A stretch of 64,000 nucleotides of DNA from Natronogracilivirga saccharolytica (GTDB taxonomy: Bacteria > Bacteroidota > Rhodothermia > Balneolales > Natronogracilivirgulaceae). Location: the NCBI RefSeq assembly GCF_017921895.1, contig NZ_JAFIDN010000002.1, forward strand, positions 1 through 64,000. The letters are read 5' to 3'. The notes beneath the pieces were generated by a model. It was not told the origin of the DNA. It saw nothing but the letters and a program-made list of their open reading frames with translations, and made no database searches. Numbering within the stretch: position 1 is the stretch's first letter; the number at the start of each line of letters is the position of its first letter. The position numbers and the translations under genes are program-made. Positions 1-64,000 of this stretch are shown piece after piece.

Positions 1-766
1 GGCCGAACAGGCTCACCTGAAACTCCGGGGAGACCAGCAGGTTTTCCGCCGGCGGGGAGAAGTTGCGGCGCGTGCGGCCGGTGCCCCCGCCGAAGCCGGC
101 CTCAGGATCCTGCTGTTCATCGAAAAACGAATCCGGAACGTCGATCGAGCCCTCATCGTCGCGGGCATAGAAGCCCGAGAGCATAACATAGCTGCGGTTC
201 TGGTTACCGTAGCCCAAACGGCCTCCGTAGAGCATGCGCTCGTAGCTCAGCCGGCGAACCGCCTCATCCTCACGCGGGCCGACCGCTCGGGCCGCCCGCC
301 CGCCGGTCACCTCCAGGGTCAGAAGTCCCGGGGTCAGCTCCAGGCGCCCCCCGCGCAGACGCGTCCCGCTCAGGCTGTAGCGCGACCATGACGGGGATAC
401 GTCCCCGGCCGACAGGCGCACCCACCGCCAGCTGCCGCTGAATCCGATCTGGTTCATCGACTGGCGCAGGCGCGAGTCGTCGGTGTTGTAGCGAAAACTC
501 AGCCCCGAATCAAAGCCCAGCACCGAAAAATTCGTGGTCGCCGTGGTCACGTTGCCCAGAGGGGCCCGGCGGTTGGCATCGCGGCTGGTGGTGTAGGCGT
601 GCGCTTCAGTCGATACACTTCCGGTTATGTTGAACACCTGGATGTCGGTGTCTCCTACCGTTCCCGTTCCCTGGCCATGGACACTGGTCGTAATAGCCAG
701 TGTCATCACAATCAATAATAAGCATCCCGGTACCAGGCGACGTAGTCCCTCACTGATATAAAACAT
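1..766 (-). CDS. Secreted protein of unknown function, N-terminal part (cut by window edge)
   Basis: An open frame runs from an ATG at 766 down to the window edge without a stop (about 255 residues seen). Residues 1-31 look like a signal peptide: a hydrophobic stretch GCLLLIVMTLAITTSV ending in HGQ. The mature part is rich in alternating polar and hydrophobic residues (for example FSVLGFDSGLSFRYN and GFSGSWRWVRLSAGD), as in outer-membrane beta-barrel or surface proteins, but I recognise no family. A GGAGGG sequence lies only about three bases before the ATG, which is unusually close. GC content is clearly higher than in the genes that follow. Function unknown; the C-terminal part lies outside the window. 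Confidence 0.7.
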   Translation of the reverse strand, partial: MFYISEGLRRLVPGCLLLIVMTLAITTSVHGQGTGTVGDTDIQVFNITGSVSTEAHAYTTSRDANRRAPLGNVTTATTNFSVLGFDSGLSFRYNTDDSRLRQSMNQIGFSGSWRWVRLSAGDVSPSWSRYSLSGTRLRGGRLELTPGLLTLEVTGGRAARAVGPREDEAVRRLSYERMLYGGRLGYGNQNRSYVMLSGFYARDDEGSIDVPDSFFDEQQDPEAGFGGGTGRTRRNFSPPAENLLVSPEFQVSLFG

Positions 767-1057
767 ACCCTCCAGTTGCAAAGAAAATTTCTTGATTCTC
801 ACTTGTGTGGACACCAGGATTTAAATGCATACTCAGACTCACCGACCTCATAAAACAGGCACTTGCAGGTAAGATACCGTTTACAAGAATAAATAAAAGT
901 AAAATTTTATTAATGCGGAATTACGCAGTTTTCCTATCCCCTCCTGATTGATTCCGGCACTCCTGAATGAGCCAGTCAAAAACTCCTGCTGCGCATCTTC
1001 AAATATTATGAATGTGCATTTTCAAACTTCTGACTGTGTGTATCGGCCACCACTGCA
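767..1057. other. Intergenic region between hutG end and secreted-protein start
   Basis: About 290 bases separate the 3' end of hutG from the start of the secreted protein; both genes are on the minus strand. The region is A/T-rich between 880 and 920. I see no convincing terminator hairpin with a T-run, no RNA gene and no clear promoter box. Confidence 0.5.
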
Positions 1058-1948
1058 TTAAAACCGACTCGCCAATCCTTCAATACATTTCCAGATGGTT
1101 AAAGCCGCAAGACGAACGGTCTGGCTGTCAACGTCAAATGCCGGATTGACTTCCGCAATATCTATTGATGTTACATTCGGATTCCTCCCCGCATGCCACG
1201 CTGCTTGCAACAATAGTGATTTAGAAATGCCATCCGCACACGGAGCACTAACCCCGGGAGCGACGGATTGATCAACGGCATCCATATCCAGCGTTACAAA
1301 TAGCGGATAAGCCGCTTCTTCCAGCAGCTCCCTGATTACCGAAATTTCGGTTTCATCCTTGAAGAACGTTTTCCCGTCATTCTCTTTGATATAGTCCAGA
1401 TGGCTTTTTGAAACGGCATGGGGTTGCAGACCGGCAACATGATAACGACGGCATTTCGTGTCGGGATATCCGAGTATCTGGCGAAACGGGCTGCCTGAAT
1501 GCCCGGCTCCCTTCTTCAGCGGACGCACATCCGTATGCGCATCCAGGTTCATAATAACATGTGCAATTCCTGCATGCTGATACCCCAGAAAATGGCCATA
1601 ACTGGTTTCGTGTCCGCCTCCCATGATGATCACCGGTCTCTGCTTTTCAAGCCACGGCTGAATCGTCCTGCCCAGGTTTTCCTGCATGGCCTCCATATTG
1701 TCCGATGGGATGTCGCCAAGATCGCGTCCGTTTTTTACTATCGCCGAAAAGCGGTCACAGTTCAGCGCCGGAGGTGTCATCCTGAATAACTGATCCCTGA
1801 TGAGCCGCGGAGCGGATGCTGCCCCCGGCCGGCCGTTGTTTCTTGCCACACCTTCATCGACCGGACACCCGGCCAGCACAAATGAAGGATCCCCGCTGCC
1901 TGTACCCAGTATTTCACCTATCCGTGTATCTTTGTCTTGAACCGTCAT
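1058..1948 (-). CDS. hutG: Formimidoylglutamase (arginase-family hydrolase)
   Basis: Last enzyme of the histidine utilisation pathway: it hydrolyses N-formimidoyl-L-glutamate to L-glutamate and formamide in the cytoplasm. The 296 residues carry the binuclear manganese signature of the ureohydrolase family: GGGHE with H113, DAHTD at 136-140 and LDMDAVD with D221 and D223. The family alone would also allow agmatinase or arginase, but its place directly after hutU, hutH and hutI makes formimidoylglutamase by far the best reading. An AAGGAAAGAG ribosome-binding site lies just upstream of the ATG. It is the promoter-distal gene of the operon, with 91 bases between hutI and it. Confidence 0.9.
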   Translation of the reverse strand: MTVQDKDTRIGEILGTGSGDPSFVLAGCPVDEGVARNNGRPGAASAPRLIRDQLFRMTPPALNCDRFSAIVKNGRDLGDIPSDNMEAMQENLGRTIQPWLEKQRPVIIMGGGHETSYGHFLGYQHAGIAHVIMNLDAHTDVRPLKKGAGHSGSPFRQILGYPDTKCRRYHVAGLQPHAVSKSHLDYIKENDGKTFFKDETEISVIRELLEEAAYPLFVTLDMDAVDQSVAPGVSAPCADGISKSLLLQAAWHAGRNPNVTSIDIAEVNPAFDVDSQTVRLAALTIWKCIEGLASRF

Positions 1949-2039
1949 ATTCTCATCTCTTTCCTTAAAAATTGCCCATTGGTAAAAAAGTTAACCCGTT
2001 AACATCCAATACCTTGAAAAAGAGTATTAACCGACGGCA

Positions 2040-3359
2040 TCAGTTACGCTGCCGGGTAACGAGGCACGCACCCTCTGACCATACCCGCGCTGCTGCATCC
2101 GGACGAAAATGATACAGCCAATGATTTACGGACTCCGTATCCAGTTCCACAAAATCCGCTTTTTTCCCCGGCTCGACAGAACCGGTAACATTATTCACCC
2201 CCAGAGCCCGGGCCGCATAAATCGTCGCCCCTTTGAGTACCTCGGCCGGAGACATGTATTGCAATGTACAAGCGAGGTGCATGGCCATCGGCAGGTGGAA
2301 TGAAGGAGCAGAACCGGGATTGAAATCGGTCGATACCGCCACAGGAACCCCGGCCTCCATCAGTTTGCGTGCCGGAAGCGGCTCTTTTCTCAGGTACCAT
2401 GTAGCCAGCGGCAGACTTACCGCGACCGTGCCTGCTTCCCGTATGCTTGTGATTCCCCGGTCTGAAACGCATTCGAGATGGTCGGCGGAAACGGCGCCGA
2501 CTTTTGCGGCAAGCTCTGCTCCCCCGTTGGCCGTAAGCTGATCGGCGTGAACCTTTGGAATCAGTCCTGCTTTTTTTCCTGCCTCCAGAATTACCTCCCC
2601 CTCTTCGATGGTAAAAGCCGGCGCATCTACAAAAACATCACAAAATTCAGCCAGGCCAGCTTCGGTTACCGCCGGAATCATTTCCTCTGTTACAAGGCGG
2701 ACATACTTCCCCCGCTTATCGCGATATTCCGGCGGGATGGCATGGGCGCCTAAAAATGTACTCATCATCCGGATGGGAAAACTGTTTTTCAGACTGCGAT
2801 ACACCCGCAGCTGCTTAAGTTCGTCCTCCAGAGTGAGGCCGTATCCGCTTTTGCATTCGATGGTGGTGACCCCCAGCCTTACCATCTCTTCAAGGAGCCC
2901 TGCGCTCTTCCTGATCAAATCCTGCTCGCTTGTATCACGTGTGGCCGATACCGTGCTGAGTATTCCCCCGCCGGCTGCGGCAATCTCTTCGTAGCTTTTC
3001 CCAAGTGACCGCAGTTCAAATTCATCAGGGCGCCAGCCTCCGAAGGCCAGGTGGGTATGACAATCGATCAGTCCGGGAATGACAACCCGTCCTTCAGCAT
3101 CAAATGACTCATCGGGTTCCGGCAGATCACGATTTCCGGGCAGCTCCCCCTCCGACCCTGCCCATAAAATGACATCTCCCTTCCACAGCAGGGCGGCATT
3201 CCGCCGCGGTTTTACGTACTCCTGCCCGCCGTCGTCCGGGCAGATAAAAAGCGTACCTATGTTTTTTAACAGCCGGACCGCCTCGGGGTCAGCCCGGTCT
3301 TCCGGCCAGATGATTTCATTGGTGTGTCTGGACTGCAGATACTGATTTCTGGCACTCAT
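2040..3359 (-). CDS. hutI: Imidazolonepropionase
   Basis: Third step of histidine degradation: hydrolyses 4-imidazolone-5-propanoate to N-formimidoyl-L-glutamate. The 439-residue protein is a metal-dependent amidohydrolase with the metal-binding HTH at 101-103 (GLIDCHTHLAFGG), FLGAHAIPPEY around H206, KVHADQL with H271 and STDFNPGSAP with D345. The segment ECKSGYGL, typical of imidazolonepropionases, is also present. Its N-terminus is about 30 residues longer than in many homologues (the usual body begins near LLKNIGTL), so the true start could be internal. It lies 49 bases downstream of hutH on the same strand and is surely cotranscribed. Confidence 0.95.
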   Translation of the reverse strand: MSARNQYLQSRHTNEIIWPEDRADPEAVRLLKNIGTLFICPDDGGQEYVKPRRNAALLWKGDVILWAGSEGELPGNRDLPEPDESFDAEGRVVIPGLIDCHTHLAFGGWRPDEFELRSLGKSYEEIAAAGGGILSTVSATRDTSEQDLIRKSAGLLEEMVRLGVTTIECKSGYGLTLEDELKQLRVYRSLKNSFPIRMMSTFLGAHAIPPEYRDKRGKYVRLVTEEMIPAVTEAGLAEFCDVFVDAPAFTIEEGEVILEAGKKAGLIPKVHADQLTANGGAELAAKVGAVSADHLECVSDRGITSIREAGTVAVSLPLATWYLRKEPLPARKLMEAGVPVAVSTDFNPGSAPSFHLPMAMHLACTLQYMSPAEVLKGATIYAARALGVNNVTGSVEPGKKADFVELDTESVNHWLYHFRPDAAARVWSEGACLVTRQRN

Positions 3360-3408
3360 ATACGATGGTTTTTTTACCTTGCCTGTTTTGCCTGTTTCCT
3401 TTCCCTGT

Positions 3409-4935
3409 TTATTTCAGTTTGCCGGATGCCGATTCGGCGTGCTCCCGGAGCTTCTTCTCTTTCAAAAGCACCTTTCCCCGGTCGATTTCTTCCCGCATGT
3501 AGCGGTCCTCCTCGAGGTGGGGAATCTGTGACCGAAGATAGTCGTGGGCTGCCAGCACGCCCCTGCCCGGCTTCAGCGGCTTCCGGAAATCAAGCGCCTG
3601 TGCGGCGGTCATGAGTTCGATGGCCAGTATCGTTTCCACATGCTCAAATACCTGAAGCAATTTCAATCCGGATATGCTGCCCATGCTGACATGGTCCTCC
3701 TGTCCCAGGCTTGTGGGTATCGAATCTACCGATGCCGGATGGGAGAGAATTTTGTTTTCCGATACCAGCGATGCCGCCGTGTACTGCGGAATCATGAATC
3801 CGGAGTTGATACCGGTCTCCTGCATCAGCAGCTTGGGCAGCCCGTCGTGTCCTTCCAGAAGCAAATAGATGCGGCGTTCGGAGATGCTGCCCATTTCCGA
3901 AAGCGCAATGGCGGCATAATCCATAGCCAGGGCCAGCGGCTGCCCGTGAAAATTCCCGCCGCTCACAATATCCCCGTTTTCGAGCACCAGCGGATTGTCA
4001 TTGACCGAATTCAGTTCCGTTTCTATCACATTCCGGGTATGACGGATGGCATCACGGCTTGCTCCATGCACTTGCGGGACGCATCGCAGACAGTAGGGAT
4101 CCTGCACTTTGCCGCAATGGCGATGGCTGTCAAGTATTTCGCTTTCCTTCAGCAATGACCGGACATTGGCGGCAACATCGGATTGTCCGGGATGGGGCCG
4201 CAGACTGTGAATCCGCTCGTCAAACGGCACAATGCTTCCCTGCAGTGCCTCCAGGCTCATAGCGGCGACAAGATCAGCCATGGCAAGAAGGTGGCTGCAT
4301 TTTTCCATCACCCACGCTCCGCAGGCGGACATCAGCTGCGTGCCGTTGATCAGGGCGAGTCCGTCCTTGGGCTGAAGCGAGATCGGCTCCAGCCCGTGGT
4401 CTTTCAGTGCTTTCACTGCATCAACCGGCTTGCGACGGTCTGCGGAAGCGCCCGGGCCTCCATCCCAAAACTCGCCGTATCCGATCAGCGGAAGGGACAT
4501 ATGTGCCAGCGGCGCAAGGTCTCCCGATGCCCCGAGGCTCCCGCGGGACGGTATCACCGGTATGAGATCGTTTTCGGCAAAATAATGCAGCCGGTCAAAG
4601 GTCTGCAAAGATACCCCGGAGTATCCCAGTCCAAGGGTATAGAGCTTAAGCTTGAGCATCAGGCGGGAAATTTCAAACGGAAGCGGCGGTCCCACCCCGA
4701 CGGCGTGACTGAGCAGCAGGTTGGTTTGCAGCTTTGAAAGGTCACCGGCACCAATTTTTTTTCCGGCCAGCGCCCCGAATCCGGTATTGATCCCATAATA
4801 GGGCCTGCCGTCTGCAAGTGCGCGGTCAACGACTTCCCGTGATTTCTGAAGAGCACTCCTGCTGCTTTCAGAATTCCGGATCTCCCGGTCCAGATCCTCG
4901 TACAAATGCTCCACTCTGATTTTCGATTCCACCAT
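3409..4935 (-). CDS. hutH: Histidine ammonia-lyase
   Basis: First step of histidine degradation: removes ammonia from L-histidine to give urocanate. About 508 residues, the usual length. The Ala-Ser-Gly triad that cyclises into the MIO electrophile is seen in GSLGASGDLAPLAHM. Other family blocks present are YYGINTGFGALA, QEDHVSMGS and VNDNPLV. I chose the ATG at 4935; a GTG two codons upstream (4941) is also possible, and neither has a clear Shine-Dalgarno sequence. It follows hutU by 76 bases and precedes hutI. Confidence 0.95.
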   Translation of the reverse strand: MVESKIRVEHLYEDLDREIRNSESSRSALQKSREVVDRALADGRPYYGINTGFGALAGKKIGAGDLSKLQTNLLLSHAVGVGPPLPFEISRLMLKLKLYTLGLGYSGVSLQTFDRLHYFAENDLIPVIPSRGSLGASGDLAPLAHMSLPLIGYGEFWDGGPGASADRRKPVDAVKALKDHGLEPISLQPKDGLALINGTQLMSACGAWVMEKCSHLLAMADLVAAMSLEALQGSIVPFDERIHSLRPHPGQSDVAANVRSLLKESEILDSHRHCGKVQDPYCLRCVPQVHGASRDAIRHTRNVIETELNSVNDNPLVLENGDIVSGGNFHGQPLALAMDYAAIALSEMGSISERRIYLLLEGHDGLPKLLMQETGINSGFMIPQYTAASLVSENKILSHPASVDSIPTSLGQEDHVSMGSISGLKLLQVFEHVETILAIELMTAAQALDFRKPLKPGRGVLAAHDYLRSQIPHLEEDRYMREEIDRGKVLLKEKKLREHAESASGKLK

Positions 4936-5011
4936 ATTCACAAGCTAAATTATGTCATCCGGTCACCCGGCCATCCTGAAACGATGTTGCTGCCGGCTGC
5001 TTCTTTACAAG

Positions 5012-6688
5012 TTACTCATTCTGAATGGACGGCAAGTCCACACCGCGCTCCCTTGCCGTTCGTACGGCCTCCTCATAGCCGGCATCTGCGTGCCGCATGA
5101 CTCCGGTCCCGGGATCCGCCGTCAAAACGCGCTGAAGTCTCCTTCCGCCGGATCCGGTACCGTCTGCCACACAAACCATTCCGGCGTGTATGGAATAACC
5201 GATACCCACTCCGCCTCCGTGATGCAGCGATACCCAGCTGGCGCCGCAGGCCGTGTTGAGCATGGCATTCAGAAGCGGCCAGTCGGCGATGGCATCGGAC
5301 CCATCCCGCATACCCTCTGTTTCCCTGTTGGGGGATGCGACCGAGCCGGTATCAAGGTGATCCCGTCCGATCACAACCGGCGCCTTCAGCTCTCCCTTCC
5401 GGACGAGTTCGTTGAAATGAGCGCCCAGTTCGGCACGTTCGCCATACTCCAGCCAGCAGATACGCGCAGGCAATCCCTGAAAGTGCACCTTTTCACCGGC
5501 CTTTCGGATCCAACGAGCCAGGTGATCTTTATCCGGAAATATTTCCAGCACGGCCTGATCAGTGCGCCGGATGTCGTTTGGATCACCTGACAAAGCCGCC
5601 CAGCGGAACGGGCCGGCACCTTTGCAGAACAGGGGCCGTATGAATTCCGGAACGAATCCGGGTATCTGAAATGCCTTGTGCATATCCCGGTAATCGGCTA
5701 CCTGGCCGCGCAGATTGTTTCCATAGTCGAAAACTGCTGATCCTCTTTTTTTGAGTTCCAGCATGGCCTCAACATGCCGTACCATGGAATCCAGAACCTG
5801 ATGATCATATTTTTCCGGATCCTTGCGTCGAAGTTCACTGGCCTCTTTGAGGGTGTACCCGGAAGGGATGTAGCCTTCTCTGAGATCGTGTGCCGAGGTC
5901 TGATCGGTGACGACATCCGGAAGAACGGATGTGTCACCGGATGATCGATTTACAATTCCGGGCATCACATCGGCGATATTTGCGACCAGTCCGACCGAAA
6001 GCGGTTTTTTTTCGGCCACGGCACCGGCAACCAGGTCCAGGGCTTCATCGAGGTCGTAGGAAATGCGGTCACAGTATCCGGTTTCCACCCGTTTCCGCAC
6101 TCTGGATTCATCAACTTCGACAGCCAGGCAGACACCGCCGTTCATGGTCGCCGCAAGAGGCTGGGCTCCCCCCATCCCCCCAAGTCCGGCAGTCAGAACA
6201 AACCGGCCGGCCAGGCTGCCCTGAAAATGTTTTTCCGCACAAGCGGCAAATGTTTCATACGTACCCTGCAGAATGCCCTGGGTTCCGATGTAAATCCACG
6301 AACCTGCAGTCATTTGTCCGTACATGGTGAGTCCGAGCTCTTCCAGCCGCCGGAATTCTTTCCATGTAGCCCAGCGGGGAACCAGCTGGGAGTTGGAGAT
6401 CAATACCCTGGGTGCTTCGTCGTGCGTCCGGAACACCCCGACGGGTTTGCCGCTCTGGACAAGCAGCGTCTCGTCATTTTCGAGCCGCTTCAGCGTACGC
6501 ACAATTTGCCGGTAGCATTCGTGGTTCCGGGCTGCTTTGCCGGTTCCTCCGTAAACGATGAGCTCATCCGGCCTCTCAGCGACTTCCGGGTCGAGATTAT
6601 TCATCAGCATGCGCAGTGCTGCTTCCTGATGCCAGCCTTTGCATGACAAACCGGAGCCGACCGGTGCGCGAATCGAACTGTCACCCAT
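5012..6688 (-). CDS. hutU: Urocanate hydratase
   Basis: Second step of histidine degradation: hydrates urocanate to 4-imidazolone-5-propanoate using tightly bound NAD+ as electrophile. 558 residues, the normal length. Visible family blocks are [13 protein letters not shown] near residue 45, [14 protein letters not shown] from 126, the glycine-rich NAD-binding [10 protein letters not shown] at 168-177, [10 protein letters not shown] at 331-340 and [14 protein letters not shown], whose C421 matches the essential cysteine known in the Pseudomonas enzyme. It is the first gene of the minus-strand hut operon; the 167-base gap upstream is shared with the divergent phosphoesterase gene. No hutC-type repressor or histidine transporter is adjacent. 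Confidence 0.96.
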
Positions 6689-6783
6689 TTTTTTCTCCCT
6701 TTAAATGCAGCAGCCGGTAACCGGCTGCACCGCTGGTAATATAGCTTACTCAATGGCAAGCTGAAAGATGCGCAATAACATAC

Positions 6784-6814
6784 TTGAGTTCTTTCCTTCT
6801 TAGAACTACATTTT
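6784..6814 (+). promoter_or_regulatory. Candidate Bacteroidota-type promoter for the phosphoesterase gene
   Basis: TTG at 6784-6786, a 20-base spacer and TACATTTT at 6807-6814 fit the -33/-7 pattern known from Bacteroidota (TTG, about 19-21 bases, TAnnTTTG) with one mismatch at the last base. It lies about 40 bases upstream of the ATG at 6856. Called by eye only. Confidence 0.4.
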
Positions 6815-6855
6815 CTGTTACAAGTACATAGCCGGAACCAGAACACACAACTACA

Positions 6856-8442
6856 ATGACCATGTCAGAAAACTCAGAAAGCAAAAAACTGCAGCAGTAC
6901 CTCAGTTCGAGAAGATCGTTTTTGAAAAAAGCGGGCCTTTTATCGGGCGCGGGTTTGATATTACCGGCCGGACTCACATCTGCATCCGGCCACAGTGCTG
7001 ACGCCGCACCGGGCAGTGCTTCTGCGGCAATCGCCGGCAACGGAAACACACCCGGTTCAGCCGGAAGAATGGTGCGAATCCGCGGCAAGGTGACTTCACA
7101 GGATGGCGGCATTCAGGGCGTTGCTGTTACTGACGGTCTCCGCATAACCGAAACCGATTCCGGCGGGGCCTACGAGCTGGTCTCCGACGGGCGCCGGCCG
7201 TTTGTGTACATCTCCATCCCGGCCGGATACCGCATTCCGACCAACCCTACAGGAACGGCACGATTTTATCACAAAATTGAGCCCGGTTCCAATGGTGAGA
7301 TGACCGCATCGTTTGAGCTTGAATCCGATCCCGCTGACAGGGATAATCATCGTTTTTTGCTGCTTGCTGATCCGCAGACCGAAAATGAATATGAGGTTGA
7401 GCGTTTTCACTCGGAAACCGTACCGGACATCCAAAAACTGATCCGCAACAGCGGCGATGATGTCCCTCTTTTCGGAATGGGTTGCGGGGACATCATGTTC
7501 GACAATCTTGAACTGTTTCCGGAGTACGAAAAAGCGGTAAAAAAAACGGGTATCCCCTTTTTCCAGGTTCTCGGAAACCATGACATCCTCTTTGATGTGC
7601 GTTCAACCGAAGCATCATATGAAGTCTTCAAGGAATATTTCGGGCCGGCTTATTATTCTTTCAGCATCGGCGAGGTTCATTACGTGGTATTGAACAATAT
7701 TTTCTGGTATGGTGCGGGCTATGTCGGCTATCTGGACAAGGACCAGCTGGACTGGCTCGAGGCTGATCTTGCACGAATTGAACCGGGTAAAACGGTCATT
7801 GTTGCCATGCATATACCGGCCGAGAGCAAGCAGTACAGCCGGTTTGATGACGACAGTCCGTCACCGCGACTTTCCGTATCCAACCGCCACGAACTGTATC
7901 GCATTCTTGAGCCGTACAATGCCCATATCCTGTCGGCTCATACCCATGAAAGCGAACATGTCTTTGAAGGGGGCGTCCATGAGCACATTCACGGCACGGT
8001 TTGCGGTGCCTGGTGGACCGGGCCGATCTGTTTTGACGGCACACCGAACGGATATGGTGTCTACGAGGTCAGGGGCAGCGAACTGAGGTGGCACTACAAG
8101 TCGACCGGCTACGACAGCGACCACCAGATCAAGGTTTACAAGCGCGGAGCAGATCCCGAAGCGCCCGGAGAGATTCTGGCGAATGTCTGGGACTGGGATC
8201 CGGAGTGGAAGGTGTACTGGTACGAGAACGGAACCCGGCGTGGCCGGATGGCCCGGCGCAGAGGCTACGACCCGCTGGCCGTTGAACTCTTTGACGGTCC
8301 GGACAAACCGGAGCGGCGAACCTGGGTCAATGCTGTTCCCACCGACCATATGTTTTACGCTCCTGTTCCTGAAAACGGCCGGGATGTTGTTGTAGAGGCC
8401 GTCAGCCGGCACGGGAAAACCTACTCCGCCCGAATTGATTAA
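6856..8442 (+). CDS. Tat-exported calcineurin-like metallophosphoesterase
   Basis: 528 residues. The N-terminus has a twin-arginine signal, SRRSFLKKAG at 18-27, followed by a hydrophobic stretch to about residue 40, so the enzyme is probably exported folded. Residues 71-135 form a small beta domain like MetallophosN. The central metallophosphoesterase domain shows ADPQ (D172), GCGDIMFD (D212), GNHD (N241, H242), VAMHIP and SAHTHESEH. The C-terminal part, with GAWWTGPICFDGTPNGYGVYE, matches the MetallophosC domain that accompanies this subfamily. Substrate unknown; the family acts on phosphate mono- or diesters. It is transcribed away from the hut operon, with no partner gene. The start could also be the ATG two codons later. 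Confidence 0.85.
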   Translation: MTMSENSESKKLQQYLSSRRSFLKKAGLLSGAGLILPAGLTSASGHSADAAPGSASAAIAGNGNTPGSAGRMVRIRGKVTSQDGGIQGVAVTDGLRITETDSGGAYELVSDGRRPFVYISIPAGYRIPTNPTGTARFYHKIEPGSNGEMTASFELESDPADRDNHRFLLLADPQTENEYEVERFHSETVPDIQKLIRNSGDDVPLFGMGCGDIMFDNLELFPEYEKAVKKTGIPFFQVLGNHDILFDVRSTEASYEVFKEYFGPAYYSFSIGEVHYVVLNNIFWYGAGYVGYLDKDQLDWLEADLARIEPGKTVIVAMHIPAESKQYSRFDDDSPSPRLSVSNRHELYRILEPYNAHILSAHTHESEHVFEGGVHEHIHGTVCGAWWTGPICFDGTPNGYGVYEVRGSELRWHYKSTGYDSDHQIKVYKRGADPEAPGEILANVWDWDPEWKVYWYENGTRRGRMARRRGYDPLAVELFDGPDKPERRTWVNAVPTDHMFYAPVPENGRDVVVEAVSRHGKTYSARID

Positions 8443-8782
8443 TCACACAAGTTTTTTGGTGAAGAGTGTGGCATATTTCATTCCCAGACTTCACCGCTGC
8501 ACACAACACATTGCAATATCATCTCTGTTGCAAACGTCAGTTCTGAACAGGGGATGTATTACTTGCTCCGCCAGAACCGGCAGAGTTAAAATTTCTATCC
8601 CGGTCCGGAAACAGCTTTTATTCGAATGCAGTTACATCAAAATTTGTTCTGATAGTACCGGCGCACGCAGTATGGAAGATGTGCTGCTCCACTAAAAACC
8701 CTTAAGTCACGCATCATGTAAAACACCCTGAATCTGACTATTAACTGAATCCATTATAATTAACAAAGCAAAGAGGTTCTGA
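8443..8782. other. Intergenic region, 340 bases
   Basis: No gene is convincing here: an 86-codon frame lacks family features and typical codon use. Near the downstream gene TATAAT at 8755-8760 and AAAGAGG at 8769-8775 could serve as a -10 box and ribosome-binding site, but no matching -35 is evident. No terminator hairpin is visible after the phosphoesterase gene. Confidence 0.4.
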
Positions 8783-9913
8783 ATGGTTACCGAAAAAACG
8801 ATCAGAGATCTTATTCAAAAGAACGGAAAGCGCAAGATTACCATAACCTTGCCAACTGAAAAAGTCGGAGACAAACGACAGCAAAACCCTATCAGATTCA
8901 AAAACCTCTTAAATGAGACGTTGCAAAAGCTGACAGCCGAAGGCATGAAAGAAGATGATGCCAATACGTTTTTGCAACCTGCCAAAGAACTTCTTGGACA
9001 ACCGCTGTTCTGGTCCGGCATGGAGCAGGGAATGGTTGTTTATTTGGCAGAAGATTATTTCGAGATATTCAAAGTGCCATATGATATCAGGGAAATGACT
9101 TATGTTCATGACCATTTCCGGATTACACCGCTTATGCCGATGATAAGCACCAACGGAAGCTTTTGTGTGCTCGCTGTTGGTCAGGAAAACCCCCGGCTGC
9201 TCCGGTGCACCCGAACCAACGTGAAGGACATTACACCGGAGGACGTTCCCGAGAGCCTTAAAACCTGGGTCGGGCAAAAACCGGAACAGCAGGTACAGTT
9301 TCACACCGGAAGTAGTGAAGGTGACGGCGCCATTTATTTCGGACATGGTGCTACAGAAGAAGACCATAAGGAACTTGTTCAGGGTTTTCTGCGCGACGTG
9401 GAACGGCCGGTGACAAAAAAGATGAAGCAGATCAACGATCCGCTGGTACTGGCCGGCACGGAACCCAATCTTCCCATTTACAAAAAAATCAACAAGTACT
9501 CGCGGATCCTGGAGGATGCCGTCGACCGGAACCCAAACGGCATCAGCGACATACAGCTCAGGGACATGAGCTGGAATGTGGTCAGGGACTACTTCCTCAG
9601 CGAAATGTACGAATACATGGAAACCTACCGTGAGGGATCCAGCGATTATATTTCCCGGGATCTTACCGAGGTGATCACTTCCACGGTGATGGGTAAATCG
9701 GCAGCCATTTTCATCACAAAAGACCTGGTCCGCTGGGGTAAATATGACGAAGAACAGCATAAGGTGTTTTTCAATAACGCTCCGGCCAACAGCGACCTTG
9801 ACCTGATGAACTGGCTGACCATGAAAGGGATAGAGACCGGCAGCAAAGTATATATCCTTTCCGGTGAGGAAATGCCGGACAATTCCGAAGTGGCGGCATT
9901 GTTCCGGTACTAA
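8783..9913 (+). CDS. baeRF7-like protein (bacterial relative of archaeo-eukaryotic release factors)
   Basis: 376 residues. The pattern along the protein fits the bacterial archaeo-eukaryotic release factor family 7: ITITLPT at the N-terminus, RFKNLLNE, a central GMVVYLAEDYFEIFKVP, FCVLAVGQENPRLLRCTR, then IYFGHGA and a C-terminal DPLVLAGTEPNLPIYKKI followed by an SRILEDAV-type helix. These proteins share the eRF1/Pelota-like fold and are proposed to act on ribosomes, but no activity is established for this subfamily. The start is well supported by AAAGAGG seven bases before the ATG. It is monocistronic; the convergent Na/Pi cotransporter ends 48 bases away. Confidence 0.75.
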   Translation: MVTEKTIRDLIQKNGKRKITITLPTEKVGDKRQQNPIRFKNLLNETLQKLTAEGMKEDDANTFLQPAKELLGQPLFWSGMEQGMVVYLAEDYFEIFKVPYDIREMTYVHDHFRITPLMPMISTNGSFCVLAVGQENPRLLRCTRTNVKDITPEDVPESLKTWVGQKPEQQVQFHTGSSEGDGAIYFGHGATEEDHKELVQGFLRDVERPVTKKMKQINDPLVLAGTEPNLPIYKKINKYSRILEDAVDRNPNGISDIQLRDMSWNVVRDYFLSEMYEYMETYREGSSDYISRDLTEVITSTVMGKSAAIFITKDLVRWGKYDEEQHKVFFNNAPANSDLDLMNWLTMKGIETGSKVYILSGEEMPDNSEVAALFRY

Positions 9914-9961
9914 GCTGCTGTCAGCTAACCAACTGCATTCAACGGGGCATTCTCCGGACTG

Positions 9962-11665
9962 CTATTTCAATCCGGCGGATGCCTCGTTTACGTTCAGGAC
10001 GTGGTCTCCTACCTTTTCAAGCCTGTTGATAAAATCGAGGTAGTAAATACCGGCACGCACATCATAGTCCTTTCGTTCAAGCCGCCGGAAGTGAGCCTGG
10101 CGCAGTTCGTCACGCAGAGCATCGATTTTTTCTTCCATGAGCTTGGCTTTTTCCATGTCCACCAGTCCGTATTCGCCAGCCAAATTTTCTCGCATCAGCT
10201 GCAAGGCATCCTGCACCAGCTGCATCATATCCCTGATCTCCTCAAGAGCACTTTCCGGAAACCCGATGCCTTCAGACACCATCCGGTCATAGGTACGCGA
10301 TATCTGATAGTAAAGATCCGCAATCCGCTCAAGATCATTGACCATGCGCATCATACTGCGGACCCTGCGTGATGATGTTCGTGACAGGTTGAACTCGGTG
10401 ACATTGGTAAGATACTGCGAGACCTCCAGCTCGATCCGGTCTGTTATCTCTTCCCGCCGTTTGATTTTGTCCAGAAAACCCTGATGTTTTTCCTTGCCCT
10501 TGAAAAAGAGGCCGTATGTACTGAAGCTGATTTTTTCGGTAACCCGGGCGAGGACCTCCACCTCTTTGTAGGCCTCATCTATCGACAGCTCGGCGGTAGG
10601 CATCAGTCCGCCGCTTATATACTTCAGTGTCTTCTGCTCATCCTCCTTTCCGCGGGATGGCTGCAGCCATATTACCAGCCGTATCAGCAACGGGACAAAT
10701 CCGAAAAGCAGGAGAACATTCAGCACATTAAAGGTCGTGTGAAACAGGGACAGACCGATGGTGGCGTTAATTCTGGCCTCCGGCGAGTCATCCAGCACCG
10801 AAAGCTGTGCCGGACTGAAATTGATCACCATGTAATCCACAAACTTGAGGAAAAACGGCAGCATCAGCAGCATCCAGATAACGCCGATCAGGTTAAAAAA
10901 CAGGTGGAAGCGGGCTGCCCTTTTGGCATGCACATTACCAATCAATGCCGCGATGTTGGCTGTTATCGTTGTTCCGATGTTCTCCCCGAGAATCATGGCT
11001 GCGGCAATAGGGAAGTTAATCCAGCCCTGTGCCAGCATGACCAGTGTAATTGCCGTTGCAGCGCTTGACGATTGTGTAATAAGAGTGAGGAGTGTACCGA
11101 CCATGACGAATATCAGCGTGGACCCGAATCCGTAGTCGGTAAATCTGTCCAGAAAAGCGAAAATCTGAGGATTTTCTTCAATATCAGGCACCGAATCCTT
11201 AATAAACTCAAGGCCGATAAAAAGAATACCAAAGCCGATCATCGCTTCGGCAACGTGGCGCAGCTTGGTATTGCGCACAAAAAGAAAAGGGAAAAAGATG
11301 CCGATCAGACTTACGGCAACCGGGGTAATCTGAAACCGGAACCCGAATACCGATACCATCCATGCCGTAACCGTGGTACCGATATTTGCCCCCATGATCA
11401 CACCGGTCGACTCAAGAAACGTCAGCAGTCCGGCATTCACAAAACTGACCACCATGACAGTAGTCGTCGTCGAAGACTGCGTGACCGTTGTTGCGGCAAA
11501 ACCTGTTGCGATACCGGTCACCCGGTTTGTAGTCATCCCCTTGAGGATTCCCCTCAGCCTGCCGCCGGCAACCTTCTGCAGCCCTTCGCTGAAAATCTTC
11601 ATCCCGTAGATAAAAATCCCCAGTGAGCCTATCAGCTGCAGAAAATCAAAAAATGTATATGTCAT
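9962..11665 (-). CDS. Na+/phosphate cotransporter with C-terminal PhoU-like domain
   Basis: 567 residues, inner membrane. Residues 1-335 hold two inverted Na/Pi-cotransport repeats; each has the hallmark QSS motif (QSSTTTT at 63-69, QSSSAAT at 198-204) and GANIGTT or GENIGTT further on. Residues from about 365 to the end are helical and charged with RMVNDLERIADLYYQ and NRLEKVGDHVLN, which match PhoU-type helix bundles. The family moves phosphate with sodium (NptA/YjbB type); direction (uptake or export) cannot be told from sequence. It is divergent from pstS and shares the 542-base gap that holds the Pho-like operator. Confidence 0.9.
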   Translation of the reverse strand: MTYTFFDFLQLIGSLGIFIYGMKIFSEGLQKVAGGRLRGILKGMTTNRVTGIATGFAATTVTQSSTTTTVMVVSFVNAGLLTFLESTGVIMGANIGTTVTAWMVSVFGFRFQITPVAVSLIGIFFPFLFVRNTKLRHVAEAMIGFGILFIGLEFIKDSVPDIEENPQIFAFLDRFTDYGFGSTLIFVMVGTLLTLITQSSSAATAITLVMLAQGWINFPIAAAMILGENIGTTITANIAALIGNVHAKRAARFHLFFNLIGVIWMLLMLPFFLKFVDYMVINFSPAQLSVLDDSPEARINATIGLSLFHTTFNVLNVLLLFGFVPLLIRLVIWLQPSRGKEDEQKTLKYISGGLMPTAELSIDEAYKEVEVLARVTEKISFSTYGLFFKGKEKHQGFLDKIKRREEITDRIELEVSQYLTNVTEFNLSRTSSRRVRSMMRMVNDLERIADLYYQISRTYDRMVSEGIGFPESALEEIRDMMQLVQDALQLMRENLAGEYGLVDMEKAKLMEEKIDALRDELRQAHFRRLERKDYDVRAGIYYLDFINRLEKVGDHVLNVNEASAGLK

Positions 11666-11960
11666 ACCTGCAATTCATTGCCGGCCACCATCCTGATACG
11701 AATGACGCCCGGTTTGTTAATCGCCCGGATTAAGCCGGTCCTGCCAATAGTCTGAGTCTGTTAAAGAATGCTATTTATACAATTACTTCAGAAAGAACTG
11801 CAAATTACATGAATATCACATAAAGACTCACTGATAAACGGCATGAAAGATAAGCATCCCGGAGGGCAATCCGCAAAACTGAATCTTAAAACTGACAGAA
11901 TTTCAATTCGGGGTCAGTTTCAAGCCGGCGGACACAGTCCTAAACTGCATGGTCTGTATT

Positions 11961-11998
11961 AAGGAAACATCATTTTTTTATTACTGCAATGTTTCCTT
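11961..11998. repeat. Perfect 10-bp inverted repeat upstream of pstS
   Basis: AAGGAAACAT and ATGTTTCCTT are exact reverse complements separated by 18 bases that include a run of seven T. The arms are A/T-rich and no T-run follows the second arm, so it is a poor terminator; a protein-binding dyad or a leader structure is as likely. It lies 43 bases upstream of the first TAACA half-site. Confidence 0.5.
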
Positions 11999-12040
11999 CT
12001 GGTACCGATGGTCCGGGTCTGACTTCTGCGGATTATTTCA

Positions 12041-12092
12041 TAACAATTCGATAACACACCGGTAACACAGCGGTAACATCTTCTGATTAACA
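12041..12092 (+). promoter_or_regulatory. Candidate Pho-box: four TAACA half-sites at exact 11-bp spacing
   Basis: TAACA occurs at 12041, 12052, 12063 and 12074, each exactly 11 bp after the last, and once more at 12088 (14 bp on, as TTAACA). Direct repeats of TTAACA-like hexamers at 11-bp spacing are the known binding pattern of PhoP in Bacillus, and 11-bp spacing is general for PhoB-family regulators that bind head to tail on one face of the helix. The position, 115-165 bases upstream of pstS, fits activation under phosphate limitation. No regulator gene is in the window; the link to a PhoB/PhoP homologue is inference. Confidence 0.65.
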
Positions 12093-12207
12093 TTCATTTG
12101 GTGTCAGGAATCACCTATCGAAACTCTGTGCTCATGGCACAGTATTCCTGCAATCTGTACAAAACAGCAATGCAATCAAAAAAAAACAGCAAGTCATCAT
12201 AACAAAT

Positions 12208-13389
12208 ATGAATCAACTACAACCAGTGGCATTATTGACCTTCCTTGCCCTTTTGGTGTTTTCATGCGGCAATGGCAATAACGGAACTCCCGGCCAGCTT
12301 CAGGAAGAAGGCAGAAGTGACCGGTCAGGAAGAATGGGTATTATTGGTGCCGGTGCTACTTTTCCGGCCCCGCTGATAACAGCAATGGCAGATGACTACC
12401 GCGACCTTACTGAAGGCAGGGTTACGGTGAACTATCAGTCGATCGGTTCGGGAGGTGGCATCCGTCAGTTCATGGAACAAACCGTAATGTTTGGCATGAG
12501 CGAAGCATACCTGTCTGATGACGTTATGTCGAATATTGAACAGGCAACCGGTGGAAAGGCATTTAACCTGCCGATAACGCTGGCAGATGTCGTCCCGACG
12601 TATAATCTGCCCGGTATCGATAAAGGCCTTGTGTTCAGCGGAGAGCTGCTGGTCGAAATTTATATGGGTGACATCACGCGCTGGAATGACCCCAAAATAA
12701 AAGAGCTGAACCCGGATATTGATCTGCCTGATCTCCCGATCACAGTGGTTCACCGTTCCGATGGTTCGGGTACAACGAACGTATGGACCAGCTTTCTCAG
12801 CCGGGTTTCTGACCGGTGGCGCTCCCAGGTTGGGTATGCAACGAGTGTAGGCTGGCCGACTGGCATCGGCGGTAACGGCAATGAAGGTGTTGCCGGTGCG
12901 GTGCAGAATACACGCGGGGCCATAGGTTACAACAGTTTTGCTTATGCTTTGCTGAATGACATGACCTACGGCTCCGTCGTCAACGCTGCCGGAAATGTGA
13001 TCGAGCCCAGCTTTGAGGCCACTACAGAAGCAGCCAACATTGACCTGCCGGAAGATACACGCATCCTGTTCACCAATACTCCGGCTGAGTATGGCTATCC
13101 GATTGCCGGATTTGCCTGGATGCTGGTCTATGAAAACCTTGACGCCAATAATGCCATCCGGGGCAAAAAAGAGGCAGAGGAGCTGATCCGGTTTTTAATC
13201 TGGTCTATCACCGACGGACAGGAGCTCTCGGAGTCACTGGGCTTTGCCCGGCTTCCGGAATCAGCATTGGAACGAAACTATGAGATGATACGGCAGCTCA
13301 GATGGCAGGGAGAAACCATCGGCAGCGACCTTCTGGATGAGCATATGGCTGATGACGAATTCTTGACTGCTGATGGTATCACTGAATAA
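12208..13389 (+). CDS. pstS: Phosphate ABC transporter substrate-binding lipoprotein
   Basis: Captures phosphate in the periplasm for the PstCAB transporter. 393 residues, with a lipoprotein signal ending in LVFSC (C20), so it should be anchored to a membrane. The mature protein shows the PstS blocks GAGATFPAP (from about residue 48), YQSIGSGGGIRQF and HRSDGSGTTNVWTSFLS, which hold phosphate-binding serines, aspartate and threonine. First gene of pstS-pstC-pstA-pstB-phoU, downstream of the Pho-like operator. No clear Shine-Dalgarno sequence precedes the ATG. The tail after about residue 365 is acidic. Confidence 0.95.
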   Translation: MNQLQPVALLTFLALLVFSCGNGNNGTPGQLQEEGRSDRSGRMGIIGAGATFPAPLITAMADDYRDLTEGRVTVNYQSIGSGGGIRQFMEQTVMFGMSEAYLSDDVMSNIEQATGGKAFNLPITLADVVPTYNLPGIDKGLVFSGELLVEIYMGDITRWNDPKIKELNPDIDLPDLPITVVHRSDGSGTTNVWTSFLSRVSDRWRSQVGYATSVGWPTGIGGNGNEGVAGAVQNTRGAIGYNSFAYALLNDMTYGSVVNAAGNVIEPSFEATTEAANIDLPEDTRILFTNTPAEYGYPIAGFAWMLVYENLDANNAIRGKKEAEELIRFLIWSITDGQELSESLGFARLPESALERNYEMIRQLRWQGETIGSDLLDEHMADDEFLTADGITE

Positions 13390-13482
13390 CCGCAGCAACA
13401 GCATTATCTGCATGCTTTACGACAGCGAGTCCATCCGCCCGCAAGGCATGCAGCCATATTAAAACAACCACCCTAATAGGCA

Positions 13483-14484
13483 ATGGAAACAGAATCACCT
13501 GAAAGTAACACAACCGGGAATCTGCACAAGTGGCAGCCCGCTGCGATCTATCAATGGCTCGGAGACCGGATTTTTGCTGTTATAGTCGTCTTGCTTGGTA
13601 TTACCATCATTGGCCTGGCCCTGGCAATGGCCTTCGTGCTTTTCAGTGAAGGCTATCTTGCCATCCGGCAGTTCGGCTTTATCGGTTTTGTGACCGGAAG
13701 CACGTGGGACCCTGCGGTCCGGATGACATTCGGTGCTCTGCCCTTTTTTTTCGGTACAATAGTTACAAGTTTCGCAGCCCTTCTGATAGCTTTCTTCCCC
13801 GCCCTGGCGGTGGCCATTTTTTCTGCTGAATATGCGCCAAGATGGCTTGCCGGCATCATAGACAACCTGATTCAGCTCATTGCCGCCATTCCGAGTGTGG
13901 TCGTCGGCATCTGGGGTATTTTCGTACTTGCCCCCTGGCTCAGGGATACGGTCTACCTTCCGATTGACTCCTGGGCTGCTGCTAATTACCCGTCTCTGCT
14001 GCCCGTCCTTGGCAATCCGATGGGATATGGAATAGCCACAGCAACCATCGTACTGGCTCTTATGATCGTTCCCTATACGACGGCTCTTGCCAGGGATGCA
14101 ATCAAATCTGTACCTGTCGAACAGCGTGAAGCCAGCAGGGCTCTCGGCGCAACCCGGTGGGAAGTTATACGCATGGCGGTTCTGCCTTATGCCCGCGGCG
14201 GGATTCTTGCCGGTGCCATCCTTTCTCTCGGACGTGCTATAGGTGAAACAATGGCGGTTGCCATGCTGATAGGAAATAAAAACACGCTTCCGTTTTCCAT
14301 TTTCGGTGCAGGTGCAACCATGCCGTCCGTCATCGTCAATGAATTTCGCGAAGCCGTTGAAAGCCTGCATCTGTCAAGCCTCATGGCCATCGGCTTTACC
14401 CTGTTCATCATTGCACTGATAGTAAACCTGATAGCGGCCTACCTGACCCGGAAGTTTTCAATTACTGGAGGTCAGACGGTATGA
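13483..14484 (+). CDS. pstC: Phosphate ABC transporter permease PstC
   Basis: One of the two inner-membrane permease subunits of the high-affinity phosphate transporter. 333 residues with about six hydrophobic segments. The cytoplasmic loop that contacts PstB is visible as EASRALGATRWEVIRMAVLP, followed by GRAIGETMAVAMLIGN, both typical of PstC. A hydrophilic N-terminal segment of about 30 residues precedes the first membrane helix. It starts 93 bases after pstS and overlaps pstA by four bases (ATGA). Confidence 0.95.
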   Translation: METESPESNTTGNLHKWQPAAIYQWLGDRIFAVIVVLLGITIIGLALAMAFVLFSEGYLAIRQFGFIGFVTGSTWDPAVRMTFGALPFFFGTIVTSFAALLIAFFPALAVAIFSAEYAPRWLAGIIDNLIQLIAAIPSVVVGIWGIFVLAPWLRDTVYLPIDSWAAANYPSLLPVLGNPMGYGIATATIVLALMIVPYTTALARDAIKSVPVEQREASRALGATRWEVIRMAVLPYARGGILAGAILSLGRAIGETMAVAMLIGNKNTLPFSIFGAGATMPSVIVNEFREAVESLHLSSLMAIGFTLFIIALIVNLIAAYLTRKFSITGGQTV

Positions 14485-15341
14485 GAACGCTGCTGCAAAG
14501 AAACATACGCGACCGGATAATGGAGTCACTGCTGGTTCTGAGTACCATCATTGTGCTGCTTCCGCTGGTCATCATCATCATTCACGTCGTTGTTAACGGA
14601 ATCAGCGCCCTGAACTGGGAGTTTTTCACCGAGGAACTGGGATCACCTTCAAGGGCGATACAGGGACGTCCGACCGGACTTGTACATACCATAATCGGCA
14701 CCTTGGTGGTGGATTTCATGGCGCTGATAATCGCTGTGCCTATCGGCATAGGAGCCGGTATCATGCTTTCCGAGTATCCGGATCACAAACTTAATCCTAC
14801 TCTGAGGATTATGAACGATACACTGAACGGTATGCCGGCCATACTCAAAGGTCTGCTGGCTTTTGTACTCATTGTAAAACCTATGGGTACATTTTCCGGA
14901 CTGGCAGGTGGTGTTGCCCTGGCTTTTGTGATGCTTCCGATTATAGCCCGGACAACCGAAAGCTCACTGATGGCCATTCCATGGTCAATTCGTGAAGCGG
15001 GACTGGCTATCGGGCTGCCGAGGTGGCGGGTTGTATTGTCAACGGTCATGCCGGCAGCAAAGTTCGGACTTGTGACCGGCACCCTGATCGCATTTGCAAG
15101 AGCGGCCGGTGAAGCAGCGCCCCTGCTGTTCACGTCATTTGGCAATAATTACCTCCCGAATCACTGGTTTGGATTTATCCTCAATCCGGTGGACACATTG
15201 CCGCAACGACTCTACAGCCTGGCCATCAGCCCGTACACACATTGGCACTCAATGGGCTGGGCTGCTGCCATAGTGCTGCTTGTCTTTGTCATTCTCTGCT
15301 TTGCCGCAGCCAGATTTATTACCAGAAAAAAAACAACGTAA
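14481..15341 (+). CDS. pstA: Phosphate ABC transporter permease PstA
   Basis: Second permease subunit of the phosphate transporter. 286 residues, about six membrane segments, with the ATPase-contact loop [20 protein letters not shown] and the block [11 protein letters not shown] conserved in PstA. Its ATG overlaps the pstC stop codon (ATGA), and GGAGGT lies 10 bases upstream, one of the clearest Shine-Dalgarno sequences in the window, which suggests translational coupling with equal subunit output. Confidence 0.95.
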
Positions 15342-15351
15342 CCAGGGCAAA

Positions 15352-16242
15352 ATGAATATGTTTAATATGATGACCTCGCGGTTTCAAAACTTTCAGATTC
15401 TGAATATGAAAACAGATAAAGCGCCTGCCTCTGTGCCTCAGACCGGCGGCGTATCTCAGAAAGCTCCTTCTTCATCTTCAACTGGAAAAGTGAGGATGCA
15501 AACGCACGACCTGACGGTGAAATATGGCACCAACATTGGTGTACAGAATGTAAGCCTGCCCATATACTCGAATAAGGTTCTTGCTCTGATCGGCCCGTCC
15601 GGATGCGGAAAAACCACCTACCTCCGGGCTCTGAACCGCATGCATGACCTAACCCGGGGAGCAACTGTAACCGGCAAGGTAATTCTGGACGGAAAAAACA
15701 TCTATGAACCGGACGCTAATCCGGTAATCATCCGGCGCCGGATCGGAATGGTCTTTCAGAAGCCAACCCCGTTTCCGACCATGTCCATTTATGACAATGT
15801 GGTTGCCGGCCTGAAGCTTGTGGGCATCCGAAAAAAAAGTATTCTGGATGACGTATGTGAAAGGGCGTTGAAACAAGCGGCTCTGTTTGATGAAGTAAAG
15901 GACCGGCTTCGAAGTCCGGGTGCGGGTTTGTCCGGCGGACAGCAGCAGCGGCTTTCAATAGCCCGCGCACTGGCAGTAGATCCCGAGGTAATACTTATGG
16001 ACGAACCTACCAGTTCACTTGATCCGCAGTCTACAAGCCGGATTGAAGATTTGATCCAGGAACTGAAAAAACACGTTACGATCGTTATCGTCACACACAA
16101 TATGCAGCAGGCGGCCCGGGTATCGGATCAAACGGCTTTTTTCTATGTCGGTAACCTTGTGGAAACCGGGCCCACCAACACGCTCTTTACCAATCCGAAG
16201 GAAACCAGAACGGAAGATTATATCACCGGCCGGTTTGGTTGA
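15352..16242 (+). CDS. pstB: Phosphate ABC transporter ATP-binding protein
   Basis: ATPase that drives the Pst transporter. With the ATG at 15352 it has 296 residues: Walker [10 protein letters not shown] at 81-89, signature LSGGQQQR at 193-200, Walker B VILMDEP at 213-219 and H-loop H249. I chose 15352 because it lies 10 bases after the pstA stop with AGGG just upstream; the frame is open further upstream but only inside pstA. The first 48 residues, rich in Met, Ser, Pro and Gln, are extra compared with the usual 250-residue PstB, so initiation at the methionine near residue 49 is an alternative. Confidence 0.95.
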
Positions 16243-16396
16243 GCCGCAAATTCCCCAGATAACCCGCTTTTCAGCTTCATACATATGCCAGATACTGAAT
16301 AAGGTCTAAAATATATGAATCCAGCTGATATTTGAGCAGAGCAGTAATATCCAAGCCACCTTTACCGACAGATAACACGATCCGGAGATATCATTT

Positions 16397-17059
16397 ATGC
16401 GTACAGCATTTGAAAAATCTTTAAAAGAGCTTCAGGCTGAGCTGTTTGACATGGCGGCCATGGTCAATAATGCCGTGGAGCGTTCTGTTGACGCCCTGAA
16501 GAATCGTGATGTGGAACATGCCGGGCAAATAAAGAATGATGACATCCACATCAACAACATGCGCTGGAAAATTGAGGAGCAATGCATTCAGCTTATAGCC
16601 ACACAACAGCCTGTTGCCACTCACCTGAGACAGATTATTGCTGTGCTCAACATCATTACCGAACTTGAACGAATGGGGGATCATGCCGAAGGTATTGCAA
16701 AGATCGTCATTAAACTGAACGGGGAATCTCCTGTCAAACCACTGATAGACATCCCCCGAATGGCTCAGATTTCCACCGAAATGATCTCCGGGTCACTCCA
16801 TGCCTTTTCTGAACGGGATATTGACAAAGCCCGGAAAATCATTCTCCGTGATGATGAGGTGGACGAACTGTATCACCAGATACTCCGGGAACTTATTTCC
16901 ATAATGATTGAGGATCCCCGGACCATTACCCGATGCACCTATCTTATGTGGACAGCCCACAACCTCGAGCGGATTGCAGACCGTGTCACCAATATTTGTG
17001 AACGCATCATTTTCCTTGTAACGGGCGAAGTAAAGGAAAACATCAAAAGGGATAAATGA
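16397..17059 (+). CDS. phoU: Phosphate transport regulator PhoU
   Basis: Peripheral protein that couples the Pst transporter to the Pho two-component system and lowers uptake when phosphate is plentiful. 220 residues, all helical, with two PhoU repeats. Each has an E-R-x-G/A-D type metal-binding motif: ITELERMGDHAEGIAK near residues 91-106 and HNLERIADRVTNICE in the second half. It closes the pst operon, 154 bases after pstB, so it might have its own promoter; GGAGA lies about 12 bases before the ATG. Confidence 0.95.
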   Translation: MRTAFEKSLKELQAELFDMAAMVNNAVERSVDALKNRDVEHAGQIKNDDIHINNMRWKIEEQCIQLIATQQPVATHLRQIIAVLNIITELERMGDHAEGIAKIVIKLNGESPVKPLIDIPRMAQISTEMISGSLHAFSERDIDKARKIILRDDEVDELYHQILRELISIMIEDPRTITRCTYLMWTAHNLERIADRVTNICERIIFLVTGEVKENIKRDK

Positions 17060-17089
17060 ACAGGCCGGAATGAAGTAATCATTGCTGTT

Positions 17090-17152
17090 TATTGGATTGC
17101 CATGATCACATATGGGATCGCCTTGATTACATATTGGATTGCCATGATCGTA
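17090..17152 (+). repeat. Three tandem 21-bp repeats
   Basis: Copies begin at 17090, 17111 and 17132. The first 18 bases of copies 1 and 3 are identical (TATTGGATTGCCATGATC); copy 2 differs from copy 1 at four of 21 positions. Each copy contains a GATC. The array fills the gap between phoU and the HsdR_N-like gene and ends about 47 bases before that gene's chosen start. Confidence 0.75.
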
Positions 17153-17198
17153 TTTGATATTTTGTCAGCCCCGCAGTTTGCCACATGTAAAGCAATCC

Positions 17199-18161
17199 AT
17201 GCAAAACAAACGATCAGTCGCCTTTGGCCACTTCCCGAGAATCAGGATTCAGGATGGTGAACACCTGCTCTGGAATCCGTTAAAAAAGCAAGCTTTTCGT
17301 CAACGGCCTGAAGAACGGGTCCGCCTGCAGTTACTGGAATATCTCATTCTTCAAAGCAGCATACCGACCAGCCGTATTGCAACTGAGACTGCGGTTCCTT
17401 CCCGCTATTCACGCGGACGAACAGACATTTTGTGCCACGACCCGGATTTTCAGCCCTGGCTGCTGATCGAATGCAAAGCCGATAATGTTAAAATCGGGCC
17501 AAAAACCGCACTTCAGTCCGCACATTACAACAGGCACATCAGCGCTCCGTACATCATGATGTCCAACGGGATACAGGACCTACTCTTTGACATGTCACCG
17601 AAACCTGTTGCGCTGGAACCTTCCGGCTATCCGCCCGAAATCAAACCCGGATTTCCCTTCACGTCCATGGAACCATCTTACTGGACCGGGCGCGGATTCC
17701 TGCCTGAAAATATGGATTCAGATGCGGCATCCGCACTTTCAGCCCTGCTCTGCCACCTGTTTCATCAGTCCGGAGAATCCCGGTCCTACCTTACTCTGAA
17801 TGCCCCTCATGAAAGCAAGGTGTACACACATTTTTATCTGCTGACCAATGCTCCCGGTTCACCTGATTCACTTTTGGCATTTACTGTGATGGCTGCAGGT
17901 CCCGGCGATGCCGTCATTGTTGCCGCCGGCAACCGCCGCAAAAAAATCACCGGCATTCTGACCATCGCCATTGATCAGAGCGGCACATTTCACTCACCGG
18001 AATTGATTATGGCTGAAAACGACAATATTATCACTCCTGATATCTCTCCGGTTGAACAGATATGCCTGGAGCCGTCATCTGCACGAGCCGGCAAACCGGC
18101 TGAAAACATTATACCAAAACTTGCGCGGGCACTCGAAGAACTCCTGCTTCACGGCAAATAA
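17199..18161 (+). CDS. HsdR_N-like PD-(D/E)XK nuclease-fold protein
   Basis: 320 residues from the ATG at 17199; an in-frame TTG at 17154 is a weaker start. Residues about 24-110 resemble the stand-alone form of the type I restriction R-subunit N-terminal domain (HSDR_N_2): an RPEERVRLQLLEYL helix, then RTDILCHDPDF with D76, and LIECKADN with E91 and K93, which together form a D-x14-E-x-K nuclease core. The C-terminal 200 residues match nothing I know. No methylase or specificity gene is near, so a role in restriction is doubtful; a nuclease or DNA-binding house-keeping role is inferred only from the fold. Confidence 0.65.
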   Translation: MQNKRSVAFGHFPRIRIQDGEHLLWNPLKKQAFRQRPEERVRLQLLEYLILQSSIPTSRIATETAVPSRYSRGRTDILCHDPDFQPWLLIECKADNVKIGPKTALQSAHYNRHISAPYIMMSNGIQDLLFDMSPKPVALEPSGYPPEIKPGFPFTSMEPSYWTGRGFLPENMDSDAASALSALLCHLFHQSGESRSYLTLNAPHESKVYTHFYLLTNAPGSPDSLLAFTVMAAGPGDAVIVAAGNRRKKITGILTIAIDQSGTFHSPELIMAENDNIITPDISPVEQICLEPSSARAGKPAENIIPKLARALEELLLHGK

Positions 18162-18306
18162 TCACCTTTCAGTCACCGGATGCAACGTGCACCTGCAGCC
18201 GTGCTTCAGTAACTATCCGGAAAGCAATCACTAACCTGCCAAGAACGAAATCAGCATCTATTAATAACGCTGTCAGCAACAATCAAGAACTTAAACATTA
18301 CACATT

Positions 18307-19665
18307 ATGAGCACCGATCCTGACAAGAAAATTTCTGAAATGTATTCCGGACACCGGCAGAATCTGATGAGTCTGTTCAGGGAGTTTCCATCCGATGTTA
18401 TCTTTCTCAAAGGCGGATCTGTTGCTCACCGTTACGACACAGACTTCGAATATCCCTTCCGCCAGGAATCAAATTTTCTGTACCTCACAGGTATTGAGGA
18501 GCCTGATATGGCGGCTCTGTTTGACTGTAAAAGCGGAGAGTACCGGCTCATTATCCCCCGGAGAGATGCTCAGTTTGCGGTATGGATGGGATACGTCAGA
18601 TCAGCGGATGAGTATGCTGTAATGTATGGTCCTGATCATATCATGTACAATGATGAAGTGCCGGACTGGCTCAAGAAAAGACAGCCGGGTACCGTTCACT
18701 GCCTGCCGGATGCTGAAGGTGATATCCGTCAGTTAGGATTAAAATCCGACACCGGTCATCTGAAAGATGCCCTTGCCTATTGCAGGGCAATCAAGTCAGA
18801 AGGCGAAATCGATTGTCTGCGCAGATCTGCCGCGGTTGCAAACCAGGCACATCTCGATCTCATGCATACCGTATTTCCCGGGATGTACGAATATGAGCTG
18901 AAGGCGGTTTTTGACCGGCATACTACACAAAGCGGACATTTACACGATCCCTACTCAGGAATATTTGCATCCGGGCCCGGTTCCGCCATTCTGCATTACA
19001 CCGGAAAAAACCGCATGCTGCAGGATGGAGAGCTGTTCCTGGTTGATGCCGGTACCGAGTACAGGGGCTATGCCTCAGATATCACACGAACCTATCCCGT
19101 GAACGGATCATTTACCCCGATTCAGGCAGAACTCTATGACATTGTTCTCGAAGCTCAGAATACGGCTTTGAATCAGATACGGCCGGGTCAGAAAATGGAG
19201 GATATTCATCTCTCTGCGGCACGTATCATAATTGAAGGTCTCCGCGATGCGGGAATCGTGACCGGAGAAACGGAGGAACTAATGGAAAAAAATGTTTTCG
19301 CCTTGTTTTTCCCCCATGGTCTCGGACACCTGATGGGGCTGGACACTCACGATGTCGGTGGCTATCCGAAAGGGACGGAAAAAATCGACCGTCCCGGATT
19401 GCGGTTTTTGAGGGCCCGGCGAACGATGGAGCCCGGTATGGTGCTGACCATAGAGCCCGGACTCTACTTCATCCCTGCATTGCTTGAACCAGCTTTTGCT
19501 GATGACAAATACTCCCCCCATCTGAACCAAAAAAAACTGAAGGAGCTCTTCGGCTTCGGCGGTATCCGCATCGAGGATAATGTGCTTGTCCGGGATGACG
19601 GAATTGAAAACATGACCAACGTACCCAAATCCAGAAAAGAGATTGAACACGTCATGAACAGATGA
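18307..19665 (+). CDS. pepP: Xaa-Pro aminopeptidase (M24B)
   Basis: Removes the N-terminal residue from peptides with proline in second position. 452 residues: an N-terminal creatinase-like domain (about 1-170) and the pita-bread catalytic domain. Dinuclear metal ligands are visible as VDAGTEYRGYASDITR (D247, D258), HGLGHLMGLDTHDVGG (H341), TIEPG (E383) and a final glutamate in GIRIEDN. Cytoplasmic, no signal peptide. Monocistronic by its spacing (145 bases upstream, 70 downstream). Confidence 0.92.
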   Translation: MSTDPDKKISEMYSGHRQNLMSLFREFPSDVIFLKGGSVAHRYDTDFEYPFRQESNFLYLTGIEEPDMAALFDCKSGEYRLIIPRRDAQFAVWMGYVRSADEYAVMYGPDHIMYNDEVPDWLKKRQPGTVHCLPDAEGDIRQLGLKSDTGHLKDALAYCRAIKSEGEIDCLRRSAAVANQAHLDLMHTVFPGMYEYELKAVFDRHTTQSGHLHDPYSGIFASGPGSAILHYTGKNRMLQDGELFLVDAGTEYRGYASDITRTYPVNGSFTPIQAELYDIVLEAQNTALNQIRPGQKMEDIHLSAARIIIEGLRDAGIVTGETEELMEKNVFALFFPHGLGHLMGLDTHDVGGYPKGTEKIDRPGLRFLRARRTMEPGMVLTIEPGLYFIPALLEPAFADDKYSPHLNQKKLKELFGFGGIRIEDNVLVRDDGIENMTNVPKSRKEIEHVMNR

Positions 19666-19735
19666 CAGTCGGTGCTCATTTTCGTAAATTGTCTTATTCG
19701 ATCACCATCCGCTCATCACCACACTATCACACGTT

Positions 19736-21655
19736 ATGTCCACCAGCTATAAAGCCCTGACCCGGGCCTACCGGCCGCAAACATTCGAAGACATCGTATC
19801 CCAGGAACATGTAAGCAACACCCTGAAAAATGCGATTGCCAATGAACGGCTGAGTCATGCCTATCTGTTTTGCGGTCCGCGGGGCGTGGGAAAAACCACG
19901 ATGGCGCGTGTTCTGGCCAGGACCATCAATGAAGTGGACATGAACGTGGACGGGGAGGAGCTTAACAACACACTGAACATCATTGAAATTGATGCCGCCT
20001 CGAACAACAGTGTGGAAGATATCCGGTCGCTGAGGGAGCGTGTTCGTATTCCTCCGCAAAGCGGACGGTACAAAGTCTATATCATCGATGAAATTCACAT
20101 GCTCAGCAAGGCCGCATTCAACGCCCTGCTCAAAACGCTGGAGGAACCTCCCGCCCATGTCATTTTCATCTTTGCAACAACCGAACCGCACCGGATTCTG
20201 CCAACCATTCTCTCGCGTTGCCAGCGTTTTGACTTCCGGAGAATCACCGTGGAGGAGATTGTCGACCGGCTCAAAACCATTGCTGAAAAAGAGAGCATTG
20301 AGATTGACACCGAATCACTCCATGTCATAGCCAAGAAGGCGGACGGCGCTCTGCGCGATGCGCTCGGGATTCTGGATCAGGCCGTTGCATTCTGCGGCAC
20401 GAGTATTTCCTATGACGAGCTGCACCGGGCGCTGAATATCGTAAGCACGGAACGCATGTTTGAGCTTACGGACGCACTGATCCGGAAAGATGCACGGGCA
20501 GGCATGGCGCTGCTTCACAATCTTCTGCACATTGGTAATGACATTCAGGAGTTTCTTGGGGCCCTGACCGAGCACTTCCGGAACATGTACCTGGCAAAGG
20601 ACTCACAGAATTTTTACCTGATTGAAGCCACCGACGACACTAAGCAGCGTTTTCAGAAGATAGCATCGCATTTTTCGGAAGACGATCTGATGCGCATGAT
20701 GCATATTGTGCACGAGGCGGAGTTTTCCATCAGAAATGCACAGCAGCCGAGAATTCACCTTGAAGTGACCCTGCTGAAGCTTTTCCACATGTCCCGCACC
20801 GATGGTCTCCGGGAGCTGGTTCTGAAACTGGATCAGCTTGAGCAAAAAGTGACCTCAGATTCCCCGGGCGGGGATACCGGAAAAGCCGGTCCGGAGCAAG
20901 ACAGTCCGGGGCATGGTGGGAAACCATCTCAATCTGCTGAGGAAGCGGCAAAACAGAAACCACAGCCTCCGCCCCGGAAAGAGAAACCAGCCCCCTCTTC
21001 AGCCTCACAGAATGTCGGAACCGGTGATCGCTCCGGAAGTACCGCCGAGCCCGGAGGACAGGTTCGAGATGAGCCTGACATTTTCGGAACTCCTACATTA
21101 AAGCGACCGAAAAACCATCTCTCGGCAGTTTCGCTTCCGGACAAGAATGCGGATACTGCTTCAGGTCATGGAGAAATCAGGGGCAATCTTGCCCTTTCTC
21201 CTAAACCGGATCCTGAAAAGTCCGGAGAAACTGCGCAAAGCGGGCAGAATCCCCTGCCACAGGAAACCAAACGAAAACCGCTGCGACAGGCAGAGAACCT
21301 GGATGAAATCACTGAAATCTGGCCTGATTATCTCGAGACCCTGCGCAGTTCAGTGAGCAACATGCTCTATTTTTCGATCCAGAAAACGAGACCCGTCGCT
21401 CTTGACAAAGGGCTGGTGACACTGGAATGCAGTGACAGTTTTACCTCGGATATAATCCGGGAACAGCACCGGAAATTATGCGATGTCCTCAAAGAACATT
21501 TCGGGTATGCATTACGTTTTACATCACAGCTTGTAGAACAGGAAAAGCGCAGCGACAACGTGCATGACCCGTACGAACACTTTGCGGAGCTGCAGAAAAA
21601 AGACCCCGCACTGCGGCGCATTGTTGAACTGTTCGGTGCGGAACTTGAATATTAA
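19736..21655 (+). CDS. dnaX: DNA polymerase III subunit gamma/tau
   Basis: Clamp-loader ATPase of the replicase. 639 residues. The AAA+ module shows Walker A GPRGVGKTT at 47-55, DEIHML at 118-123 and the sensor/arginine-finger SRC at 160-162. Residues about 380-500 are a low-complexity Pro/Ser/Lys linker, followed by a tau-like C-terminal domain. Odd: the segment between Walker A and EIDAASNN (about residues 63-81) has no cysteine, whereas the usual DnaX has a four-cysteine zinc module here. Followed after 27 bases by the YbaB gene and then recR, the common bacterial arrangement. Confidence 0.95.
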   Translation: MSTSYKALTRAYRPQTFEDIVSQEHVSNTLKNAIANERLSHAYLFCGPRGVGKTTMARVLARTINEVDMNVDGEELNNTLNIIEIDAASNNSVEDIRSLRERVRIPPQSGRYKVYIIDEIHMLSKAAFNALLKTLEEPPAHVIFIFATTEPHRILPTILSRCQRFDFRRITVEEIVDRLKTIAEKESIEIDTESLHVIAKKADGALRDALGILDQAVAFCGTSISYDELHRALNIVSTERMFELTDALIRKDARAGMALLHNLLHIGNDIQEFLGALTEHFRNMYLAKDSQNFYLIEATDDTKQRFQKIASHFSEDDLMRMMHIVHEAEFSIRNAQQPRIHLEVTLLKLFHMSRTDGLRELVLKLDQLEQKVTSDSPGGDTGKAGPEQDSPGHGGKPSQSAEEAAKQKPQPPPRKEKPAPSSASQNVGTGDRSGSTAEPGGQVRDEPDIFGTPTLKRPKNHLSAVSLPDKNADTASGHGEIRGNLALSPKPDPEKSGETAQSGQNPLPQETKRKPLRQAENLDEITEIWPDYLETLRSSVSNMLYFSIQKTRPVALDKGLVTLECSDSFTSDIIREQHRKLCDVLKEHFGYALRFTSQLVEQEKRSDNVHDPYEHFAELQKKDPALRRIVELFGAELEY

Positions 21656-21682
21656 TTGAATCATAATTACCGGAGTCAGCTT

Positions 21683-22012
21683 ATGAATATGGCAGATATG
21701 TTTGGCAAACTGACCGATATGCAGAAAAAAATGGAAGAAGCCAAGCAGCAGCTGCATGAACTGGAAGTGGAAGCTCATGCGGGCGGCGGCATGGTAAAGG
21801 TAACCGCCAACGGAAACCGTGAAATCACCTCAATAAAAATTGACAAAGATCTTGTCGACCCCAACGACACAGAAATGCTCGAAGATCTTGTCGTAGCCGG
21901 TATCAATCAGGCACTTAAAAAGGCCGAAGAAGCCGGACAGGAAAAAATGAGCGAGATAACCAAGGGCATGCTTCCGGGTGGAATGGATCTCGGCAACCTT
22001 GGCCTGAAGTGA
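21683..22012 (+). CDS. YbaB/EbfC nucleoid-associated protein
   Basis: Small dimeric DNA-binding protein, 109 residues from the ATG at 21683 (a TTG at 21656 directly after the dnaX stop is less likely; CGGAG precedes the ATG). The family pattern is clear: an N-terminal helix with KMEEAKQQLHELEVEA, the GGGMVKVTANGN strand pair and ITSIKIDKDLVDPNDTEMLEDLV. It sits between dnaX and recR as in most bacteria and is probably cotranscribed with them. Confidence 0.92.
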   Translation: MNMADMFGKLTDMQKKMEEAKQQLHELEVEAHAGGGMVKVTANGNREITSIKIDKDLVDPNDTEMLEDLVVAGINQALKKAEEAGQEKMSEITKGMLPGGMDLGNLGLK

Positions 22013-22045
22013 TAATATCCAACACAGACAGTTGACACCCCACTG

Positions 22046-22648
22046 ATGCAGCTCATTTCAGAAACGCTTGAGCAGGCTGTTGAACAGCTGGCCCGGCTCC
22101 CGGGAATGGGACGAAAGTCCGCCCAGCGTATTGCCATGCATTTGCTCAAGCAAAATGACGAACAGGTCCTGCGGCTTTCAAAAGCCATTGCCGATCTCAA
22201 GAAAAACATCCGGTATTGCTCGACGTGCTTCAATATCACGGATCAGGATCCCTGCCCCATCTGCTCATCCGAAAAACGCAACACGGGTGTGGTTTGTGTC
22301 GTGGAAGAGCCAAAGGATGTCTATGTCATAGAGCGCACGAGGGAGTTCAATGGCCGTTACCATGTGCTGGGAGGTGTCATCTCTCCCCTTCAAAATGTGG
22401 GGCCCGATGAAATCCGTGTCAATGAACTCATCCGGAGAATTCGCGACGGAGAAGGAATCAAGGAGCTGATTCTGGCTCTTAATCCCGATGCCGAGGGTGA
22501 GGCAACCGGATATTATATCAACAAGCTGGCCCAGCCCATGGGAGTTGATGTGACCCGCATTGCCCACGGAATACCCATGGGTACGGATCTCGAGTTTATC
22601 GATGATGCCACGCTGACCCGGGCGTTTGCCGGACGCAGAAACTTCTGA
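22046..22648 (+). CDS. recR: Recombination mediator RecR
   Basis: Helps RecF/RecO load RecA at gaps in DNA. 200 residues, the normal length: helix-hairpin-helix LPGMGRKSAQRIA near residues 18-30, zinc finger with C58, C61, C70 and C73, then the Toprim domain beginning VCVVEEPKDVYVIE and containing NPDAEGEATGYYI. 33 bases after the YbaB gene. Confidence 0.96.
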   Translation: MQLISETLEQAVEQLARLPGMGRKSAQRIAMHLLKQNDEQVLRLSKAIADLKKNIRYCSTCFNITDQDPCPICSSEKRNTGVVCVVEEPKDVYVIERTREFNGRYHVLGGVISPLQNVGPDEIRVNELIRRIRDGEGIKELILALNPDAEGEATGYYINKLAQPMGVDVTRIAHGIPMGTDLEFIDDATLTRAFAGRRNF

Positions 22649-22835
22649 GATTCCCTTTCATTTCTCTTTCTGACCGCTTCAGAACGCACCTGACTGCTCG
22701 TGTACGTATCTTGAACACTTCTGACCGCTTCGGACCACTTCTGAACAGATCTGACAACACCAGACTGCCCGACTGACTAACTGTTTAACTGTATTACTGT
22801 TTAACTGTTAACTGAATAACGGTCTCGCCTGCATA
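22649..22835. repeat. Repetitive convergent intergenic tract
   Basis: Between the converging recR and porin genes. TTCTGACCGCTTC occurs twice (about 22668-22680 and 22719-22731), and 22770-22815 consists of repeated ACTGTTTAACTG-like units. No hairpin with a T-run is evident, so this does not look like an ordinary terminator. Confidence 0.5.
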
Positions 22836-23954
22836 TTAAAAGTAAAACTGTGCCTGCAGCATAACCACATGGGCAGGATCATCGAAATCGATATCGTCCG
22901 ACGGTTGTGTTCTCAGATTGTATGCCAGAATGAGTCTGTTCATGAAAAACGGTCGATCCTGCAGTACGCTGATGCTGTATGAGCCTCCGGCTGTTAGGAA
23001 TACCTGCTTTTCCGTACTCGCATCACCCAGGTCATTATACAAGTACTCACCCATCGCGAAAAGCTCTATATGCGATGCTACCAATGCACTGCCAAACAGT
23101 GAGGCGCCAAGATGATGATGGATGCCGTGAGGCTCCACCTCCTGATAGCTGATTCCGATGAAGTCTGCCTTGACACGGAAGGGCTGCTGTCCCGGAAGCG
23201 GCCCCCAATAGGCATTGGCAGAGTAGGAGTAATAATTTCTTCCGGTTCCGCCGATTTCCGTTAACGGATTTTGTGATGTGTTCACACTTCCATACGCTCC
23301 CAGCTCCAGCTCATCACGATCGCCGGGCCAGTGCGTCGCTGATGCACTGAATGCAAATCCGTCAGTACTGATTCCGTCGTCAACCGGGTCATTGCTTGCT
23401 CCCCTTCTGAAGTTCCAGCCATTGTACCCGTTATGCAGGAAACCCCTGAGTTCCCAGTTCGGAGTATTCCATAGCGCTTCAACACCATAGTCGCGGCCGT
23501 CAGCGCCAATAGTCATGCGTGCCCATTTATCCGAAATGGCCGGACGGTCGATTGCATCAATATGAGCATGTCCTGTTCTGGCGTAAGCCCGGGGCTGTGT
23601 ACCGACAAAACGACCTGCCCGAATGGTCAGATTATCATTCAGGTAATATTCACCCCGGACATCCAGCAGGGTGGCACTGGCACCCGAACCTTCCATCTGA
23701 AGAAAAACACCGAGGTCGTCTCCGATATCTGTATAAAGCCGCAGCCTCATTCTCCGAAGGCCAAACCCGACACGTTCGTTCTGATCTGAGGTGTAGGTCA
23801 GGCGGGGCTGTATGGTGCCTCCTATACCAAGCGAAATATCATCCGCCATGGTGCGGACGATGCCGGGTTCGTTTTCCTGAGCTTGTGCTTCAGAGGTTAT
23901 GCCCGCGAGAAGGGCGGCAGCAACAGCTGCAAACAGTACTTTATTTATATTCAT
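22836..23954 (-). CDS. Outer-membrane porin, OprO/OprP-like
   Basis: 372 residues with a clean signal peptide (hydrophobic core VLFAAVAAALLAGI, cleavage after AQA near residue 25) and a C-terminal strand ending in phenylalanine (LQAQFYF), as needed for barrel assembly. The block RMRLRLYTDIGDDLGVFLQME followed by LTIRAGRFVGTQP resembles phosphate-selective porins O and P, though specificity cannot be inferred. No TAACA repeats are seen upstream, so there is no sign that it shares the pst control. Confidence 0.65.
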   Translation of the reverse strand: MNINKVLFAAVAAALLAGITSEAQAQENEPGIVRTMADDISLGIGGTIQPRLTYTSDQNERVGFGLRRMRLRLYTDIGDDLGVFLQMEGSGASATLLDVRGEYYLNDNLTIRAGRFVGTQPRAYARTGHAHIDAIDRPAISDKWARMTIGADGRDYGVEALWNTPNWELRGFLHNGYNGWNFRRGASNDPVDDGISTDGFAFSASATHWPGDRDELELGAYGSVNTSQNPLTEIGGTGRNYYSYSANAYWGPLPGQQPFRVKADFIGISYQEVEPHGIHHHLGASLFGSALVASHIELFAMGEYLYNDLGDASTEKQVFLTAGGSYSISVLQDRPFFMNRLILAYNLRTQPSDDIDFDDPAHVVMLQAQFYF

Positions 23955-24011
23955 ATGATTATATCCTGATCAATTATTGGATAATGTAAAATGCGGGACG
24001 CGGAAGGAACA

Positions 24012-24037
24012 GCCCGCCGGTAACGCGGGCAAAATTA
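24012..24037 (-). promoter_or_regulatory. Candidate promoter box and 5' hairpin for the porin gene
   Basis: On the minus strand TAATTTTG (24037-24030) is a perfect match to the Bacteroidota -7 consensus TAnnTTTG; no good -33 TTG is seen. Directly downstream GCCCGC (24030-24025 on the minus strand) pairs with GCGGGC (24017-24012) around a seven-base loop. If transcription starts just after the box, the porin mRNA would begin with or near a six-pair GC hairpin, about 60 bases before the ATG. Confidence 0.4.
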
Positions 24038-24123
24038 CAATTATATCATAAATTCTTTATGAAACAGTACTTTTTCATACCGGAAATGCCCCGGACCGTC
24101 TGCAGTTGTTTTTCAAAAAAGGA

Positions 24124-24693
24124 TTAAAACAGCCTGGTTTGTACTGTTTCTTTTTTTTCGGCCTTCTCGATGCTTGGCCTTGCATGCTGGCCGCGGTATA
24201 CCGTCAGCATTTCCGGAACAAATGATCTCTCGAACGCCCTCCTGGCAAAACCCTCAAGAGCTTTCTTTCCGTTGCTTGTAATGGCGATGTTTCCGTTCTC
24301 ATCCTCCTGCAGAAACCCGAACTGGCGAAGATCATTTACAATGAGAAACGAGAGCTGCGGTACGGTGCCGGAGTGGGACTCGATAAAACTTCGGTGGTTG
24401 TTGTCATCGGGCGGATAGACCGCCATGCCCATGATATTAAATTCCACTTCCGTCAACGGATAGCCTGATGAGTCTTTGGTAAGCATATTATCCCATGCCG
24501 GCTGGCTGTAATACAGCCCAAACCAGTGCTTGGCCTCTTTAACCAGCTTTTTTGTAACTGTGCAGGCAAAGTACTCACCGGATAATGCCCTTCTCGGTTC
24601 CCCGCGGGACCGGTACATTCCTACCATGGATGCCAGATCCAGGACATGCAAATTTGGCGGATACACAAAAAAGCCATCGGACTTTTTTTGCAT
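24124..24693 (-). CDS. Protein of unknown function, downstream of topA
   Basis: 189 residues, no signal peptide or membrane segment. I do not recognise a family. The N-terminal half is rich in aromatic residues (EAKHWFGLYYSQPAWDNM); residues about 105-155 (SFLIVNDLRQFGFLQEDENGNIAITSNGKKAL) look like a winged-helix fragment: helix, short helix, beta hairpin, GKKAL. The C-terminus is charged and probably disordered. Its ATG lies 11 bases after the topA stop codon, so it is cotranscribed with topA; a link to DNA topology is only a guess from context. Confidence 0.75.
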   Translation of the reverse strand: MQKKSDGFFVYPPNLHVLDLASMVGMYRSRGEPRRALSGEYFACTVTKKLVKEAKHWFGLYYSQPAWDNMLTKDSSGYPLTEVEFNIMGMAVYPPDDNNHRSFIESHSGTVPQLSFLIVNDLRQFGFLQEDENGNIAITSNGKKALEGFARRAFERSFVPEMLTVYRGQHARPSIEKAEKKETVQTRLF

Positions 24694-24704
24694 GGCAACC
24701 TCAG

Positions 24705-27272
24705 TTATCCAACTTTTTGTTTGATTAAGTCAAGAACCGAGCCCATATCAATTGATTCTGCATCCTTGTGCCTGGGAATGCTGATGTTCTTTTTCCCATA
24801 CTTGACATAAGGCCCGTACCGCCCGGTCATAATCTGAATATTTTCACCTGTTTCCGGATGTTCTCCCATATCCTTGACCACCGATGATGTCTTTCGGCTT
24901 TTTTTCTGGGCCTTCTGCTTCAGCAACTCGAGAGCGCGGTCAAGTCCGATATCAAGAATATTATCATCTTTGGACAGAGACTGGAAGGTGCCGTCGTGTA
25001 CAACATACGGACCAAAACGTCCGATACCGGCTTTTACATCCTTCCCGGTTTCAGGGTGCTCACCAAGTGATCGCGGAAGGGAGAGCAGCTTAAGCGCCGT
25101 TTCAAGATCAACATCCTCCATATTCATACCCCGCGGGAGTGATGTCCGCTTCGGCTTTTTCCCCTTTTCATTGTTCTTGGCCTCACCAAGCTGAACATAG
25201 GGGCCGTACCGACCTGTAAGGACAAAAACATCTTCCCCTGTCTCTGGATCCCTGCCAAGACTTTCAGGTCCATGCTCGGTGCTTTCGATCAGCTTCTTAA
25301 GTTTATCCGCACTGATGTCAGCCGGTGACATGCCTTCCGGTATGGATGACATGATCTCCTGCCCGTCCTCCTTTTTGGCCTGGACGTACGGACCGAACCT
25401 GCCCAGCAGAACACGCATTCCATTGAGCCCTTCAACAGGAAGTTCAATATGTCTCGCCTCCTGAGGATCAATGCGCGACTCCTGTTTTTCAACAATGTTT
25501 TTCAGCCCGTTATCTCCTTCGTAGTACGACTTCAGGTAATTAACCCGGTCTTCCTTGCCGGAAGCTATATCGTCGAGCCTCTGCTCCATTTCTGAAGTAA
25601 ACTGTTCGTCAACCAGATCAGGAAAGTGTTTTTCAAGCAACTCTGTGACGGCAAATGCCGTGAAGGTGGGCACCAGGGCATTGCTCTCCTTTCTCACATA
25701 GTCACGCTCCATAATAGTTCCAATAATCGTGGCATAGGTGCTTGGCCTGCCTACGCCGTCTTTTTCAAGCTGCTTCACAAGACTTGCTTCGGTAAATCGG
25801 GCCGGCGGCTTGGTTTCATGCTGAACCGGCACCACATCACGACAGTGAATATTCTGATCTTTCTGCATTTCCGGCAGAATCTTGTCGCGATCCTCAATCA
25901 TTGCATCAGGATCATCACTTCCCTCAACGTAAGCTCGGAAAAATCCCGGGAATAGCACTTTCTTGCCAGTAGCCCGGAAGGTTGCCTTCGACTGCTCAGT
26001 CGTGGCATGTATGGTCACATTGGTGAATTCCAGCCTGGCCTCGGCCATCTGGGTTGCCATGGTTCTTTTCCATATAAGATCGTAAAGCTTTGCTTCGCGT
26101 CCGCTTAAAGGGGTGTCTGAGGGTGTGCGAAAGGTGTTTCCAGCCGGACGGATCGCTTCGTGCGCTTCCTGAGCTCCTTTTGATTTTCCCGAGAAGGATC
26201 TCACGCTTGGGCTCAGATAATCTTCACCATACATACTTTCCACTGCAGCTCTTGCTGCATTTAATGCCTGACCGGACAGGTTGGTGGAATCCGTACGCAT
26301 GTAGGTTATATAACCCTCTTCGTACAGCTTCTGGGCAATACGCATAGTATCTCTTGCGGAATAACCGAATTTCCGGTTTGCTTCCTGCTGCAGGGTGGAG
26401 GTAATGAAGGGAGGCGCCGGTGAGCGTTTTTGAGGCTTGGTTTCTATATCGCTGACCGTCCACTTCGCTTTTTTTAGATCATCTTTCAATGAGCCGGCCT
26501 CTTCACCTCCGAGCAGTACTACTTTGTCGGGCTTTTTAAGCTTGCCGGTTGATTCATCAAAGTCCTTACCAGCCGCCAGGCGTTTGTCATCAAGATGAGT
26601 CATCTCCGCTTCAAAATCCCGCTGCTCATTTTCTGCGGATGTGTTCAGAACAGCCTTGAGATCCCAGTAGCTGCCGCTGCGGAACTTCATCCGTTCACGT
26701 TCACGATTTACCAGCAGCTGAACGGCCACGGACTGAACCCGTCCTGCTGAAAGACCGGGACCGATTTTTTTCCATAACAGCGGGGATATGGTGTATCCGG
26801 CAAGTCGGTCAATGATCCTTCTGGCTTCCTGCGCATCCACCAGGTCCATGTTAATATCCCGGAACTCCTTAAGAGCCTTGTTTATGGCCTCTTCGGTAAT
26901 TTCATGGAACACCATCCGCTTGACGGGTATTTTCGGTTTCAGTTCATCTTTGATGTGCCATGAAATACCTTCTCCTTCCCGGTCCTCATCCGTTGCCAGT
27001 ATCAACTCATCCGACTCTTTTATCAGTTTCTTGAGTCTGGTCACCGTTTTTTTCTTGGTCGGCGGAATGACATACAGCGGCTCATAATTATTGTCGAGAT
27101 CGATTCCGAGGTTGGCCCATTTGTTTTTTTTCAGCTTTGCCGGAATCTCCTTCGCCGAGGCAGGCAAATCACGTATATGACCATTGCACGAATCCACAGA
27201 CATGTGCTTTGGGAGAAACTTTTTTATGGTCTTGGCCTTGGTCGGCGATTCAACAATTATGAGCGACTTCAT
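24705..27272 (-). CDS. topA: DNA topoisomerase I
   Basis: Relaxes negative supercoils by a single-strand passage mechanism. 855 residues. The Toprim domain begins IIVESPTKAKTI (E8) with TDEDREGE at 94-101; the catalytic tyrosine is Y324 in EGYITYMRTDST. Instead of zinc fingers the C-terminus carries four topoisomerase C-terminal repeats with the pattern TGRYGPYV or IGRFGPYV preceded by a HPETG or DPETG block, the form usual in several non-proteobacterial phyla. It follows the peroxiredoxin gene by 27 bases. Confidence 0.96.
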   Translation of the reverse strand: MKSLIIVESPTKAKTIKKFLPKHMSVDSCNGHIRDLPASAKEIPAKLKKNKWANLGIDLDNNYEPLYVIPPTKKKTVTRLKKLIKESDELILATDEDREGEGISWHIKDELKPKIPVKRMVFHEITEEAINKALKEFRDINMDLVDAQEARRIIDRLAGYTISPLLWKKIGPGLSAGRVQSVAVQLLVNRERERMKFRSGSYWDLKAVLNTSAENEQRDFEAEMTHLDDKRLAAGKDFDESTGKLKKPDKVVLLGGEEAGSLKDDLKKAKWTVSDIETKPQKRSPAPPFITSTLQQEANRKFGYSARDTMRIAQKLYEEGYITYMRTDSTNLSGQALNAARAAVESMYGEDYLSPSVRSFSGKSKGAQEAHEAIRPAGNTFRTPSDTPLSGREAKLYDLIWKRTMATQMAEARLEFTNVTIHATTEQSKATFRATGKKVLFPGFFRAYVEGSDDPDAMIEDRDKILPEMQKDQNIHCRDVVPVQHETKPPARFTEASLVKQLEKDGVGRPSTYATIIGTIMERDYVRKESNALVPTFTAFAVTELLEKHFPDLVDEQFTSEMEQRLDDIASGKEDRVNYLKSYYEGDNGLKNIVEKQESRIDPQEARHIELPVEGLNGMRVLLGRFGPYVQAKKEDGQEIMSSIPEGMSPADISADKLKKLIESTEHGPESLGRDPETGEDVFVLTGRYGPYVQLGEAKNNEKGKKPKRTSLPRGMNMEDVDLETALKLLSLPRSLGEHPETGKDVKAGIGRFGPYVVHDGTFQSLSKDDNILDIGLDRALELLKQKAQKKSRKTSSVVKDMGEHPETGENIQIMTGRYGPYVKYGKKNISIPRHKDAESIDMGSVLDLIKQKVG

Positions 27273-27299
27273 TCAAGCAGTTTATTTGTTTATCCCTGT

Positions 27300-27779
27300 T
27301 CAGGATGTGAGTTCTTTTATTTTTTCCAGCAATTCAGCAGCATGATTTGCTGTATCGATCTTTTCAATAACGGCTTTGACGGTTCCGTCCGTATCAATAA
27401 AATAGGCAGATCGGGACGGACCATGAAACGTTTTGCCGTACATCTTCTTTTCTACCAGCGAATCCGTTGCTTTTGCAAAGTTATGATCGGGATCGGAGGC
27501 GAGAATATACTCAATTCCAAGTTTATCAGCGTATTTTTTATGTGAACCGCAGGTATCCTTGCTGAGGGCAATGAGATTATACCCGTGATCTGCAAATGCC
27601 GAAGCATGTTCTGCAAGGCTTGTGTTCTGCCGGTCACATCCGCTTGTATTGTTCTTCATATAAACGGAAACTACCACCGGACGGTCAAGCAAATCAGCAA
27701 ACTGAACCTCTTTTTCTTCCTTGCCATCCCATATTTTCAATGGGAACGATGTCTCGATTTTTTCTCCTGGCTTTACCAT
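27300..27779 (-). CDS. Peroxiredoxin, BCP/PrxQ-like
   Basis: Thiol peroxidase of the AhpC/TSA fold, 159 residues, cytoplasmic. The likely peroxidatic cysteine is C48 in NNTSGCDRQN, which corresponds to the NTPGC motif of BCP/PrxQ proteins but with Ser in place of Pro. The usual partner cysteine five residues later is absent; C77 in SKDTCGSHKKY could be the resolving thiol. GAGGGG lies seven bases upstream of the ATG, a strong ribosome-binding site. First gene of a likely operon with topA and the unknown gene. Confidence 0.82.
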   Translation of the reverse strand: MVKPGEKIETSFPLKIWDGKEEKEVQFADLLDRPVVVSVYMKNNTSGCDRQNTSLAEHASAFADHGYNLIALSKDTCGSHKKYADKLGIEYILASDPDHNFAKATDSLVEKKMYGKTFHGPSRSAYFIDTDGTVKAVIEKIDTANHAAELLEKIKELTS

Positions 27780-28127
27780 GATTTACCCCTCGGATTTGAT
27801 TCTGGTGATTGATATTAAGCAGATCATGCGACGTATCAGCTCTGCTTTTACTCATCAATTATCCCTCAGCTGTTTTCGTTCCGCAAGAACAATTCAACAA
27901 TGCAGATCAGGATAACTGATAATCCTTACACTCGCAACGACATCCTTCAGCAATCCGCAGTCTGCACAACATCAATAAATCTCTGCCTTACTGTTTGATT
28001 ACGACTTCGGATTCAGCCTATCTTGCAAAAATTTTTTACTTTGTCTGTTACTGTTTTTTTCAAATCTGGCCCTGCGTGACTGCAGCAGCCGCACAACCTT
28101 TTTTACCGACAGCTCAAACCATCATTT
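27780..28127. other. Divergent intergenic region, 348 bases
   Basis: Lies between the peroxiredoxin gene (minus) and AMP nucleosidase (plus) and must hold promoters for both. On the plus strand TTTG at 27994-27997 and TATCTTG at 28019-28025 are a loose Bacteroidota-like pair. T-runs occur at 28030-28036, 28051-28057 and 28099-28104. I see no RNA gene or reading frame that I would support. Confidence 0.4.
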
Positions 28128-29306
28128 ATGAACAAAGACAAACTCACCATAAAAAAATCAGGCAAAAAAAATGACTCTTTCCGGGAGCAAATCGAGGAGG
28201 CCTGTGATTTGATGGACCGGATTTACCGGCAGGGTTTCTATCCAAAAATGAAGGTGTTCCGCGCATGGTCCGAACACAATCCGGTAATCGAAGGTGAGTT
28301 TGCAAAGCCGGAGGTCTATCGCTGGTACTTGAAAAGGGAGCTGGGCAAAATGGTGGATTCCGGAGCTGAAGTTACCATTTCGCCATCGCGTGAATGCATT
28401 TCACTGAATGACCCGAAACTGCTTGATGCCATTGACGAAGACCACTGGGACTTCACAAAGAAAAAGCTTTTTCTGTTTCGGGCCGAACGGATCGATCTGT
28501 CCCTGGACCGGCTTGAGCATTACACTGGCACTCCTGCAAAAGACTTCCAGCGCTACATCATGTTTACTAATTACGACATGCATGTGGAAGTCTTCAAACA
28601 GAGTTATCCTGACTGCGTCAAACCGAAAAGAAACGTTCAGATGCCTGCCTATCATCACAAACTGGATGATAACCTCGGGCTGACCCTTATCAACATCGGT
28701 GTCGGTCCGTCAAATGCAAAAACCATTACCGATCACATAGCGGTACTCCGGCCGGACGCCATGATCATGGTCGGACACTGCGGCGGGCTGCGCAATCATC
28801 AGGATATCGGTGATTTTGTCCTGGCATCGGGCTATATGCGCGCCGACGGTGTTCTGGATCACAGCATGCCAAAAAATGTTCCCATCATACCCAACCACCT
28901 CCTCAACTATCATCTGCAGTCGGTTCTGGATGAGGAAAAAATGACCTATCGCACCGGCACGGTTTATACGATCGACAACCGGAACTGGGAGTTCATGAAG
29001 CACCGGGTTGTGCAGGAAATTCATGTGAGCCGCAGCATCGCCATCGATATGGAGTCGGCAACGGTAGCCACAAACGGTTTCCGGTACCGGATTCCAAACG
29101 CCACGCTGCTCTGTATAAGCGACAAGCCGCTGCACGGCAAACCCAAGCTTGGAAAATCCGCGCAATCGTTCTATCAGAACTCAAAGCAACGACACCTGAA
29201 TATTGTCATCAAGGCCATCAACCTGTCAAAACAAAATTTTCCGGGCGGACTGCCCAATGCCAACATCCGGGCCATGGATGAGCCGCTTATGGGCGGGGGC
29301 TCCTGA
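28128..29306 (+). CDS. amn: AMP nucleosidase
   Basis: Splits AMP into adenine and ribose 5-phosphate, adjusting adenylate levels. 392 residues: an N-terminal domain of about 180 residues and a nucleoside-phosphorylase-like catalytic domain with INIGVGPSNAKTITDH, MVGHCGGLRN, the AIDMESATVATNGF motif that binds ribose and base, and ISDKPLHGKPK. It is shorter than the E. coli enzyme (about 484 residues) but carries the two-domain layout. Followed three bases later by a GNAT gene, so the two are cotranscribed. Confidence 0.9.
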   Translation: MNKDKLTIKKSGKKNDSFREQIEEACDLMDRIYRQGFYPKMKVFRAWSEHNPVIEGEFAKPEVYRWYLKRELGKMVDSGAEVTISPSRECISLNDPKLLDAIDEDHWDFTKKKLFLFRAERIDLSLDRLEHYTGTPAKDFQRYIMFTNYDMHVEVFKQSYPDCVKPKRNVQMPAYHHKLDDNLGLTLINIGVGPSNAKTITDHIAVLRPDAMIMVGHCGGLRNHQDIGDFVLASGYMRADGVLDHSMPKNVPIIPNHLLNYHLQSVLDEEKMTYRTGTVYTIDNRNWEFMKHRVVQEIHVSRSIAIDMESATVATNGFRYRIPNATLLCISDKPLHGKPKLGKSAQSFYQNSKQRHLNIVIKAINLSKQNFPGGLPNANIRAMDEPLMGGGS

Positions 29307-29309
29307 GCG

Positions 29310-29768
29310 ATGATATCCCGTTCCGGATTATCCGGAGTTGAATTTCGCCGGGCCGGGTCGGATGAAATCCTGCCCTTGCGTGCCCGGCTGTTGCGGCACG
29401 GAAAGCCGGTCGAAACAGCGGTTTTCTCTGAGGATTCCCTGCCGGACACCCACCATTTCGGGGCTTTTTCCGGGGGAACGCCCATCGGATGTCTGACTTT
29501 GCTTCATCATCCCGGTGAGGAACCGCCGGCCTGGCAGCTGCGCGGGATGGGCACGGAGACCCGGTGGCAGGGCAAAGGAGTGGGCCGGGCGCTTTTGGAA
29601 AAGGCTGAAAATGACCTGACCAAACAATATGGATGTATCCGGATCTGGTGCAATGCACGGGCTCACGCGGTGCCGTTTTACAAAAAAATGGGCTACAGGG
29701 TCACTTCAGGTGAATTTATGATTCCGGATATTGGCAAGCATTACAAAATGGAGAAAGTCCGGCAATGA
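29310..29768 (+). CDS. GNAT-family N-acetyltransferase
   Basis: 152 residues. The acetyl-CoA-binding motif A is visible: WQLRGMGTETRWQGKGVGRALL, with QGKGVG at 87-92, followed by a helix and the C-terminal NARAHAVPFYKKMGYRV block common in GNAT enzymes. Substrate unknown. Starts three bases after the AMP nucleosidase stop. GC-rich at its 5' end relative to neighbours. Confidence 0.85.
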   Translation: MISRSGLSGVEFRRAGSDEILPLRARLLRHGKPVETAVFSEDSLPDTHHFGAFSGGTPIGCLTLLHHPGEEPPAWQLRGMGTETRWQGKGVGRALLEKAENDLTKQYGCIRIWCNARAHAVPFYKKMGYRVTSGEFMIPDIGKHYKMEKVRQ

Positions 29769-29810
29769 CGGACTGTAAGGTTTTGTGATTCTGCAACTCC
29801 CTCTGATACT

Positions 29811-29843
29811 GTGCGTGTTTTGCTGTCAACAGTATTCACGCAC
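29811..29843. repeat. Inverted repeat between GNAT and radC genes
   Basis: GTGCGTG (29811-29817) and CACGCAC (29837-29843) are exact reverse complements, with a second small pairing CTG/CAG inside. The nearest T-run begins about 17 bases downstream, so it is at best a weak terminator for the upstream gene. Confidence 0.35.
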
Positions 29844-29881
29844 AATCCAACATAACCTATTTTTTTAAAACGGGGGATTAA

Positions 29882-30601
29882 ATGCAAGCTACCGGAGAGT
29901 ACCGGCAAACCGGAAAGAGAAAACCCATGGTCAGGGATCTTGCCGAAGACGAACAACCCAGAGAGCGGCTCATGCGGTATGGAACAGAGAGCCTGAGTGA
30001 TGCCGAAATTCTGGCAATTCTGATGCGTACTGGCAGCCGGAAAATGAATGTACTGGACACCTGCCGGTCGCTGCTCGATCATTTCGGAGGCTTGCACAAG
30101 CTGGTACGAAAAAGCTGGAGAGAGCTGCGGATCGTCGAAGGCGTGGCTGATGTCAAAGCGATCACTCTTGAAGCTGCGTTTGAGCTGTCCCGCCGGCTGC
30201 AATCCGGCGGAAATGCCAAGCCCCTGTTTTTTCATACCCCTGAAGACGTTGCGGCGTTTTTCGGGCCAAGACTGCGCGATCTTCAGACAGAGCAGTTTCT
30301 TGTTGTTTTCATGAATGCGGCAAAGGCGGTCAACGGACACCAGGTTATCAGCAAGGGCGGGAAAACGGCCACAATTGTTGATCCCTCTGAAGTGATGCGC
30401 CAGGCCATCATGAACGAAGCCAACAGTATCATCATCGTGCACAATCATCCCTCGGCCAATCGCCGGGCTTCCAAAGCCGACATCTCCATTACCAGAAAAA
30501 TTGTCCAGGCCGGAGATCTTCTGGATATTACCGTAGACGACCACATCATCATTGCCGGATATGATTACCTGAGCATGAGAGCAGAAGGATTGATGGGATA
30601 A
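29882..30601 (+). CDS. radC: RadC family JAMM-domain protein
   Basis: 239 residues with the UPF0758 layout: an N-terminal helix-hairpin-helix region (ERLMRYGTESLSDAEILAILMRTG) and a C-terminal JAB1/MPN+ metalloprotease-like fold with HNHPS at 187-191 and SKAD ending at D200. The family has a historical link to DNA repair, but its real substrate is not established. GGGGG lies six bases before the ATG. The gene precedes argS by about 64 bases. Confidence 0.92.
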   Translation: MQATGEYRQTGKRKPMVRDLAEDEQPRERLMRYGTESLSDAEILAILMRTGSRKMNVLDTCRSLLDHFGGLHKLVRKSWRELRIVEGVADVKAITLEAAFELSRRLQSGGNAKPLFFHTPEDVAAFFGPRLRDLQTEQFLVVFMNAAKAVNGHQVISKGGKTATIVDPSEVMRQAIMNEANSIIIVHNHPSANRRASKADISITRKIVQAGDLLDITVDDHIIIAGYDYLSMRAEGLMG

Positions 30602-30627
30602 ATGCGACATCCTTCCGCTAAAGCTTG

Positions 30628-30635
30628 TATATTTG
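30628..30635 (+). promoter_or_regulatory. Candidate -7 box for argS
   Basis: TATATTTG is a perfect match to the Bacteroidota -7 consensus TAnnTTTG and lies 30 bases upstream of the argS ATG. No TTG is found at the expected -33 distance, so confidence is low. Confidence 0.3.
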
Positions 30636-30665
30636 GGGCTTCGAACAAACAACTCAATCCCGACG

Positions 30666-32300
30666 ATGCAAGATTACCTTAAGCAACAAATTACAGAAGC
30701 ACTGCAAAAAATGGCACCCGGTCTCGAGATTCCGGAGATCACCATCGAAAAACCCCGTTCTCCGGAACATGGCGATGCCGCAACAAATATTGCGCTCGTT
30801 CTGGCCAAAACCCTGAAAAACAGTCCGGCAAAAATTGCTGAAGAAATAGCCTCACATATAGAAACACAGTCCGGTTTTATCAAGAGTGTTGAAGTTGCCG
30901 GACCCGGTTTCATTAATTTCCGGTTTTCCGAAAACTGGTTGAGTGAACAGCTGATGGATGCTTTCCGAAAGAAAGATCAGTACGGCCGCAGCAATGTGCT
31001 TCAGGGTAAGCATATCCAGGTAGAGTTCGTCAGTGCCAACCCGACCGGACCGCTGACTGTAGGTCACGGCCGCAATGCGGTACTTGGGGATACCGTCGCC
31101 AGAGTACTTGAATGGGCAGGTGCCAAAGTTGAGCGGGAATACTATTTCAACAATGCCGGAAGACAAATGAGAGTGCTGGCTGAAAGTGTTCGTGCGCGTT
31201 ATCTGCAGGAAATCGGGGTTGATGCAACATTCCCTGAAGGAGGCTATGAAGGCGCCTATATCACTGATATCGCCCGGCAGGTTCGTGAAGATCATGGTGA
31301 TGATCTGGCCGGTGAAGAACATCTTGGCGTATTCAAAAAAGCCGCCGAAGAAAGCATATTCGAGGATATAAAACGGACACTTGCGCGGATGAATATCTCG
31401 ATGGACTCCTTCTTTAACGAAAACACACTGTATGAGGACGGATCCATTGACAAAGTCATCGACTTGCTGAAGCAAAAGGGTCTGATTTACGAAAGCGAAG
31501 GGGCAACCTGGTTCAAAACGACGGGGTTCGGCAAGGACAAAGATACGGTATTGATCAAAAGCTCCGGTGAGCCTACTTACCGGCTCCCGGATATTGCATA
31601 TCACATAAACAAGCTCTCGCGTGGCTTTGACCTGGCTATTGATATCTTCGGTGCAGACCACATTGCAACCTATCCCGATGTTGTATCAGCCGTAGAGGCC
31701 TGTGGCTTTGACAGCAGTAAAATTGATGTCATCGTATATCAGTTTGTGACCATTGTAAAAGATGGAAAGCCCTTCAAGATGAGTACCCGCAAAGCCAATT
31801 TTGTTACACTTGACGAGCTCATGGATGAGGTCGGTGCTGATGTTACACGTTTTTTCTTCCTTATGAGGGCTCCCGGCACACACCTGGAGTTCGACATCAA
31901 CGAGGCCAAGGAAGCCGGGGAAAAGAACCCTGTTTTTTACCTGCAGTATGCCCATGCGCGCATTCAAAGCATCATGAGAAAAGTCAGGGAAACGTACGAT
32001 TTTGAAAACGCTGAGCCCGACTTCACATTACTCCGGCATGAGTCTGAAATCTCCCTCATCAAACGGGTTCTTGAATTTCCGGAGGTAATCAAAAGCACCG
32101 CCGGACACCGCGAACCTCACAAGATTATCAACTATCTGAACGAGCTTGCAACGGCTTTCCACCGTTTTTATCACGACTGCAGGATTCTTGGTGAAGACGA
32201 AAAGCTTGCCAAAGCCCGGACCGAACTGCTCACCGTTACTGCTACGGTATTGTCAAACGGCCTTGGTATTCTTGGAATTAATGCGCCGGACCGGATGTAG
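30666..32300 (+). CDS. argS: Arginyl-tRNA synthetase
   Basis: Charges tRNA-Arg with arginine. 544 residues from the ATG at 30666; a TTG at 30633 would add 11 residues without family support. The N-terminal additional domain is followed by the class I signature SANPTGPLTVGHGRN (HIGH equivalent VGHG), and KMSTRKANFV stands at the KMSKS position. The C-terminal anticodon-binding helical domain contains YAHARIQSIMRK. An intrinsic terminator lies about 68 bases after the stop. Confidence 0.96.
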   Translation: MQDYLKQQITEALQKMAPGLEIPEITIEKPRSPEHGDAATNIALVLAKTLKNSPAKIAEEIASHIETQSGFIKSVEVAGPGFINFRFSENWLSEQLMDAFRKKDQYGRSNVLQGKHIQVEFVSANPTGPLTVGHGRNAVLGDTVARVLEWAGAKVEREYYFNNAGRQMRVLAESVRARYLQEIGVDATFPEGGYEGAYITDIARQVREDHGDDLAGEEHLGVFKKAAEESIFEDIKRTLARMNISMDSFFNENTLYEDGSIDKVIDLLKQKGLIYESEGATWFKTTGFGKDKDTVLIKSSGEPTYRLPDIAYHINKLSRGFDLAIDIFGADHIATYPDVVSAVEACGFDSSKIDVIVYQFVTIVKDGKPFKMSTRKANFVTLDELMDEVGADVTRFFFLMRAPGTHLEFDINEAKEAGEKNPVFYLQYAHARIQSIMRKVRETYDFENAEPDFTLLRHESEISLIKRVLEFPEVIKSTAGHREPHKIINYLNELATAFHRFYHDCRILGEDEKLAKARTELLTVTATVLSNGLGILGINAPDRM

Positions 32301-32367
32301 CTCGGTCAGATGGCCACGCATCCTGTTGCGTATTGCTAGCTTCATTGCGGGACATTTTTTCAACCGA

Positions 32368-32393
32368 CGCCGGCCCTGATCCGGCGCTTTTTT
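32368..32393 (+). terminator. Intrinsic terminator after argS
   Basis: CGCCGG (32368-32373), a seven-base loop and CCGGCG (32381-32386), then C and six T (32388-32393). The GC-rich stem followed at once by a T-run is the classical form, and it is the clearest terminator in the window. Confidence 0.8.
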
Positions 32394-32414
32394 CAGCCCG
32401 TCCCTGCTTTAGTC

Positions 32415-32438
32415 CAGACCTGTCTCAATTCAGGTCTG
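32415..32438. repeat. Inverted repeat at the methyltransferase 3' end
   Basis: CAGACCTG (32415-32422) and CAGGTCTG (32431-32438) are exact reverse complements with an eight-base loop. The repeat overlaps the stop codon of the minus-strand methyltransferase gene. No T-run follows on that strand, so it may slow RNA decay rather than terminate. Confidence 0.45.
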
Positions 32439-33180
32439 ACTGAGTGAAATCCTGCTTCAGCTCAAGTCTGACGATTCTCATCAGCCCGGCCTCTCGTTTT
32501 TCCCTGATTTCAAAACCGGCCTTGTCAAACAGCCGGCAAGCAAAATCCACTGCCGGCACCCATATACCCCCTTTTGACAGCAGGCGCAGTAATACAGAGT
32601 TTGTCTTGCTTTCAGTAGCCAGGAACATAACTACAGCACGCCCGCCGTGCTTCAGCAGTCTGGACAATTCCGTTAAAACAGCATCCGGCCTCGTCAGTTC
32701 ATTCAGCGTCCCTCCCATTACAATGCCATCCACTGCATCAGAATAAATTGGAACCGATGCAGCATCACATGCAAGAAAGGATGCATTATTCCCTTCGGGC
32801 ATTAATTTCACGGCCTGCATCAGCATGTGCTGCGAATAATCAAGCAAGATCACGGAAGCATCCGGTTTTTCTTCAAGAATCACTCGGGCATACAATCCGG
32901 TGGAACAGCCGGCATCAACAAGAATCTCATTTTCCGAAGGCTGCAGCAGCTGAATCATATGACGGCATTCATCCTTCACATTCCAGCGGTTTCCGGTTAG
33001 CAGCGTACTGGAGAAGCGGCGCCAGAAGGGCTCATACCCCAGGGCCGTCATTTTCCACAAATTACTTCGCTCTGCAAGACTTTCCGGGGCAAAGTAAAAA
33101 GCAGGTGCCTTGTGGAGTTTCCCCGGATTCAATAACAGGGCCTGAGGAGACCATCTTCCGAACGCATCGGTTTCTTTCAT
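32425..33180 (-). CDS. SAM-dependent methyltransferase, class I
   Basis: 251 residues. The Rossmann-type core begins with motif I VDAGCSTG at 88-95, then an acidic VILLDYS at the end of strand 2, ACDAAS and a motif IV region MGGTLNEL; motif post-I ends in LKHGGRAVVMF. This is the type 11 pattern found in ubiquinone/menaquinone, small-molecule and natural-product methyltransferases. Substrate unknown. Last gene of a minus-strand group dnaN, SAM hydrolase, STAS-like gene and this gene; it starts 48 bases after the STAS-like stop. Confidence 0.82.
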   Translation of the reverse strand: MKETDAFGRWSPQALLLNPGKLHKAPAFYFAPESLAERSNLWKMTALGYEPFWRRFSSTLLTGNRWNVKDECRHMIQLLQPSENEILVDAGCSTGLYARVILEEKPDASVILLDYSQHMLMQAVKLMPEGNNASFLACDAASVPIYSDAVDGIVMGGTLNELTRPDAVLTELSRLLKHGGRAVVMFLATESKTNSVLLRLLSKGGIWVPAVDFACRLFDKAGFEIREKREAGLMRIVRLELKQDFTQSDLN

Positions 33181-33228
33181 ATTCAGGATAAAAATCAGGA
33201 ATCAACTGTGTCCGGGAAAGCGAACCCT

Positions 33229-33657
33229 TTATTTCCGGTCGGAGTTCCTTGGACTTCCGGGCCGATGCAGGTCAAGACGGTATCTGGACCATTCGTACGC
33301 ATCTTTCATGGAGAAAACGGTTTTATGCTTGAAGAACGATTTGTTGCCAAAGCGATAGTGGGACAACCAAAGCATTGTGGATAAATAGATCCGCATAATG
33401 GAGGAAGAAACCACCATTGCCGTTCCGGCCAGCTCATGCATGTCCGAGCTTTTCAGCCAGGATAATATCTTCTCCCTCACTTCGCCGTCAAGGTTTCCAA
33501 TTTCACGAAGATCCATCACAAAGCAGAAATCCTCATTCCGGTTACGAAACTCATCCACCCTGCTGATCAGCTCTTCAATATCCGGGCGTGTTTCCTTTCC
33601 CGAAAAAGTTATAATGACAATCGGCCAGCGATTCTCATCAACTACAATACGTGTCAT
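33229..33657 (-). CDS. STAS/SEC14 (SpoIIAA-like) domain protein, function unknown
   Basis: 142 residues from the ATG at 33657; a TTG at 33684 is possible but less likely. The order of elements (WPIVIITFSGKET strand, ELISRVDEF helix, FVMDLREI strand, REKILSWLKS helix, AMVVSSSIMRIYLSTMLWL and a final TVFSMKDAYEWSRYRL) resembles small single-domain STAS/SEC14-like proteins in which the end of the chain contains an A-x-x-W helix. No phosphorylation site can be assigned. It sits between the SAM hydrolase and the methyltransferase genes, in the same direction. Confidence 0.55.
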   Translation of the reverse strand: MTRIVVDENRWPIVIITFSGKETRPDIEELISRVDEFRNRNEDFCFVMDLREIGNLDGEVREKILSWLKSSDMHELAGTAMVVSSSIMRIYLSTMLWLSHYRFGNKSFFKHKTVFSMKDAYEWSRYRLDLHRPGSPRNSDRK

Positions 33658-33732
33658 AAATACTTTGTTACAGTCCTTAACCAATAACTGTTTTTACCAG
33701 TGGTTAATGCCAAAATATACCATTATTAATCT

Positions 33733-34548
33733 TCAGGAAACATTTTTTTGAACCACCAGCGAAACAGGTGCTCCCTTTTCAATACCAAGCATCTGTTCGG
33801 CGCTGCCTTTATTGATTGCTATTTCCAGCATACCGGAACTCCCGATCAAAGCAATTGCTTCACCGTCCGGAACGTCCGTATATGAACGGCTTATTTTTTT
33901 CAGAATTGTATTACCAGCATAGATTTTCACATTGGATCTGATGTTCTTTTCTTTGATCAATGTATCAGGAATGTTGGTAATCAGATTGCCATATCTGTCG
34001 ATATGAACAATCCATCCCTGGATACCCTCTTCATCGGAAATCGGCTTTGCCCATTTGTATCTGGTAAGTTCAGTAAGCTCTGTCCCGAATTTGCCGATGC
34101 CCTCTTCAGGATCCTGCTCGCACAACCAGGCTGCAACCGGCGCAAATATGTCCCGGCCGTGAAACGTAGCCGAAATGGCATCTCTCCAGTAACTTCGATT
34201 ATCCAGCTCAATCACTTCTGAAGTTTCGTCCTCCATCACAAGAGAGAACAGGCCATTGTCCGGACCGACAAAAAACTGATCCCTGATCTTGACCAGCAGC
34301 GGCTTTCGCATGCTGCCGACCCCCGGATCCACAACAGCCAGGTGAACCGTCCCGGGAGGATACAGGAATGCCGTATTTTTCAGGATCCATGCGGCAGCCA
34401 TGACATCCTGCGGGGGAATATCATGGGAGATATCAACCAGGCGAACATTCGGCGAGATCCCGAGGATCACGGCTTTCATCGCACTGACATAATAATCCCG
34501 GCTGCCGAAGTCTGTCGTCAGGGTAATAATGCGGGATGTTGAAGACAT
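33733..34548 (-). CDS. S-adenosylmethionine hydrolase (DUF62, SAM hydroxide adenosyltransferase)
   Basis: 271 residues. The fold is that of the chlorinase/fluorinase family; members without halogen-binding features hydrolyse SAM to adenosine and methionine. Visible blocks: ITLTTDFGSRDYYVSAMK with D13, ISHDIPPQDV, HLAVVDPGVGS, FVGPDNGLFS and HGRDIFAP. The C-terminal domain contains HIDRYGNLITNI. It starts seven bases after the dnaN stop, so it is cotranscribed with dnaN. A physiological role, perhaps SAM homeostasis, is not settled for the family. Confidence 0.88.
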   Translation of the reverse strand: MSSTSRIITLTTDFGSRDYYVSAMKAVILGISPNVRLVDISHDIPPQDVMAAAWILKNTAFLYPPGTVHLAVVDPGVGSMRKPLLVKIRDQFFVGPDNGLFSLVMEDETSEVIELDNRSYWRDAISATFHGRDIFAPVAAWLCEQDPEEGIGKFGTELTELTRYKWAKPISDEEGIQGWIVHIDRYGNLITNIPDTLIKEKNIRSNVKIYAGNTILKKISRSYTDVPDGEAIALIGSSGMLEIAINKGSAEQMLGIEKGAPVSLVVQKNVS

Positions 34549-34555
34549 TTCTGCA

Positions 34556-35671
34556 TCAACTGTAACTATTGAGCATTACAGGCATTACAAGCATCAGCAT
34601 ATCCTCATTGTCATCCTGAACGGACGGACGCACAATACCGGCCCGGTTGGGTGTGGAGAACTCGAACATAACCTCAGGATCATCGATATTATTCAGGACA
34701 TCAAGCAGATATCTTGCATTGAATCCGATTTCCATGGGTTCATCCGAGTATTCTGAGGCGATACTTTCTTTGGCCTCACTGCTCATATCAAGATCTTCCG
34801 CCGATATCATGATTTCATCAGGCTTCATTTCCAGTCTGATCTGCCTGGTCGTGGAGCTTGAAAAAACGGCAACGCGCTTGACGGTCGCCAGCATGTGCTC
34901 GCGGTTGATCTTCAGTGTTTTGTCATTTTCTCTCGGTATGACCGACTCGTACTTCGGATACTGCTCATTGATCAGCCGTGTGATCACCATGGTTTTACCG
35001 GACTTGAAACTGACGTGATCATCGGTAACCATCATGACACATCCGGAATCATCAAGAGCCTTGCCAACCAGGGTCAGAGCTTTTTCCGGCACGATGAAAG
35101 AGACTGATTTGGCCGCAGAAATATCGCTTCGTACCAGCCGCACGAGACGATGACCGTCAGTTGCAACAATACGGCTGTCCTCTTCACCTATATCGAAAAA
35201 AACACCCATCATGGCAGGACGCAAATCATCGCTTGAAACGGCAAAGCTGGTTTTTTTAATGGCATCTTTAAGGCTTTCCGTCTCAATATTTATGCTTTGG
35301 CCTTCCGTCAGTGCCGGCATATCAGGAAAATCCTCTGATTTTTCACCAGCAAGCTTGTAGGTTCCCTTATCGGTCCGGAACCTTACCTGGGCCTTGTCAT
35401 CAACTTCAAAAGTGACAGGAATGTCGGGAAGCTGCCGCAATGTTTCAATCAGGCGGCGCGCCGGTACGGCGACGGAACCTTCGTTTTCAATATCTGCATC
35501 AACATACTCAATAATACTGACTTCCAGGTCAGTGGCACTCAGTTTAATCCGGCTGTCTTCGGTCTCAAATAAGACTGTTTCCAGTATCGGAAGCGTGGCC
35601 TTGCTGGGAACGGCGCCGATTACAGCTGTAAGACTTCTTACCAGATCTCCGCTTGTGACGTTGAATTTCAT
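34556..35671 (-). CDS. dnaN: DNA polymerase III beta sliding clamp
   Basis: Ring-shaped processivity factor of the replicase. 371 residues, the normal length, with three clamp domains: MKFNVTSGDLVRSLTAVIGAVP at the start, TYKLAGEKSEDFPDMP in domain 1/2 and NARYLLDVLNNID near the end, closing in MLVMPVML. No dnaA or recF gene is adjacent, unlike in many bacteria. The upstream gap of 250 bases separates it from the divergent PorV-like gene. Confidence 0.95.
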   Translation of the reverse strand: MKFNVTSGDLVRSLTAVIGAVPSKATLPILETVLFETEDSRIKLSATDLEVSIIEYVDADIENEGSVAVPARRLIETLRQLPDIPVTFEVDDKAQVRFRTDKGTYKLAGEKSEDFPDMPALTEGQSINIETESLKDAIKKTSFAVSSDDLRPAMMGVFFDIGEEDSRIVATDGHRLVRLVRSDISAAKSVSFIVPEKALTLVGKALDDSGCVMMVTDDHVSFKSGKTMVITRLINEQYPKYESVIPRENDKTLKINREHMLATVKRVAVFSSSTTRQIRLEMKPDEIMISAEDLDMSSEAKESIASEYSDEPMEIGFNARYLLDVLNNIDDPEVMFEFSTPNRAGIVRPSVQDDNEDMLMLVMPVMLNSYS

Positions 35672-35921
35672 AGATTTACCTGATCGTTGAAAAATTTTGA
35701 AGTGTGCTCTTTGGTTGAAGTGTAAAGTACAAAAATCCGGATTTTATTCTAAGAAATAGTAAAGCCTGAATCAATTCATGTCATTTCTTATATTAGTAAG
35801 AATAACGGACACGTTAACTGCGTTTTTAACGGAGCATAGAATACGATCCGGTACCGGATACTTTTTGCGTGCTTTAATTGCAGATACGCTATATATCTAT
35901 CAACACCTTTCTTTTTTTCAG

Positions 35922-37007
35922 ATGACCTTGCGCAACAGTCTCCTGGCTACCCTGCTGCTATTCATAGCTCTTCCGGCATACAGCCAGGGATTTGAACAGG
36001 CTAAATACGGCGGTGATTTCCTTTCCGTTGGCGGTGGTGCAAGACCCCTTGGAATGGGCAGCGCGTATACCTCGGTGACAAATGATGTTCTGTCCGGCTA
36101 CTGGAACCCTGCAGGACTTTCCGGAATTGAAGACTGGCAGTTTGCCTATATGCATTCCGAGCGATTTGCCGGCGTTGTGGGATATGACTATGGCGCCGTT
36201 GCCATACCTATCAGCGGTTCAGACGGTGTAGCCGCAGTAAGCTTTTTCCGGCAGGGCGTGGATGGGATCAAAAACACACTGCATGCGTGGGATCCTGAGC
36301 AAAATCGTCCGCGTTCAGACCCTGAAAGCTACATGCGTGAATTCAGTACAGCTGACATGGCTTTCTTTCTGTCCTACGCCAATCGCTTTTCCTCAGAATG
36401 GCACTGGGGTGTTTCTGCCAAAGTGCTGAACTCGCGGCTTGGCCCGTTTGCTGATGCCTGGGGCTACAGCATTGATGCCGGTGTTCAGATGCGTGGAGAG
36501 CGCTATCAGTTCGGCGTTAATGTCATGAACCTTACCACATTGATGAAGTTCTGGTCTGTTGATCATAGTGAACTTGAAGCACTTGAAAGTTTCATCAATC
36601 CTGAAACCGGTGAACCTGAAACACTTCCAGAAGGAACCAACGAATATGTCAGGCCTTCCATAAAGATCGGAGGTAGCCGGATTTTTAAATTCGGTGATTA
36701 CTTGCTGACAACAGCTTTTGATACTGACATTTTATTCGAAGGCCGCCGGACCTATTATATCAATCTCGGAGACGTCAGCTTCCAGCCTCATCTTGGTGCC
36801 GAACTTGGTTACAAGGATGTGGTATTTGTCCGGGCCGGTATCACTGATGTGCACATAGATGATGAAAATGATGTTTTTGTATCGCCTACTCTCGGCAGCG
36901 GACTGAAAATCGGTGCTTTTTCGGTTGATTACGGATTCAGCAGCTTTGCCGGCATCGCTTCCGACCTGGGCTTTACACACCGAATTTCCCTTCAACTAAC
37001 GCTGTAA
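35922..37007 (+). CDS. PorV/PorQ family outer-membrane protein
   Basis: 361 residues from the ATG at 35922; the open frame extends 48 codons upstream, but the signal peptide (hydrophobic LLATLLLFIALPAYSQ) begins at this methionine. The mature N-terminus carries the family hallmark FLSVGGGARPLGMGSAYTSV followed by YWNPAGLSG. Members are FadL-like barrels that include PorV and PorQ of the type IX secretion system; no other T9SS gene is in the window, so its exact job is open. It ends at FTHRISLQLTL, a typical barrel terminus, seven bases before miaA. Confidence 0.82.
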   Translation: MTLRNSLLATLLLFIALPAYSQGFEQAKYGGDFLSVGGGARPLGMGSAYTSVTNDVLSGYWNPAGLSGIEDWQFAYMHSERFAGVVGYDYGAVAIPISGSDGVAAVSFFRQGVDGIKNTLHAWDPEQNRPRSDPESYMREFSTADMAFFLSYANRFSSEWHWGVSAKVLNSRLGPFADAWGYSIDAGVQMRGERYQFGVNVMNLTTLMKFWSVDHSELEALESFINPETGEPETLPEGTNEYVRPSIKIGGSRIFKFGDYLLTTAFDTDILFEGRRTYYINLGDVSFQPHLGAELGYKDVVFVRAGITDVHIDDENDVFVSPTLGSGLKIGAFSVDYGFSSFAGIASDLGFTHRISLQLTL

Positions 37008-37013
37008 ATTAAT

Positions 37014-37955
37014 TTGTCCCCTGCTCCTGTAATCATAATAACAGGTCCTACAGCCACCGGAAAAACTGAACTCTCCATAGCATTGGCCCGATTATTCACG
37101 GCTCCTGTAATTTCTGCCGATGCACGTCAATGCTATAAATATCTTGATATAGGTACTGCCAAAGTGTCTGAAGCAATTTTAGAGGAAATTCCGCATTACC
37201 ATATTTCTACCCTGTACCCAGATGAAACATTTACAGCCGCTGACTTTGCAGCCAGCGCAACAGAGTGGATTGATGATATCCGAAAAACCGGAAAACCTGC
37301 CATAATATCAGGCGGAAGCACACTCTACATCGAATCCCTGATCCGCCCTTTTGACCCTGTCCCGCCACGCAATGAAGAAAACATCAGAAAGCTGGAGTCC
37401 GAATCCGAAAAACATGGTCTTGAGTACATTGAGCAGAAACTGAAAAAAATTGACCCTGAATATGCTGCCCGTGTTGACGGCCCAAACCGGCACCGGATGT
37501 TCCGGGCGCTGGATGTCTGGATGCAGACAGGAAAGCCCTTCAGCAGCTTTCATAAAAACCATGATTTAGACATGCCAGACAACACGTTCTTATACTGCCT
37601 TTACCGGGACCGTCCCGAGTTGCATGAACGGATAAACCACCGTGTTGATACCATGCTGGAGCAGGGGCTAGTTGATGAAGTCCGCTCGATTCTTGACATG
37701 GGATACACTCCCGGTTTACAGTCCCTTCAGACGGTCGGTTACAGAGAAGTAATAGAATATTTAAAAGACAATACTACCGAAGCACAAATGACAGAAGCCA
37801 TTAAGACCAATACGCGCCGTTATGCCCGGCGTCAGATTACATGGTTTCGTCGCTGGAAAGACAGTGCCCGCTGGATCAATCAGTCACACAATTCAACTGA
37901 CGACATTATCCATTATATTCTTGAGGATATTCATAAACTGGAAGCTGATTCCTAA
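37014..37955 (+). CDS. miaA: tRNA dimethylallyltransferase
   Basis: Prenylates A37 of tRNAs that read codons starting with U. 313 residues. The P-loop GPTATGKTE lies at 10-18, followed by SADARQCYKYLDIGTAK (the substrate-binding DSRQ-type loop with Ala in place of Ser) and VDGPNRHRMFRALDVW. The start is TTG at 37014: the stop codon of the PorV-like gene is in frame nine bases upstream and no ATG precedes the P-loop, so no other start is reasonable. Confidence 0.94.
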   Translation: MSPAPVIIITGPTATGKTELSIALARLFTAPVISADARQCYKYLDIGTAKVSEAILEEIPHYHISTLYPDETFTAADFAASATEWIDDIRKTGKPAIISGGSTLYIESLIRPFDPVPPRNEENIRKLESESEKHGLEYIEQKLKKIDPEYAARVDGPNRHRMFRALDVWMQTGKPFSSFHKNHDLDMPDNTFLYCLYRDRPELHERINHRVDTMLEQGLVDEVRSILDMGYTPGLQSLQTVGYREVIEYLKDNTTEAQMTEAIKTNTRRYARRQITWFRRWKDSARWINQSHNSTDDIIHYILEDIHKLEADS

Positions 37956-38006
37956 AGGCGTTACCTTCTACAGTTGCCATCATTCATTCCCAATAAATAA
38001 ACCGTT

Positions 38007-38255
38007 ATGCAGGTAGAAATCATTATCACACTCCGTGAGTCCATCCTCGATCCTAAGGGGAAAGCGTCACACCACGCTCTGGAAAACCTTGGGTTTGAAG
38101 ATATAAAGGGTGTCCGGATAGGAAAATTCATACAACTTGAAGTCGACACAACAGATCCGCAAAAGGCCAGAGAAGTTGCACGCGAGGCAAGTGAAAAGCT
38201 CCTTGCAAACACCGTGATGGAAAATTACGAAATCCGTATCCCCGACAACGCCTGA
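38007..38255 (+). CDS. purS: Phosphoribosylformylglycinamidine synthase subunit PurS
   Basis: Small structural subunit that links PurQ to PurL in the fourth step of purine synthesis. 82 residues, the usual length, with the pattern ITLRESILDPKGKASHHAL, then VRIGKFIQLEVD and a C-terminal LLANTVMENYEI. purQ follows, but only after 316 bases filled with the structured repeat; purL is not in the window. Confidence 0.93.
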   Translation: MQVEIIITLRESILDPKGKASHHALENLGFEDIKGVRIGKFIQLEVDTTDPQKAREVAREASEKLLANTVMENYEIRIPDNA

Positions 38256-38372
38256 AACAAGCTCATACAGTATATATGCAGTGTCTGTAACCAGCAGGCT
38301 GCCGGACATTCCAGCGTATGATTAATTATGTAAGGGCACCACTTCTGAAGACATAAACAAAATCTTAAACAC
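38256..38372 (+). repeat. Structured repeat, degenerate copy 0 (purS-purQ gap)
   Basis: Starts after the purS stop and aligns over its second half with the other copies: GGCTG, CCGGACA, then GCGTATGATTAA and an A-rich tail ending TTAAACAC before the ATGAAAT of copy 1. The 3' stem arm is poorly conserved, so this copy looks decayed. Confidence 0.5.
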
Positions 38373-38472
38373 ATGAAATGATCATGACCGGCCGAAATCC
38401 GGACACACATGAGCATGATCAAAAACGGTCATGTCATTCTATCTGACATTATAAATCAGAAATTTTATACAG
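38373..38472 (+). repeat. Structured repeat, copy 1 (100 bp)
   Basis: Begins ATGAAATGATCATGACCGG. Outer stem: AATGATCATGACCG (38377-38390) with CGGTCATGTCATT (38426-38438), one bulge. Inner hairpin: CCGG (38388-38391) with CCGG (38399-38402), loop of seven. The core is diverged here (ACACACATGAGCATGATC). The tail AAATTTTATACAG ends at the ATGAAAT of copy 2. Confidence 0.75.
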
Positions 38473-38571
38473 ATGAAATGTTCATGACCGGGCAGGCGCG
38501 GACACACAGGCGTATGATCAAATACAGTCATGGCATTACATGTGACGATATAAATCCAAACATTTAAACAG
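38473..38571 (+). repeat. Structured repeat, copy 2 (99 bp), ends at the purQ start codon
   Basis: Begins ATGAAATGTTCATGACCGG. Outer stem: AATGTTCATGACCG (38477-38490) with CAGTCATGGCATT (38525-38537), including one G-U type pair. Core ACACACAGGCGTATGATCA at 38502-38520. The A/T-rich tail ends TTTAAACAG immediately before the purQ ATG at 38572. Confidence 0.8.
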
Positions 38572-39267
38572 ATGAAATTCGGCGTACTTGTTTTTCCCGG
38601 GTCCAATTGCGATCATGATGCTTATCATGCGATCAAGCACATTCATAACATTGAAACCACATTCATCTGGCACAAAGAGAAAGAGCTGGGTGATGTTGAT
38701 GCCGTAATTGTTCCCGGCGGCTTTTCATACGGGGATTATCTTCGCAGCGGAGCAATTGCCCGATTCTCTCCTGTCATGAATGAAGTAGTCGCATTTGCCG
38801 AGTCCGGTGGCCCCGTGCTAGGTGTCTGCAACGGCTTTCAGATTCTTCTTGAAGCACGTTTGCTTCCCGGGACCATGATGGCCAATGAACAGCTTCGGTT
38901 TACCTGCAAATTTGTGCATCTTCGGTGCGAAAACAGGCAGACTCCTTTTACAAACGCCATTCCGGATGACACCATTCTCAATATCCCGGTCGCCCACGGT
39001 GAAGGCAATTATTTTGCTGAAAACGACTTGCTGAAAGAACTGGAGGATAACAATCAGATCGTTTTCAGATATTGTGATCAGCGGGGAAACATCAGCCATG
39101 ATTCCAATCCGAACGGTTCAGCCGCAAATATTGCTGGTATATGCAACCGCAAGGGCAATGTGGTCGGTATGATGCCCCATCCTGAAAGAGCTGTAGAGAC
39201 CCGGCTTGGCTCTGATCATGGAAAACTGATATTCGATTCGGCCATTTCGCATCTTTCATCCGTCTGA
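38572..39267 (+). CDS. purQ: Phosphoribosylformylglycinamidine synthase subunit PurQ
   Basis: Glutaminase subunit of FGAM synthase: supplies ammonia from glutamine for the fourth step of purine synthesis. 231 residues, class I amidotransferase with the nucleophile C86 in LGVCNGFQ and the catalytic His-Glu pair in [10 protein letters not shown]; also [15 protein letters not shown] and VAHGEGNY. The ATG lies exactly at the 3' end of the structured repeat, with no Shine-Dalgarno sequence; translation start could depend on that leader. Confidence 0.95.
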
Positions 39268-39317
39268 TTTCAGAATGCCTTTCCGGGATTAGTCAACCGA
39301 TATAATATTTTCGAAAA

Positions 39318-40379
39318 ATGGATTTCAACCTTCTTAAAAGAATCGTAAAAACACCCGGAATACCGGGGTTTGAGCAACAAATTCGCAGCCTTGTATCTTC
39401 TGAAGCGGCACCTTTTGGTGACTCCGTTTCCACAGATACCATGGGCAATCTCATTATCAAAAAGGGTGCGGGTAAAAAGAGGGTAATGGCTGCAGCTCAT
39501 ATGGATGAGATCGGACTGATGACAACTTATGTAGATGAGCAGGGTTTCATCAGGTTTCATACGCTCGGGGGTTTTGACCCCAGAACACTCTTTGCTCAAC
39601 GTGTTACCGTGCTGGGGAAAAAGAACCTTCCCGGTGTCTTGGGAGGGAAACCAGCCCATGTACTTACTGATGAGGAAAAAAAGCGTGCCCCAAACATCGA
39701 TGATCTCTTTATTGATGTCGGATTGCCTGCAAGCAAGGTCAAGGAACTTGTACCTGTCGGAACACCAGTTGTCAGAGACCGCTCCTGCATCAGAATGGGC
39801 GACCTTGTTACCGCTAAATCTCTGGACAACAGATTATCGGTTTACTGTCTGATAGAAATACTGAAAAAGGTCACCGTGCCGGATGATATCAGTTTCTTTG
39901 CTGTTTTCACGGTTCAGGAAGAGGTTGGTCTCAGAGGTGTCCGTGTCTCCGCAGAAACGATCAGGCCCGATGCAGGCCTGGCCATGGACATCACCATTGC
40001 CAATGATATTCCGGGTGTATCCGCTCAAAAAAAGATTACCGAACTTGGAAAAGGACCTGCTGTCAAAATCATGGATGGCAGCGTAATTTCCTCTCCGTCA
40101 TTTGTACAATACATTGAAGATACTGCAAACCAACATGACATATCCCTTCAGCGTGAAATACTCACATCTGGCGGAACAGATACACCTGCCATGCAGTATC
40201 TTACCGGTATTGGTGCACATGTATCATGTCTCTCCATCCCTACCCGCTATGTTCACAGTACCGTGGAGTCTGCCCACGGCAGTGATATAGATGATACCAT
40301 AACACTTGGCACACATCTCATATCTCAGGCAAATACCTTTTTGCAAGACTCTGACGTTGTAAAAGCCACTGACAATTGA
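39318..40379 (+). CDS. M42 family metallo-aminopeptidase
   Basis: 353 residues, cytoplasmic. Dizinc ligands of the M42 family are visible in order: AAHMDEIGL, KSLDNRLSVY, VQEEVGLRG (the catalytic glutamate pair), LAMDIT and a final histidine in STVESAHGSD; SGGTDTPAMQ is also typical. Family members are large tetrahedral aminopeptidases (TET) that trim peptides; some are annotated as endoglucanases by an old error. It follows purQ by 50 bases and precedes lptB by 11 bases. Confidence 0.92.
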   Translation: MDFNLLKRIVKTPGIPGFEQQIRSLVSSEAAPFGDSVSTDTMGNLIIKKGAGKKRVMAAAHMDEIGLMTTYVDEQGFIRFHTLGGFDPRTLFAQRVTVLGKKNLPGVLGGKPAHVLTDEEKKRAPNIDDLFIDVGLPASKVKELVPVGTPVVRDRSCIRMGDLVTAKSLDNRLSVYCLIEILKKVTVPDDISFFAVFTVQEEVGLRGVRVSAETIRPDAGLAMDITIANDIPGVSAQKKITELGKGPAVKIMDGSVISSPSFVQYIEDTANQHDISLQREILTSGGTDTPAMQYLTGIGAHVSCLSIPTRYVHSTVESAHGSDIDDTITLGTHLISQANTFLQDSDVVKATDN

Positions 40380-40390
40380 ATTAGTAATTA

Positions 40391-41167
40391 ATGACGTCAA
40401 TCGGGCAACAAAAACTCTACTGCAATGACCTGGTCAAACGGTACAAAAAACGGACCGTCGTTGACCATGTATCCATATCTGTGAACCAGTCACAGATTGT
40501 GGGTTTGCTCGGCCCTAACGGAGCCGGTAAGACGACAACATTTTATATCGTTGTTGGTCTGATCCGGCCTGAGAAGGGAAAGGTGTTCCTGAACGACAGA
40601 AACATCACGTCTCTTCCGATGTATCGGAGGGCACGGCTCGGAATCGGCTATTTGTCACAGGAAGCCAGTGTTTTCCGCAATCTTACCGTGCGGCAAAACC
40701 TCGAATCCGTCCTGGAGTTTTATGATTTGTCCAAACAGGAAAGAAGAGAACGTGCGGACGAACTCATTGAAGAATTCAATCTTCAGACTGTCATCAACAG
40801 TAAAGGATATAATTTATCCGGAGGCGAACGGCGCCGGACGGAAATTGCCAGGGCCATGGTAACCAAGCCCAACTTTCTGCTGCTTGACGAACCTTTTGCC
40901 GGTGTAGATCCCATAGCCGTAGAAGATATACAGCAAATTATTTCCGGATTGAAAGAGAAAAATATTGGAATTCTGATTACTGATCATAATGTTCATGAGA
41001 CACTGGCTATTACAGACCGTGCCTATCTTATGTTTGAGGGCAGAATTCTCAAGGAAGGCTCTTCAGACTTTCTTGCTGAAGACAAAGAAGCCAGAAAACT
41101 GTATCTTGGTGAACAATTTCGGCTTGACCGATATAACTACGAAACTGAAAAGGAAACTCAGAAATGA
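40391..41167 (+). CDS. lptB: Lipopolysaccharide export ABC transporter ATPase LptB
   Basis: ATPase of the LptBFG complex that extracts LPS from the inner membrane and powers its transport. 258 residues: Walker [10 protein letters not shown] at 41-49, [16 protein letters not shown]-loop region, signature LSGGERRR at 142-149, Walker B LLLDEP at 163-168 with [13 protein letters not shown], and the H-loop [10 protein letters not shown]. These blocks separate LptB from amino-acid LivF/LivG ATPases. LptF/G and LptA/C are not nearby. It overlaps the rhodanese gene by four bases. Confidence 0.93.
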
Positions 41168-41490
41168 CTGTAGAAGAAGTTACCGTTCAGGAGTTAAAAG
41201 AATTACTGGATAATGATGAACCCGTTTATCTGCTTGATGTACGGGAACGGTTTGAAAAAGACCTTGTGGATATCGGAGGTGATCTGATTCCGCTGGGACA
41301 ACTTGGCAGCAGGATTTCCGAGATTGAAAGCAACAAGGAAAAGCCGGTTATCATCTACTGCCGCAGCGGGGCACGGAGTGCCGAAGCATGCCGTATGCTG
41401 CTGGCTGAAGGTTTTCAGAATGTCAGAAACCTCAAGGGTGGTGTCCTGAAATGGGCTGATGACATTGATCCAAGCCTGCCAAAGTACTGA
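41164..41490 (+). CDS. Rhodanese-like domain protein
   Basis: 108 residues, one rhodanese domain: [13 protein letters not shown], the active-site loop YCRSGARS with C66 and a C-terminal [14 protein letters not shown]. Single-domain members carry persulfide sulfur for various pathways; the acceptor here is unknown. Its ATG overlaps the lptB stop (ATGA), so the two are translationally coupled. Confidence 0.92.
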
Positions 41491-41616
41491 GCGGGCTCCT
41501 GAATATCATCTCACTCTTCTCGCGCAAAACGTGCCCCTGCGATTACTGGCCAATAAAACCGAATATTGTCTTATCTGATCAACTGTCAACTGTGAAACTG
41601 ACACACTGACACACTG
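41491..41616. repeat. Convergent gap with ACTG-rich short repeats
   Basis: Between the converging rhodanese and rho genes. The part near rho contains CAACTGTCAACTGTG and two tandem copies of GACACACT followed by GTTACAC. No hairpin with a T-run is visible. The composition resembles the gap after recR. Confidence 0.4.
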
Positions 41617-42858
41617 TTACACATACGCGGCAATCTGATTAAGCAGCTCTTCGTTGCTTTCTGTGCGCTTGAGGACCTGAAGCAGGCTCGCCATGGACTC
41701 CTTGGGTGATTTTTTAAGCAAATATCGCCTTACCATGTTCCGCTCCTCAAGTGAATCGTCGATAAACTTGTCCTCGTTTCGGGTACCTGATGCTGCAATA
41801 TTAATAGCCGGGAAAATTCTGTCATTTGCGATCTCGCGGTCAAGAACCAGCTCCATATTGCCAGTTCCTTTAAATTCCTCAAATATAAGGTCATCCATTC
41901 TGGAATTCGTTTCCACAAGACAGGTAGCAATGATGGTAAGCGAGCCTCCGTTTTCGATTTTTCTTGCAGAACCGAAAATTTTCTTAGGGATGTCAAGTGC
42001 GCGAATATCGAGTCCGCCCGACATGGTACGCCCCCCGCCTGCTTGTGCGGCATTGTAGGCACGACTCAGGCGCGTTATTGAGTCGATAAGCAACACTGAG
42101 TCTTTACCCATTTCCGCTTTTCGCTTGACATAGCCCAGCGCCAGTTCGGAAATACGCGTATGGCTTTTGGTGGACTTGTCATTGGATGATGCAAACACCC
42201 TTCCCCTGGTGGTTCGGATAAAATCTGTAACCTCCTCAGGCCGCTCATCCACAAGCAGCACAGCCAGCTCAATATCCGGATGGTAATCGTCAATGGACCT
42301 GGCTATGTTTTTCAAAAGAACCGTCTTCCCTGTTCTGGGAGGCGCCACAATCAAGGCACGCTGGCCTTTGCCAATGGGAGCTATAAGATCAATAACACGC
42401 TGTTCTGTCTCATCAGGAGTTCGTGACAGCTTGATCTGTTCAATTGGCATGATGGGTGTCTGTAGGTCAAACCTGACTGCTTTTGCCCAGACTTCATACG
42501 GTTCACCATTAACCTTGCTGACACTTACCAGTCTCTGATTGCCACGCTGATCTTTTTCAATTTCTCCCTCAACAAGTAGCCCCGGTTTCAAATTGAAAAA
42601 CCGAACCATCTCCGGCATAACGAACGGATCCTGCTGTGTCGCTGAAAATTCGTGATCAAATTTTCTCAAAAATCCGACACCTTTCTCCGTAAGTTCCATC
42701 ACCCCGGAATATACACCGGCCGGCTTTACATGTTGATTGTCAAGAAAATTGGGAAGACCACCACCACGATTCTGGTTGCCGCCTTTTTTTCCTTTGGGAC
42801 GGTTTTTGTTTTTCTTCCGTTTTCTGTTGCGACTTTTTTTATCCTGAGAATTACTCAT
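41617..42858 (-). CDS. rho: Transcription termination factor Rho
   Basis: RNA-dependent hexameric helicase that ends transcription. 413 residues. The RNA-binding cold-shock-like domain starts near residue 46 (AGVYSGVMELTEKGVGFLRK); the P-loop is APPRTGKTV at 172-180, with VDERPEEVTD and the Q-loop/R-loop region STKSHTRISE and SGGLDIRALD. Odd: the N-terminal helical Rho_N domain is missing; instead residues 5-35 are a Lys/Arg/Asn/Gly-rich tail. Many Bacteroidota Rho proteins are much longer because of an insertion there. Confidence 0.95.
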   Translation of the reverse strand: MSNSQDKKSRNRKRKKNKNRPKGKKGGNQNRGGGLPNFLDNQHVKPAGVYSGVMELTEKGVGFLRKFDHEFSATQQDPFVMPEMVRFFNLKPGLLVEGEIEKDQRGNQRLVSVSKVNGEPYEVWAKAVRFDLQTPIMPIEQIKLSRTPDETEQRVIDLIAPIGKGQRALIVAPPRTGKTVLLKNIARSIDDYHPDIELAVLLVDERPEEVTDFIRTTRGRVFASSNDKSTKSHTRISELALGYVKRKAEMGKDSVLLIDSITRLSRAYNAAQAGGGRTMSGGLDIRALDIPKKIFGSARKIENGGSLTIIATCLVETNSRMDDLIFEEFKGTGNMELVLDREIANDRIFPAINIAASGTRNEDKFIDDSLEERNMVRRYLLKKSPKESMASLLQVLKRTESNEELLNQIAAYV

Positions 42859-43040
42859 AGTTTTATTGTTGTCGTAGATGTGAATACAGTACCAGTACCA
42901 TCAGCCGAAGTATTTAAACAGGCATAGCGAATACAGTACAGATGCATTCCGCACTCCTGCTGTCCCGATTATCCGGACAGATTGATTATTTCACAGAAAT
43001 GTAGAGAATTCCAGGGAGCCGCCTACATGCTCATTGCATG

Positions 43041-44345
43041 TTATCTGACCGTAGTCTCTTCGGCAATCCAGGAATAACAATCTCTCAGCGAACCATTGAT
43101 TTCAAGAGATTCACCGGTATTCCAGTTCTGATAGAATTTCTCTTCGGCTGTTGGCGTAACCGGTTCATAAGTCCGGTAGAGTCTGTCAGCCGTACTGGCT
43201 ACACCTGAGTTACGCTCTTTTGCCTCATCAAGGTAATCCAGTACTAACCAATATACAGCTTTGTCTCTTCTGCCCATATCGCCGCCGGCACAACGTGATA
43301 CTGCTTCAACGTATATCCTGGCAATGGTGATCTTGGGTTCTCCCCAGTTCGGATCTTCATTGGCAGCACGCCGTGCATAATTTCTTGCTTCCTGAAGCTC
43401 CCTCATGCTCAGATAGTTTTCTGCAATACGAAGTGAGCTTTCAGCTTTTTCAGATCCTTCCTGAACTTCATGAGCTTCCCGGAAGTATTGGTTGGCCTCA
43501 CTATAGTCTCCGCGATCCTGATGCTTATTCGCCAGTCTGAGAATATTTTCTGCACTGGGGTCTTCTTCGTACATTCTGACGGCCATATCCTCCGCTTGTT
43601 CAGAGTCGCCGATCGCCATATACAACTCATAAAGCTCATCCATAAGACCCAGATTTGACGGATCCTCTTCCAGATCTCCCAATAGCAGCTCAATACGTTC
43701 TTCCGGATCGGTAATCAGCTCATTACGGGTTTCGGCAAAAAACTCCCTGAGGTTGTCATCCGCATATGGTTCGGCACTATTGATTATGGAAAAGGCTCTG
43801 TCAGTCTGATTTCTTCTTGCATAGTTCTGCACCATGATCTGAACATAGTATCCGTTTCCGGCTTCCGTAGCCCTTTGCGTGTCCATATTGAACATGGTCT
43901 CATAATCTTCCAGTGCCTGCTGATGAGCATTGCTTATGTAATCGGCATGCTCCTGGAAAAAGCGCCCGCGGTTAAAATGCCACCGGTATTTGTCGATCTG
44001 TTCGTCATCGAAAAGTGCAAACACCCTGTCATACATCTGCAGAGCGGAGTCAAGATAGGCTTCCCGCAGCGAGGGATCATCCTGCTGTTCGGACATATGC
44101 TCGTAAATATTGATCATTCTGCGGAAGTTGCGGTCTCCACGGTAGTTTCCGGGATATTCCTCCATTTGAGTCGGATGTGCTTCTGTCAGCCAGCGGCCGT
44201 AAACCAGGGCGGTTTCATACTGTTCATTCCGGTAGTCTTCAGAAAACAGCGACTGAATCTGAAGCGGAGTGTAACCGAATGGTTGTGAATGAGCTGACCC
44301 TGCAGCTACAAGAAAAATAAGCAGGAATAACGTTGATCTAATCAT
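43041..44345 (-). CDS. Exported tetratricopeptide-repeat protein
   Basis: 434 residues. A signal peptide (hydrophobic STLFLLIFLVAAGSA, cleavage after SAHSQ) is followed by helical repeats with TPR spacing and character, for example in NQYFREAHEVQEGSEKAESS, AENYLSMRELQEARNYARRA and MDELYELYMAIGDSEQAEDM. A conserved-looking C-terminus holds three cysteines (SRCAGGD and LRDCYSW). Function unknown, probably periplasmic protein-protein contacts. It follows the barrel protein gene by 28 bases; the order GlgA-like, DUF4270-like, barrel, TPR suggests one transcript. Confidence 0.7.
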   Translation of the reverse strand: MIRSTLFLLIFLVAAGSAHSQPFGYTPLQIQSLFSEDYRNEQYETALVYGRWLTEAHPTQMEEYPGNYRGDRNFRRMINIYEHMSEQQDDPSLREAYLDSALQMYDRVFALFDDEQIDKYRWHFNRGRFFQEHADYISNAHQQALEDYETMFNMDTQRATEAGNGYYVQIMVQNYARRNQTDRAFSIINSAEPYADDNLREFFAETRNELITDPEERIELLLGDLEEDPSNLGLMDELYELYMAIGDSEQAEDMAVRMYEEDPSAENILRLANKHQDRGDYSEANQYFREAHEVQEGSEKAESSLRIAENYLSMRELQEARNYARRAANEDPNWGEPKITIARIYVEAVSRCAGGDMGRRDKAVYWLVLDYLDEAKERNSGVASTADRLYRTYEPVTPTAEEKFYQNWNTGESLEINGSLRDCYSWIAEETTVR

Positions 44346-44373
44346 GGTCTTGAAATTATACTTAAAGTTGTTG

Positions 44374-45669
44374 CTACTGCAGACGTCGTTGTATGAACAT
44401 CAGTTCAGACAAGTTGAATGAAACCTTGAGGCCAAACACTCTTTCCGAAACCAGTCCGTCGCTGTCCGTTCCTCGGAACCCATACTCGGCATTAATATCA
44501 ATGGAGGAGTTGGTCCTTGAAGACGGAATACCAATACCGGCATGTATCGAAAACGTTTCAATGCTTGAATCATTAAGTTTCAGGTTGCCTGTATCGTATG
44601 ATACGCCCAGCCGGTATACAAAGTTCGAAAACATGGTCGCACCGTCTCTTCGGGGAGCGATATACTGTCCGCCCAGTCCGGCACGGAACCTGTCCTGAAG
44701 ATTGGGATCAGATTCGCCATTGAAATTTGAGTAGTTATCCCAGTTCTGATAGAGAAGGTCTGTGCTGAGCTGAAGGGCCGGGTTAATATTGTAGGAAAAT
44801 CCAGCGCTAGCTTCAAGCGGATATGTGGCATCACCATCGCCATATTCCGAAGCCGGTCTCACATCGACATCCATGAAATCAACCCGTGTTTCAAGACTTC
44901 TCTCCGAAACAAAATTTACGGGCAATGATACCATTAATCCAAATGCCGCACGATCATTCTGCCTGAAGGCGTCTCTTCTGGAGTAGTACAGTCCAAAACG
45001 GTTCCCAAACCCGTAGTGCGATGTAGATTCTTTAAGATTGGATGAGCGGTAATCGGCATCCTCGAATGAAACCGTTTGCGTTCTGTTAATGGATCCAAGA
45101 AACAGAGACGGAGCATAACCGACCGACAAATGCCTTGTAAAGCGGATACCAATACCGGCTTCGATTTTGTTTATGCCTCCGCTGCCCTGATTTTCAATAG
45201 AATAATTAAGATCCGACCCGGAATGGTTTTGACTGGCCGGAAGTACATAATCGTTCAGAGTGGTATATCTTGAGCTGGTTTTGGGTGTGATGGATAATGA
45301 TACACCCATTCGATCGCGATAAATAGGCATAACCATCTGAAACGGTCCGGTCTGGAATTGGGTTGACTGGACCTGCTCTGTTCCGAATGTTGCATCATGG
45401 CTTTTCATTTCAAAAACACCGCTGACGTTGGTGAAAACCGCCCGTGACCATGAAGCCGGGTTGGCGACACTCGAAATACGGTTATCATGCATGGCAACCC
45501 CGTAAACTCCCATTCCGTCTGCATACGTTGCCCGAAAATCGTATGGTGTTCCAAGACCATAGTGGGAGTATACCGACCCGCCCTTCCATATATCGCGGGA
45601 CTCAGAGCTGGCTGAAAGACCCACAACGAGAAAAGCAGCTAAAGCCAGTGTTGTGATTAACTTTTGCAT
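44374..45669 (-). CDS. Outer-membrane beta-barrel protein, FadL-like shape
   Basis: 431 residues with a signal peptide (TTLALAAFLVVGLSAS). The body shows repeating amphipathic strands and sequences such as SVANPASWSRA, GIGIRFTRHLSVGYAPS and NSSIDINAEYGFRG, which resemble the FadL/OmpP1/PorV group of 14-strand barrels, but no hallmark allows a firm family call. It starts five bases after the DUF4270-like stop, so the two are probably made together, perhaps as a lipoprotein-barrel pair. Confidence 0.65.
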   Translation of the reverse strand: MQKLITTLALAAFLVVGLSASSESRDIWKGGSVYSHYGLGTPYDFRATYADGMGVYGVAMHDNRISSVANPASWSRAVFTNVSGVFEMKSHDATFGTEQVQSTQFQTGPFQMVMPIYRDRMGVSLSITPKTSSRYTTLNDYVLPASQNHSGSDLNYSIENQGSGGINKIEAGIGIRFTRHLSVGYAPSLFLGSINRTQTVSFEDADYRSSNLKESTSHYGFGNRFGLYYSRRDAFRQNDRAAFGLMVSLPVNFVSERSLETRVDFMDVDVRPASEYGDGDATYPLEASAGFSYNINPALQLSTDLLYQNWDNYSNFNGESDPNLQDRFRAGLGGQYIAPRRDGATMFSNFVYRLGVSYDTGNLKLNDSSIETFSIHAGIGIPSSRTNSSIDINAEYGFRGTDSDGLVSERVFGLKVSFNLSELMFIQRRLQ

Positions 45670-45674
45670 AATGC

Positions 45675-46880
45675 TTACTGATCTTTGGAGAAACTGGTTA
45701 TGAGTAGCTTGGGGCTTCGTCCCGGGTCGTTTTTACCTGAAATAATGTGCGGGAAAACTCTTCCGTCATTGGCGCCGATAACACCATACAATTTACGGGA
45801 ATCCGAATTCAGATGAAGCCGTTCATTAACGAGATTGGTCAGATTGAACCGGAATGAGTTGTCTTCAGAACGAATGTTTGACTGGAATGTGGGGTCTGCT
45901 GTAATGGCGAAATCCAACTGCTCGTCTTCCAGCTGATACACCCGCATGGTTTCGGAACCCGGACGCAGAAATGTTGACGGAACATCCTGCTGCATACTCA
46001 CTGTATCTTTATACATCACGAGTTCGACTCGCGAAAAATTGTTTGTGCCCAGGAATTCTTCTGTAAATTCAATATCAAGTTCCAGCATGTGTCTCATGGT
46101 ATTGAAGACCAGCCGGCTTCCGTCTGCATCATTACTGAAGGTGAGATCTTTTTCAAGCGAAACAGCCCATCGCCGGAATTCCTGGCTGATTCCACCCTCA
46201 CCGTCAGCAGTTTCAAAAAGCAGTTCAGCCTGAGACGGTTCAAATGAGAACATTTTGCCGTTATCGTCGGCAGGAACAATTGCCAGTCCATGCATTTCTG
46301 CTTCATATAATGAATCCCGGACCGCATCGGATTCCGTCATGAAGATTTCACGGTACTTGTCGGCCCATTGCTGATCAAGGGGAACAACAATCGAGTCACT
46401 GTCGGTAAGAGTAAATTCTGCAACAACAGAATGTCCGAGTTCCGGAATGGAATCATAGCGCCAGGAGCTGCTTCTCCAGCGCCTTTCGATTTCCACGATG
46501 TGATAGCTGGCCGGCTCCGCCTCCATCCCGTAAAAATAATCGGGACTCAGGGCGATGCTGGCCGCGGCACCCGGCCCGATACTGTCTGCTCCCTCTTCGC
46601 GATCGATGGAAGGTCTCAGCATGGCTGTTGCAAACAGTTGCCCGATAGCCGGATCATCAACACTTCCGGTGGTTACATATTGTCTGTTTCCGCTGAACGA
46701 TGGAGTACTGATAATGGAGGTGTCATCCAGCAACACGGTGTCTGCTTTGACAGAGGCATCGTCAGGAGACAGATCACCGCCGACAACAGGAGTATCATCA
46801 CAACCTGAAAAAATCCATATGGTCAGAAGCAACGCAAGGGATAATGTCAGACGGTTGGAGATGCCGTCGAACGTTTGCAT
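45675..46880 (-). CDS. DUF4270-like lipoprotein
   Basis: 401 residues from the ATG at 46880. The frame is open 47 codons further upstream, but that part lies inside the GlgA-like gene, and only the ATG at 46880 places a lipoprotein signal at the N-terminus (LALLLTIWIFSGC, C27). Sequence after the cysteine, DDTPVVGGDL, and the position directly after a short GlgA-like gene match the DUF4270 family of Bacteroidota surface lipoproteins. Function unknown. The upstream stop is 16 bases away. Confidence 0.7.
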   Translation of the reverse strand: MQTFDGISNRLTLSLALLLTIWIFSGCDDTPVVGGDLSPDDASVKADTVLLDDTSIISTPSFSGNRQYVTTGSVDDPAIGQLFATAMLRPSIDREEGADSIGPGAAASIALSPDYFYGMEAEPASYHIVEIERRWRSSSWRYDSIPELGHSVVAEFTLTDSDSIVVPLDQQWADKYREIFMTESDAVRDSLYEAEMHGLAIVPADDNGKMFSFEPSQAELLFETADGEGGISQEFRRWAVSLEKDLTFSNDADGSRLVFNTMRHMLELDIEFTEEFLGTNNFSRVELVMYKDTVSMQQDVPSTFLRPGSETMRVYQLEDEQLDFAITADPTFQSNIRSEDNSFRFNLTNLVNERLHLNSDSRKLYGVIGANDGRVFPHIISGKNDPGRSPKLLITSFSKDQ

Positions 46881-46896
46881 ATATTGAAAACCTGTG

Positions 46897-47691
46897 TTAT
46901 TCGGTAATTTTTTTGTAGTAATCGGCAAATTTTGCTGACACATCCTGGGGTGAGCCCTGAATTTTGTCGGGTGTGACACCGATCTGACTGAATGTATCAT
47001 CAAGCTCGCTGCCAAGCTCATTGCCGGTCACAATGTGATCTGCATAACGCAGACCGGCCCTGAGAAAGTCTACCTTGCCGTCGAAAATAACGGAACTTCG
47101 GTCAAAGTCGTCAGGAAGTGCCATTATGTCCAGGATGCTTTCATCAAATATGCCGTGATTTGTTGCACTGTGCACATTAAAAACTACCCGGGTATTCGAA
47201 AAATTGTCATCGTTTTTATAAACAGACTTCAGAAAAACCGGGATAAAACCGGACGCCCAGTCATGGCAATGAATTACGTCGGGCTTCCAGCCGAGTTTCT
47301 TAACGGTTTCCAGAACACCCTTATTATAAAAAACGAGGCGCTGATCATTATCAGGAAAAAAAGTATCGGTCTTCTCGTCAGTAAACAGACCTTTCCTTTT
47401 GAAAAAAGTGTCGTTATCGAGAAAATAGACCTGAAGCTTGGCATTGGGAATGCTTGCAACTTTTATGCGCATGCTCTCATCCCGGTCGGCAACACGTACT
47501 TTTATACCCGCAAGCCGTATTACCTCATGAAGCCGGTTGCGCCTGTCGTTGATCGAACCGTATTTGGGGAGTAGCAACCGAATTTCAAACCCTTTATCCT
47601 GCAGTGATGCCGGCAAAAAACGCAGCAGATCTGCAGTGTGTGTCATGCGTGCGAAAGGTGATATTTCTGCAGCGGCATATAAAATTTTCAT
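46897..47691 (-). CDS. Short glycogen-synthase-like protein (N-terminal GT5 domain only)
   Basis: 264 residues matching only the N-terminal Rossmann domain of bacterial glycogen synthase: MKILYAAAEISPF at the start, LLPKYGSINDRRNRLHEVI, FLDNDTFFKRKGLF, CHDWASGFIPVFL and VFNVHSATNHGIFD. The ADP-glucose-binding K-x-G-G motif after the first strand is absent (ARMTHTADLLRFLP instead), and the entire C-terminal domain is missing. This short form is common in Bacteroidota, so it is not a broken gene, but catalysis is doubtful. Downstream of malQ and glgB by 121 bases. Confidence 0.8.
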   Translation of the reverse strand: MKILYAAAEISPFARMTHTADLLRFLPASLQDKGFEIRLLLPKYGSINDRRNRLHEVIRLAGIKVRVADRDESMRIKVASIPNAKLQVYFLDNDTFFKRKGLFTDEKTDTFFPDNDQRLVFYNKGVLETVKKLGWKPDVIHCHDWASGFIPVFLKSVYKNDDNFSNTRVVFNVHSATNHGIFDESILDIMALPDDFDRSSVIFDGKVDFLRAGLRYADHIVTGNELGSELDDTFSQIGVTPDKIQGSPQDVSAKFADYYKKITE

Positions 47692-47812
47692 AGTAAGACG
47701 TTTGACTTTTCAGAACTGCCTTTGGCAATCCGGACAATAGTATTGGTGAACGATCAAATCGTGTTTGGTTAATCTTGTAAAGATACGGAAAATCGGCCTT
47801 AGATTAAAATAT

Positions 47813-49357
47813 TCAAGGCTCTTCTGCCTCAATATCGGAGATATTTGAGTCTTCCCGGGCATCTCTGGAGTTCCTGTTGCTGATTGCGGCAATATGCCGT
47901 ATCCGTTCTCTGTCAAGACTTTCCAGCATCTCATCCGTATACCGCCACAACCAGTTGTTTTCAGTAGTTCCGGGGAAGTTCATGCGATGCTCCCCGTCAA
48001 GGTCCATAAAATCCTGAAGCGGAAAGATAGCCTGATTGGCAACCGACAGCATACCCAGACGGATAAGCTGCCAGCTGACATCCGAACCGTCAGACTGTGT
48101 ATACTCCCTGAGATAGTTGCGCTCTTTCTCAGGAGCCTGCTGGTACCAGCCAATAGTCGTGTCGTTGTCGTGTGTCCCCGAATAAACGATGCAGTTGGAT
48201 GTCCCATAGTTGTGCGGAAGAAATCCATTGCCGGGATCATCAAATGCGAATTGAAGTACTTTCATGCCAGGAAAGTTGAACTGATCCCTCAGCCTGACCA
48301 CATCAGGAGTAATAACCCCCAGGTCTTCAGCGATGATGGGCAGCTTGCCAAGTTCTTTTTCAATGGCAAAAAACAGTTTTTCTCCGGGCCCTTTAACCCA
48401 TCGCCCGTTTTGAGCTGTTTTAGCATCAGCCTTGATCTCCCAGTAAGCGTCAAATCCTCTGAAATGATCAACACGGATAGCATCAAACATGACAAACATC
48501 TGCCGGAAACGTTCAATCCACCATTTATAGCCGTCTTTTTCCAGCTCCTTCCAGCGATATAGCGGGTTCCCCCACAGTTGTCCCGTCTCGCTGAAATAAT
48601 CCGGCGGCACACCGGAAACAAGCAACCGGTTTCCGGTTTCATCAACATCAAAAAATTTCTTGTTTGCCCAAACATCGGAACTGTTATGGTCGACGAAAAT
48701 CGGAATGTCACCGATAATTTTTATCTGCTTGCCGTTCGCATATTTACGCAGGGCCATCCACTGCTCAAAAAACTCAAACTGTATCCAGTACTGAGATTCA
48801 ATGCGCTTTTTCAGCCGCTTTCTGGCGTTACTGAGTGCCTTGCCCTCACGCCTGGCCAGCGCCTCATCCCACTGGTTCCACGGTTTTTTATCGTTTTCAA
48901 GCAGACAGGCCATAAACAGGACATAATCATCCAGCCAGTGGCTGTTGTCTTTCTTGAATGCCCTGAACCTTTTTTTCTCCTTCTCATCAGATTTCTGATA
49001 AAAGCGTTCACACGCAATATTGAACAGCTTGTCTTTTATGGCGTAGGCTTTGTCATAATCTGCTGTTGTTGATTGAGGCAGCCTGCTTTCTTCCAGTTCT
49101 GATGCCGTGAGAAGCCCTTTTGCCCTGAGCACCTCGGGACTAACAAGGTAGGGATTTCCGGCAAATGCCGAGTAACTGGCATAAGGGGAATTGCCGAATC
49201 CGGTCGGACCAAGGGGCAGAATCTGCCAAACCCCCTGGTGTGTTTCCTCAAGAAAGTCAATAAAGCGGTAGGCTTTTTCTCCCAGGTCTCCAATGCCATA
49301 GTCGGACGGAAATGATGTCGGGTGGACAAGCGTACCGAATGATCTCGTAAAATCCAT
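47813..49357 (-). CDS. malQ: 4-alpha-glucanotransferase (amylomaltase, GH77)
   Basis: Transfers alpha-1,4-glucan segments between glycogen or maltodextrin chains, releasing glucose. 514 residues, the DPE1-type length. GH77 landmarks are PLGPTGFGNSPY, IFVDHNSSDVW, the nucleophile region AIRVDHFRGFDAYWEI, the acid/base region IIAEDLGVITPDV and YSGTHDNDTTIGW with the transition-state aspartate. It starts 18 bases after the glgB stop, so they form one operon of glycogen structure genes. Confidence 0.94.
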   Translation of the reverse strand: MDFTRSFGTLVHPTSFPSDYGIGDLGEKAYRFIDFLEETHQGVWQILPLGPTGFGNSPYASYSAFAGNPYLVSPEVLRAKGLLTASELEESRLPQSTTADYDKAYAIKDKLFNIACERFYQKSDEKEKKRFRAFKKDNSHWLDDYVLFMACLLENDKKPWNQWDEALARREGKALSNARKRLKKRIESQYWIQFEFFEQWMALRKYANGKQIKIIGDIPIFVDHNSSDVWANKKFFDVDETGNRLLVSGVPPDYFSETGQLWGNPLYRWKELEKDGYKWWIERFRQMFVMFDAIRVDHFRGFDAYWEIKADAKTAQNGRWVKGPGEKLFFAIEKELGKLPIIAEDLGVITPDVVRLRDQFNFPGMKVLQFAFDDPGNGFLPHNYGTSNCIVYSGTHDNDTTIGWYQQAPEKERNYLREYTQSDGSDVSWQLIRLGMLSVANQAIFPLQDFMDLDGEHRMNFPGTTENNWLWRYTDEMLESLDRERIRHIAAISNRNSRDAREDSNISDIEAEEP

Positions 49358-49375
49358 AAAAAAATAATGTATTAA

Positions 49376-51577
49376 TTACTCTGATTTGATTACCAGTCCT
49401 GCAAGAGGCGGTATATTGATCTGAATACTGGCCGGCTGATTATGCCACTCTCCCTCGACGGCTTCAAGTTCCGCATTTCCGAAGTTGCTGCCTCCGTAAA
49501 ATTCGGAGTCACTGTTGAACAGAATACGGTATTTTCCCTCTTTGGGCACTCCGATATAATAATCGTAATGAACCTGCGGTGTGAAATTGAAAATGCATAC
49601 TACCGAGTCATAATCATTTTTGCCTTTCCGGATAAAGGCAAGTATGCCGCTGTCGGCATCTGAAAAATCGATCCATTGAAATCCGCTCCAGTCAAAATCA
49701 ATCTGATACAGCGGTTTCTGCTCCTTGTAGAGTTTGTTCAGGTCACGAATGAGGGTATGGATGCCTTTATGCCGCTCATATTCGAGCAGGTTCCAGTCTA
49801 GTGATTTTTCACTGTTCCACTCGGACCATTGCGCCAGTTCTGCGCCCATGAACAGAAGCTTTTTCCCCGGATGGCAGAACATATATGTGTACAGGAGCCT
49901 CAGATTTGCAAATTTTTGCCAGTCGTCGCCGGGCATCTTGGAAATCAGCGAACGCTTCATGTGCACCACTTCATCGTGCGACAGCGGCAGAAGGAAATTC
50001 TCCGTAAAAGCATAAATCAGGGAGAATGTAAGCTGATTGTGATGATATTTTCGGAATATCGGATCAATCGCCATGTACTTCAGCGTATCATTCATCCAGC
50101 CCATATTCCACTTGTAATCAAACCCGAGTCCGCCGATATAAGTCGGGCGGGACACCATCGGCCAGGAAGTGGACTCTTCGGCCATAGTCACAACGCCGTC
50201 GAATTCTTCGTTGACAACTTCATTGAAACGCTTCACAAAGTTGATGGCTTCAATATTTTCACGCCCTCCATACTGGTTCGGAACCCAGTCACCGTCTTCA
50301 CGGGAGTAGTCGAGATACAGCATCGATGCCACGGCATCCACCCTGAGCCCGTCTATATGGAATTTGTCGCACCAGAAAACAGCGTTGGAGATAAGGAAAT
50401 TCTGCACCTCTGTGCGGCCGAAGTTGAAAATCAGTGTCCCCCAGTCCCTGTGCTCACCCTGGCGCGGATCGACGTGCTCATACAGGGCGGTTCCGTCGAA
50501 CATGCGCAGACCGTGATCATCTTTTGCGAAGTGCGCAGGAACCCAGTCCACAATCACACCGATGTCTTCCTGATGGCACCTGTCAATGAAATACATAAGA
50601 TCTTCCGGTGGACCGAACCGGGAAGTCGCTGCATAATAGCCGGTTATCTGATAACCCCAGGAGGGGTCGTAGGGATGCTCGGCAACCGGGAGCAGCTCGA
50701 TGTGAGTGTATCCAAGTTCTTTTACGTAACTAACCAGATCATCTGCAAGCTCGCGGTATGACAGGAAGCCGGAAGGATCGAGTTCCTTTTTTTTCCAGGA
50801 TCCCAGATGCACCTCATAAATGGACATCGGGGCGTCAAACGATTTATTCCTTTTGCTCATCCACTCACTGTCGGACCACTCGTAAGTGTTGATATTCTTT
50901 ATTATGGAAGCATTACGGGGCCGCATTTCCGAGTAAAAGGCGTACGGATCAGCCTTTAGCAGCGGGACATCCTGCCCCTCAACTGCAATTTCGTATTTGT
51001 AGACATCCCCGTCCGCCAGCCCGGGAATGAAAATCTCCCATAATCCCTGCTCGTGATACTTGCGCATGGGATGCCTTCGCCCGTCCCAGTCATTGAATGA
51101 CCCAACTACGCTCACCCGTTTCGCACCCGGTGCCGTGACAACAAAACGTGTACCGGCAATACCGCCTATTTCCATCAGATGGGCGCCCATCCATTCATAG
51201 GCCCTTCTGTGCGTACCTTCTCCCCAGAGCTGCAAATCGTAATCACTCAGTGTCGGGCCAAAAGAATAGGGATCGTGGAGCGTATACTCGGCACCTTCAA
51301 ACGGAACAATTTCATAGTAGTAGTCAAAACTCTCGTTTTTACCTTCAAAAAATGCCTCAAAAACACCAGCTTCGCTGATTTTTGACATTTCATGGTAGGA
51401 TGTGCCGTTTTCATACCATATCTTTACAATTTCCGCGTTAGGTTGAACGGTGCGTATCACTATCCCCTTTTTTTTACCTTTACTGACCGAATGAGGCCCG
51501 AGAATGGAAAACGGATCGGAATGATCAGCCCGCTCAAGAGCTTGTATCTGAGCTTGGTCTAACAATTTCTTTGTCAC
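49376..51577 (-). CDS. glgB: 1,4-alpha-glucan branching enzyme
   Basis: Introduces alpha-1,6 branches into glycogen. 733 residues: two N-terminal beta domains (N1 near residues 15-115, CBM48 near 125-225 with VVGSFNDWDGRRHPM) and a GH13 catalytic barrel with GLRVDAVASMLYLDY (nucleophile Asp), TMAEESTSWP (acid/base Glu) and LPLSHDEVVH. It is the first gene of glgB-malQ and probably of the downstream GlgA-like group. Divergent from the LolC/E-like gene across 154 bases. Confidence 0.95.
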   Translation of the reverse strand: MTKKLLDQAQIQALERADHSDPFSILGPHSVSKGKKKGIVIRTVQPNAEIVKIWYENGTSYHEMSKISEAGVFEAFFEGKNESFDYYYEIVPFEGAEYTLHDPYSFGPTLSDYDLQLWGEGTHRRAYEWMGAHLMEIGGIAGTRFVVTAPGAKRVSVVGSFNDWDGRRHPMRKYHEQGLWEIFIPGLADGDVYKYEIAVEGQDVPLLKADPYAFYSEMRPRNASIIKNINTYEWSDSEWMSKRNKSFDAPMSIYEVHLGSWKKKELDPSGFLSYRELADDLVSYVKELGYTHIELLPVAEHPYDPSWGYQITGYYAATSRFGPPEDLMYFIDRCHQEDIGVIVDWVPAHFAKDDHGLRMFDGTALYEHVDPRQGEHRDWGTLIFNFGRTEVQNFLISNAVFWCDKFHIDGLRVDAVASMLYLDYSREDGDWVPNQYGGRENIEAINFVKRFNEVVNEEFDGVVTMAEESTSWPMVSRPTYIGGLGFDYKWNMGWMNDTLKYMAIDPIFRKYHHNQLTFSLIYAFTENFLLPLSHDEVVHMKRSLISKMPGDDWQKFANLRLLYTYMFCHPGKKLLFMGAELAQWSEWNSEKSLDWNLLEYERHKGIHTLIRDLNKLYKEQKPLYQIDFDWSGFQWIDFSDADSGILAFIRKGKNDYDSVVCIFNFTPQVHYDYYIGVPKEGKYRILFNSDSEFYGGSNFGNAELEAVEGEWHNQPASIQINIPPLAGLVIKSE

Positions 51578-51731
51578 AGGCGAATATTTATTAGAGGATA
51601 GTTTTCAAATTCCGGGGTAAAATACAAAGAATTACCTAAAAATAACTCACCCCTTTTACAATGCTTGATTTGTATCCGGTGCAGAAAGTAAACGCAATTT
51701 TTTTTGAATTTCAACAGATGATTGGAACAGT

Positions 51732-52964
51732 TTGAATGCTTCACGACTCATAGCTCGCCGGTATCTCTTTTCGAGAAAACATATCACTCTGATCAGCACC
51801 CTGACCATGATCAGCATTGCCGGAGTGACTGTCGGCACCGCACTTCTGATTGTGGTACTGTCAGTTTTCAACGGTTTTTTTGACATAATCAAAGGCATGC
51901 TGCTGTCGAGTGATCCGGACCTTCGCATCGAGTCGGCCGAGGGGCGGGCCTTTACTGATACCGGAGAACTTGATTCCGCCCTTGCTGATATACCGGAAAT
52001 ATCTGTCCGCTCTCCCTATATCCAGGGGAAGGCGCTCGTGGCTCACAGAGGCAGCAGAGACCAGGTGGTCACAGTAAAGGGCATTGACCCGGAACGATTT
52101 GCTCAATATGCCGACCTGGATGCACTGCTTACGGCAGGAGGACTCGACCTGGAAGTACGTGACCAAAAGCCAGGGATCCTGATCTCCGATCCCCTTGCCC
52201 GAAGTCTCAGGCTTAACACCGGGGATGAGTTGTCCCTTTTGAGCGCCTCCGGAATGCAGCGGGCCCTGACACAGTTTACAGGACCGAGAATCAGCCGGTT
52301 TGAAGTCAGGGGTATCTACAGCCTGCAGCAGGTCATAGAAGACCCGGTCATATATATTGATATCCAGGCGGCTCAGCGGCTCTTTGACCTTAGAAATCAG
52401 ATATCCGGTGTTGATATCAGCCTGCACAATCACGAGAAAGCCGAGGCAGTCAAGGCAAAACTGCAAAAACAGCTTGGTGATCAATATAATGTAATGACGT
52501 GGTATGACCTGCAGCGTCCGCTGTATGATGTGATGAACCTCGAAAAGTGGGGAGCTTATTTTATTCTGATGATCATCGTACTTGTTGCTGTTCTGAACAT
52601 CGTCGGATCACTTACCATGATCGTCATCCAGAAGCAGCGGGATATCGGACTGCTGCGTTCTATCGGATTCCGGAAAAATGACATCAAGAAAATTTTTCTG
52701 CGCCAGGGCCTTTATATCGGGCTGATCGGATGCCTGATCGGAGGAGGACTTGGACTGCTGCTTGCATTCCTGCAGGACAGGTATGAAATGGTCAAGCTTG
52801 CCGGGGCGGAATCATTTATTATTTCAGCCTATCCGGTTCAGATTCTCTGGCCCGATGTCGTTTTTGTCCTCGGCGGAAGCTTGCTGCTGTGCATCGCAGC
52901 GAGCTGGTACCCGGCCGTCAGGGCCGCATCCATTCAGCCTGCAGATGCTGTCCGGAATGAGTAG
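51732..52964 (+). CDS. LolC/LolE-type lipoprotein-releasing ABC transporter permease
   Basis: 410 residues, inner membrane. The N-terminus RLIARRYLFSRKHITLISTLTMISI is typical of LolC/E, followed by a first membrane helix, a periplasmic MacB-like domain (about 48-260) and three C-terminal helices of the FtsX domain with IQKQRDIGLLRSIGFRKNDI. The start is TTG at 51732: a stop codon lies in frame 24 bases upstream and no ATG is available before the conserved N-terminus. No LolD ATPase gene is adjacent. Confidence 0.85.
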   Translation: MNASRLIARRYLFSRKHITLISTLTMISIAGVTVGTALLIVVLSVFNGFFDIIKGMLLSSDPDLRIESAEGRAFTDTGELDSALADIPEISVRSPYIQGKALVAHRGSRDQVVTVKGIDPERFAQYADLDALLTAGGLDLEVRDQKPGILISDPLARSLRLNTGDELSLLSASGMQRALTQFTGPRISRFEVRGIYSLQQVIEDPVIYIDIQAAQRLFDLRNQISGVDISLHNHEKAEAVKAKLQKQLGDQYNVMTWYDLQRPLYDVMNLEKWGAYFILMIIVLVAVLNIVGSLTMIVIQKQRDIGLLRSIGFRKNDIKKIFLRQGLYIGLIGCLIGGGLGLLLAFLQDRYEMVKLAGAESFIISAYPVQILWPDVVFVLGGSLLLCIAASWYPAVRAASIQPADAVRNE

Positions 52965-52997
52965 GTTCACCAGTGCAGTGTTCCCGGCTCACATGAT

Positions 52998-54677
52998 TTA
53001 CTCTGAATAGCTGTCAGGCAGGTCATTTTCATAAAGTACCACATCACCGGCTTTCAGTTTCTGCTGCAGCTTGCTGTTGGCCTCATTCAGGCTGCTGACC
53101 ACCGTGATGTTCCCTTCAGGGTACCCGCCCAGGGTCAATCCTTCAAAAACGGGCCGGGTCTGATTCTGTCCTACAAGAAAAACATGGTCCGGCGGATGTT
53201 TTGCCATCCATTTCCCGAATTCCCGGTTTTCCTCATCCTGGCGGTCTCCCAGCTCAATCATGCCTGGTGTAATGACATATTTTTTCCCGGCCCGGAATGA
53301 GCTGAGCACCGAAACAGCGTTGCGGGCGCCCACCGGATTGGAGTTGAATGCATCATCTATGACAAGCACGCCATTTCTCTTCTTCAATTCAAGGCGATGC
53401 TCTACCGGCGCCGCCTTGCTCAAGCCTATGCGCACTGTAGCAGGCCTGAGCCCGGCTATGAGTCCGGCTGCTGCGGCATGCAGCGCATTCATCACACTGT
53501 GCTCCCCCAGCAATGACATGGATATACGCTCCTGCAAACCCGTCCTGAGCGATGAGTCGTGCACTCCTTTGTCACTTACAACTTGCATTTCAAACGTACA
53601 TCCGTTTTCATCATAGGTGATGTCGCGGGCTCGGATGTGATTGTGATCCGGTGACAGCCCGGTAAAAATCACCTCTACATCAGAGCGCATACCCGCCATA
53701 TTCCTGACTTTCTGATCATCTCCGTTCAGAATGGCCGTCCCCCCTGATTTGAGATGCCTGATCAGGGCTGACTTGGTCTGAGCTATGGCTTCAACAGAAC
53801 CGAAACTTTCCAGATGGGATACTCCGATGTTGGTAATCACCGCAACATCCGGCTGTGCTATTTTACAGAGCTCATCAATATTTCCTTCATACCGGGCCCC
53901 CATCTCAAGAACAAGTATCTGATGAGAGGCCTGAAGATCATTGTTGATTACCTTGCATATCCCCATCGGGGTATTGTAACTGCCCGGTGTTGTACAGACA
54001 TTGTAGCGCTCCTTGAGAACAGCGTCGATCAGAAACTTTGTGCTCGTTTTCCCGTAGCTGCCGGTGATGGCGATCACCTTAAGACCGGGCATGTTTTGTA
54101 TCTTTGTTGCTGCTTTTTTCTTGAATCGATTCTGAAAAAACAACTCCAGCGGATATAAGACCGTGGCTCCAAGCACAAGCAGGTAGGGAAGCAGCAGACT
54201 TGCCAGAACCCAGGTGAATATAAGAGAATAGGCATCCGGATAGAGACTGCCCCTGTAAAAGGCAAATGACGTCCCTATGAGAGGGATCCATACGGAAAAA
54301 AATGAAAAAACAGCTGTAAGACGCAGCATTCTGGCGGTATAAACCAGCGGTTTTTTGGCAGCAGAAATATCATACTGAGATATGCTTCCGAACCAGAAAA
54401 CGGAGAAAATCAGCAGCACAACAGTAACCGCGGTGGATGTCAGCCAGTCCTCAAGGTAGGCAACACCAATCAGTGCTACCAGTATCAGCGCCAGATGAGG
54501 TACCGGAAACAGAATGGTATTCCAGTGACGAAAAAGCCACCTGCTGAACTCATTGATTTTATAACCGTTTTGCTGAAATATGTGAAGGAGGTATTGTCCT
54601 CTGTAAATAGCATTCCGAAGCATTACAAAGATGACAACCCAGCAAAAAAGCTCTATAGCCGTGTAATACCAGATCAA
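52998..54677 (-). CDS. MurF-like Mur ligase with a multi-pass membrane N-terminus
   Basis: 559 residues. Residues 1-180 contain about six hydrophobic segments, where normal MurF has a soluble substrate domain. A complete Mur ligase follows: P-loop ITGSYGKTSTK at 204-214, ITNIGVSHLESFGS, a carbamoyl-lysine region TKSALIRHL, ILNGDD, HSVMNALHAAAAG and a C-terminal DDAFNSNPVGARNAV. Probably acts at the inner face of the membrane on a cell-wall or related amino-acid ligation; the substrate is unknown. The start must be TTG at 54677 (in-frame stop 12 bases upstream) unless an internal methionine at residue 19 is used, which would cut the first helix. Confidence 0.8.
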   Translation of the reverse strand: MIWYYTAIELFCWVVIFVMLRNAIYRGQYLLHIFQQNGYKINEFSRWLFRHWNTILFPVPHLALILVALIGVAYLEDWLTSTAVTVVLLIFSVFWFGSISQYDISAAKKPLVYTARMLRLTAVFSFFSVWIPLIGTSFAFYRGSLYPDAYSLIFTWVLASLLLPYLLVLGATVLYPLELFFQNRFKKKAATKIQNMPGLKVIAITGSYGKTSTKFLIDAVLKERYNVCTTPGSYNTPMGICKVINNDLQASHQILVLEMGARYEGNIDELCKIAQPDVAVITNIGVSHLESFGSVEAIAQTKSALIRHLKSGGTAILNGDDQKVRNMAGMRSDVEVIFTGLSPDHNHIRARDITYDENGCTFEMQVVSDKGVHDSSLRTGLQERISMSLLGEHSVMNALHAAAAGLIAGLRPATVRIGLSKAAPVEHRLELKKRNGVLVIDDAFNSNPVGARNAVSVLSSFRAGKKYVITPGMIELGDRQDEENREFGKWMAKHPPDHVFLVGQNQTRPVFEGLTLGGYPEGNITVVSSLNEANSKLQQKLKAGDVVLYENDLPDSYSE

Positions 54678-54766
54678 AATCGGGACTTATTTGAGTTACA
54701 TTTAATTGCATGATATTTTAATGCGCGTAATATACCAAAGTCTGATATCTTGTCAGTCGTTTCTTT
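54678..54766. other. 5' flank of the MurF-like gene, no recognised feature
   Basis: About 90 A/T-rich bases between the TTG start of the MurF-like gene and the first traces of the structured repeat. The promoter for the MurF-like gene should be here or within the repeat, but I see no convincing boxes. Confidence 0.3.
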
Positions 54767-54807
54767 ACGGCATGACTTCTGATGTCAAAAATCGAACATT
54801 TTAACGC
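54767..54807 (+). repeat. Structured repeat, truncated copy (second locus)
   Basis: Only the 3' part is recognisable: ACGGCATGAC, then CTGATGTCAAAAATCGAACATTTTAACGC directly before the ATGAAAT of the next copy. It matches the 3' arm and tail of the intact copies. Confidence 0.4.
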
Positions 54808-54926
54808 ATGAAATACCCATGACAGAGCATAAACTCTGACAAACAGGCGTATGATTGAAACTGTCAGGGTATTTCACTTCGTGAACTTCGGTTCATCTGT
54901 CATTATAATTCGAAAATTTTAAACAC
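54808..54926 (+). repeat. Structured repeat, variant copy 3 (119 bp)
   Basis: Begins ATGAAATACCCATGACAGAG. Outer stem: GAAATACCCATGACAG (54810-54825) with CTGTCAGGGTATTTC (54861-54875), perfect apart from one bulged A. Inner hairpin CAGAG (54823-54827) with CTCTG (54834-54838), loop of six. Core ACAAACAGGCGTATGATTGAAA unchanged. The stems differ from the other copies on both sides in a matching way. About 18 extra bases follow the 3' arm; the tail ends AATTTTAAACAC. Confidence 0.8.
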
Positions 54927-55027
54927 ATGAAATGTCCATGACCGGGCTGGCGCCCGGACAAACAGGCGTATGATTAAATACGGTCATGGCATTACATCTG
55001 ACCATATGAATCAAAAATTTTAAACAG
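54927..55027 (+). repeat. Structured repeat, copy 4 (101 bp), ends at a start codon
   Basis: Begins ATGAAATGTCCATGACCGG. Outer stem: AATGTCCATGACCG (54931-54944) with CGGTCATGGCATT (54981-54993), one bulge. Inner hairpin CCGGGC (54942-54947) with GCCCGG (54952-54957), loop TGGC. Core ACAAACAGGCGTATGATTAA from 54958. The tail AAAAATTTTAAACAG ends directly at the ATG of the nucleotidyltransferase gene at 55028. Confidence 0.8.
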
Positions 55028-56068
55028 ATGAAGCTCATTATTCCGATGGCAGGCCGGGGAACCCGGCTTCGTCCCCACTCGCTGTTAACACCCAAGCCGC
55101 TCCTGCCTGTTGCCGGACCCACACTCATTGAGCGCATCATCCGGATGTTCGGAAAAACCATCAACCGGCCCATTACAGAAATTGCTTTCATCCTCGGAGA
55201 TTTCGGGGATGAAGTTGAGGAGCAGCTCGCTGTCATGACCCGAAAATTCGGCGCTGAACCGGCTTTTTATCATCAGAAGGAAGCGTTGGGCACGGCTCAT
55301 GCTATTTACTGTGCTGCTCCTTCCCTTGACGGTGAAGTTATCATTGCCTTTGCAGACACCCTTTTTGAGCTGAGCGGACAGGTTGATCTCGACAATGCCG
55401 ACAGCATCATCTGGCTGAAGAAAGTCCGGGACCCTTCGCAATACGGCGTAGCCGTGCGCAACGGTAACCGTATCACAAGGTTTGTCGAGAAACCACAAAC
55501 CCCCGTATCTGATCTGGCCATCATAGGTGTCTATTATTTCAAGGAGGGAGAGCGCCTCAAAGAGGAGCTGAAACATCTGCTTGATAACGACATCCGGGGG
55601 CACAAGAATGAATTTGACCTGACGGATGCCATCGACAGTCTTTTGCAGAAGAAGGCTGTTTTCAGATCTGCTGATGTGAAGGAATGGCTTGATTTTGGTA
55701 CACTGGATGCCTGGTTGTCTTCTACCGCTGCTGTAATGGATCGCTTCGATCCCGCAAAAAAAACGGAACGTACATTCCCGGATACACGCATTATACAGCC
55801 TTGTTTCATTGGTGACAATGTCAGCATCTCCGGAAGCACCATAGGTCCGTATGCTACAATCGGGGAAGGCTGCACCATTACCGACAGCACCATAAGCAAC
55901 AGCATAATTCGGGAGAATGCCGTCGTGGAGAATTGTACGCTCGATAAATCCACAGTGGGTGCCTCAACACAGCTGCACTCCTGCAATCAACAGCTTCATG
56001 TCGGTGACTTCTCTGTTATCAAGCCTCCGGAAAAATCTTCCGGAAAAAAGCAGCCCGCAAAAAAATAG
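55028..56068 (+). CDS. Sugar-phosphate nucleotidyltransferase with left-handed beta-helix tail
   Basis: 346 residues. The nucleotidyltransferase domain opens with LIIPMAGRGTRLRPHS (7-16 pyrophosphorylase loop) and TPKPLLPVAG (K23); it also has HQKEALGTAHAI, AFADTLFE and VKEWLDFGTLDAWL. From about residue 255 hexapeptide repeats follow (CFIGDNVSISGSTIGPYATIGEGCTI). The pattern fits glucose-1-phosphate thymidylyl- or uridylyltransferase-like enzymes for cell-surface sugars; the nucleotide cannot be told. The C-terminus is Lys/Pro-rich. Its ATG is the last base-exact boundary of the structured repeat. Confidence 0.85.
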   Translation: MKLIIPMAGRGTRLRPHSLLTPKPLLPVAGPTLIERIIRMFGKTINRPITEIAFILGDFGDEVEEQLAVMTRKFGAEPAFYHQKEALGTAHAIYCAAPSLDGEVIIAFADTLFELSGQVDLDNADSIIWLKKVRDPSQYGVAVRNGNRITRFVEKPQTPVSDLAIIGVYYFKEGERLKEELKHLLDNDIRGHKNEFDLTDAIDSLLQKKAVFRSADVKEWLDFGTLDAWLSSTAAVMDRFDPAKKTERTFPDTRIIQPCFIGDNVSISGSTIGPYATIGEGCTITDSTISNSIIRENAVVENCTLDKSTVGASTQLHSCNQQLHVGDFSVIKPPEKSSGKKQPAKK

Positions 56069-56119
56069 CCGGATAAATCAACAGAGTACGGGCAAGGTCA
56101 TTCCCGGATCCGCAACCGT

Positions 56120-57049
56120 TCAGCTGTCACGGTTATCCGAATAATTGTCTCTGAGTTTTTTATGATGGGCGACGTCTGCACCTTCAGGCTCCAGATGAAT
56201 GGTAACAATGACATTTTCTTCATCCAGCGCATCCATTACTTTCCGCTCCAGTATGGTTGCCTGACGGTGGGCATCTTCCAGGTCTATCCCCTTTCTGAAC
56301 AGCAAATGAAAATCAACCCAATAAGTATTCCCCGTGCTGCGGTGCCGGAGATCATGCCACCCGGTAATATCGCGCCCGGACTCGGCAGCCAGCACATTCC
56401 TGATTTTTCTGTCAGTATCCTCATCCGTTTTATCCATCAAACCTTTGATGGCGTACCCCACCAGTTTGTATCCCTCAATGGATATATATGCGGCAATGGC
56501 CATGGCCACAACCGCATCCAGAAACATAAGGCCGGTTGTGGAAATCAGAAAAAGCGTAATCAACACACCGGCACTTGTATAAACATCCGTCAGCGTATGT
56601 TTGCCGTTCCCGATCAGGATCATGTTGTTTTCCTTTTTCCCCGTACGAACCAGCCAGATACCAAGTACCAGGTTGATAAGGGCGGAAAGAAAAATGATGC
56701 CGGCACCGGTCTGAATGTGAAAGACTTCAACTCCTGTGATCAGACTTTTGACGGACTGATAGCAAATGGTCAGCGCCGCGATGAGGATGAGCATCCCTTC
56801 GGCTCCGACTGAAAAAAATGAGATCCTGTCATGACCGTACCGGTGATCCTCATCCGGGGGTTTTTGACTCAAATGAATCCCGAATGCTGAAAAACCTACT
56901 GCAAAAACATGAACGAAACTTTCAGCGGCATCAGACAGCACACTATTGGCACCGGTAATCACAAATGCGGTAAATTTTATTCCGAATACCACAACCGATA
57001 CAACCAGGCTGATGTGAATCGCTCTTTTGCTTCTGTTATTGCCGGACAT
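56120..57049 (-). CDS. Cation diffusion facilitator (CDF) metal transporter
   Basis: 309 residues from the ATG at 57049, which has AAAGGGTGA just upstream; a GTG two codons earlier (57055) is possible. About six membrane helices in the first 200 residues with the metal-site pattern LSDAAESFVH in helix 2, HRYGHDRISFF in the loop and FLDAVVAMAIA in helix 5; a cytoplasmic domain with HDLRHRSTGNTYWVDFHL follows. Probably exports zinc, iron or manganese by proton exchange; the metal is not predictable. Confidence 0.9.
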   Translation of the reverse strand: MSGNNRSKRAIHISLVVSVVVFGIKFTAFVITGANSVLSDAAESFVHVFAVGFSAFGIHLSQKPPDEDHRYGHDRISFFSVGAEGMLILIAALTICYQSVKSLITGVEVFHIQTGAGIIFLSALINLVLGIWLVRTGKKENNMILIGNGKHTLTDVYTSAGVLITLFLISTTGLMFLDAVVAMAIAAYISIEGYKLVGYAIKGLMDKTDEDTDRKIRNVLAAESGRDITGWHDLRHRSTGNTYWVDFHLLFRKGIDLEDAHRQATILERKVMDALDEENVIVTIHLEPEGADVAHHKKLRDNYSDNRDS

Positions 57050-57270
57050 GCTCACCCTTTCTGGCCAGGTTTAATCGTCGCCTTGAGACAAGGATGCCTC
57101 TTTTTGGTTAAAGTTTCAGGGGTGAAATTTTTCCTGATTGCAGAAACTGCGACAAGACAACACCTGAAACTGAAATGATCGTTATCTTTAGTAAGTGAAC
57201 TGCATAAGATATCGTCTGTTTACCGGTTCAATAATAGTACTTTTTTTTTACAAGCAGAACCTGTTTCAAT

Positions 57271-58710
57271 TTGGAAAATCTCAACCCGTCATATAAAAAA
57301 CTGTTTCAGTCCATATCCGATGCTGTTGCAGCCATCGATCAGCGCGTTTATGTCATCGGTGGTTTTGTCCGTGACTACTATCTTGACCGGCTCTCCGGTG
57401 GCAGCGCCTATGATATCGACCTGGTGACTGTCGGATCGGGTATCGAAGCGGCTGATGCTGTCGCAAAAAAACTCGGAACCACGAATGTGGCCACCTACAG
57501 GCGTTTTGGAACAGCGCGCGTCACCTGGAATGGTTTTGTTCTGGAGTTTGTGGGAGCCCGTAAAGAAAGTTATCGCCACGATTCACGCAAACCGGCCGTG
57601 GAAGACGGCACGCTTGAAGATGACCAGTACCGGCGCGACTTTACCATCAATGCACTGTCCTGGTCCCTGAACCCCGATGACTACGGCAAACTTAATGATC
57701 CCTTTGACGGACTTGGGGACCTGAAAAAACGCCTGCTCCGCACGCCGGTTGATCCGGACCGCACTTTTTCCGACGATCCGCTGCGCATGCTGCGGGCCAT
57801 CCGGTTTGCCTCGCAGCTCCATTTCAACATCGAACCGGATACGAGAAAGGGCATCGAACGCTCGGCCCATCGCATCGGAATCATTTCCAAAGAACGGATC
57901 ATTGATGAGCTGAACAAAGTCGTCATGTCCGACCAGCCTTCCGCAGGTTTCCGTCTGTTGTTTGAAACCGGGCTGCTCGATGAGTTTTTCCCGGAACTCT
58001 CCAACCTGCATGGCGTGGAAGAGGCACACGGCCTTCGCCATAAAGACAATCTCTGGCACACCCTGAAGGTGCTCGACAATGTTGCAATGGTATCTGACAA
58101 TCTCTGGCTTCGATGGGCAGCCATACTGCATGACATTGCCAAGCCGGCAACCAAACGGTTTGACACCCGGCAGGGATGGACATTTCACGGTCATGATGCC
58201 CTTGGCGCTCAAATGGTGCCCCGGATTTTCCGTAAACTCGGACTGCCCATGGATGACCGTATGCGCTATGTTAAAAAACTCGTCAGACTGCATCTCCGCC
58301 CTATTGCCCTGGTTGATGAGATCGTTACCGACAGTGCCGTCAGAAGGCTGATATTTGAGGCCGGTGATGCCATAGACGACCTGATGATGTTATGCCGGGC
58401 GGATATTACCAGCAAAAATGACCGGAAAATCCGGCAGTTTCTTAAAAACTTCGACCATGTTGAACAGCGAATTGCCGAAGTTGAGGAAAAAGACCGGATG
58501 CGGAACTGGAAGCCGCCTGTGGATGGCAATGAAATCATGGAAATCTGCGATATCCCCCCGGGACCTCTGATCGGAGAAATCAAATCAGACATTGAAGAAG
58601 CCATTCTCAACGGTGACATTCCCAATGACCGCGAAGCCGCACTAAAATATTTGCATTCCATCAAGGATCATTATCTTGAGGGGCACTCTTCCAAAGAAAC
58701 CAAATCCTAA
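57271..58710 (+). CDS. CCA-adding enzyme/poly(A) polymerase family protein with HD domain
   Basis: 479 residues. Class II nucleotidyltransferase head: GGFVRD at 30-35 and the catalytic DID at 48-50, then RRDFTINALS and the DPLRMLRAIRFASQL block. An HD phosphohydrolase domain follows (HGLRHKDNLWHTLKV, ILHDIAKPATK with H287-D288). In bacteria with one such gene it repairs or adds the tRNA 3' CCA. The start is TTG at 57271; no ATG occurs before the conserved head. ispE starts six bases after its stop. Confidence 0.9.
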   Translation: MENLNPSYKKLFQSISDAVAAIDQRVYVIGGFVRDYYLDRLSGGSAYDIDLVTVGSGIEAADAVAKKLGTTNVATYRRFGTARVTWNGFVLEFVGARKESYRHDSRKPAVEDGTLEDDQYRRDFTINALSWSLNPDDYGKLNDPFDGLGDLKKRLLRTPVDPDRTFSDDPLRMLRAIRFASQLHFNIEPDTRKGIERSAHRIGIISKERIIDELNKVVMSDQPSAGFRLLFETGLLDEFFPELSNLHGVEEAHGLRHKDNLWHTLKVLDNVAMVSDNLWLRWAAILHDIAKPATKRFDTRQGWTFHGHDALGAQMVPRIFRKLGLPMDDRMRYVKKLVRLHLRPIALVDEIVTDSAVRRLIFEAGDAIDDLMMLCRADITSKNDRKIRQFLKNFDHVEQRIAEVEEKDRMRNWKPPVDGNEIMEICDIPPGPLIGEIKSDIEEAILNGDIPNDREAALKYLHSIKDHYLEGHSSKETKS

Positions 58711-58716
58711 ATCAGC

Positions 58717-59601
58717 GTGACACCTGCAGATGAAGCTGTCTGGATCTCACGATCCTGCGGAAAAATAAATCTTGGATTGCAAATCCTGAACAGACTGCCC
58801 ACCGGGTACCATGAGATAGCCACCGGGTTCTGCTTCATCAACTGGAGTGACCGTTTTGAGGTTACAAAGGCACCTTCTTTCCGGCTTTCGATGTCTGATG
58901 ACCGGCTTCCTGCCGACAGCAGCAACCTGATTATCAGAGCACTCAACAAGCTTCGCCGGTATGCCGATTTTGATGACAGCTGGTCTGTATATGTCGACAA
59001 GGTGTTGCCTTTTGGTGCCGGACTTGGCGGGGGGAGCAGCAATGCCGCCACCATGCTGCGGATGATCAACAAACTGAGCGGACTTGGTCTAAAAACCGGG
59101 GATATTCAGTCATTCGTTTCCGGGCTGGGTGCCGATATTCCGGTATTCCTGCACGGTAAAACCGCCATTGGAACGGGAATTGGCGTGCAGCTTGATTTTC
59201 AGGACATACAACCCGGCGCGTGGATACTCACCGTTTTTCCCGACATTCATGTTTCAACGGCGGATGCCTATCAGCACTGCACCCCCAACCCGGAGCCGGA
59301 GTTTCAGCTGGAACACATCCTGCTGAATGAACCGCTTGAGGAGTGGCGGTATCTTCTGTTCAATGATCTTGAACCCTGGGCCATTCACCAGCACCCCATG
59401 ATCGGCAACATCAAAGATCAGATGTACGAACTCGGCGCCGATTATGCGGCCATGAGCGGCAGCGGCTCATCGGTGTTCGGTTTGTTCAGGCAGGAGTTTG
59501 TTGCCGTTGATGCCTACAACCGGTTTATCGACTGGGACCTGCAGGCCAACCTCACTCCGCCCTCCTTTCAGCCTGATTTCGGTATTTATCAAACTATGTA
59601 A
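58717..59601 (+). CDS. ispE: 4-diphosphocytidyl-2-C-methyl-D-erythritol kinase
   Basis: GHMP kinase of the MEP isoprenoid pathway: phosphorylates CDP-methylerythritol at the 2-hydroxyl. 294 residues: CGKINLGLQILNRLPTGYHEI at the start, the ATP-binding PFGAGLGGGSSNA at 98-110, GADIPVFL, and the C-terminal AAMSGSGSSVFGLF. Starts with GTG at 58717, six bases after the CCA-adding-type gene; no ATG lies before the conserved start, so GTG is the sensible choice. Confidence 0.94.
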   Translation: MTPADEAVWISRSCGKINLGLQILNRLPTGYHEIATGFCFINWSDRFEVTKAPSFRLSMSDDRLPADSSNLIIRALNKLRRYADFDDSWSVYVDKVLPFGAGLGGGSSNAATMLRMINKLSGLGLKTGDIQSFVSGLGADIPVFLHGKTAIGTGIGVQLDFQDIQPGAWILTVFPDIHVSTADAYQHCTPNPEPEFQLEHILLNEPLEEWRYLLFNDLEPWAIHQHPMIGNIKDQMYELGADYAAMSGSGSSVFGLFRQEFVAVDAYNRFIDWDLQANLTPPSFQPDFGIYQTM

Positions 59602-59683
59602 CTTTGATTTTTTTGCCTCAAATCTTACTTTTTCTGCCACAGACTGTAACCTGGCCGGAATTTGTTGTATATTTAATAAAATG

Positions 59684-59701
59684 AATGTAACCGCTTACAT
59701 T
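59684..59701 (+). promoter_or_regulatory. cre-like LacI-family operator upstream of glgP
   Basis: AATGTAACCGCTTACATT is a near-perfect palindrome (seven-base arms, CCGC centre). The inner TGTAACCGCTTACA (59686-59699) matches the CcpA cre consensus TGWAANCGNTNWCA at every fixed position, including the central CG typical of LacI/GalR-family operators. It lies 43 bases before the glgP ATG, just downstream of an A/T-rich stretch containing TATATTTA (59668-59675) that could be the promoter; binding here would block transcription. No LacI-type regulator gene is in the window. Confidence 0.6.
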
Positions 59702-59744
59702 TTAGCGGCACTACCCCGATTGAGAATTTCAAACAAACACGCAC

Positions 59745-62273
59745 ATGATCAAACTGAACGATGACATCACCAAGGCAATGGATGCCGAGTCCCTGAAACT
59801 GGATATCCAGCGGCACTTGCGCTTCACCCTGGCCAAATCCAAATACTCCACGACGAAATGGGACAAATTTCGAAGTGTTGCATTAACGGCGCTGGACAGA
59901 CTCCATGACCGGTGGATCGACACCCAGGAGCACTATTACGATGTCGATGCCAAGCGTGTCTACTATATTTCGATGGAGTTTCTGATGGGCCGGCTGCTTG
60001 ACAACATGCTTGTCAACCTTGACATACTTGATGAGGTCAAAGAAGCCCTTGATGAGCTCGGGCTGGATTACGATGAAGTCAAGGAAAACGAATTTGATGC
60101 CGGACTTGGAAACGGCGGGCTGGGAAGACTTGCGGCCTGCTTTCTCGACTCCATGGCAACCATGGGTATTCCCGGATACGGATATGGCATACGGTATGAT
60201 TACGGAATTTTCCACCAGCAGATAAGAAACGGCTACCAGATTGAGAAGCCCGACATGTGGCTTCAATTTGGCAATCCCTGGGATGTCGTAAGACCCAAAG
60301 TCCTTTACCCTGTAGACTTTTACGGAGAATCTGTCCCGTATACCGATTCTGACGGACAGCTTCGTTTCAAGTGGGTTAACACTCAGTCGGTGAATGCCCT
60401 GGCATTCGACACGCCTGTGCCCGGATACAAAAATGATATTGTCAACAACCTCCGCCTCTGGAAGGCCAGTTCATCCAAGGCCATCGATTTTCAGTCATTC
60501 AGCCAGGGTGAATACATTGATGCGGTTCGGGATTCCCAGCTGCAGGAAAATATCTCCCGAGTTCTTTATCCCAATGACAAGGTGTTTGTCGGGCAGGAGC
60601 TGCGTCTGAAGCAGGAGTACTTCCTGGTTTCTGCCACACTGCAGGATATACTCAGAAGGTTCAAAAAAGTTCATAACGACTGGAGGAAGCTTCCGGACAA
60701 AGTTGCCATTCAGTGCAACGACACCCATCCCAACCTGGCCATTCCTGAACTGATGCGGGTCCTGATGGATTACGAAGGGCTCGACTGGGAGACCTCATGG
60801 GATATTACCAGAAAAACGATCAACTATACCAACCATACGGTCTTGCCTGAGGCGCTTGAAACCTGGCCTGTGCCTCTTATGCGCAATCTGCTGCCGCGGC
60901 ACCTGCAGATCATTTATGAAATCAACAAACGATTCCTGAATGATGTCCGCGATACTTTCGGTCATGACGTAAACAAAGTCAGAAGAATGTCCATCATCAG
61001 CGAAGGTGAAAAGCCTGCCGTTCAGATGGCCACTCTTGGTATTGTCGGATCCAACAAGGTCAACGGTGTGGCTAGGCTGCATACCGAGCTGATCAAAAAG
61101 ACCATTTTCAAAGATTTCTACGAGCTGTACCCGGACAAATTCATCAACATGACGAACGGGATCACCCCGAGGCGCTGGCTCAAGCAGTGCAATCCCAGGC
61201 TATCCGAACTGATCTCGGAGCAGATCGGTGACAGTTGGATTACCGATCTCAACCAGCTCAAGAAAATCGACAAGCTTGCGGACTCCAAAGCGTTCCGCAA
61301 AAAATTCACCGATGTCAAGCATCAGAACAAAAAAGATCTGATTGCTTTCATTGAAGCTGAGTACGGGATTTCTCTTGAGCCGGATTCCATATTTGATATC
61401 CAGATCAAGCGGATACACGAATACAAGCGCCAGCTTCTTGTTGCTTTGCATACGGCCATGCTTTATAACCGGATCAAAGCCAATCCTGATGCTGAGTTCC
61501 AGCCCAGAACGGTCTTGTTCTCAGGCAAGGCAGCCCCCGGGTACACCATGGCCAAACTTCAGATCAAACTGATCAACTCCATTGCCGAGAAAATCAACAA
61601 CGATCCTGATACCAAAGGCAAGCTTTCCTGTCTGTTCCTGGAGAACTATACCGTGTCACTTGCCGAAAGGCTTATACCGGCTGCTGATCTTTCAGAGCAG
61701 ACCTCAACCGCAGGAATGGAGGCTTCAGGTACCGGAAACATGAAATTCGCCCTTAACGGTGCATTAACAATCGGAACCCTCGACGGTGCCAATATTGAAA
61801 TCCGTGAAGAAGTCGGCGAAGATAATATTTTCATCTTCGGACTCACCGACGAAGAAGTGGAGCAAAAGCGCAGGGAAGGCTACAACCCCCGCGACTATTA
61901 CGATTCCATCCCCGAGCTGCAGCAGGTTCTGAATCAGATCCGCGACGGTTTCTTTGAGCCGGATGAGCCCGAACTGTTCCACCCGATTATCCGCAATTTG
62001 CTGGATGAGGGAGACTACTTCATGGTTCTTGCCGACTTTGAGTCGTACACAAAGCAGCAGCAGGAGGTGGAGAAGCTGTACAAGGATCAGGCAAAATGGA
62101 TTAAAAAAGCCATTCACAATGTCGCCCGGGTAGGCAAGTTTTCCTCGGACCGGACCATTCTTGAGTACAGCAAGCAAATATGGGATTGTGAGCAGATCTC
62201 CCTTCCCAAAGACCGGACTTCCCAAAAAAACGGGAACAACAAGAAACGAAAGGTTAGCAAGCAGAAAGCCTGA
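59745..62273 (+). CDS. glgP: Glycogen phosphorylase
   Basis: Releases glucose 1-phosphate from glycogen chain ends. 842 residues, the full GT35 length. Family blocks include FLMGRLLDNMLVNL, GLGNGGLGRLAACFLDSMAT, CNDTHPNLAIPELMRVL, VQIKRIHEYKRQLL-like sequence (IQIKRIHEYKRQLLVAL) and the PLP site ASGTGNMKFALNGA with the Schiff-base lysine at K667. It complements the glgB-malQ genes 8 kb away. A cre-like operator sits in its 5' flank, which suggests carbon-source control. Its stop codon abuts that of the converging tonB gene. Confidence 0.96.
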   Translation: MIKLNDDITKAMDAESLKLDIQRHLRFTLAKSKYSTTKWDKFRSVALTALDRLHDRWIDTQEHYYDVDAKRVYYISMEFLMGRLLDNMLVNLDILDEVKEALDELGLDYDEVKENEFDAGLGNGGLGRLAACFLDSMATMGIPGYGYGIRYDYGIFHQQIRNGYQIEKPDMWLQFGNPWDVVRPKVLYPVDFYGESVPYTDSDGQLRFKWVNTQSVNALAFDTPVPGYKNDIVNNLRLWKASSSKAIDFQSFSQGEYIDAVRDSQLQENISRVLYPNDKVFVGQELRLKQEYFLVSATLQDILRRFKKVHNDWRKLPDKVAIQCNDTHPNLAIPELMRVLMDYEGLDWETSWDITRKTINYTNHTVLPEALETWPVPLMRNLLPRHLQIIYEINKRFLNDVRDTFGHDVNKVRRMSIISEGEKPAVQMATLGIVGSNKVNGVARLHTELIKKTIFKDFYELYPDKFINMTNGITPRRWLKQCNPRLSELISEQIGDSWITDLNQLKKIDKLADSKAFRKKFTDVKHQNKKDLIAFIEAEYGISLEPDSIFDIQIKRIHEYKRQLLVALHTAMLYNRIKANPDAEFQPRTVLFSGKAAPGYTMAKLQIKLINSIAEKINNDPDTKGKLSCLFLENYTVSLAERLIPAADLSEQTSTAGMEASGTGNMKFALNGALTIGTLDGANIEIREEVGEDNIFIFGLTDEEVEQKRREGYNPRDYYDSIPELQQVLNQIRDGFFEPDEPELFHPIIRNLLDEGDYFMVLADFESYTKQQQEVEKLYKDQAKWIKKAIHNVARVGKFSSDRTILEYSKQIWDCEQISLPKDRTSQKNGNNKKRKVSKQKA

Positions 62274-63095
62274 TCAGTCGAGAACGAAGCGGAACGTTAT
62301 GGTTCCGTACTGAGACTCTTGCGGGACATTGGAGGGAAGTCGTGAGAACCTCCATTCCCGCAGGGTTCGGAACACTTCACGTTCAAGGTCTGGATCTCCC
62401 CTTCTCCGGGGTATGAGTTGCCCTACCGTCCCGTCCGGACGTACTTCAAACCGGACAGAAATAACCGTTTCTGTTTCTGAAACATATCTTGGAAGTGGTT
62501 GGTTTTGCGGCTCACGACTAAAGTCGCCCTCCCACTCCAGTTGGTAAGGAGCGGAACGGATCTGGTCCGTTTCGGTACCCTGGTCTGCATCAGCCCTGCC
62601 GCGAATACCCCTGATGTCCCCCGCTTCCTCTTCGCCTTCCATCTCTTCTTCATCCTGCTGAGCCGGATCCGGAGCGGTCTGTTCTTCGGTCTCCTCGGTT
62701 TGCTCCGCCATTTGCTCAGGATCGATCTCTTCGGTGTCGGGCGTTGTAACCACTTCGTCAGATTCTACCTCCTCTTCCTGATCGGGCAGGTCGACATCCC
62801 TGGCCGGTTCCTCAGGCTCAGGTTCCGGCTGAGGCGTTTCTTCCGGTTCGGGCTCCGGCACTTCCGGTTCTGCCTCCACCGGATCGGGTCTTGTCTCCGG
62901 CTGCTCTTCCTCTTCCCTTGAAAACTCGGCAATTGTGCCATCCTGAAACTCACCAAGAGTCACTTCGATGAAGGCGGTCCGCTCCTGCTGGTCTGGTTTG
63001 ATGACCATGTAAAGAGCAAACAGCAGCATGATCAGGTGCATGACTACCGTGATCAGCAAGCCGAATAATTCATCTGGGGTGAGTTTGCGTCGCAT
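62274..63095 (-). CDS. tonB: TonB family energy transducer
   Basis: Links the inner-membrane proton motive force to outer-membrane TonB-dependent receptors. 273 residues: one membrane helix near 11-32, a long Glu/Pro-rich linker (about 60-170) that should span the periplasm, and a TonB C-terminal domain with RFEVRPDGTVGQL and VFRTLREWRFSRLP, ending ITFRFVLD. The linker is acidic (Pro-Glu) rather than Pro-Lys as in E. coli, consistent with a salt-loving organism. It follows exbD by four bases; exbB, exbD and tonB form one operon. Confidence 0.9.
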   Translation of the reverse strand: MRRKLTPDELFGLLITVVMHLIMLLFALYMVIKPDQQERTAFIEVTLGEFQDGTIAEFSREEEEQPETRPDPVEAEPEVPEPEPEETPQPEPEPEEPARDVDLPDQEEEVESDEVVTTPDTEEIDPEQMAEQTEETEEQTAPDPAQQDEEEMEGEEEAGDIRGIRGRADADQGTETDQIRSAPYQLEWEGDFSREPQNQPLPRYVSETETVISVRFEVRPDGTVGQLIPRRRGDPDLEREVFRTLREWRFSRLPSNVPQESQYGTITFRFVLD

Positions 63096-63099
63096 AGTT

Positions 63100-63510
63100 T
63101 TATCTGCTGGCCCGTTCTGTAGCCATCATCATACTGAGGTTGAGCGCTTTTCCGACATTCATCACATGCACGGCATCGTCGACTATGGCGTTTTTATCAG
63201 CCCTCACTACAAGCGTGGCCTGCGGGTGCCTGCTGTGCTGTTCGCGAATGGCAGAAGCCACATTGGCCCGTGTGACCGGATCACCCATTACATAAAAACT
63301 GCCGTCATTTGTTATGGTGACGTTGATGAAATGCTGTTCGGTTACAGCTGCGGTTTCAGCTCTGGGAATATCAACCCTGATTCCGAAATTTGTCACAAAT
63401 GACGATGTCAGCAGGAAAAAAATCAGCAAGAGCAGAACGATATCTGTCAGTCCGGCTGCTGCAAAAAGCGTCATCGGCTTTTTTACTTCATTGTCTGCCC
63501 GAAAATTCAT
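63100..63510 (-). CDS. exbD: Biopolymer transport protein ExbD
   Basis: Partner of ExbB in the proton-driven motor that energises TonB. 136 residues with one N-terminal membrane helix (LTDIVLLLLIFFLLTSSFV) containing the proton-carrying aspartate D23, then a periplasmic domain with VRADKNAIVDDAVHVMN. Its ATG overlaps the exbB stop codon by four bases (ATGA), and tonB starts four bases after its own stop. Only one exbD is visible here; further copies could lie beyond the edge. Confidence 0.93.
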   Translation of the reverse strand: MNFRADNEVKKPMTLFAAAGLTDIVLLLLIFFLLTSSFVTNFGIRVDIPRAETAAVTEQHFINVTITNDGSFYVMGDPVTRANVASAIREQHSRHPQATLVVRADKNAIVDDAVHVMNVGKALNLSMMMATERASR

Positions 63511-64000
63511 TGCGGTATTCCCTGTTGCTCTTTTTTGTTGGCCGGTTTCTGCAGCAATTCAATAAACTCGGTGGAGGAGTCTTCCAGATCGAAGATCATC
63601 CGGTTCATGCGGCCCAAAAGATAATTATAGAAGCCGTAAGCAATGATTCCGACGGCAAGTCCGGAAGCGGTTGTTATCAATGCTTCCCATATTCCGCCAG
63701 CCAGAACACTTGGATTCACATTGCCCTCGAGCGTCTGAATCTGCATGAACGCCTGAATCATACCGGTGACGGTACCAAGAAAACCAAGCAGCGGTGCCAC
63801 ACCGGCGATCGTAGCAAGCCAGTCCATTTTTTTCTCAAGGAAATGGACTTCCCGTTTTCCGGCATTTTTTATCGCATCGTCAATATCCTGTATTGGTCTG
63901 CCGAGCCGCTTGATACCCTGCTTCATTATCCGGGAAAAGGGCTTGTCCATATCATCACAATACTGAAGCGCCTGCCTCATCTCACCTTTTTTCAGCATAT
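63507..64000 (-). CDS. exbB: MotA/TolQ/ExbB proton channel protein, 3' part
   Basis: The frame is open to the window edge; about 163 C-terminal residues are seen, so the first membrane helix and the true start lie outside. Two membrane segments remain: WLATIAGVAPLLGFLGTVTG and IWEALITTASGLAVGIIAYG, the latter with the conserved threonine pair that lines the proton path. GFLGTVTGMIQAF is a hallmark of ExbB/TolQ; adjacency to exbD and tonB selects ExbB. Confidence 0.92.
   Translation of the reverse strand, partial: MLKKGEMRQALQYCDDMDKPFSRIMKQGIKRLGRPIQDIDDAIKNAGKREVHFLEKKMDWLATIAGVAPLLGFLGTVTGMIQAFMQIQTLEGNVNPSVLAGGIWEALITTASGLAVGIIAYGFYNYLLGRMNRMIFDLEDSSTEFIELLQKPANKKEQQGIPQ

Follow-up and report, generated by a model that had tools for sequence, protein, structure and literature searches.

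A short structured mobile element without reading frames at ATGAA of start codons in Bacteroidota

Tandem copies before purQ and a sugar nucleotidyltransferase gene

Two genes in the window, the whole 64-kb stretch of DNA analysed, are directly preceded by tandem copies of one structured element. One is purQ; the other encodes a sugar nucleotidyltransferase, an ORF of 346 aa with its ATG at 55028 and Pfam matches to NTP_transferase (E 8e-27) and to hexapeptide repeats. The features of both loci are listed below, P1 and P3 being two of the helices of the element.

38276-38372, + strand: degenerate copy at the purS-purQ junction (covariance model, 45 bits)
38373-38472, + strand: copy 1, complete element (covariance model)
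38473-38571, + strand: copy 2, complete element, immediately before the purQ ATG (covariance model)
38572-39267, + strand: host gene purQ (Pfam); the corresponding site is empty in nine relatives
~54767-54807, + strand: truncated copy, a degenerate right end only (TTCTGATGTCAAAAATCGAACATTTTAACGC) before the next ATG (direct reading; repeat family D1, 61%)
54808-54926, + strand: copy 3, 119 nt, complete element of the CAGAG/CTCTG subfamily with the optional insert (model, 93.4 bits)
54874-54892, + strand: optional insert TCACTTCGTGAACTTCGGT of copy 3, between P1 and P3
54927-55027, + strand: copy 4, 101 nt, complete element of the CCGGGC/GCCCGG subfamily (124.3 bits, the top score of the genome)
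54931-54944, + strand: P1 5' strand of copy 4, AATG-T-CCATGACCG (folding and covariation counts)
54958-54976, + strand: conserved core ACAAACAGGCGTATGATTA of copy 4
54981-54993, + strand: P1 3' strand of copy 4, CGGTCATGG-CATT (folding and covariation counts)
54995-55000, + strand: P3 5' strand of copy 4, CATCTG
55025-55030, + strand: P3 3' strand, CAGATG, which contains the start codon of the downstream gene
55028-56068, + strand: host gene, sugar nucleotidyltransferase (NTP_transferase and hexapeptide), starting ATGAAG (Pfam)

The coordinates, read directly, bear out the original prediction that two full copies and a 3' remnant stand directly before the ATG of the nucleotidyltransferase gene, and the first locus was likewise as described, with a degenerate copy and two complete ones in an array that ends at the purQ ATG. 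Copies 3 and 4 both begin with ATGAAAT on direct reading, and the insert of copy 3 is the reverse complement of the left-arm insert of other copies. The truncated copy gave no match by the covariance model in the genome scan. The core, ACAAACAGGCGTATGATT, occurs three times in the window at up to three mismatches, compared with 0.01 times in shuffled sequences.

From the left, the element consists of ATG-AAA, the 5' strand of P1, a small hairpin P2 and the conserved core (roughly ACACAGGNGCATGATTA); the 3' strand of P1, the optional insert, the P3 5' strand CATNTG, an A/T-rich stretch and the P3 3' strand CANATG then follow, and the ATG within CANATG is the start codon of the gene. The P1 5' strand holds a CATG, 10-11 bases past the left A, in 214 of 273 copies.

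Fold of the element and selection on its base pairing

An outer and an inner stem had been proposed for copies 3 and 4. The quoted bases are correct, but the 5' strands of the outer stem (GACCG or GACAG) and of the inner stem (CCGGGC or CAGAG) share three bases (CCG or CAG), so the two stems cannot both form in full at the same time. The inner hairpin of copy 4 was absent from the RNA fold and present in the DNA fold. A third helix, P3, had been missed; in copy 4 it pairs the CATCTG with the CAGATG listed above, the start codon included.

Since RNAalifold gave no pairs on the raw alignment, the structure was taken from single folds and then tested by counting. Across 102 distinct copies, 88.0% of the cells were paired compared with 73.9% in shuffles, two-sided changes occurred in 15 of 18 pairs, and the covariation score was 0.307, compared with 0.126 in shuffles and at most 0.065 in slid registers. 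Covariation, for which a check across many copies had been called for, is thus present. A second, more divergent set, which partly overlaps the first, was 86.0% paired with a covariation score of 0.265; both alignments were fitted to the structure and are therefore somewhat biased in its favour. In P3, the centre pair was G-C, C-G or A-T in 210 of 273 copies.

The original prediction had taken the compensated differences between copies 3 and 4 as direct evidence for selection on pairing. These copies represent two pre-existing subfamilies of one mobile element, so their comparison is not independent evidence by itself; the covariation over the 102 copies and in the second set, in contrast, does support selection on the base pairing of the element. 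As for the strand that folds, the z-scores with RNA parameters were -2.07 for the sense and -1.64 for the antisense strand, a slight sense-strand preference, and those with DNA parameters were -1.95 and -1.81, respectively. A.C mismatches in P1 were not rarer than G.T (G.U-type) ones, a comparison confounded by sequence constraint; because the left strand is constrained in sequence, it is not decisive for RNA folding. Tandem G.A pairs are possible in P1 of some subfamilies.

Distribution, empty sites and target

A pattern search of this genome gave 37 matches, and a covariance model built from 39 copies gave 112 at E <= 0.1, often arranged head to tail as arrays of two to four. The element is also present in 16 of the 19 other genomes of the family, with between 3 and at least 66 copies each; none was found in the family genomes G005, G006 and G009, and hardly any in the other families of the order. 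When GTDB species genomes were scanned with an exact 20-base core pattern, at least 120 stretches matched, and those listed include Balneolales MAGs, Algoriphagus alkaliphilus, A. boritolerans, Labilibaculum, Saccharicrinis, Breznakibacter, Alkaliflexus and other Bacteroidota. The Algoriphagus copies score E ~1e-9 with the model trained on Balneolales. The element was present in 13 of 247 genomes of a phylum sample, and among 23 genomes of genus g80, which includes genome G226 and resembles Algoriphagus, the counts ran from 118, 114, 93 and 88 down to 2, 1 and 0. Genomes of this genus without the element include G295, G299 and G303, whereas G293, G296, G298 and G313 hold 60-118 copies. Phages, plasmids and viral contigs gave no match, and carriage by phage or plasmid was therefore rejected.

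Comparison of orthologous sites revealed precise presence or absence of the element. G226 has 87 extra bases at the start of a gene for a dihydroorotase-like protein that its close relatives G300 and G293 lack. The filled site reads ...GAATGAAAAG-, the insert ATGAAATGCCC...AAACAC, and -ATGAAAAGTATCCTG, and the empty site of G300 (whose protein is 94% identical) and G293 reads ...GAACGAAAAG-ATGAAAAGTATCCTA (or TTCTA). The insertion is exact, with near-identical flanks and ATGAA on either side, and the site is empty in 26 of 27 orthologues of this gene. Nine genomes have an empty purS-purQ site and six a filled one, namely G000 (this genome), G003, G011, G014, G015 and G019; the filled sites differ in copy number and left flanks, and of G011 and G012, for example, the former is filled and the latter empty. 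Since the element here sits between adjacent genes of the same direction, it occupies the place of a start codon and not that of a promoter. With precise presence and absence at orthologous sites found at both the G226 gene and purS-purQ, the element is a mobile one of ~85-125 nt that is non-autonomous and contains no ORF, and we regard its mobile insertion at ATGAA as nearly certain.

The end ATG is followed by AA in 268 of 273 copies, whereas 11 of 47 window genes (23%) start with ATGAA (Fisher p 2e-32, on a small background of 47 genes). Where the second codon of the gene is AAT, AAC or AAG, the left junction is still ATGAAA in most cases, and the gene behind three of the copies starts with ATGCAA; the shared repeat is therefore ATG or ATGAA, a 5-bp and a 3-bp duplication being not fully separable. 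In this genome, 72 copies are array ends, not followed by another copy; the end ATG starts an ORF of 60 aa or more at 46 of them and at ~28 of the 35 best-scoring ones; in the closed genome G286, 15 of 18 array ends lie at a gene start. An ATGAA outside genes in the window is expected to be a start codon in ~35% of cases. Since the array ends exceed this rate, start codons are favoured beyond the motif itself, by targeting or by selection. Insertion into start codons is the best explanation of the exact ending at an ATG, in preference to a leader conserved with particular genes.

Some individual sites deserve mention. One remaining array end of this genome opens a 38-aa ORF that by eye resembles ribosomal protein L36. 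In the main young subfamily of G286, each of the 12 copies that seem to be flanked by host sequence has a T directly before the left ATG (TATGAA; L388-L405), a rule that was not seen in other genomes. Two copies in this genome, G000 C8:86664-86767(+) and 86732-86837(-), overlap in head-to-head orientation far from any gene start, a placement of which there are few examples.

The genes downstream are functionally unrelated. Families that recur between genera (purQ, rmlA, cystathionine gamma-synthase, pirin and sucC) do so slightly above expectation, which hints at site preference, target context or selection. In both Alkaliflexus and the unrelated genome G148 (L204, L271), the start codon of a gene that by eye is pirin-like is occupied by an element of the local subfamily, which suggests that the two genes were hit independently.

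The left ATG opens a very short frame in most copies; in 151 of 273 it is closed by a stop at codon five or earlier. Spacings from the left to the right ATG are spread over all three frames (102, 95 and 76), so the reading frame is not kept, and in-frame bypass was rejected. In an 89-base subfamily of Algoriphagus alkaliphilus (L144, 6925-7195), the frame of the left ATG ends in a stop that overlaps the next ATG (ACATGA), an overlap that, judged by its sequence, could possibly give translational coupling. Regulation of the host gene may be a side effect of the element.

Mobilisation and relation to known elements

We consider it probable that an ORF-less mobile element inserts at ATGAA and is mobilised in trans via a folded single strand. 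Insertion is base-precise at ATGAA, mostly at the start codon of a gene. The host 5'UTR and ATG remain on the left, while on the right the end of the element supplies an ATG and an A/U-rich leader, both new, so that the gene keeps a start; further copies can insert at either ATGAA and give rise to arrays. The single-stranded intermediate would be recognised by its shape, namely its three stems (P1, P2, P3) together with the conserved core. An internal ATTNCATNTG is predicted to pair with both end ATGs, on the left through the foot of P1 (AA/TT and ATG/CAT) and on the right through CANATG/CATNTG; it could thereby join the two ends and a new ATGAA target, a role comparable to that of the IS200/IS605 guide sequences. 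That such CAT-ATG pairing forms part of recognition is a tentative proposal drawn from this model. As to the route, a single-stranded DNA intermediate is a plausible, if still doubtful, candidate; some other route is less likely, a recombinase-type circle somewhat less so again, and RNA the least likely of the four.

No mobilising enzyme was found in a search of the 20 family genomes for Y1 transposase and reverse transcriptase. Y1_Tnp (PF01797) was found in six of them, half of which are without the element; most element-rich genomes lack it, as does G007 (98% complete, ~40 copies). The single complete IS200-like Y1 transposase gene of this genome (G000 C14:6911-7273, L035) has flanks unlike the element ends. 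Mobilisation by IS200/IS605 was rejected, since Y1_Tnp does not track the element and the sole Y1 gene here has unrelated flanks. RVT_1 (PF00078) was found in five of the 20 and is missing from the element-rich G003, G011, G012 and G014; a link to reverse transcriptase, as expected of a group II intron or retroelement, was rejected, there being no correlation with the element. No right end without a core occurs in this genome, as the right-end matches belong to known copies or arrays with one apparent chance match excepted, so there is no long autonomous version in it. As for IS200/IS605-type targeting, the intact short target is seen as ATGAA, and guide pairing would be the putative counterpart. 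Over 273 copies, no covariation was seen between the host base preceding the left ATG and the guide position in P3; a guide reading of that base was rejected, and any such reading would stop at ATG(AA).

A more far-reaching possibility is that tiny structured elements across the phylum recognise start codons via internal CAU/CAT-AUG pairing and move by an undescribed mechanism, namely a minimal RNA- or ssDNA-guided insertion without a known transposase; taken together, we rate this as unlikely. If it were true, the 5' leaders of up to ~100 genes per genome would be rewritten. Landing on start codons with a new leader and AUG would be a gentle lifestyle in compact bacterial genomes, the element may alter the translation of dozens of housekeeping genes simultaneously, and a start-codon-specific insertion system would have practical use.

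Among the rival explanations, site-specific recombination is improbable but survives best. A tyrosine recombinase of the XerCD or integron type would integrate a small circle, with an ATGAA overlap and an attC-like fold, which would suit the direct ATGAA repeats at both ends, the lack of terminal inverted repeats and the exact insertion. Integron attC sites and gene cassettes resemble the element in structure that is conserved more than sequence, tandem arrays and exact junctions; however, no attC-like boxes were recognised by eye and no cassettes are present, and the element is dispersed over the chromosome at housekeeping genes. Tyrosine recombinases are so widespread that their presence in a genome would be uninformative.

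A shade less probable is movement as RNA, in which the element would be inserted into, or spliced from, mRNA at an AUG and copied back to DNA. It would then be a minimal ribozyme resembling an intron, with an internal guide formed by CAU, and its removal would restore the mRNA exactly. The ATG repeats at both ends permit exact removal, the element is oriented with the gene and lies at the open initiation site of an mRNA, a single internal CAT is able to pair with the ATG at either end, and the possible tandem G.A pairs would also fit. Nevertheless, RVT_1 is missing from the four element-rich genomes named above, with five of 20 family genomes having a reverse transcriptase at all, P1 shows no excess of G.U-type over A.C-type mismatches, and known self-splicing introns are far larger.

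About as improbable as RNA movement, and marginally more so, is a cis-regulatory RNA (riboswitch, thermometer or protein-binding leader) that hides the start codon in P3 for a regulon. Riboswitches and 5'UTR RNA motifs likewise have a conserved core, covarying stems directly before the start codon and tandem copies; here P3 contains the AUG and covaries, the sense strand folds slightly better and some gene families recur across genera. On the other hand, no conserved gene family or pathway association was found: the downstream genes are diverse and without a common function, and the orthologous sites of close relatives are empty. Moreover, copy number ranges from 0 to 118 within one genus, and single genes are preceded by several tandem copies. 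Rfam 15 gave no match above the gathering score in the window and 13 element-rich loci, and the comparisons below that score were chance-level matches only, with E up to 2.

The short, ORF-less, hairpin-bearing form, the unlost target and the guide-like pairing at the ends would agree with a MITE of the classical kind or with mobilisation of an IS200/IS605 derivative by a Y1 transposase. This reading is very improbable and largely refuted by the phyletic pattern of Y1_Tnp; the unrelated flanks of the sole Y1 copy here, and the lack of terminal inverted repeats and of a long autonomous version in this genome, also count against it.

Compared with described repeats, the element works like the non-autonomous palindromes of the REP, PATE or MITE kind, yet lacks the features by which membership in these groups was tested. 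The IS200/IS605-derived palindromic elements (PATEs, and REP/BIME with RAYT) are also short, ORF-less hairpins of high copy number in tandem clusters, with internal guide-like pairing with the ends and no terminal inverted repeats; in contrast to them, this element has no Y1 transposase in most carriers, targets ATGAA at start codons, joins its left end to its middle by P1 and has a conserved unpaired core. MITEs and small repeats such as Correia, RUP and ERIC share the small size, non-autonomy, dispersal and mobilisation in trans, whereas this element has one strict target and restores the start codon by its end; its ends, AAATRCCC and AAACACATG, are not inverted repeats, and an ATG/ATGAA duplication is present. 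In yeast mitochondria, mobile translational bypassing elements are small hairpins within reading frames that ribosomes skip, so that the gene product is preserved. They too spread into genes without destroying the product, but the present element lies at the start codon and replaces the leader. TAACTGA heptamer repeats are intergenic, lie close before start codons in some Bacteroidetes and others, and have no common gene function (PMC4679880); unlike the element, they are plain direct repeats of 7 bases and have neither its structure nor its core or target.

A search of the openly licensed literature turned up no description of the element, and a prior name in subscription papers is possible. 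The element, abundant in cultured Bacteroidota (Algoriphagus) and apparently without a name, is seemingly undescribed so far, and there is a real chance that a new transposition mechanism lies behind it.

Other short sequences occur within the element. A module of 19-22 bases (AACCGAAGGTCACGAAGTGCT, or its reverse complement TCACTTCGTGACCTTCGGT) is placed behind the left ATGAA in some copies and between P1 and P3 in others. It was seen at 54874-54892 of the window and at L017, L052, L111, L227 and L258, and judged by its sequence it resembles a mini-hairpin repeat of its own, nested in the element. Between P1 and P3, Algoriphagus, Labilibaculum, Alkaliflexus and one MAG (L163, L168, L177, L204, L156) likewise have insertions of other dispersed short palindromes (TCCCGAT...ATCGGGA, TGAGCGCAGTCGAAG).
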